Both the position numbers and the translations under genes were made by a program. From positions 1 through 24,667 of IMG/VR virus record IMGVR_UViG_3300027720_000030: a DNA stretch of 24,667 bases; one strand, 5' to 3'. This DNA is from a virus. Position 1 is the first letter of the stretch, and the number at the start of each line of letters is the position of its first letter. Shown piece by piece: positions 1-24,667 of the stretch. Below the pieces are notes generated by a model. That model was not told where the DNA came from and ran no database searches. It saw nothing but the letters and a program-made list of their open reading frames with translations.

Positions 1-1
1 C

Positions 2-13
2 TTGGCTGAGTGG
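2..13 (-). repeat. Early-region spacer motif, copy 1
   Basis: This is the core CCACTCAGCCAA read on the minus strand. It lies 12 bases after the stop of the 51-residue gene and precedes whatever gene continues beyond the window. It belongs to a family of nine copies, all in the first 4.7 kb. Confidence 0.7.
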
Positions 14-25
14 GATCCAAACAGG

Positions 26-181
26 TTAGGGAGATTCCCCACTGAATGATATATCCCAGAGGAAGCATTCCTCCAGGTAATCGCCCAGTTGGGCTAGGGC
101 CTTTGCCCGTCTGCCGTCGTCCACCTCGATGTAGTAGCGGATGCGATCCACGAGGGTGGCGTTCTCCGAAAGCTTAGGCAT
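26..181 (-). CDS. Small acidic hypothetical protein (51 aa)
   Basis: This is a 51-residue ORF that follows the RNA polymerase gene on the minus strand. The start is taken as the ATG at 181 (MPKLSENATL), because anything longer in this frame runs back into the polymerase coding sequence. The product is hydrophilic and predicted helical in the middle (VDDGRRAKALAQLGDYLEE), and ends SFSGESP. There is no signal peptide and no membrane segment. No Shine-Dalgarno sequence is visible; a copy of the CCACTNNNCCAA spacer motif lies 11 bases upstream of the start. The family is not recognised. Small proteins at this position in T7-like phages are often host-takeover factors, but nothing in this sequence shows that. 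Confidence 0.6.
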   Translation of the reverse strand: MPKLSENATLVDRIRYYIEVDDGRRAKALAQLGDYLEECFLWDISFSGESP

Positions 182-192
182 GGTTGTCTGAG

Positions 193-204
193 TTGGTGGA
201 GTGG
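193..204 (-). repeat. Early-region spacer motif, copy 2
   Basis: This is the core CCACTCCACCAA on the minus strand. It begins two bases after the RNA polymerase stop codon and ends 11 bases before the ATG of the 51-residue gene. Confidence 0.7.
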
Positions 205-206
205 GA

Positions 207-2549
207 TCAACAGAAGAAATAGGGGGAATCCGAGACCGTGCCTGGATCGAAGTCGTAGACCATCGGCGGATCGCTCTCCGCCCCAATGCTTTCGGCCAGG
301 TCATGGAGGGGGCTGTGCTCGGTAAAGCACTGGGCATAGGCCGAGCGCACCGCCGCATTGAGGTCATCCATGTGGTTGGCCAGACAGAGCACCGAGTCGT
401 GGATCACGGTGAACGGCGAGGCGAACTCCTTCAGACCAAGCGCCAAAATCGAAGCATCGAGGCTGTGGATCAGGTTCGGTGCCCCCGCATTGGCGTGATG
501 CTTGAGGTCCGGCTGTCCCTCAGAGACGCCGATGTTGAGGTCCACCCGACCCATCAGGTGGGCCTGGATCCGCTCGGTCTCGATGTGCCTGAGGTCCTGC
601 TTGACGTTGAAGCCGCTAGGCGTCGTCCACTCGATGTGGGGTAAGCCCCGTTTGATGGCCGCCTTGATCTCCTTATTGAGCCAATCCATCACCTGCATGG
701 GACCGGGAACGATCTCCCGCATGGCCTCACGGGTCAGACTCACGATCAAAGTGAGCTGCTCTGGAGTGATCTCCAGGCCACGCTTTTTGACCAGGGCCTC
801 GCGGATGTAGCTGCGATTAGAGAGGGGCTTGGCGTTGTAGGGGATGGTCATCACCACCCGTTTGACATCGGAGCGGGTCAACTCGATGCCCCACTCCTTT
901 GGCAGGTTGGGATTCACCGCATGGGCCACCGCCTTGTAGGCATCACTGGGACGCTCACCAGGCGAGACATTCACGAGGGCTGCAGTCGAGCGGTCATGGC
1001 TGAGGCCCGCGAGCACCTGAAGGCCTGAGCACGTGGCATCGACGGCCGCCGGGAGGTGGGTATGGCTGCGGGTCTTAGCAACCACCACGGCATGGAACTC
1101 CTCGCAAGCTGCCAGAAAAAGGAAGGGCTCCTCCACCGATTCCCACTGGCTTAGTTGGCCTAGTGGATCTGTAGCGATCCGAGAGAACAGGCTCTCATTG
1201 CTGAGGGCCCACTCCTGCCGCTCCTCCATTGATGCCTTATCCAGGCCGGCCGTGGTGGCCAGCTGAAAGCGCAGCCAGTACAGGCCACGCTCCGTTAGAG
1301 GCTCACCATCAGCAAACTGGATCAGGCTCTTGGCGAAGCCGGTGTCCTGAGGCGTCAGGAACGAGGGGATGGGGTAAACCCGACCTCTGTAATCGAACGA
1401 CCACGGCAGGTAGTACCGCTCCTCTTTGGCGAACTTCCTAGCCAAACTCAAGGTGAGCTTGGTGCGGATGCTGCGCTTGAGTGAGGTGCTGTTGAAGTCA
1501 TAGACCGCAGCCGCCTCTTTCCTGTAGTTGAACCGGGCCTCCTTATTGGTGGCGATGTCGTGGGGTTTGAGAGGTAGCTCACGTCGATCTTCTGGGATGA
1601 ACTTGGCACCCTCGATCTTGTAGCTGTCCTCCTCAAGGCGATTCGCCACCTCCAAGATGAAGGGGTTGATCCGATAGGCCACCTTCTGCAGGTGGTTGAG
1701 AAAAGCAAGGGGTGTTTCCCCCTGTAGACGGGCGTGACCAAAAGTCCTGATCAGCTTGTTACCCCGACGCACCTCGTTGGTGAGGTAGCCACCGGCTTGG
1801 TGGTTGGTCCAGTCGTTGGGCTCGACCACCATCGGCAAGTTGAGGGGAGCAAACAGCTCAGCCCGCTCCATCAGCCCGGCAATGATGTCCAGCATCTGTG
1901 GGGTGGGCCGCAGGTGGCTTGAACTGCGCCGCCCTGAGAACTTCAGCTGCTTATGCCACCAACCAGTGATCTGACAGGCAGCCTCAGCAAAGGTGGCGCC
2001 GATCTTGACCCGCGAGATGCGTGGCCAAGCAGTCCAATGAATGCCTTTCTCTCGGAAACGGCGGGTGGCGTCATAGTCCCGGTAATGGAGGCCCTTGCCC
2101 TGGTGGTGGCTGTTGGCAATCCAGCCCACAAGCTCGGGATCCTTCTCGTTGAAGTAACGCCATTTGGCCTCCTGCTCTACAGCTGTGCCCACCCTGTCGA
2201 TCACGTTGTTGACCAGATCGGCGCGATCCTTGGGATCAGTGCAGACATCGAACAAGGTCTTGAGGGTGATCATGGCCAGCACCTCAGGATCGATGCCCAA
2301 GGTGTACTGAACCAAAGGAGCCAGAGCTGGGCCAGCACCTCCACGTAGGAGGCGGTTGGTCCGAAGCCGGGTGATCTCTTTGGCTACTGCGGGAATGGCC
2401 TCTTTAAGCATCCGCTGGGCGTAGACCGTGCTGGATGCGTAGGCATTCCCCTCAGCCTTTTTGGTGTTGTCTCTGAGCTTCTGGATGCCGTCATGGACGG
2501 CTTGGGTCTCCAGCTTGATCTGTCGTTCGATCTGCTGCGGTGTTGCCAT
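207..2549 (-). CDS. T7-like single-subunit DNA-directed RNA polymerase
   Basis: This phage-type RNA polymerase transcribes phage genes from phage promoters and needs no host sigma factor. The 780 residues (T7 has 883) show the family motifs in order. There is an N-terminal helical region (1-60), the FDYRGRVYP block at 385-393, palm motif A AAVDATCSG with Asp504, motif B VKRVVMTIPY with Lys563 and Tyr571, the HSLDAS block near 695, and motif C IHDS with Asp718. All catalytic residues expected from T7 are present. The protein ends SPYFFC rather than T7's FAFA; a YFF-type tail is closer to what I recall of mitochondrial polymerases. The ATG at 2549 starts MATPQQIERQ, and a spacer motif lies 21 bases upstream. 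It sits at the end of the early small-gene run, as in T7. Replication genes are expected beyond the left edge. Confidence 0.97.
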   Translation of the reverse strand: MATPQQIERQIKLETQAVHDGIQKLRDNTKKAEGNAYASSTVYAQRMLKEAIPAVAKEITRLRTNRLLRGGAGPALAPLVQYTLGIDPEVLAMITLKTLFDVCTDPKDRADLVNNVIDRVGTAVEQEAKWRYFNEKDPELVGWIANSHHQGKGLHYRDYDATRRFREKGIHWTAWPRISRVKIGATFAEAACQITGWWHKQLKFSGRRSSSHLRPTPQMLDIIAGLMERAELFAPLNLPMVVEPNDWTNHQAGGYLTNEVRRGNKLIRTFGHARLQGETPLAFLNHLQKVAYRINPFILEVANRLEEDSYKIEGAKFIPEDRRELPLKPHDIATNKEARFNYRKEAAAVYDFNSTSLKRSIRTKLTLSLARKFAKEERYYLPWSFDYRGRVYPIPSFLTPQDTGFAKSLIQFADGEPLTERGLYWLRFQLATTAGLDKASMEERQEWALSNESLFSRIATDPLGQLSQWESVEEPFLFLAACEEFHAVVVAKTRSHTHLPAAVDATCSGLQVLAGLSHDRSTAALVNVSPGERPSDAYKAVAHAVNPNLPKEWGIELTRSDVKRVVMTIPYNAKPLSNRSYIREALVKKRGLEITPEQLTLIVSLTREAMREIVPGPMQVMDWLNKEIKAAIKRGLPHIEWTTPSGFNVKQDLRHIETERIQAHLMGRVDLNIGVSEGQPDLKHHANAGAPNLIHSLDASILALGLKEFASPFTVIHDSVLCLANHMDDLNAAVRSAYAQCFTEHSPLHDLAESIGAESDPPMVYDFDPGTVSDSPYFFC
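1719..1743 (-). repeat. Polymerase-internal copy of a 25-bp repeat
   Basis: The plus-strand 19-mer CCCCTGTAGACGGGCGTGA, one variable base, then CAAAA. It matches 6989-7013 at 24 of 25 positions. Here it encodes polymerase residues around FGHARLQG (270-277). The other copy is non-coding, directly after the large terminase stop. Confidence 0.85.
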
Positions 2550-2570
2550 AGGCCGGTATCACGAGGGTAA

Positions 2571-2582
2571 TTGGTTGAGTGG
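2571..2582 (-). repeat. Early-region spacer motif, copy 3
   Basis: This is the core CCACTCAACCAA on the minus strand, 9 bases after the stop of the 60-residue gene and 21 bases before the RNA polymerase start codon. It has the same core as copies 4 and 8. Confidence 0.75.
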
Positions 2583-2591
2583 CAACGGGAA

Positions 2592-2774
2592 CTACCAATC
2601 AAAATCCTGTGATTCCCGCCGGATAGAAACGATGGACTCCGGGTCGTCCTGGATTGACTGGACCAGCTCGACTGCCTGCAGCCGGGCCTCGTATGCGTCG
2701 TCTGCATAGCAGCAGAACTCGCGCAGGAGATCGGCCTGGTCCTTGTAGCGAACGGAATAGGGTGCGATGGCCAT
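2592..2774 (-). CDS. Small acidic hypothetical protein upstream of RNA polymerase (60 aa)
   Basis: This 60-residue ORF starts at MAIAPYSVRY and ends SQDFDW. The centre looks helical and acidic (DQADLLREFCCYADDAYEARLQAVELVQS), with two adjacent cysteines. There is no signal peptide, membrane segment or recognised domain. It fits neatly between its neighbours on the coding strand and its stop is followed after 9 bases by a spacer motif. Unlike most neighbours it has no clear copy of that motif before its own start; the 47 bases upstream (2775-2821) hold nothing I can name. The function is unknown. Confidence 0.6.
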   Translation of the reverse strand: MAIAPYSVRYKDQADLLREFCCYADDAYEARLQAVELVQSIQDDPESIVSIRRESQDFDW

Positions 2775-2821
2775 AGTTCGGATGTACTAGAGGATGGTAC
2801 GGCAGGTAATGCGGTTTTGCA

Positions 2822-2971
2822 TTAGCGGTACAGCAGCTTGCTGCGCTCTAATGCAGCCTTCGCATAGCGCTCGAACTGGGCTAGGGCGGCCAAGGCCGCT
2901 GTGCTAACGGGCTGCCCATCCCGAAGCCGGGCAGCGGTGACGGCGGGGCTGTACTCAGTGACGAAAGACAT
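2822..2971 (-). CDS. Small hypothetical protein (49 aa)
   Basis: This short minus-strand ORF encodes 49 residues, starting MSFVTEYSPAV and ending ERSKLLYR. It is Ala-rich and probably forms a C-terminal helix (STAALAALAQFERYAKAALE). The start is chosen because the ATG at 2971 lies 17 bases after a spacer motif, the same arrangement as its neighbours, and the stop of the preceding gene lies just beyond the motif. No known domain is recognised. Its support is positional: the regular stop, motif, start pattern of this region. Confidence 0.55.
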   Translation of the reverse strand: MSFVTEYSPAVTAARLRDGQPVSTAALAALAQFERYAKAALERSKLLYR

Positions 2972-2988
2972 GGGAATTCACAAAGCAG

Positions 2989-3000
2989 TTGGTTGAGTGG
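2989..3000 (-). repeat. Early-region spacer motif, copy 4
   Basis: This is the core CCACTCAACCAA on the minus strand. It starts three bases after the stop of one 49-residue gene and lies 17 bases before the ATG of the next. Confidence 0.75.
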
Positions 3001-3003
3001 AAG

Positions 3004-3153
3004 TCAGACGGAAGGGAAGCAGTGGGTCACCTTGCGGATCTGGTAGCCCAGGGTTCCGAGGTCAACCACCGCTTGAACAGCGGAGGTGCTGATCACGGGC
3101 AGGGTGGTCTCTTGACCGTCCAGGTCCTTGAAGGTGATGCGGTAGCAGGTCAT
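3004..3153 (-). CDS. Small hypothetical protein with beta-rich pattern (49 aa)
   Basis: This ORF encodes 49 residues, starting MTCYRITFKDLDGQ and ending THCFPSV. The alternating pattern (YRITFKDLDGQETTLPVIS, then AVQAVVDLGTLGYQIRKVT) suggests a strand-strand-helix-strand fold. That pattern is common in small phage and cyanobacterial proteins but is not diagnostic. There is no signal peptide or membrane segment. The ATG at 3153 lies 15 bases after a spacer motif, and the TGA stop is three bases before the next one. The family is not recognised. Confidence 0.6.
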   Translation of the reverse strand: MTCYRITFKDLDGQETTLPVISTSAVQAVVDLGTLGYQIRKVTHCFPSV

Positions 3154-3168
3154 GGTGGGTGATTGTGG

Positions 3169-3180
3169 TTGGTGTAGTGG
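3169..3180 (-). repeat. Early-region spacer motif, copy 5
   Basis: This is the core CCACTACACCAA on the minus strand, 10 bases after the stop of the 63-residue membrane protein gene and 15 bases before the next ATG. Its core is identical to copy 6. Confidence 0.75.
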
Positions 3181-3190
3181 CAGTGATGAT

Positions 3191-3382
3191 TCAGGTCAGG
3201 GACCAGCGCTTGGCTGTTGATCTGGAACAGCCCAGGCGATCAGCGATTCCGGTCCAGGTCTGACCATTACCGCGCCAACGCTGGATGCGGGTATGACGAG
3301 ATTCGGTGGCCCACAGGAGGACCACAACAGGCAGGAGCAGCAGGACAGCGGCCCATGCCAAAAGGCAAGTGGTAGTAGCCAT
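3191..3382 (-). CDS. Small membrane protein with a helix-turn-helix-like tail (63 aa)
   Basis: This 63-residue ORF starts at MATTTCLLAW. Residues 5-25 (TCLLAWAAVLLLLPVVVLLW) form one clear hydrophobic segment. They are followed by a basic stretch (RHTRIQRWRGNG) and the C-terminal sequence TWTGIADRLGCSRSTAKRW, which reads like the recognition helices of a resolvase-type helix-turn-helix. If that is right, the product would be a DNA-binding tail tethered to the membrane, or the hydrophobic part could be a short export signal. The start lies only 6 bases after a spacer motif, the closest spacing in the set. The membrane segment is well supported; the helix-turn-helix is an inference from a short match. 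Confidence 0.6.
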   Translation of the reverse strand: MATTTCLLAWAAVLLLLPVVVLLWATESRHTRIQRWRGNGQTWTGIADRLGCSRSTAKRWSLT

Positions 3383-3388
3383 TGATGC

Positions 3389-3400
3389 TTGGTGTAGTGG
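3389..3400 (-). repeat. Early-region spacer motif, copy 6
   Basis: This is the core CCACTACACCAA on the minus strand, 6 bases before the ATG of the 63-residue membrane protein gene. Confidence 0.75.
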
Positions 3401-3409
3401 AAATGAATC

Positions 3410-3425
3410 GGCCCGTTAAAGGGCC
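3410..3425 (-). other. Small GC-rich hairpin
   Basis: On the minus strand this reads GGCCC-TTTAAC-GGGCC, a 5-bp perfect stem with a 6-base loop, 9 bases upstream of spacer motif copy 6. No U-tract follows, so it is not a standard terminator. Confidence 0.4.
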
Positions 3426-3582
3426 AGACCAACAGCTGGATTTGATCCACAGCCCACGGTCTAGTGGCTGGCTGCTGGTGGCTTCACGCTTACGTCGGAT
3501 GGAATCCTGCTGGCCTCTCGCATCAGGCGGTGAATCGGATCGGTTGTCTGGTCCGATCTCGATGCAACAAAGATGCCACGGA

Positions 3583-3594
3583 TTGGCTGAGTGG
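3583..3594 (-). repeat. Early-region spacer motif, copy 7 (orphan)
   Basis: This is the core CCACTCAGCCAA on the minus strand, identical to copy 1. It is the only copy in the window with no convincing gene after it: the nearest start, a GTG three bases on, gives just 18 codons. Confidence 0.65.
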
Positions 3595-3631
3595 CAATGG
3601 TGCAGTGGACAGCTGCAGATCCGCACACTCC

Positions 3632-3649
3632 TGCTGCATCGGCGCAGCA
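3632..3649. other. Hairpin in the presumed divergent control region
   Basis: TGCTGC-ATCGGC-GCAGCA: a perfect 6-bp stem with a 6-base loop. It lies between the rightward regulator gene and the leftward early genes. It may be an operator or part of a 5' leader. Confidence 0.35.
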
Positions 3650-3692
3650 AATGTGCATAGCACTGCAAAGCTGTGCCGCTGATTGGCCTTAA

Positions 3693-3929
3693 ATGGGGTG
3701 GGCCAGCGCTGCTACCAACAGCCTGACCCGTGACCAACTCACTATCCATGAGCTGATGACACCGTTGTACCCAGCCCAGGCTGAGGCGCTAGCCCCATGT
3801 CTGCGTAAACCCGCCCGGATCACGATCACCGTCAACTGGGCCCTACGCCAGAAGCTCCAGGACCGCGCGGACTATGAGGGCCGCAGCCTGTCCAACCTCC
3901 TCTCCTATCTGCTGGAGGTGGGCAGCTAA
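3693..3929 (+). CDS. Ribbon-helix-helix (CopG/Arc-type) DNA-binding regulator on the opposite strand
   Basis: This is the only convincing plus-strand gene. The C-terminal part has the ribbon-helix-helix layout. A beta strand ARITITVNW (about 41-49) is followed by helix A, ALRQKLQDRADYEG, and helix B, RSLSNLLSYLLEVG. The GRSLSNL turn is typical of CopG-like proteins, a type common in cyanobacteria. Such proteins dimerise and bind short repeated operators through the strand; many are repressors or antitoxins. No toxin partner is visible next to it. The start is uncertain: the longest form begins at 3693 (78 aa), but an in-frame ATG at 3756 (57 aa, MTPLYPAQAE) leaves the whole domain intact. The gene converges on a terminator at 3941-3968 and is divergent from the leftward RNA polymerase group, so it may control early transcription. 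Confidence 0.8.
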   Translation: MGWASAATNSLTRDQLTIHELMTPLYPAQAEALAPCLRKPARITITVNWALRQKLQDRADYEGRSLSNLLSYLLEVGS

Positions 3930-3940
3930 TCCAACCCATG

Positions 3941-3968
3941 AAAAAACCCCCCGCCGTAGCGAGGGGTT
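3941..3968 (-). terminator. Rho-independent terminator, strongest leftward
   Basis: The stem AACCCC/GGGGTT extends inward by CG/CG past one mismatch. On the minus strand it is followed by six U residues. It lies between two convergent genes, ending the leftward secreted-peptide transcript before the plus-strand regulator. Its rightward tail (TTCTTAA) is weaker, so it could also partly stop the regulator transcript. Confidence 0.8.
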
Positions 3969-3993
3969 CTTAATCGTTCACGAGGCCTTAGGG

Positions 3994-4125
3994 CTAGTAA
4001 CACTGCGTCGCGCAGTTGCCGTTGTAGCAAGTGGTGTTGCAGTTCTGCTGGGCTTGGGCATCGACAGGGCCATCACCCCAAGAGCCGAGGGCAACAAGGG
4101 CGAGGGCAATCAGGAAGCGTTTCAT
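3994..4125 (-). CDS. Secreted cysteine-rich mini-protein (43 aa)
   Basis: This short ORF has a textbook signal peptide: basic start MKRF, hydrophobic core LIALALVALGSW, and a probable cleavage after a small residue in DGPVDAQA. The remaining mature peptide is about 20 residues, QQNCNTTCYNGNCATQCY, with four cysteines (29, 33, 38, 42) spaced C-x3-C-x4-C-x3-C. It would be exported to the periplasm and probably hold two disulfides, or bind metal. The ATG at 4125 lies 11 bases after a spacer motif, and the TAG stop is followed by a strong terminator. No family is recognised. The signal peptide and cysteine pattern are visible directly; any role, such as acting on the envelope or on superinfecting phage, is speculation. 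Confidence 0.65.
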   Translation of the reverse strand: MKRFLIALALVALGSWGDGPVDAQAQQNCNTTCYNGNCATQCY

Positions 4126-4136
4126 GGCGTAGCTAG

Positions 4137-4148
4137 TTGGTTGAGTGG
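4137..4148 (-). repeat. Early-region spacer motif, copy 8
   Basis: This is the core CCACTCAACCAA on the minus strand, 10 bases after the stop of the 81-residue gene and 11 bases before the ATG of the secreted mini-protein. Confidence 0.75.
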
Positions 4149-4158
4149 AATTGATAGA

Positions 4159-4404
4159 TCAAAAAGAAGGGATCGGTGGATCGAAGATCAAAAGGTCCTC
4201 GATATCCGCCTCGTCCCGTAGATCCAGGGTGAAGCGCCGCAGGGTGTCGGTATCCAGGTAGCTGATCAGCGACTTTGCATACAGCTCCCAATCGAGAGCC
4301 TCTGCGATGTCGTGCTGCATCTCCCGGATGGAGCCAGGAAATGAGGTCAGCTCTGGCTGGTAGTCAGATGGCACGTCGAAGGTGGCGAAGTCGGTGGTGG
4401 TCAT
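4159..4404 (-). CDS. Acidic hypothetical protein (81 aa)
   Basis: This 81-residue ORF starts MTTTDFATFDVP and ends FDPPIPSF. It is strongly acidic, with helical central stretches (REMQHDIAEALDWELYAKSLISYL and TLRRFTLDLRDEADIEDLL). The high negative charge and small size resemble the DNA-mimic or host-inhibitor proteins that phages often encode early, but no specific family is recognised. The sequence before its start (CATCCACCATCAACAGCC) is only a degenerate version of the spacer motif. A true motif follows its stop. It has no signal peptide and no membrane segment. Confidence 0.65.
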   Translation of the reverse strand: MTTTDFATFDVPSDYQPELTSFPGSIREMQHDIAEALDWELYAKSLISYLDTDTLRRFTLDLRDEADIEDLLIFDPPIPSF

Positions 4405-4424
4405 GGCTGTTGATGGTGGATGAG

Positions 4425-4604
4425 TCAGGAGTTAGCAGCGATGAAGCGGTCAATCGCTTCAGTGCGTATCCATTCCTTGCCTTGGTCAGGAGCTTTCAAT
4501 GGGATGCCGTGCTCGATGCAGAACAGGACGAAGCGGCTGTAGTCGAGGCCCTTCTGCTTAAGCAGGATCTGGGCGTGGGTGTGGTAGGTGACTGGGGTGG
4601 TCAT
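4425..4604 (-). CDS. Small hypothetical protein, possibly excisionase-like (59 aa)
   Basis: The start is taken as the ATG at 4604 (MTTPVTYHTHAQIL), because longer versions of the frame run into the neighbouring gene, and because AAGGA lies 8-12 bases upstream as a fair ribosome site. The 59 residues have the pattern helix (AQILLKQKGLDYSRFVLFCIEHG), short loop, then WIRTEAIDRFIAANS. That is reminiscent of small excisionase/MerR-like winged helices, where a 'xxRTxAIDRFI' end is frequent. This is a weak match and the role is unproven. It sits between two small acidic genes on the same strand. Confidence 0.6.
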   Translation of the reverse strand: MTTPVTYHTHAQILLKQKGLDYSRFVLFCIEHGIPLKAPDQGKEWIRTEAIDRFIAANS

Positions 4605-4609
4605 GAGCT

Positions 4610-4639
4610 GGATCCTTGGATCCCCATCATGATGGATCC
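4610..4639. repeat. Three GGATCC sites with a palindrome
   Basis: GGATCC occurs at 4610-4615, 4618-4623 and 4634-4639. The last two flank the perfect palindrome CCATCATGATGG, so the stretch can fold on itself. It lies directly upstream of the 59-residue gene and overlaps its probable ribosome site, so it could affect translation. Confidence 0.45.
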
Positions 4640-4890
4640 TCAGTTGGCTTAGTGGGATTGAGTTGTGACACTTCGTCACACGTCACACCAGCCCGCTCAC
4701 AGGCATCCCGCAGCAGCTCGTTCCAGCGCTCCTCTGTCCAGTCGTTGATGCCCAGGCTGATGGCCTGTGGATCGGTCTCATCCCACTCGATGATCAGGTC
4801 GCCGTTCTCGTCCTCGGTGCAGGTCAACGACAGCACCTCGGCGGTGATCTCTTCGATGGGTACGCGGGCAATCTCTAGTTGTTCGTCCAT
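4627..4890 (-). CDS. Acidic hypothetical protein (87 aa)
   Basis: This 87-residue ORF starts MDEQLEIARVP and ends PTKPTEDPS. It is highly acidic (for example TCTEDENGDLIIEWDETDPQ) and has a tryptophan-bearing helix (NDWTEERWNELLRDACERAG). It has no signal or membrane segment and no known family. Its start overlaps the 3' end of the upstream secreted-protein gene by 16 bases, so the two are probably translated together. Spacer motif copy 9 lies inside its last codons (the NPTKPT region). The upstream sequence holds only a broken motif (TTGGTGT and AGTG separated by extra bases, 4896-4911, plus-strand reading). Confidence 0.65.
   Translation of the reverse strand: MDEQLEIARVPIEEITAEVLSLTCTEDENGDLIIEWDETDPQAISLGINDWTEERWNELLRDACERAGVTCDEVSQLNPTKPTEDPS
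4644..4655 (-). repeat. Early-region spacer motif, copy 9 (inside a gene end)
   Basis: This is the core CCACTAAGCCAA on the minus strand. Unlike the other copies it lies within coding sequence, in the C-terminal codons of the 87-residue gene, and 39 bases before the next accepted start. Confidence 0.65.
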
Positions 4891-5030
4891 AACAGTTGGT
4901 GTTCACGAGTGTTGGTAATTGTGGATCTGTTGCTGTTACCCGCTTCGACAGCCGTCACCGCTCCGAGTAATGAAAGCATGGCAATCGGCAGTAACAACAA
5001 TGGTGAGGATGTGATCTGTTTCCTATTCAT
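4875..5030 (-). CDS. Small secreted protein, overlapping both neighbours (51 aa)
   Basis: This 51-residue ORF overlaps the stop of the upstream gene by 8 bases (ATGAATAG) and the start of the downstream gene by 16, a sign of coupled translation. It starts MNRKQITSSP, then has a hydrophobic core LLLLPIAMLSLLGAVT, then a probable signal peptidase site after AVEA. That leaves a mature peptide of about 21 residues (GNSNRSTITNTREHQLLWT and two Asn). It has no cysteine and no lipobox. The signal peptide is clear from composition; the overlap pattern argues that the frame is used. The family is not recognised. Together with the Cys-rich mini-protein at 3994-4125 it suggests that several early products are exported. 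Confidence 0.6.
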   Translation of the reverse strand: MNRKQITSSPLLLLPIAMLSLLGAVTAVEAGNSNRSTITNTREHQLLWTNN

Positions 5031-5253
5031 CTAGGCATTGCAGTAGGGATAGCTCTTCCCGTAGATCAGGATCGAGAATCCATTCCTCCTCGATGGACCA
5101 AAGGTTGCAGGCAAGGTCCTGGGCTTCAAGGTCCTCAGCCAGGTCAGCGCCCTCTGGGATCTGATCAGCAATCAAGCTCATCCGCTGATACATCTCAGCA
5201 ACAGAGCGCTTGAGTATGTCGGGCATACCCTTGGGCTTACGCTTCCTAGTCAT
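5023..5253 (-). CDS. Acidic hypothetical protein with a basic N-terminus (76 aa)
   Basis: This 76-residue ORF starts MTRKRKPKGMPDIL and ends LSLLQCLDE. A strongly basic start is followed by an acidic, helical body (PEGADLAEDLEAQDLACNLWSIEEEWILDPDLREELSLLQ). The basic-then-acidic layout can fit a small nucleic-acid or protein-binding factor, but no family is recognised. It is the first gene after a roughly 300-base non-coding stretch, so it probably starts a transcription unit. Its stop overlaps the start of the secreted 51-residue protein. Confidence 0.65.
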   Translation of the reverse strand: MTRKRKPKGMPDILKRSVAEMYQRMSLIADQIPEGADLAEDLEAQDLACNLWSIEEEWILDPDLREELSLLQCLDE

Positions 5254-5310
5254 AACTTCAGCTTATAGTTAGTGTATCTTTAATAGTCCTGGCTTATTGC
5301 AACAGATGCG
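5254..5310 (-). promoter_or_regulatory. Possible sigma70-type promoter for the early small-gene group
   Basis: Upstream of the 76-residue gene the minus strand has TTGCAA at 5302-5297, a weak GATACA-type -10 at 5278-5273, and TATAAG at 5267-5262. The stretch is AT-rich next to GC-rich surroundings, and it lies between a hairpin terminator and the first gene of a run. The matches are partial, so this is tentative. Confidence 0.3.
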
Positions 5311-5409
5311 ACGAGGTTTACAGGACCTAGACAGGCAGGGCCCGCGATCCCTCTCATTTGCAGCTGTTGTTGAGAATGAAGGGCCTCGCTAGATCCCGTA
5401 TCTAATGAG

Positions 5410-5429
5410 AAACCCTGTTGCAGCAGGGG
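5410..5429 (-). terminator. Probable terminator after the thyX group
   Basis: The minus strand reads CCCTG-CTGCAA-CAGGG followed by TTTCTCATT. The stem is short (5 bp) and the U-tract is broken, so termination may be partial. It is placed to end leftward transcripts from thyX before the next promoter. Confidence 0.5.
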
Positions 5430-5466
5430 ATTTGGGCGAAGGCAGGGCCCCACCCCTCTCGATTTT

Positions 5467-5490
5467 GGGCGGGAGGGGGGTACCGGGGGG
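5467..5490 (+). other. Putative G-quadruplex sequence
   Basis: The plus strand has four G-runs: GGG-C-GGG-A-GGGGGG-TACC-GGGGGG. This meets the usual G3+N1-7 rule. The plus strand is the template for leftward transcription here. Confidence 0.5.
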
Positions 5491-5554
5491 CCAGCCGCCG
5501 CCGCGCTCTCACGTACTGGCTTCAGAGATTTTTGGCAAAATACTCCAGACCTGC

Positions 5555-5719
5555 TTATAGCGAGCGATCTGTATAGGGAGGGTGTTGCCGATACTCGTCT
5601 CTAAGCTCCTTTAAGGCCGTTCTGATGTTCTGGGCCATGAATCTATTGCCAGCCGCCTCTGCAGCCTTTACAGCTGCTTCTAGGCGGCTCCTACGGCCTT
5701 CATAGGTTAGTTCCGTCAT
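5555..5719 (-). CDS. Small hypothetical protein (54 aa)
   Basis: This 54-residue ORF starts at MTELTYEGRRSRLEAAV. The start at 5719 is preferred over an upstream start at 5803 because the longer form would overlap the preceding gene by about 100 bases, whereas this one overlaps its stop by 20. The product is helical and basic, Ala/Arg-rich (RSRLEAAVKAAEAAGNRF, then AQNIRTALKELRDEYRQHP). No membrane segment or recognised domain is present. It is the last gene of the thyX group, before the structured non-coding stretch. Confidence 0.6.
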   Translation of the reverse strand: MTELTYEGRRSRLEAAVKAAEAAGNRFMAQNIRTALKELRDEYRQHPPYTDRSL

Positions 5720-6008
5720 CGTTGATGTTGTTAGGGGTAAGGGTATAGCGGGCTTGGATCCGAATCTCATCGAAAAAGTCATCACCAGTGGAGGAGAACA
5801 CACCCTCTGTCAAAGGCGATGGGGTCACTTCTTCCTTCTCGTAATCCCTAATGGCTGTATCAACAGCTGTGGTGACCTTGAGATTGATGTACTTCTCTTG
5901 AAGCCACACCAGGAATCCATAGAGAAGATGGGCCAGGGGTTTAGGAAAGCCCCTCTGTATGGATCTGTAAGAGCGTTTAAACTCAGGCAGGACCAATCGA
6001 TCAGCCAT
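5700..6008 (-). CDS. Hypothetical protein coupled to thyX (102 aa)
   Basis: This 102-residue ORF starts MADRLVLPEFKRSYRSIQ and ends NINDDGTNL. Its start overlaps the stop of thyX by 8 bases (ATGGCTGA), so the two are probably co-translated. The N-terminal half is basic and aromatic (PKPLAHLLYGFLVWLQEKYINLK), the C-terminal half acidic. The hydrophobic part is too broken to call a membrane segment. No family is recognised. Because of the tight linkage it could act with the thymidylate synthase in nucleotide supply, but that is only an inference from position. Confidence 0.65.
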   Translation of the reverse strand: MADRLVLPEFKRSYRSIQRGFPKPLAHLLYGFLVWLQEKYINLKVTTAVDTAIRDYEKEEVTPSPLTEGVFSSTGDDFFDEIRIQARYTLTPNNINDDGTNL

Positions 6009-6648
6009 CGGACCACATCGCCTTAGAGACGCTTGGAAGGACCTCAGACAGGATCTGCTTGGCCTGGAGAGCTATCTGTCGATGCTCCAACTGGGTGCCA
6101 TTGCCTGAACGGAGTTCGATGTAATGGAGCCAGGAGCGGACATTACCAGCCATATAGAGGCGGGTAGGGGTAGCTAGGGGCAGGACCTCACGGGCACACT
6201 CCTTAGCCACTCCAACACTCAACAGCTCCTCATAGAGCAAACGGCTCTGGTCGAAGAGGACCTGGGTTTTGGTTTGGAAGTTAGTGACAAGTTCTTCATC
6301 AAGATCATCGACACTGTTCTGTCGGTTTCTCAAGTCCTGCCGTCTAAATGCAGGAATTACCGGGTATCCAATGCTGGAAATGTCGGCATACCGCTGAGAG
6401 AACTCTTGGAAGCTGAAGCTTCGATGCCTAAGAATCTGTGCGGCTATAGAGCGGGTGGTGTTGATCTCTAGAACTACATGAGCCAGTTCAAATGGAGACC
6501 AGTGGTTATGCTTGATTAGGTATCGAATCAGTTTCTCACTGTCAGGATTGTCCTGGTTGTCAGGGTTCGAGACCCGAGCACAGTAAGCAATAAGCTCTTC
6601 TGCTTTAGGAGTGACTGATACGAGCGATACGTTAGGTGTAAGTGGCAT
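6001..6648 (-). CDS. thyX: Flavin-dependent thymidylate synthase
   Basis: ThyX methylates dUMP to dTMP using methylene-tetrahydrofolate, FAD and NADPH, and supplies thymidylate for phage DNA synthesis. The 215 residues match the usual family length (about 210-230). The signature RHR-x7-S is at 74-84 (RHRSFSFQEFS), the flavin/substrate-binding motif. Other expected blocks are PFELAHVVLEINTTRS before it and CAREVLPLATPTRLYMAGNVRSW near 151-173. QLEHRQIA near 186 occupies the position of the conserved C-terminal arginine block. The ATG at 6648 is only a few bases from an array of short repeats. It is the first gene after the presumed genome-end region and heads a small group with the 102- and 54-residue genes. 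thyX is common in cyanophages. Confidence 0.96.
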   Translation of the reverse strand: MPLTPNVSLVSVTPKAEELIAYCARVSNPDNQDNPDSEKLIRYLIKHNHWSPFELAHVVLEINTTRSIAAQILRHRSFSFQEFSQRYADISSIGYPVIPAFRRQDLRNRQNSVDDLDEELVTNFQTKTQVLFDQSRLLYEELLSVGVAKECAREVLPLATPTRLYMAGNVRSWLHYIELRSGNGTQLEHRQIALQAKQILSEVLPSVSKAMWSDG

Positions 6649-6652
6649 ACGT

Positions 6653-6700
6653 CGGTTATAACGGTTATAGCCGGCTACAGCCGGTTACCAGGCGGTTGAA
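6653..6700. repeat. Operator-like short repeats abutting thyX
   Basis: The plus strand reads CGGTTATAA, CGGTTATAG, CCGGCTACAG, CCGGTTACCA, then GGCGGTTGAA: about five units at a 9-10 base period. Within it are a near-palindrome TATAACGGTTATA and a perfect inverted repeat CCGGCT-AC-AGCCGG at 6671-6684. It ends 4 bases from the thyX start codon. Helical-turn spacing of short repeats is typical of ribbon-helix-helix operators. Confidence 0.6.
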
Positions 6701-6800
6701 ATATATAGTTGATAGATATCATTGATGATGTACTACAAGCTAATATAAAAGCGATTGATAGTGTTGATCCTCAACTAATCAATAAGTTATAACTAGTATT
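6701..6800 (-). promoter_or_regulatory. AT-rich early promoter region upstream of thyX
   Basis: This stretch is far more AT-rich than its surroundings. One sigma70-like pair on the minus strand is TTGATT (6782-6777) with TATCAA (6760-6755), spacer 16; a further TATATT lies at 6747-6742. In a T7-like phage the early genes are first transcribed by the host polymerase from promoters at the left genome end, which fits this position. The exact promoter is not determined. Confidence 0.5.
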
Positions 6801-6827
6801 AGAAGACGGCCTGCGGCCTGTACACTA

Positions 6828-6915
6828 TTTGTGTTCCTTAAAGGGCCGCCTGACACCCCTTAAAGGCAGTGTTGCTAACTCACTGCTCGGTCGATTGTTT
6901 GTGTTGGTTAAAGGG
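6828..6915. repeat. Two copies of an 18-bp repeat 70 bp apart
   Basis: The plus strand has TTTGTGTTCCTTAAAGGG at 6828-6845 and TTTGTGTTGGTTAAAGGG at 6898-6915, 16 of 18 identical, starting exactly 70 bases apart. A further CCTTAAAGG lies at 6858-6866. They lie in the terminase-thyX gap and could be phage promoters or packaging-end signals. Confidence 0.6.
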
Positions 6916-6930
6916 TGGTTACAAAGGGGA

Positions 6931-6954
6931 AGACCCCCTGTTGAAGGGGGGTCT
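6931..6954 (-). terminator. Second hairpin after the large terminase
   Basis: A perfect 8-bp stem AGACCCCC/GGGGGTCT encloses an 8-base loop. On the minus strand it is followed by TCCCCTTTG, a poor U-tract, so it may be a weak terminator or an RNA-processing or end signal. It has the same dimensions as the hairpin at 6972-6995. Confidence 0.5.
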
Positions 6955-6971
6955 AATTACCGCATATCCAC

Positions 6972-6995
6972 ACAGGGGAGCACCACTTCCCCTGT
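6972..6995 (-). terminator. First hairpin after the large terminase
   Basis: A perfect 8-bp stem ACAGGGGA/TCCCCTGT encloses an 8-base loop, starting 18 bases after the terminase stop codon. No U-tract follows. One arm is part of the 25-bp repeat shared with the RNA polymerase gene. Confidence 0.55.
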
Positions 6996-7013
6996 AGACG
7001 GGCGTGATCAAAA
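6989..7013 (-). repeat. Non-coding copy of the polymerase repeat
   Basis: This copy is immediately downstream of the large terminase stop codon (7014-7016). It shares 24 of 25 positions with 1719-1743 in the RNA polymerase gene, in the same orientation. It overlaps one arm of the hairpin at 6972-6995. Confidence 0.85.
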
Positions 7014-8756
7014 CTAGTTACGACTGGGAGTCCAGTCGTAGACAGGCTTTGAGGACGCTTTGATGCCACGAAAGGACAAGCCCAGTACCAGAGCGTCGGT
7101 GGCTAGGTGGGGGGTGTTTTCAAAGGCATCCATCATGGCGTTCCACTCTTCGTGTTTCCGCATGGCTTGGGCCTTGTGGGCGCTTTGAGCAAGGGCATCA
7201 ATGAACCACTGAACGCCTTGACTGAGGGCATCGATACGGTCGTCATGCTTGATGGCGCCCCGCTCCCGGCACATGCGGGACATCTGGTAACCGAGCATGT
7301 ACTCCAGCCGTTTCTCCGGGGGAGCGTCGGGGTTGGACTTGTAATCGTACTCGAATACTTTAGGGTCAATTATGAGTTTGTGTTGATTCATAACTGGCTC
7401 TAATGTATCAATGATGCGCTCCTCTTTGCGGACTGTTGCTCGAACTTCTTCGATGTCCACGGCAGCTTGCATCTGGATGCAGTGGCGTTTAAAGAGTTCG
7501 CAGATCATGCCATCACCAAAGTTAGATTCGATCAGGAGCTTTGATGCCTTATAGCGTTTAGCCATGCCAACGATGCTGGAGAGGGTGTCGTCGGAGTAGC
7601 CGTCTTTGAAGGCACGGAGATCACGGACGAAGACATAGCCATTAGCTTGGCTAAGGACAACGGCCACTGTTTCATCACTACCGCGTCCTGACGGGTCAAC
7701 CGATACAATCGTTTCATCGAAAGGTACGATTCCTTCGTCAATGAACATGGGTCCATAGAAGCGATCTCCAGGTAGGCCCACAGCAGCGAGTTCCTTAAGG
7801 CAATAGCGAGGATCGCTTGACCAAGCATATCTTTCAGCACACTCTTCTCCGATTGGTGTAACGATGAGATCGGCAAACTTAAGGGGGAACTTCTCAGCGT
7901 CAGACAGGCTGGTGTCGAGCATGAACTGAAGCATGAAGTTCGAGCGGCCCATTGCTGCTTCTCGCTCGATTAGATCAAAGTCGGAGAAGCGGTCATCTGT
8001 GGGCTCCCAAGGCTCAGCCCCTTGATCTAGATCAGCCACCAGCTGGGGCGCTAGAAGGCCTTCGTACTTACCGATGTCCCTGGGATACCTAGCGGGCCAA
8101 ACAAAGGGCTTGTAGGACCTCTCAGCGAGCTTACGGTAGATAGTCCAGGTGGACTGTGGTGTGCCTAAGAAGAGGATGCGGGAAGTCTCATCTGGAGTAA
8201 GGATGGATTCAGCTTCTGTGACAAGTTGAAGGAGCTTCTCCCGTTGCATGTCAGTGGCCGAGTTACCAGGGACCTCCACGTCGTCGAAGATCATCAGGTG
8301 GGCACGGGAGCCTGTCATCTGACCTGTGACCCCTACGGACTTAACAGAGGGGGCCTGGTGAGGCTTAGCGGGGCCTACGTCAAAGGAGATGCGCGACCAA
8401 CGCTGGTCATCATTCTTAGGGCCTAAGTGGCCCAGCCAAGTAATCTCTAGGATAAGCTTCTGACAGAAGATAGAGAAGTTATCGGCCCGTTCTTTAGAAG
8501 CGGAGATCACCATGATCTTCTTATCGGGATCCTTATAAAGCGTCCAGAGCACAAAGGCTGCAGTGATCCAGCTCTTACCCACACCCCGGAAGGCGGAGAT
8601 CTGAAGCCGCTTGGGGCCATGCTGGAGATACTCAGCGATGGCCAGCTGAGCCCGTGTTGGCTTGGGTAGCCCTAGTTCCCGCCAAACCAGGGTAAGAAAG
8701 ACGCGGAAGTCTTCCCGTATCTTTGCATCTAGTTCTTGTAAATTAAGGCTAGCCAT
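7014..8756 (-). CDS. terL: Terminase large subunit (DNA-packaging ATPase and nuclease)
   Basis: This is the gp19-like motor that cuts concatemeric DNA and pumps it into the prohead. The 580 residues show a Walker A variant AFRGVGKS (55-62), Walker B LMIFDD (154-159), and a coupling block FLGTPQST near 197. The RNase-H-like nuclease domain has acidic residues in VSVDPSGRGSDE (Asp354), ESNFGDGM (Asp415) and KHDDRIDALS (505-511). All parts of a working enzyme are present, and the length is close to T7 gp19. The ATG at 8756 begins MASLNLQELD. A terminator directly upstream separates it from the small genes before it, so it probably has its own promoter or is reached by read-through. The stop is followed at once by the 25-bp repeat and the tandem hairpins. 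Confidence 0.97.
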   Translation of the reverse strand: MASLNLQELDAKIREDFRVFLTLVWRELGLPKPTRAQLAIAEYLQHGPKRLQISAFRGVGKSWITAAFVLWTLYKDPDKKIMVISASKERADNFSIFCQKLILEITWLGHLGPKNDDQRWSRISFDVGPAKPHQAPSVKSVGVTGQMTGSRAHLMIFDDVEVPGNSATDMQREKLLQLVTEAESILTPDETSRILFLGTPQSTWTIYRKLAERSYKPFVWPARYPRDIGKYEGLLAPQLVADLDQGAEPWEPTDDRFSDFDLIEREAAMGRSNFMLQFMLDTSLSDAEKFPLKFADLIVTPIGEECAERYAWSSDPRYCLKELAAVGLPGDRFYGPMFIDEGIVPFDETIVSVDPSGRGSDETVAVVLSQANGYVFVRDLRAFKDGYSDDTLSSIVGMAKRYKASKLLIESNFGDGMICELFKRHCIQMQAAVDIEEVRATVRKEERIIDTLEPVMNQHKLIIDPKVFEYDYKSNPDAPPEKRLEYMLGYQMSRMCRERGAIKHDDRIDALSQGVQWFIDALAQSAHKAQAMRKHEEWNAMMDAFENTPHLATDALVLGLSFRGIKASSKPVYDWTPSRN

Positions 8757-8767
8757 AAGTAGTCAAT

Positions 8768-8804
8768 AAAAAGCCCCCCTAAGGAACAAATCCAAAGGGG
8801 GGTT
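8768..8804 (-). terminator. Rho-independent terminator before the large terminase
   Basis: The minus strand reads AACCCCCCT, a 15-base loop, AGGGGGG, then CTTTTTA, giving a 7-bp GC-rich stem and a U-tract. It lies between the 67-residue gene and the large terminase gene, so read-through must set terminase levels unless a promoter is hidden nearby. Confidence 0.8.
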
Positions 8805-8822
8805 AGTGGTTAGAAAAGTTGA

Positions 8823-9026
8823 TCAGTTCTTGACTGAGGTAGCAAAGCCAGTAGTAGAGGCGGTATTGACGTGCTTATCAGCTACAACGGTGCTCAGGAT
8901 CTGGAGAACTTGACGCACAGTTGTGGCAGTAGTCACGGCTGCCAGGGCAGTTACAGCAGTAGAGGTAAGAGTGTACTTACCACCATTCTTACGATCAGTA
9001 GTAAAAGTAGAAGCGTTAGCAGGCAT
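8823..9026 (-). CDS. Hypothetical Thr/Ala-rich protein (67 aa)
   Basis: This 67-residue ORF starts MPANASTFTTDRKNGGKY and ends TTGFATSVKN. It is rich in Thr, Ala and Val (for example LTSTAVTALAAVTTATTVRQVLQILSTVV), with a likely amphipathic helix in the middle and no charged clusters. It has no recognised domain. It follows the HNH gene by 6 bases and is followed by a strong terminator. A virion or head-associated role is possible given its low complexity and late position, but this is only an inference. Confidence 0.6.
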   Translation of the reverse strand: MPANASTFTTDRKNGGKYTLTSTAVTALAAVTTATTVRQVLQILSTVVADKHVNTASTTGFATSVKN

Positions 9027-9032
9027 GATAAA

Positions 9033-9296
9033 TTAAGCGAAGGAAGTAAGAAAAGTGTTTACGTTCAGCGACCCCTTAGCCTGGTTACAATCCCGGCAAG
9101 CAGTCACACAGTTATCAGCAGTAGTCGGTCCACCCATAGAACGGGGGCGAACATGGTCAAGGGTTAGGTTTTCAGTCTCGCCGCAATACACACAGCGGAA
9201 GCCGTCCCTTCTTTTTATCTCTTCTCGCCACATGCGTTTTGCATCACTAGCTCGGAAAGTAAGGAGGTCGTACATCAGGCTTCGGGGGGTATCCAT
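9033..9296 (-). CDS. HNH endonuclease in the packaging cluster
   Basis: This 87-residue protein has a complete HNH core: zinc pair Cys35/Cys38 (CVYC), [13 protein letters not shown] with Asp47-His48, Asn62, and a second pair Cys67/Cys70 (ACRDCN), followed by QAKG. The family makes single- or double-strand cuts in DNA. Two roles are common in phages: a homing nuclease, or a packaging partner of terminase as shown for HK97-type phages. Its position between the small and large terminase genes favours packaging, though free-standing homing nucleases insert in such gaps too. The ATG at 9296 starts [10 protein letters not shown], 39 bases after the stop of the basic 101-residue protein. Confidence 0.9.
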
Positions 9297-9335
9297 TGGC
9301 TGATAGGGCTGTCGTTTGGTTTGGGTGTGTTTGGG

Positions 9336-9641
9336 TTATTTCTTGGTGGACTTTCCGTTCTTGCCGTTACGGCCACGGTTAGCGGTTTTATTCTCTGCAA
9401 CGAGACGGTTGGATTTGGTGTGGCTCATATCAGGGCCACCCTTACCAGCAATGCCTCGTTTCTTACGCTCAGCCCAGCGACGAGCACCTTCCGCGTTCAA
9501 GCGTTGTTTCTTAGGACCATCAGGAGCTAAGGATCCTTTTTCACGCTTACGGTATGCAGCGTCGTAAGCCCTTTTCTTAGCTGCAGCTGTACTATTAGAT
9601 TTGTAGAACTTACTTGATTTACTAGGACCTGAGTGAGCCAT
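9336..9641 (-). CDS. Small, highly basic protein next to small terminase (101 aa)
   Basis: This 101-residue ORF is extremely rich in Lys, Arg, Ser and Gly. It starts MAHSGPSKSSKFYKSNS and ends NGKNGKSTKK. Segments include AAAKKRAYDAAYRKREKGS and DMSHTKSNRLVAENKTANRG. Similar short basic proteins with a 'D-x-SHTK' block near the C-terminus recur beside terminase genes in cyanophages, as I recall. It is likely to bind nucleic acid or act in the head, but no enzyme motif is visible. The ATG overlaps the stop of small terminase (TAATG), indicating coupled translation. Confidence 0.75.
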   Translation of the reverse strand: MAHSGPSKSSKFYKSNSTAAAKKRAYDAAYRKREKGSLAPDGPKKQRLNAEGARRWAERKKRGIAGKGGPDMSHTKSNRLVAENKTANRGRNGKNGKSTKK

Positions 9642-9871
9642 TAGACATGCCTCTCGACATCTTCAAATGTCAACTCAGGGATGAGACCAACAAGGCCGGC
9701 AAGCGGAGAGCCTTCAATGGCCACTCCGGTAATATCGTTGGCCTTAAGCCAATCGATAGCGGCCCGTAGGTCAGCAGTGGTGGCCTCACCTGATTTAATC
9801 CTAGATGCAATCTCGTTAGTCAGGATTGCATGTAGTTCTTCAAATGCTTCCTCACTTGCGCGTTTTGACAT
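9641..9871 (-). CDS. terS: Terminase small subunit (T7 gp18-like)
   Basis: The small terminase recognises phage DNA and feeds it to the large subunit. The 76 residues start MSKRASEEAFEELHAILTN and include the stretch GEATTADLRAAIDWLKANDITGVA. It is followed by GSPLAGLVGLIPELTFEDVE. That pattern matches the small terminase of T7-like cyanophages as I know it. The start at 9871 is preferred to a longer one at 9913 because it lies one base after the TGA of the preceding gene, the tight linkage seen throughout this cluster. Its order before the basic protein, HNH and large terminase resembles T7 gp18-gp19. Confidence 0.8.
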   Translation of the reverse strand: MSKRASEEAFEELHAILTNEIASRIKSGEATTADLRAAIDWLKANDITGVAIEGSPLAGLVGLIPELTFEDVERHV

Positions 9872-9872
9872 G

Positions 9873-10124
9873 TCAATTATTGCGGAGGGCGATTTGATCG
9901 AGTTTATTTTCAATGCGGATCATGTGATCTTCCATCTTCTGGAGTGCATTGGATAGTTCATTACGTGGAACGTACTTCTCAGCAACACGTAGTTCCATTT
10001 GGTCAATACGACGGTCCAGTTCTGCCACCTTGTTGCTGGTACGTGAGTTAAGAGCTGCCATACCACCGGTAGCACCAATGACTAGTGAGACAACGCCGGT
10101 TAATACTGCTTCAATCATTGTCAT
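9873..10124 (-). CDS. Membrane-anchored coiled-coil protein, lysis-associated (83 aa)
   Basis: This 83-residue ORF starts MTMIEAVLTGVVSLVIGA. One hydrophobic segment (about 5-24) is followed by a charged heptad-like coiled coil (AELDRRIDQMELRVAEKYV, then LSNALQKMEDHMIRIENKLDQ). This is the layout of several phage lysis proteins, such as haemolysin XhlA-like holin partners and inner-membrane spanins. It overlaps the end of the endolysin gene by 14 bases, which supports a lysis role. No outer-membrane spanin partner is visible, so holin accessory or i-spanin cannot be decided. Confidence 0.7.
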   Translation of the reverse strand: MTMIEAVLTGVVSLVIGATGGMAALNSRTSNKVAELDRRIDQMELRVAEKYVPRNELSNALQKMEDHMIRIENKLDQIALRNN

Positions 10125-10692
10125 TCATGATCTTGATCAGCTTCTGGCTATAGATAGGATCTGTGGCGTAGCCTTCTTGCTTGAGAAGACGGGCGCACTC
10201 TTCACGGGTGCGGGCACGGTTAACACCTTTGTAGCCCTTGTAATCTTTGTACCACTGGGTAACCAGATGATCAACGCAGTCGTAGGGAGTGGCAAAGTCT
10301 TTGAAGGCAGCTTGAATGATCACTGCACCGTTGCCATAGTCTTCCCAGGTGGTCTTAACAGTGCCAGCGCCTTTGATACCAAAGAAGTTGTTCTTACCAG
10401 ACAGGATGGTTCCACGGGCAGACTCAAGAGCCCACTGAGCTGCGACTACTTCAGGAAACTTGGCACCAGCGTGGGCAGCGGCTGCCTTAATACCAGCCCA
10501 GGAGTTATCTAATTTGTCAGAGCTTACGTAAGGCTTCAGTACGGCCTTCTGAGGCGTTCTCCATAGCTTGACCCACTTCTGATCATCAGCCAAGTAATAA
10601 GGCCCCAGAGAGTCTTCCAGGGCCTTTAGAGCTGCATCTTGATGTGGCAAACCTTTATAGCTTTTAACTACGTCAAGGATGCTGATGGTCAT
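10111..10692 (-). CDS. Endolysin, glucosaminidase family
   Basis: This 193-residue protein carries a glucosaminidase (FlgJ/PF01832-type) domain over about 75-190. It has the catalytic-glutamate block AAQWALESARG (Glu90), the conserved NNFFGIKG at 101-108, and a Tyr-containing end block GYATDPIYSQKL. It would cut the glycan strand of peptidoglycan and release virions. It has no signal peptide, so it would need a holin; a candidate is the gene just upstream. The N-terminal 70 residues are not recognised. The start at 10692 lies two bases after the preceding stop (TAG-TC-ATG). In T7 the lysozyme is an amidase located elsewhere, so this late position is a cyanophage-like arrangement. Confidence 0.88.
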   Translation of the reverse strand: MTISILDVVKSYKGLPHQDAALKALEDSLGPYYLADDQKWVKLWRTPQKAVLKPYVSSDKLDNSWAGIKAAAAHAGAKFPEVVAAQWALESARGTILSGKNNFFGIKGAGTVKTTWEDYGNGAVIIQAAFKDFATPYDCVDHLVTQWYKDYKGYKGVNRARTREECARLLKQEGYATDPIYSQKLIKIMNDND

Positions 10693-10694
10693 GA

Positions 10695-10898
10695 CTAGCG
10701 ACCTTGAATGATACGACGGATGGCATCAATCTGATCATCTTCCTTACGGAGGGGCTTCAGGCCGTTGACCAGGGTAGCCAGGAGTTGGACAAGGCTATTA
10801 GATTTGAGTTTGCTGTTACCAATGACTTCACTGGCAATAAACAGCACAAAAAAGCCAACGGCCTCAATAGAGACCTTGGCACCAAGGATGGTAAGCAT
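10695..10898 (-). CDS. Holin candidate (67 aa)
   Basis: This 67-residue ORF starts MLTILGAKVSIEAVGFFVLF. One hydrophobic segment (about 7-27, including EAVGFFVLFIASEVIG) is followed by a soluble, charged C-terminus (LKPLRKEDDQIDAIRRII). A single-span small membrane protein directly before an endolysin gene is the usual setting for a holin of the class that forms lesions in the inner membrane. The gene ends two bases before the endolysin ATG. The transmembrane segment is directly visible; the holin role is inferred from position. Confidence 0.75.
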   Translation of the reverse strand: MLTILGAKVSIEAVGFFVLFIASEVIGNSKLKSNSLVQLLATLVNGLKPLRKEDDQIDAIRRIIQGR

Positions 10899-10919
10899 GA
10901 TTGTTAGTAGGTTTAAATG

Positions 10920-11180
10920 TTAAAGTTTTTTGATCAAGGCTAAAAAAGCTGCCTTCTGCATAGGCGTCAGGTTAGCCAACACGTCAAAGTCCGGGTCAGA
11001 CTCAGGTTCAGGTTCAGGCTCAGGCCTAGGTTCCTGAACAATAGGATAAGCATTGTCAGGATCTGGCAGCACAGTGCAACCTTCAGGTGGCTGCCAGTCG
11101 CTTACGCCGTCCCAAAGACAACGGTTAACGCAAGTGCCATCGGAGTTCAAGATGGCGTATTCAACTACAAGATTTTTCAT
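10920..11180 (-). CDS. Small Pro/Glu-linker protein, probable fibre-associated (86 aa)
   Basis: This 86-residue ORF starts MKNLVVEYAILNSDGTCV. An N-terminal beta-type region (about 1-47, with VNRCLWDGVSDWQPPEGC) is joined by an acidic Pro/Glu linker (EPRPEPEPEPESDPD) to a short helix LTPMQKAAFLALIKKL. The same three-part plan occurs in the 105-residue gene at 13518-13835. Such small proteins sit next to fibre genes in many phages and are often fibre chaperones or assembly factors. The start is two bases after the preceding stop. Confidence 0.7.
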   Translation of the reverse strand: MKNLVVEYAILNSDGTCVNRCLWDGVSDWQPPEGCTVLPDPDNAYPIVQEPRPEPEPEPESDPDFDVLANLTPMQKAAFLALIKKL

Positions 11181-11182
11181 GA

Positions 11183-12817
11183 TTACCAGCTAATAACACG
11201 AACATATCCTCCACCACCCCGGCCGCCAGCGCCAGAGACAAAACCATTCTCAGCGGCGCCGCCGCCGCCACCGCCACCACCTGGGAATGCACCATTGCCT
11301 CCGCTACCACCATGTGAACCAGGAGCTGAGCCTCCGCTGCCACCACCGTCACCGTAAACAGTTGCTGCGGGAGCACTGAAGCCAGCTGTACCGGCTGCAC
11401 CGCCGGAGCCCTGGCTACCAGTACTGAAGTTAACTGACCAGCCGGAGAATCCTTTACCTCCAGGTGCGCCAGCGCCGCCGACGTTAGCCGTACTTAAGCC
11501 AGTCCCCCCTGCGCCACCTCCTGCACCATAACCTCCAACACCACCACTCGCCCCGGTAGAAACGTTACCAACCCCGCCGGCCCCTCTAAAATTAACTACG
11601 TGTGTTGAGTTAGCCCAGTTCCCAGTTGGAGTAGCACCAGCTGCTGTGGTTGTGGTGCCACCTTGTCCATTACTAAAGGGGAAGTATGTATACATACGTG
11701 AGCCAAATGATGAAGTGCCGCCGAATCCCCCAACATTTCCTGTTGTACTGATACTAGTTTGGCCAAGGCCTCCAGCACCTCCTGCGCCGACAGTAATGGT
11801 TTCAGTTTCTGAAAGAGCTGAAGCGACAAAATAGTGAGAGAACAGAGGTGCGCCAGCGCCACCGCCACCGCCAGATCTGGAAATAGCAGAAATACCAGTC
11901 CTCCCTGATCCGCCGCCGCCGCCGCCGCCCATAATCTCTACATAAACTACTGTCGCTCCCGCAGGCTTTGTCCAGGTGCCGTTGCTTGTAAATTCTTGAA
12001 AATTAGCAGCTGAACCACCTCCACCACCTCCACCAGTAGCACCTGTGGCCCCTTGTGGAATATTGAAGTTAAGTACAGCCGCTGAACTGCTACCGACGTT
12101 TGTAACAGCAGCAGCAGAACCAGCAGCACCAGTTGTTACGGTGCCAACGCTAACGGTTGCAGCCGTACCATTAGTGCCGTTGGTTCCATTAGTACCAGCA
12201 GCTCCGGTTGCACCCTTGATGTTGGCGATAATGCTATAGGTTCCACTTGCCCTTTGATACACATCGCTGTTGGCTGTATTCAGGTATAGATCGCCATCTA
12301 CGCCTGTACTGTTTGACGGGACGCCGCTACCTGTTCTCCAGATTGATCCGTTTGTTCCGGCAGCTCCGGTTGGTCCGGTGGCTCCAGCTGACCCAGTGGT
12401 TCCAGCTGACCCGGTAGCTCCAGTTGGTCCCACCAGGCTTGTTGCAGTACCCCAAGCCCCTGCAGTTTTAGGGCCGTAGATAGTGTTTAACGCCGTATTG
12501 ATGTAAAAATCGCCGTTAACTCCAAGACCGACACTTGGAGCACCTGAACCGTTTAAGACTGTCTTGCCGTCAACGCCAGCAGGACCTGTAGCACCGGTTG
12601 GACCTGCAGGGCCTTGAGGACCAGTAGGACCTGTAGCACCGGTTGGACCTGCAGGGCCTTGAGGACCAGTAGGACCAGAACCCCCGCTAAATGAAGCGTC
12701 AACCCATTCGGTATCGTAGTTTAGATCGCTAGCCTTACGGAGAACCTGATTTTCTAAACCTCCAGGGGCTACTCCTGGACTTGAATCCCCCTCAGGGGCA
12801 GTCACATACCTAGCCAT
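11183..12817 (-). CDS. Collagen-like, glycine-rich tail adhesin
   Basis: This 544-residue protein starts MARYVTAPEGDSSPG. Collagen-like Gly-X-Y runs occur at about 43-80, 125-155 and 200-218, and would form trimeric stalks. Between them are repeated modules of the type NGDFYINTALNTIYG and DGDLYLNTANSDVYQ, a known phage-fibre spacer. From about 265 the sequence is glycine-rich, beginning near TWTKPAGATVVYVEIMG and continuing with many G-runs and aromatic bits. This resembles glycine-rich receptor-binding tips of phage adhesins. It lies in the fibre region downstream of the LTDTQLRA protein (TAATG-type overlap, TAATGG). It is likely a host-recognition protein. The DNA carries a perfect 45-bp tandem duplication. 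Confidence 0.85.
   Translation of the reverse strand: MARYVTAPEGDSSPGVAPGGLENQVLRKASDLNYDTEWVDASFSGGSGPTGPQGPAGPTGATGPTGPQGPAGPTGATGPAGVDGKTVLNGSGAPSVGLGVNGDFYINTALNTIYGPKTAGAWGTATSLVGPTGATGSAGTTGSAGATGPTGAAGTNGSIWRTGSGVPSNSTGVDGDLYLNTANSDVYQRASGTYSIIANIKGATGAAGTNGTNGTNGTAATVSVGTVTTGAAGSAAAVTNVGSSSAAVLNFNIPQGATGATGGGGGGGSAANFQEFTSNGTWTKPAGATVVYVEIMGGGGGGGSGRTGISAISRSGGGGGAGAPLFSHYFVASALSETETITVGAGGAGGLGQTSISTTGNVGGFGGTSSFGSRMYTYFPFSNGQGGTTTTAAGATPTGNWANSTHVVNFRGAGGVGNVSTGASGGVGGYGAGGGAGGTGLSTANVGGAGAPGGKGFSGWSVNFSTGSQGSGGAAGTAGFSAPAATVYGDGGGSGGSAPGSHGGSGGNGAFPGGGGGGGGAAENGFVSGAGGRGGGGYVRVISW
12581..12676 (-). repeat. Perfect 45-bp tandem repeat in the collagen-like gene
   Basis: Two identical 45-base units lie at 12581-12625 and 12626-12670, followed by six more matching bases. 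Each encodes 15 collagen-type residues, so copy-number change keeps the frame. Confidence 0.9.
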
Positions 12818-13515
12818 TAGACAAACTCAGTTACTTGAGCCGTACCGTTTGCATTAGTCCAGATGCCATAGATAGCATTGGATACAATAAGTTGTTGGTC
12901 AAAGAGAAGAAACGCTCCAGGCTGCATCTCAACAAAAGAGTTAGCAACAGTGGCAGGAGTGCTAAAAGATAGGTAAAGCTTACTAGTGCTCACGTTAGAA
13001 ATACTAAGGCCCTTGCGATTTGCGTTAGAGGCCAGCAAAAGGCCACTGGTAGCTGAACCGTTGACGGAAGTCGTAGTCGGGGTACGAGCTGCTGTATTGG
13101 ACGTAACAGGGATAGCGGAAGCCCGAAGCTGGGTATCGGTTAGACCACCCGTCACAGACAGTGCTGTGGCACGAAGTTGAGTATCTGTAAGAGGACCAGA
13201 GACAGGCAGGGCAGCAGCACGAAGCTGTGTATCAGTCAGAGGTCCGGTCACACCAATAGATGAAGCCCGAAGCTGGGTATCAGTCAGTGGGCCATCAACA
13301 GTAATAGAGCCACCACCATCATCAATAGAAATCAGACCGCCAGCATCAGAGATAGGAACAGGGCTGCCACTAGTATTATTGACAGTAACCGAAGTAGGTA
13401 CTGTGATATTGCTAATGGTGACTGAACCTCCGTCCAGTGTTACCGGAATTGGATCAGTAATAGTAGTACTAACAGCTGAGCTGTATCCTAAAGGCGTTGT
13501 AGTATAAGTAGGCAT
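12817..13515 (-). CDS. Virion/fibre protein with LTDTQLRA repeats
   Basis: This 232-residue protein starts MPTYTTTPLGYSSAV. The N-terminal 70 residues are Thr/Val/Ile-rich and beta-like. Then come four 16-residue repeats at about 75-138, each built on (G)PLTDTQLRA followed by a variable tail such as SSIGVT or TALSVT. The C-terminal half (RKGLSISNVSTSKLYLSF, then MQPGAFLLFDQQLIV) looks like a beta-sandwich tip. Such L-T-D-x-Q-L-R-A repeats recur in fibre or decoration proteins of many phages. It lies between two other tail genes; the start is two bases after the preceding stop, and the end overlaps the collagen-like gene. Confidence 0.8.
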   Translation of the reverse strand: MPTYTTTPLGYSSAVSTTITDPIPVTLDGGSVTISNITVPTSVTVNNTSGSPVPISDAGGLISIDDGGGSITVDGPLTDTQLRASSIGVTGPLTDTQLRAAALPVSGPLTDTQLRATALSVTGGLTDTQLRASAIPVTSNTAARTPTTTSVNGSATSGLLLASNANRKGLSISNVSTSKLYLSFSTPATVANSFVEMQPGAFLLFDQQLIVSNAIYGIWTNANGTAQVTEFV

Positions 13516-13517
13516 GA

Positions 13518-13835
13518 TTAGTTAAGTCCTAGTAGTGTTTTAAGTTCAGCCACAGTGAGGCCACTTGCAGCAAGTTTCTGCTCTGGTGTCAGTTCAACCG
13601 GGGGTGCAGGTGGAGCAGGTTCGGGTGCGGGCTCTGGTTCAGGAGGTGGGGGTAATAGCTCAACGCTCCACTCCCCGTCCCTGAACACCGCAACCTCAGG
13701 CTCGGTTACTTCGGGAGGTGCAACAGTTGTGGCACAGGCCGGAATAAGAAACACACCAGGCTCCAACGGTGATTCATCCGCTAGCCCTTCAGCGTAGAAG
13801 ATGCAGGTTTCAGCAATGTAATGGTAGATTTTCAT
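13518..13835 (-). CDS. Small Pro-rich-linker protein, probable fibre-associated (105 aa)
   Basis: This 105-residue ORF starts MKIYHYIAETCIFYAEGL. The N-terminal part (about 1-60) includes AVFRDGEWSVELLPPP; a proline/glutamate linker (PPEPEPAPEPAPPAPP) follows; and a C-terminal helix LTPEQKLAASGLTVAELK ends the protein. The plan matches the 86-residue gene at 10920-11180, suggesting paralogues. It follows the tail fibre by two bases and could be its assembly chaperone. The exact function is not established by sequence alone. Confidence 0.7.
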   Translation of the reverse strand: MKIYHYIAETCIFYAEGLADESPLEPGVFLIPACATTVAPPEVTEPEVAVFRDGEWSVELLPPPPEPEPAPEPAPPAPPVELTPEQKLAASGLTVAELKTLLGLN

Positions 13836-13837
13836 GA

Positions 13838-16390
13838 TCAGAACTTAATGCAGGCCAGAAGGGCAATGTTGCGGGGGCGGGTTTCGGTTCCGCCAGTGGC
13901 ACCTGTGCCACTTGCTTGAACTAAGCCACTTGGGATGGTTCCATAATCAGGATCGACCATCTGATAAAAACGGTCAGAACCATCACCGCCTACCAAGCCA
14001 TTAGGTGTACCGTGCGAGTGACTTGCAAAGCTTTCTCCCTGAGCACTACCAAACGTTCGCCCTGTATCAACTGCTCGACCATCAGCCCAGCCCCGAATAA
14101 ATTCACCCCTTAGATCTGGCACGTTAAACGTAGTACTGCCATCACCAGAGCCAAACGTGGTGCCAATAGCGGTAAATAATGCTGAGTACGTGGATCGACT
14201 GATTGCCGCACCATTTGCCTTAAGGTAACCAGTGGGCGCCGATGACATGGCGAAGTAATCAACAGCTCCGGCTGGTGTGCCAGAAATTGTTGACCACGTT
14301 GGCGCCGCACTAGCACCTCCTGAGGTAAGCACCTGACCACTGGTGCCGTAAGTAGCACCGCCGATGCCCAGCTGACCAGCACTCCCGATGCGGAATCGCT
14401 CTACAACTGTTCCTGGTGTAGATGATGTGCCAAACTTTAATTCGCTTGTATTACCGCCAGTGCGAACGGCTTTGATCTCAGCAACGGATAGGTTGTTGCC
14501 GGCATCAGTATCGCGATAAAAATCAACACCCCAAGAACTGGCACCAGCGTTGTATGCGTTGTAGAGCCGGTATAAATTTGGATTTTGATCGGCGGATTTA
14601 ACTTCTAAGAGGCCACCGGGCACCGAAGTTCCTATACCTAATCTGCCGCTGGAGTCGATGCGGGCTTTTTCGGTAGCTGAAATGTTAAATACGTGCTGAG
14701 CACCATCATAGGTAAGTTGCGTATATGCAGAACCGCTTCGGTTATAACTGACCAATACAGGGGCAGAAGCAACGCCTATTGGGTTAATTTCAAGTCCGGC
14801 GGCTCCTCCATTGGATACAACAAATGGCGAAGTAGGGTTCGTGGTGCCAATCCCTACACGGCCTGAGCTGTCGATGCGGGCGCGTTCTAATTGCGCAGTA
14901 GAGAAACGAATGCCATCGTGACCCCAGCAACCAAGCCCATCGGCACCGGACCCACTATGGTCTTCTGTTGTAAAACCTGATCCACCTCCATTTCTTGGAG
15001 AAAGTCCTGGACGCAGAGTAATGTAGTTGGTTGACGAATCATTAAAACCGTCAACGCACAATGAACCATAAACTTCTAGATTATGGCTAGGATTTACAGT
15101 ATTAATTCCAAGTCTTCCACTTGGAGTAAGGCGCATTGATTCCGACCAAGTGATTGCGTTACCTGCGGTACCTGTAGACGAAGTGCTCCTAAACTTAATG
15201 CCAGAAGTTGTATCAAAATGTATTTGCTGAGCGTAATTACCAGTTTTCTTAAAATTACCTCCTGTGCTAGTAAAATTACCACCAACATAAAGTGAGTTAA
15301 TGTCCTGGCTAATGGCACCAACGTCTCCTAGCGAAATGGTGTTGCTTGGGGTACCTGCTGCAATCCCTATTTGCCCGCTCGCATCAACTAGAAGCCTCTG
15401 GGTGCCATTAGTGCTGACTGCTACTTGGTCTGCACCTGGGCTGTAGATGCCGGTGTTGGTGTCGCCGGTAAATGTTAGTGAAGGCGTAGTAGCTGAGCCT
15501 AAGGCAATACCAGCCTGCTTTAGATACCTAGTATCCGAATCGTTTGGAGCATAACCAATCCAATTCCAAGTACTACCTGTAGAAGAATATTGAATCTTAA
15601 CATTAATACCCGAATCTCCAACAAATCCAGCAGGCTTACCAGCAAGTGGAGTAAAACTTTCAATACCAACTGAATTGTTTACCTGAACACCCTGCCCATT
15701 TACAGGACTTGCTGGTATGTTAGCAACAGCAGCTACAGGAGAAAAGGCAACAACAGACGAGACAGCATTAATAGCCGAGCTGGCGTTGGCATTAGCAGTA
15801 CTTGCTGTGCTAAGTGCAGTAGAGGCATTTGCAGAGGCTGTATTGGCGGTAGAAACAGCATTCGTCGCATTAGTAGACGCTGTATTAGCCGTACTAAGGG
15901 CGGTGTTAGCCGTACTGGCAGCAGCACTTGCGTTAGTAGAAGCAGTATTTGCTGTTGCAAGAGCAACATTGGAATTGGTTAATGCAGAACTAGCTGTACC
16001 TGCAATACCATTTGCTGTAGCAGTTGCAGCATTTGCAGTATTGAGGGCAGCGTTGACAGAACTAGTACATGAATCAACGGTGCTAACGGTCTCCTGAGAC
16101 ACATACAATGTCTGCAAGAAGTTCCTATTGAGATCCGTAGAACGAATAGCAGAACCAGGGTAGAACTCAGCTTCCGTTTGATCGGAACTGGTTACCCTAT
16201 AGATCTTGATAGCTACACCATTAGCTGGTGCAGCATTGAATTGAACCGTTGTAGCATTGGCAAGGGAATATGCAGTTGTAACAACACCATTAAGGCTTAC
16301 CTTAATGTCTGTTGTATCGAGATATGGGAAGGTAAAAGAAAAGAGAACGGTTGAACCGTTCCCTGTATAGCTATTTGAGGTTGTTGCCAT
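13838..16390 (-). CDS. T7-type tail fibre with collar domain
   Basis: This 850-residue protein starts MATTSNSYTGNGSTVLFSF. The first 100 residues are the T7 gp17 N-terminal domain that attaches the fibre to the tail (DLNRNFLQTLYVSQE marks its end). Residues about 100-223 are an Ala/Ser/Thr/Asn coiled-coil shaft with repeated TANTAST units. The middle has fibre repeats of the type ARIDSSGRVGIGT. At about 710-793 there is a phage tail collar domain (PTGYLKANGAAISRS, then TFNVPDLRGEFIRG and SHSHG). It probably contacts the host receptor. It lies directly after the gp16-like gene, as in T7. Confidence 0.92.
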   Translation of the reverse strand: MATTSNSYTGNGSTVLFSFTFPYLDTTDIKVSLNGVVTTAYSLANATTVQFNAAPANGVAIKIYRVTSSDQTEAEFYPGSAIRSTDLNRNFLQTLYVSQETVSTVDSCTSSVNAALNTANAATATANGIAGTASSALTNSNVALATANTASTNASAAASTANTALSTANTASTNATNAVSTANTASANASTALSTASTANANASSAINAVSSVVAFSPVAAVANIPASPVNGQGVQVNNSVGIESFTPLAGKPAGFVGDSGINVKIQYSSTGSTWNWIGYAPNDSDTRYLKQAGIALGSATTPSLTFTGDTNTGIYSPGADQVAVSTNGTQRLLVDASGQIGIAAGTPSNTISLGDVGAISQDINSLYVGGNFTSTGGNFKKTGNYAQQIHFDTTSGIKFRSTSSTGTAGNAITWSESMRLTPSGRLGINTVNPSHNLEVYGSLCVDGFNDSSTNYITLRPGLSPRNGGGSGFTTEDHSGSGADGLGCWGHDGIRFSTAQLERARIDSSGRVGIGTTNPTSPFVVSNGGAAGLEINPIGVASAPVLVSYNRSGSAYTQLTYDGAQHVFNISATEKARIDSSGRLGIGTSVPGGLLEVKSADQNPNLYRLYNAYNAGASSWGVDFYRDTDAGNNLSVAEIKAVRTGGNTSELKFGTSSTPGTVVERFRIGSAGQLGIGGATYGTSGQVLTSGGASAAPTWSTISGTPAGAVDYFAMSSAPTGYLKANGAAISRSTYSALFTAIGTTFGSGDGSTTFNVPDLRGEFIRGWADGRAVDTGRTFGSAQGESFASHSHGTPNGLVGGDGSDRFYQMVDPDYGTIPSGLVQASGTGATGGTETRPRNIALLACIKF

Positions 16391-16393
16391 TGC

Positions 16394-19300
16394 TTAGTAA
16401 GGCATGTTAGATAGTGCTTCTATCGTGGTATTGCGGTTCAGAGGGACGCCATCAGGTCTGCCTTGACGGTCAGCAGTACGACTTGCTCTGTTCTGAAGGA
16501 TCTCGTTATCGAGTTCCGGGTACTTACGCTTAAGCTGATCAATAGCGATATCCCTTTGATCAGTAATAATCCGAACGATCTCGCTATAGAAGGGTTGATT
16601 CTCCTTGTAGATCCGTTCTCCATTACGGAGACGCTGTTGAAACTCTTCCACAGCCGGCCAGAAGTTCTTATTCGATACCCAAGCCTTAAGCTCGTTCTGC
16701 AGACTGCTCTCACCCATCATCTTCTGAAGATCAGAACGCTGCTGGGGGGTTAGCTTTACGCCAGAAAGCGTCTTAAGAACCACAGAGCTATCAAACTCAA
16801 TACGCTCTAGAGCATCTTTGACCTTGTTACCACCACGATCAGTAGATGCAAAGGGAAGCAGGGCATTGGGTCCGCCACTGACGCTTGGCACAGGCTCACC
16901 AGTAATGAAGTCATACTGGGTAGCACCAGTCTTAATCAGACCAAAAGAAGCTGAATAAGCCAAGCGCTCTAACGTACCGTTGTACTCCTGCATATAGGGA
17001 CTCATGAGGTTGGCAAAGGTCCTACGTAGCCCTGATAGAGGTAGGAAGTTGTTGGCAATCTCCGCAGGCATAGAAGCAAGTGTCTGAATGCCCTGCCAGC
17101 CAGGTGTAAGAGCCTGCCCAAGGGGCACCACACCCTGCATATAGCTCTTATTGGTGAAGTTCATGGCTACTGCATAGGTCAGATAGCCGGCCAAGTACTG
17201 GGCACGGTCCTCAGAGAGTTGACCAGCTTTCGTCATGGCAGCCAGGTCAGCCACAGCAGTGAGAATTTGACCAAAAGGTTCTAATCTGCTGATATCCAGG
17301 AACTTATCCTTACCTTTCTCTCCTTGGATCTTACCCATTGAGAGTTTTGTAAGGTTAATAGACCTAGGTTGGTTATTTTGCAGCCAAAGCTTCTTCTCCT
17401 GAGGATCAGGAGGTCCATTACCAATCAAGATACCGTTAAATGCAGCAAGACCGCCAGAAAGAACAAGCATACGGCCATAGGCTTCGCGTCCTTTATAGAC
17501 AGCCTTGGCGTATTCATCAGTTCCATTCATGATCGCCTTATATTCACCCAATGCCCGGTTAAGAACTGGAACATGGGTACCAGCATAGACCATGATGTTA
17601 TGGCCTGTCTTCACAAATGGGAAGAAGATACGCATAACAGGAAGCTGGTTGACCATATCTCCGAATGCCTTCATTGGCCCATCGAGATCAGTCTGGAATG
17701 TAACCTCTTTAGCTACGGTGAGCAGATCCTCGTTGAGGATAGCTCCAGTTTTGGGGTCGAAGTTCTTATCCAGGTCAGCCTTGAGCATACGCTCAAAGGT
17801 TTCCTTAAGTGGATCGGAGGTGTTAGCAGACTCGCTGATGGCTTGCATCATGGTCTGGGAGTTGTACTCCATACGACCAACCATTGTCTTAAAGAACTCG
17901 TCGCTACTGGTCAGCAACTTGGAAGGCCAGGCAAAGAGTGGGAACTCAGCCACATCCTTCAACATGCTGATGAAACCAACAGCTGCTTGAAAGCCTTTAT
18001 CATCAGATACATCAGCAGTACGCTGGAGCAACTTGAGCTTCTCAGTAGCTTCAGCAGCTTGTTCGACGACCTTTGAGCCACCGTTGACTGGCCCATCCTT
18101 CATGGCTACAGCAGCAATCCTGAAGGACTCTCCGAGAGTCTTGTGGAAGCCATAGAAAGAGGCAATAGCAGCCTTACGCACCTGTGCATCACCACCCGTA
18201 GCAGCCGCGATAGGCCGGTAGATGGTGTTCATAGCGTTGGAGATTAGGTTGATCTCCTGGGTTTTCGGGCTGGAGAGCATCGAGTTGAACATGATGTTCA
18301 ATCCATTACCCGTAGCAATCTCCCTGATGTACTTCCAGAGGGAAGGCATCTTGGAGGGATCACCTTCTGCCAACACGAGAGCAGCAGATAGGCGGAATGC
18401 TTCAGCACGTGCCTGAGGATCGCCAGAGGCCAGGTCCTTCACAAGCTTGTCTAGGACCTTATCGGCGTTCTTGATCTCCTTAACAAGCTCCTCATCACTG
18501 AGAACCTTTACTGGGTTGGAGATCTCAATGCCAAGCACGGGAACTTTGATCTTATAAGCGCTCAGATACTTGCTATAAGCATTAGCACTTACCTTGTGAA
18601 TACGCATCAGAGACTTAAGCTCATCTGCCATTCGCTGGACTTGTGGGAAGGTATCCATATTGGCCTCCCCTAACTTCATGATGGCAAAGCCAGACTCATA
18701 AAGACGGGTAGTAACTTCCTGCATCAGACCACGTACCTGGACAATGCCAGCACGGCTAAGCAGTTCATCACCCTCATCACCACGACGAAGGATCTTGGAG
18801 AAGTCAACCTCTCCAGCAACACCTAGGGCATCCTGGATTCCCTGAGCAGCTTCATTAGCAACCTCATCAACGGTCTGACGGGATACTCGGGAGAGTTCCT
18901 CAACGTTGACTGGGTTCTCCCTGACCATCTGGCGGAGCATCTGGGCAGGAGCATCACCAGTAGCCCTGGCGATACGACGCAGCTGGGCTGTGGTCACGGT
19001 CCGCTGGGATCCACCAGGAGCAGTACCAACTGAAGCAGTGCGGGCCTGCATCTGCTGCTGAATTGCCGTAGTGGAATCAACAGTGCGCGACTCCATTGGC
19101 GTTCCGAATTGGGAGCTGAGGTGGACGCCTGTTGTGCCTTCAAGGCTTTCACCGCCTAGGAGGGGTCGCGCACGTCCATTGGCGAAGATATACTCGGATT
19201 GATCAAAAAGATCTCCCAGGAAGCGAGCCTCATCCTCAGTTGAGACTCCACGTACCAGCTGGATCTCAGGAGCATTAAGTTCCTTATTCCAGGAAGCACG

Positions 19301-21943
19301 AAGAAGAGCATCATCACGGGACAGTATGTCCGCATGTTGAGCAGCAAAAGCGTCTATGCCTTCAGGGGTAAAGTCATTAAGGACCGCATTGTCATCAATC
19401 CGAACAGCAAAGTAGGAGACCTCATCGCCAGTTCTAGGATTAAGAAGAGCATTGTATCCATCTGATCTATTATTGATCAGTCGGAGGTCATTCTCAAACC
19501 TCTGGTAGAAGCGCTCAAATGGGACAGCGCCAGGTGTAAAACGCTCTGGCACAACGTTAGCTACATCATCCCAGGTAATAGGTAGGCCCTGGTATGATTG
19601 ATTTTGAAGAGCAGCCAAGCGCTCCTGTAAGGGACCGCTAAATGTGAAATCATGAATTTCATTACCCTTGGCTACTGCACGTTCTACAAATGTGCTTTGA
19701 GATCCAATCAGCCTACGGGCTTCATCTGGATTTTCAAGGTCCAAGGGCTGGAGCCAACGGCCACGTCCATCAGGAGAACTACGTACAACAGAAGCTTGGA
19801 TCCCATCACTTGAGGTAGGACCAAACCCGGCACGTTCGTAAAGACGGGCACGGACGGAGGTAGCAGTATTATTATAAGAGACTCCGTTAGTACCTAGAAT
19901 ATATCCAGTCCTAAGTTCCGGGTCCAAAGAATCCCAGGTCTCGCGTGTGCGTGATGGGGAATATTCACGGAAGGCATTAAAACCAGCTTCCTCCATTTCA
20001 GGAGTAATCTCTGGCATAGCGGAAGATGCACGTCGGCTCTGAGCTTCACTAGCCCCTCTAAGCCCGTAGTCGTCGCCTGCTGGGTAGTTAGTTAAGACAG
20101 AACCAGGGGGCAGCTGCTCACGAGCTATACGATTAAAGTCGGTCATGACCCTGCGGCCATAAGTACCAAACTCAGTACCGCTGTCTACTCCCCATTGGAT
20201 ATTAAAAGAAGGAGTACCTTCAGGAAGGCCGTAGGCTGGAGTAATATCGGTATCAGCCCTAATACTCCAAGTAACCTGTGCTCCGTTTGGAAGAGTTGTT
20301 AGAGTCTTTGCATAGTTCCCGTTCAATAGCTGCTGCTTGATTGGAAGAAGTTCTGGATATTCCCGCAATAGATAATCTCGGAACTCGATCATATCGTCAT
20401 AGCTATTAAACCTCTTTGCCAGATCACCTGTAGAAAGGTGCTTATCCAGTACCCCATGAGGGTCGTAAATCATGGCAACCACATCTGGCTTGTCATGAAG
20501 CGCCTCATCCCAACCGGGAGGGGCATACTCAGTATTAAATGAAGTACGACCTACGGTGACGAATCCATTTCTCTCATAAACCTTCTTGAGGTTAGGTAAC
20601 TCGAAGTTATCAAGCTTGATACCGCCTTGCTTGACGGCCTCTTGCATGATTAGATCACCAGCACCCTTAGCGGTTCCATAGACACCTTTAATCTCACCAT
20701 CTGCTGTGACTAAACCATATCCACCCTCAACTGAGATGACTTTTGATTTAGCAACAGTTTCTGCATCAACACTGTCAACACTCCAGTACTTAGAAGGATC
20801 AGACGCCTTCACCTCCTCCAATCGTTGGACAAACTGCTCAGCGTCAAGTGGCTTAGTGGAAGTGACTGAAGACAAAGGTTGGGCAGAGTCCAGGGTCTCC
20901 TTGAAGACCTGCTCCCCAGCCGCTCCAGCAGCCTCTTCTGTTGCTCCACTCTTCAGGGCCTGCCTAGTGGCACGGACTCCACCGATGTATGCGCCAACAG
21001 CGTCGGCAGCAGCACCAAGACCAAAACCTTCAAGGCTGGTCTTGAGCATTGCCTCCCAGGGAGAATCATCCTCATCAACAGACAGGGCTGTCAGAAAGGT
21101 TGGGTACCACTCAGGAGCATTCTCCTTAATGAGGTTGGAGAGGTTGCCCTCACCACGGGTAGCAGACATCATGTCCGCAGCAATGCCGCTAATACCACCA
21201 CGGGCCCCAGCCTGGGCAATGATGCCAGCCTTACCAAGATTGGTAGAAGCAGCAGCTACCTTTGCACCTGCACCTGCCATCCCACCAAAACCACCTGTAG
21301 CAGCAGAAAGGGCTGCAAACTCCAGGAATCCTTGGGCAATTTTGCCTACACCAGTCTGGGCGCCTGCATCATCCTTACCAAGGTCCCACGAGGCCCACTG
21401 GTACTTACTAGAGAAGGGGTTTTGATCTTCCTTGACGTTGCCAAGGGTATAGAGATACTTGTTAGTATCGCCAATAATCTCAGCTGTATTGAGAACTGAC
21501 TCAGCGGCACCACGAATAGCACCACCAACAACACGAATCGGCTCACCAGCTGGGTCCTGACGGAGCTGCTCAGTGATCCGCTGGTCTTGTTGCATGCCAG
21601 CAGCTCTTTGCTGCTTACGCTCGGCTGCAATCTGATCTGGGGTCTTCTTATTTCCCTGGAAGACATTATCAACCATATCCACAATAGGGATGCTGGCGTT
21701 CTCTTCGATCCACTTACCAACGCCTTGGAGGGCTCCGTTAAGGGAAGGAGCAGCTAAACCTGGGATAGTACGTTGTTGAACATTCTGACCAGCAATACGT
21801 GCTGGTTGTTGTTGAGGCTTAGGTTGTTGTTTAACAGGAGCGGGGGCAACAGCCTTCAGCAGTTCTTCCCTAGACTCATCCAGGAAACCACCTTGGTTCT
21901 GTTGCTGCGCACCCTGAAATAACTGATCAATGTAATCAGGCAT
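16394..21943 (-). CDS. Very large internal virion protein (gp16-like)
   Basis: By position and size this corresponds to T7 gp16, a core protein ejected to help DNA enter the cell. The start is set at the ATG at 21943 (MPDYIDQLFQ, 1849 aa): the longer reading from 21979 begins inside a hairpin. The N-terminus is Gln/Pro-rich. A hydrophobic Gly/Ala region (AALSAATGGFGGMAGAGAK) and further small hydrophobic stretches could insert in membranes. At about 400-493, GGYGLVTADG, NLKKVYERNGFVTVG and DVVAMIYDP resemble a GNAT-like fold; a second similar piece (RARLYERAGFG) follows. The C-terminal third (FFPFVKTGHNIMVYAGTHVP) is typical of gp16-like ends, as I recall. No lytic transglycosylase motif is seen here. 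Confidence 0.8.
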   Translation of the reverse strand: MPDYIDQLFQGAQQQNQGGFLDESREELLKAVAPAPVKQQPKPQQQPARIAGQNVQQRTIPGLAAPSLNGALQGVGKWIEENASIPIVDMVDNVFQGNKKTPDQIAAERKQQRAAGMQQDQRITEQLRQDPAGEPIRVVGGAIRGAAESVLNTAEIIGDTNKYLYTLGNVKEDQNPFSSKYQWASWDLGKDDAGAQTGVGKIAQGFLEFAALSAATGGFGGMAGAGAKVAAASTNLGKAGIIAQAGARGGISGIAADMMSATRGEGNLSNLIKENAPEWYPTFLTALSVDEDDSPWEAMLKTSLEGFGLGAAADAVGAYIGGVRATRQALKSGATEEAAGAAGEQVFKETLDSAQPLSSVTSTKPLDAEQFVQRLEEVKASDPSKYWSVDSVDAETVAKSKVISVEGGYGLVTADGEIKGVYGTAKGAGDLIMQEAVKQGGIKLDNFELPNLKKVYERNGFVTVGRTSFNTEYAPPGWDEALHDKPDVVAMIYDPHGVLDKHLSTGDLAKRFNSYDDMIEFRDYLLREYPELLPIKQQLLNGNYAKTLTTLPNGAQVTWSIRADTDITPAYGLPEGTPSFNIQWGVDSGTEFGTYGRRVMTDFNRIAREQLPPGSVLTNYPAGDDYGLRGASEAQSRRASSAMPEITPEMEEAGFNAFREYSPSRTRETWDSLDPELRTGYILGTNGVSYNNTATSVRARLYERAGFGPTSSDGIQASVVRSSPDGRGRWLQPLDLENPDEARRLIGSQSTFVERAVAKGNEIHDFTFSGPLQERLAALQNQSYQGLPITWDDVANVVPERFTPGAVPFERFYQRFENDLRLINNRSDGYNALLNPRTGDEVSYFAVRIDDNAVLNDFTPEGIDAFAAQHADILSRDDALLRASWNKELNAPEIQLVRGVSTEDEARFLGDLFDQSEYIFANGRARPLLGGESLEGTTGVHLSSQFGTPMESRTVDSTTAIQQQMQARTASVGTAPGGSQRTVTTAQLRRIARATGDAPAQMLRQMVRENPVNVEELSRVSRQTVDEVANEAAQGIQDALGVAGEVDFSKILRRGDEGDELLSRAGIVQVRGLMQEVTTRLYESGFAIMKLGEANMDTFPQVQRMADELKSLMRIHKVSANAYSKYLSAYKIKVPVLGIEISNPVKVLSDEELVKEIKNADKVLDKLVKDLASGDPQARAEAFRLSAALVLAEGDPSKMPSLWKYIREIATGNGLNIMFNSMLSSPKTQEINLISNAMNTIYRPIAAATGGDAQVRKAAIASFYGFHKTLGESFRIAAVAMKDGPVNGGSKVVEQAAEATEKLKLLQRTADVSDDKGFQAAVGFISMLKDVAEFPLFAWPSKLLTSSDEFFKTMVGRMEYNSQTMMQAISESANTSDPLKETFERMLKADLDKNFDPKTGAILNEDLLTVAKEVTFQTDLDGPMKAFGDMVNQLPVMRIFFPFVKTGHNIMVYAGTHVPVLNRALGEYKAIMNGTDEYAKAVYKGREAYGRMLVLSGGLAAFNGILIGNGPPDPQEKKLWLQNNQPRSINLTKLSMGKIQGEKGKDKFLDISRLEPFGQILTAVADLAAMTKAGQLSEDRAQYLAGYLTYAVAMNFTNKSYMQGVVPLGQALTPGWQGIQTLASMPAEIANNFLPLSGLRRTFANLMSPYMQEYNGTLERLAYSASFGLIKTGATQYDFITGEPVPSVSGGPNALLPFASTDRGGNKVKDALERIEFDSSVVLKTLSGVKLTPQQRSDLQKMMGESSLQNELKAWVSNKNFWPAVEEFQQRLRNGERIYKENQPFYSEIVRIITDQRDIAIDQLKRKYPELDNEILQNRASRTADRQGRPDGVPLNRNTTIEALSNMPY

Positions 21944-21962
21944 CTTTAGGGGGTAAATAATT

Positions 21963-21990
21963 AACCCCCCTTGACGCATCGCGGGGGGCG
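21963..21990 (-). terminator. Hairpin between the gp15- and gp16-like genes
   Basis: On the minus strand a 6-bp CCCCCC/GGGGGG stem with a 12-base loop begins 6 bases after the gp15-like stop, then TTAATTATTT. It is terminator-like with a mixed A/U tail and may reduce read-through into the gp16-like gene or act as an mRNA end or processing signal. Confidence 0.5.
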
Positions 21991-21994
21991 TTGA

Positions 21995-24496
21995 TTAAAG
22001 TCTTCCGTTAGCTAGTAAACGCTCGGCATAGTCATAGCGAGAGCCGACATCTCTAAAGCCCCAGTATTGATAGGAGGCTCTCTTAAGATCACCGACAGAA
22101 GCGTTAGGATTCATGAATACCCGGTAAGCCCAGGGATTCCGCTTCTTCATTTCCTTAACCATGTAGTTAAGTTGGTCTGACTCTGGGATCTGAGCAATCG
22201 GCTTACCGAAGTGGCGTTCGATAGCACCTAGGCGGGCAGCGTCACCAGGAAAAGCAGCCCAGGAAACAAGACCACCATTCCGGACAGAAGCATCACCGGC
22301 AACCTTGCCCCATTGCCTGGTACCGTGCCATGTACTTTCAGCTTGGATATTGCCTGAAAGGTAGGCAGCTCCTCGACGGGGGAAGCCCATCTGTTCAAGC
22401 ATTCTCATGCCTTGAGCAGCATCCTTGATGTTTCCACCTGATGCAGCAGGGTTTGCCTCTTGCCTTAAAGCAAGCAAGCCAGGCAGGCCATTGACTCGTA
22501 ATTGACCATCGATGAAAGCCTGCTCACTGAGACCAAGATTTTTGGCAAGCAAACGAGTCTGGTTAGAAGGTCTCTCACCTGCGAGGACTCTTTTGATATC
22601 AGACTTGAGAACTGGAACAGGTAGGAATTTGTCCTTCCTGGCATCCATGACAGACCTGGGGAACTTAAGAGTTCCAAAGATCTCCTCAGCTTTGAACTTA
22701 GAGAAGTCCTGCACACCAGGGGCCACAGTGATACGAGATACCCGTTTATCAACGGATAGGTCACCCTGGAAGCTGTAGCCAGTCTTGGGATCTAGCTCAA
22801 TCCTGTACTCAGGTCGCTGTAAAAGCGCCTTAGTCTTAACTTCAGCCAGTCTCCCAAGCTCAACAGGATCGCCAGCAAGGGCCGGTCTAACAGCTACTTC
22901 AGCAGCTAGTTGGCTGCGTAACTCCTCAATCAACATTGGGTGCCTAAGAGCAAGCTCAGCACTCACAGTGGGGGAGAGATCGCCATCTTTAGCCTTGCCC
23001 TTCATGGCAGACTTAAGCCCAGAGCTAATGCTAGACATAAACTTGTCGAGTTTCTTCTCAGCTTCCTTAGTGGCAGCTGGCTTGGCAAACTGCTTGTACT
23101 CGGCAGGGCTAATAGTCCCAGCGTCCAACATGGACTTGAGGAGGGAGTCAGACGGCTGCCTACCGCTAGCCACCATCTCCATGAGTTGGAACTTGGCCTG
23201 GGGGTCATAGCCAAGTCCGTTCTCTGTCAGGCGCTCGGCCTCCTTGAGGGCCTCTTCGGTACCCAATGCCCGCAGGCTTTCGACAGCCTTACGGCGGTTA
23301 TCGGGAGTCGGATCGTCATAGAAGAACTGAACCGACTTCTTCATGGAGATAGTGTTCTCCTGGCTCTTGAGGTTGTACTCCTGGATGGCACCCTTACGGA
23401 TATCCTCCTCAGCTGCATCGAGCTGTGCGTCGTACTCGTCACCCCACTTGACACCAGGGACCTTCTCTTGATTACGAAGCTCCTTAAGGAAATTCGTATC
23501 TCTATTAACAACTGCTTCTCCAATTAGCAGCTCCATCAACTTATCGTTGGAGGCTCGTGAGCGGCCCTGTAGGCCAACGTTCCCATTAAGAAGAATGGAT
23601 TCTGCCTTGGAGATCTTGTCGCCTACAGAGAGGGTCTTATCATCAGCAATTAGGGAGATCTGGTTGGTTGCAAGCTTGAGGTTTGCAGTCTGATCTTCCT
23701 TAATTACTTGATTAAGTTTGGCACTGATAAAAGCCTGCCTTACCTGCAGAAGCTCCGGAGCGATGTCGGACAACAACGCATCAGGCTGTTTCCACAGGCC
23801 AGATGCCTCTGCAAAGACTCCACTGGTTGCGCCTATCCAAGCATCCATCTGGTCGCCGGTCCTGGGCTTCTGCTCATCAGGAAGCTGGTTCCAAGCATCA
23901 AGTAGAAACTGGGGGTAGGCAGCCTTAGCTTGATAAACATTCCCTTGGAGGCGGTTGAGTGCCTTGGCAGGGTTTGAGTCACGAAGCTGGTGGGCCACAG
24001 TATTAGCTGTGGTAGTACCCTCATTCTCTAGGCCAGTCGCAACTTTCTGAATTGCTTGACCTTCGGCTTGGACTTCTACCTTGGTCTGGGTATCACGTTC
24101 GACAGCAGCAGGCTGCCTATTGCCAAACATGGCCTGAACAGCTTGGCCCTGCTTCTGTTTCTTGGCATCCTCTTGCTCTGCTGCATCAAGCTTTACTTTA
24201 AGAGCACTAGGAACGCCAAGGGCAAAGTCTGTGAACTTGAGGATGGCATTTGTAGTCGCGTTGTTCTTACTTAACTCAGCCTGGGCAGATATCTGCTGAA
24301 GGTTATCGTAGCCACGATCAAGACCTTGTTGGCGCTGTAGATCCCTAGAGGCAGTCTCTGCATCACGCAGGGCGTTGAGGGAGGATGCAGCAGCTTGCTT
24401 GGAAAAGTCGCCAACTACCTCTGGGTTAAAGGCACGAGACTGGGCAGCTCTTTCAAACTGGACACCAGCAGCCTCTACTTTTGGTATTCTGGCCAT
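21995..24496 (-). CDS. Internal virion protein with C-terminal tail-lysozyme domain (gp15-like)
   Basis: This sits where T7 gp15 does, between gp14- and gp16-like genes. The start is set at the ATG at 24496 (MARIPKVEAAGVQF, 833 aa), since it overlaps the stop of the upstream gene as TAATG, with GGTGG upstream as a weak ribosome site; a GTG at 24505 would add three residues. Most of the protein is charged and helical (Gln/Ala/Glu/Lys-rich). About 690-833 resembles the phage tail lysozyme family: GFPRRGAAYLSGNIQAES with the likely catalytic Glu, then a Trp-rich part and YWGFRDVGSRYDYAERLL. It would locally digest peptidoglycan during DNA entry. In T7 this activity sits in gp16, so the placement here is different. 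Confidence 0.82.
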   Translation of the reverse strand: MARIPKVEAAGVQFERAAQSRAFNPEVVGDFSKQAAASSLNALRDAETASRDLQRQQGLDRGYDNLQQISAQAELSKNNATTNAILKFTDFALGVPSALKVKLDAAEQEDAKKQKQGQAVQAMFGNRQPAAVERDTQTKVEVQAEGQAIQKVATGLENEGTTTANTVAHQLRDSNPAKALNRLQGNVYQAKAAYPQFLLDAWNQLPDEQKPRTGDQMDAWIGATSGVFAEASGLWKQPDALLSDIAPELLQVRQAFISAKLNQVIKEDQTANLKLATNQISLIADDKTLSVGDKISKAESILLNGNVGLQGRSRASNDKLMELLIGEAVVNRDTNFLKELRNQEKVPGVKWGDEYDAQLDAAEEDIRKGAIQEYNLKSQENTISMKKSVQFFYDDPTPDNRRKAVESLRALGTEEALKEAERLTENGLGYDPQAKFQLMEMVASGRQPSDSLLKSMLDAGTISPAEYKQFAKPAATKEAEKKLDKFMSSISSGLKSAMKGKAKDGDLSPTVSAELALRHPMLIEELRSQLAAEVAVRPALAGDPVELGRLAEVKTKALLQRPEYRIELDPKTGYSFQGDLSVDKRVSRITVAPGVQDFSKFKAEEIFGTLKFPRSVMDARKDKFLPVPVLKSDIKRVLAGERPSNQTRLLAKNLGLSEQAFIDGQLRVNGLPGLLALRQEANPAASGGNIKDAAQGMRMLEQMGFPRRGAAYLSGNIQAESTWHGTRQWGKVAGDASVRNGGLVSWAAFPGDAARLGAIERHFGKPIAQIPESDQLNYMVKEMKKRNPWAYRVFMNPNASVGDLKRASYQYWGFRDVGSRYDYAERLLANGRL

Positions 24497-24667
24497 TATG
24501 TCCACCCATATGAAGGAATACCAAGTCCTAGATCCTTACCAATTCCAACTGGAGTAGCTGCAAACTGTGGGGCCTGGACTGGCGCTGCAACCTGAGAAGC
24601 AGCTTGATTAAGTGATGACTGTTGCTGGATACCAATCTGATCGATTGAGACCCCGGCTTGTTGAATG
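24496..24667 (-). CDS. C-terminal end of an internal virion protein (gp14-like), partial
   Basis: This frame is open at the window edge and ends with TAA at 24498-24496, overlapping the next start (TAATG). The 56 visible residues are Gln/Ala-rich (IQQAGVSIDQIGIQQQSSLN, later QVAAPVQAPQFAATPVGIG) and end GLGIPSYGWT. Immediately upstream of gp15- and gp16-like genes, the expected gene is gp14-like. Only the C-terminus is seen, so the assignment rests on order and composition. Confidence 0.6.
   Translation of the reverse strand, partial: IQQAGVSIDQIGIQQQSSLNQAASQVAAPVQAPQFAATPVGIGKDLGLGIPSYGWT

Follow-up and report, generated by a model that had tools for sequence, protein, structure and literature searches.

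The two copies of a 25-bp sequence in this fragment of a cyanopodovirus genome are almost certainly two promoters for the phage's own single-subunit RNA polymerase (RNAP), both facing the same way as the genes. Our argument is drawn from sequences: from the position, the copy number, and the orientation of the element, from the concerted change of its two copies among relatives, from the coupling of its bases to residues of the RNAP, and from covariation in a hairpin that adjoins one of the copies. We also think it probable that in the cyanopodoviruses, the RNAP, the promoter within its coding sequence, and the copy in the spacer form a three-part locked system that has repeatedly switched specificity as a unit, even between RNAPs that are 95% identical, and that a few residues of the RNAP, two of which lie outside of the specificity loop (residue 209 for base -5 and residue 177 for base -4), tell us which bases it prefers.

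The window, by which we mean the whole stretch of DNA that we analyzed, is a linear virus record of 24,667 bases from a metagenomic contig. Nearly all of its genes are read on the - strand. One of these (207-2549, - strand) encodes a T7-like, single-subunit RNAP of 780 amino acids (PF00940, E = 2e-62), which resembles T7 RNAP in its sequence and in its predicted fold and is 48% identical to the RNAP of Synechococcus phage DSL-LC07. Another (7014-8756, - strand) encodes the large subunit of the terminase, which is 80% identical to that of Syn5. The first copy of the element, the predicted intragenic promoter P1 (1719-1743, CCCCTGTAGACGGGCGTGACCAAAA), lies within the RNAP gene. The second copy, the predicted spacer promoter P2 (6989-7013, CCCCTGTAGACGGGCGTGATCAAAA), lies directly after the stop codon of the terminase, and the first clear gene downstream of it is thyX (6001-6648, - strand; PF02511, E = 5e-48). 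Both copies have the same orientation, on the gene-sense (-) strand, where the element reads TTTTG(G/A)TCACGCCCGTCTACAGGGG.

A previous sequence-only reading of this DNA had reported that the two copies match at 24 of 25 positions, with an exact 19-base core, and that this is beyond chance. Both statements hold up: the match is real by direct reading of the letters, and the longest exact same-strand repeat in the window with its copies at least 500 nt apart is 19 nt, while the mean across 200 Markov-1 shuffles of the window was 13.9 and the maximum was 16. That reading was also correct that P1 is coding. P1 encodes part of a variable segment of the RNAP, FGHARLQG (T-FGHARLQG, codons 269-277). 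There is no third copy in the window at up to 3 mismatches (shuffled sequences contained 0.02 such sites). A genome of this kind is typically 45 kb, and about half of it is missing from the contig and may hold more copies, which weighs somewhat against our interpretation; most complete relatives have two copies.

These are the two places at which Syn5 has its promoters. The Syn5 RNAP promoter is a 15-bp sequence, ATTGGGCACCCGTAA, that was mapped in vitro (Zhu et al. 2013, as summarized in PMC3950665 and PMC6834552). We found it exactly twice in the Syn5 genome: one site is at codon 270 of the RNAP gene (nucleotide 809), and the other immediately follows the stop codon of the terminase. The window has its copies at nucleotide 806 of the RNAP gene and, again, immediately after that stop codon. 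So both phages have promoters or predicted promoters at RNAP codon ~270 and after the terminase, in the same orientation; there are two in the whole genome of Syn5 and two in the part of the genome that the window covers. They also share a C-rich core with G at -4, and 3' of the spacer copy, the same 5' hairpin with the loop AGTGGTGC. On the other hand, bases -11 to -5 are GGCACCC in Syn5 and CACGCCC in the window, and the RNAPs are only 36-37% identical, despite the similarity of the terminases. Because the copies in the window align base for base with the Syn5 promoters, we place the likely transcription starts at 1725 for P1 and at 6995 for P2 (the A of ACAGGGG), which would put the recognition region of P1 (-17 to -1) at 1742-1726.

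An exact scan of IMG/VR for the 19-mer gave no match, because the core differs between phages. The versions in relatives came to light when we compared each RNAP gene with the spacer after the terminase from the same phage. For example, S-CBP1 and S-SRP01 each have a different word that is common to the same two places. The pair that the sequence-only reading proposed to look for in related phages is indeed there: among the 50 related loci that hold the end of the terminase, and so have both places, all 50 have a promoter-like element at both of them. In our first set of loci, the best ungapped match was at codon 266-275 of the RNAP in all but a few. Of the apparent exceptions, L015 turned out, by direct search, to have its spacer copy at the end of the terminase, while in S-B28 and 7B11-B the match in the spacer is shorter and there is a further promoter-like site after thyX. 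In an unbiased scan of the whole RNAP gene against the whole spacer, the best match fell at residues 262-278 in 47 of the 50 loci.

Gene and spacer copies from the same phage agree, on average, at 18.4 of 20 positions, as compared to 12.5 of 20 for mismatched pairs, and when the pairing was permuted 10,000 times, the mean never rose above 13.5 of 20. (Because the gene copy was the query in this search, the self scores are somewhat inflated; the cross-match control and the unbiased scan address this.) The two copies can change together even between close relatives. The relative L006 has an RNAP that is 95% identical to the window's and a terminase that is 98% identical, yet both of its copies have another core, TTTGGTGTGCTACGTCTACAGGGG. 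Also, the agreement between the copies is not uniform: across the 50 genomes, the two copies are always the same at -9, -5, and -4 and differ just once at -8, while they differ frequently at -13, +2, and +3.

Could the repeat be debris from recombination or copy choice, an error of assembly, or chance? The match in the window, at 25 bp, is slightly longer than the bases that must be shared, and gene conversion might now and then help to keep the copies alike. However, 50 loci, which come from many lineages and from independent assemblies, have the pair at these two places, with a different sequence each time, and the shuffles exclude chance. None of these can be the sole explanation, and because about 50 phages conserve the pair and its two sites, the debris that the sequence-only reading had offered as an option is excluded. 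We give this whole group of explanations virtually no credence.

We are just as dismissive of the idea that the sequence at codon 270 is kept for the sake of the protein, with the spacer copy serving as a decoy or target for some other phage protein. It is true that the codons on the +1 side, which encode LQG or IQG, are conserved in the protein. But the core encodes residues 271-274, whose variability is among the highest in the RNAP (81st-94th percentile) and which the predicted structure places in a loop of low confidence, and the core DNA is nevertheless kept identical to the non-coding copy in the spacer. Because these residues are variable and in such a loop while the two copies agree, it appears that the DNA at codon ~270, and not the peptide, is conserved. 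Furthermore, the residues that are coupled to the element, which we describe next, belong to the RNAP's own elements for reading promoters.

The RNAPs of the window and of L006 differ at 39 residues, and four of these (662, 668, 670, and 672) lie in the segment that aligns with the specificity loop of T7 RNAP. In a predicted structure of the RNAP that was built from 62 sequences and that matches the fold of T7 RNAP, including its promoter complex (1cez), the same segment is a beta hairpin (657-662/670-676). This hairpin (residues 657-676) is encoded at 522-581 on the - strand, and its residues 660, 662, 668, and 670 are coupled to bases of the element. To look at the coupling more broadly, we collected 170 RNAP genes that have an aligned element at the place of P1, or 131 after the removal of near duplicates, and computed corrected mutual information for 566 columns of the RNAP by 14 positions of the element. 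The top pairs were 670/-8, 209/-5, 177/-4, 662/-10, 662/-11, 670/-7, and 668/-9. (Peaks at residues 64, 313, and 314 were artefacts of columns that are filled in only 5-8% of the sequences.) Residue 209, like residue 204, is coupled to base -5, and both are within the equivalent of T7's intercalating beta hairpin (residues 198-215; 1905-1958, - strand). The codon of residue 177 is at 2019-2021, also on the - strand.

Among 59 independent, non-overlapping pairs of sister RNAPs, the residue that best accounted for each base was 662 for -10 and -11, 668 for -9 (p = 2e-10), 670 for -8 (p = 2e-9), 209 for -5 (p = 6e-13), and 177 for -4 (p = 3e-6). When bases were predicted with all relatives of over 80% identity held out, accuracy was 0.78-0.93 over the bases tested (0.85 for 662/-10, 0.93 for 668/-9, 0.86 for 670/-8, 0.89 for 209/-5, and 0.92 for 177/-4). 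Across the 131 RNAPs, each of these five residues ranks first among 337 variable columns for its own base (-10/-11 in the case of 662). Some of the pairings are nearly or fully consistent: T at residue 209 goes with C (76/76), and R or K goes with T (36/36); R at 177 goes with G (76/76); R at 668 goes with C (84/89); and at 670, Q goes with T (28/31), while E or D goes with G (20/20). The RNAP of the window follows the majority pairing, with Q662 and A at -10, R668 and C at -9, D670 and G at -8, and R177 and G at -4. The same table holds for the non-coding copy in the spacer, so the coupling does not stem from coding. Single residues cannot be fully separated, because 662, 670, and others also associate with neighboring bases.

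The pairings make sense given what is known about T7 RNAP, in which N748 contacts -10 and -11, R756 contacts -9, and Q758 contacts -8 (PMC5937735). As with R756 and Q758, we find R with C at -9 and Q with T at -8. In an ungapped alignment, residues 668 and 670 fall at 754 and 756 of T7 RNAP rather than at 756 and 758, and we suspect that a shorter loop, or else an error in the alignment, accounts for this offset of two residues.

The surroundings of P2 bear on what this promoter might be for. A hairpin at 6972-6995 (- strand; ACAGGGGA-AGUGGUGC-UCCCCUGU) has a conserved loop and a 5' arm that begins at the likely +1 of P2. As had been described from the sequence, the last bases of the spacer copy are one arm of it. 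In relatives, 98.8% of the pair cells are kept, 4 of the 8 pairs show compensatory changes, and the covariation score is 0.506, as compared to 0.238 in shuffles (0 of 500 reached it). Other clades have a hairpin whose loop is around AAGGGTGGAC. Further on, ~41-64 nt after the likely start of P2, comes a second, terminator-like hairpin (AGACCCCCCTTCAACAGGGGGTCT; 6921-6954, - strand), whose tail is rich in T. A comparable T-tailed hairpin is present in 35 of the 50 relatives, by a permissive scan without a shuffle control.

It is conceivable, but in our view rather doubtful, that P2 is chiefly the promoter of a small-RNA gene, with the T-tailed hairpin ending the RNA after ~65-110 nt. The first bases of such an RNA would be common to it and to the polymerase mRNA from P1. 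In favor of this are the first hairpin, which begins at the likely +1 and has a covarying stem and a fixed loop, and the second hairpin in most of the loci. However, Syn5 RNAP passes through a T7 terminator hairpin in vitro, according to the account in PMC3950665; the terminator scan had no shuffles to compare to; and a search of the spacer against Rfam matched no family. A small RNA would also leave the copy in the RNAP gene unexplained; it would add to the promoter interpretation rather than replace it. The sequence-only reading had suggested a short RNA that pairs with or mimics the polymerase mRNA. Because both copies have the sequence, the position, the copy number, and the residue coupling of RNAP promoters, mimicry is not needed, but a short RNA could still arise as a consequence of the promoter in the spacer. 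A scan of the spacer for sigma-70 promoters found nothing above chance.

The same reading presumed that the hairpin marks the end of the genome and suggested a packaging or end signal that is also present in the polymerase gene. Such a signal could be a concatemer junction or a cut site. The right-end region does contain the spacer copy, close to the terminase, and T7 has a promoter near its right end that takes part in replication and packaging. But the records for Syn5 and P-SSP7 have direct terminal repeats of 237 and 206 bp, and in both, thyX (or talC) separates the corresponding element from the right end, which is ~1.4 kb away. Because of this, the hairpin is probably not the genome end, and the end of the window's genome is probably ~1.4 kb downstream. 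A signal for packaging cuts is very unlikely given how far off the mapped ends of the relatives are, and it would not explain the coupling of bases to RNAP residues. What does survive from that suggestion is that a functional signal might be present in both the gene and the spacer, even though the specific options fit less well than a pair of promoters.

Given two promoters, with starts as placed by the alignment to Syn5, we infer the following order of events. The host's RNAP would first transcribe the early genes, including the gene for the phage RNAP. The new phage RNAP would then start at P1 (1725) and transcribe the replication and virion genes. With the first third of the RNAP reading frame missing, transcripts from P1 would not yield any further full-length RNAP, and a promoter inside of the RNAP's own gene might act as a built-in brake against runaway self-amplification. 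The phage RNAP would also start at P2 (6995), and the resulting RNA would begin with a stable hairpin. This RNA may cover thyX and extend as far as the right end, like the RNA from T7's right-end promoter. The last stretch of the terminase gene, just upstream of P2, holds another terminator-like hairpin (7019-7040, - strand), but this may be due to chance, as such sites are about as numerous in the region as in the average shuffle.

The arrangement of promoters at two places is already known from Syn5, and Syn5's are the only mapped late promoters from this group of viruses that we found in the literature. The concerted evolution across the family and the readable recognition code appear to be unreported: in a limited check of the literature, with most subscription journals outside of it, we found no report of the family-wide arrangement in cyanophages, of the concerted change, or of a residue-base code. 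If we are correct, then an unexplained repeat becomes an annotated pair of predicted promoters, and there is a simple rule for locating the late promoters of a very abundant group of viruses. These phages would also be a large natural experiment in which a polymerase and its promoters, one of them inside of the polymerase gene, change specificity together. The residue-to-base code is directly testable in vitro. And if the system is truly locked, then nature would provide tens of mutually selective pairs of polymerases and promoters.

Other phages share parts of this arrangement. T7 has a polymerase of the same family, the same residue-to-base logic, and a promoter near its right end, but it has about 15 promoters for its RNAP (PMC3950665), as opposed to two in the cyanophage group, one of which is within a coding sequence. 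A T7-type layout of many, mostly intergenic promoters does not describe these phages: when we scanned both strands of the complete genomes, each had just one site, or two, that differed from the gene copy at no more than 2 bases. The Klebsiella phage KP34 has a weak promoter inside its RNAP gene that has been called similar to Syn5's, but it additionally uses an unrelated strong promoter (PMC6834552).

The terminase large subunit (7014-8756) is 80% identical to that of Synechococcus phage Syn5, but the phage RNA polymerase (207-2549) is only 36-37% identical to Syn5's and is nearer to other cyanophage RNA polymerases. Judged by these identities, the phage is of mosaic ancestry.

Within window positions 1-4656, a motif near TCCACTCAACCAAC has about 9 copies on the - strand (for example, at 2988-3001 and 4136-4149), and several of these copies sit immediately 5' of small early genes. 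There were 13 matches to this motif, versus 2.2 expected. It is likewise enriched in the close relative L006, and we saw no enrichment in the early region of Syn5. The motif could be an early promoter, an operator, or a translation element.

Phage S-B28 has an additional copy of the promoter-like sequence after thyX (42338, - strand), as does 7B11-B at the equivalent site; this copy is possibly a left-end-type promoter.

A small CopG/RHH-like ORF (3693-3929, + strand) is oriented against nearly all other genes in the window, and a terminator-like inverted repeat lies 3' of it. Also, a 544-amino-acid ORF (11183-12817) contains collagen-like repeats with a 9-nt period (12015-12700).
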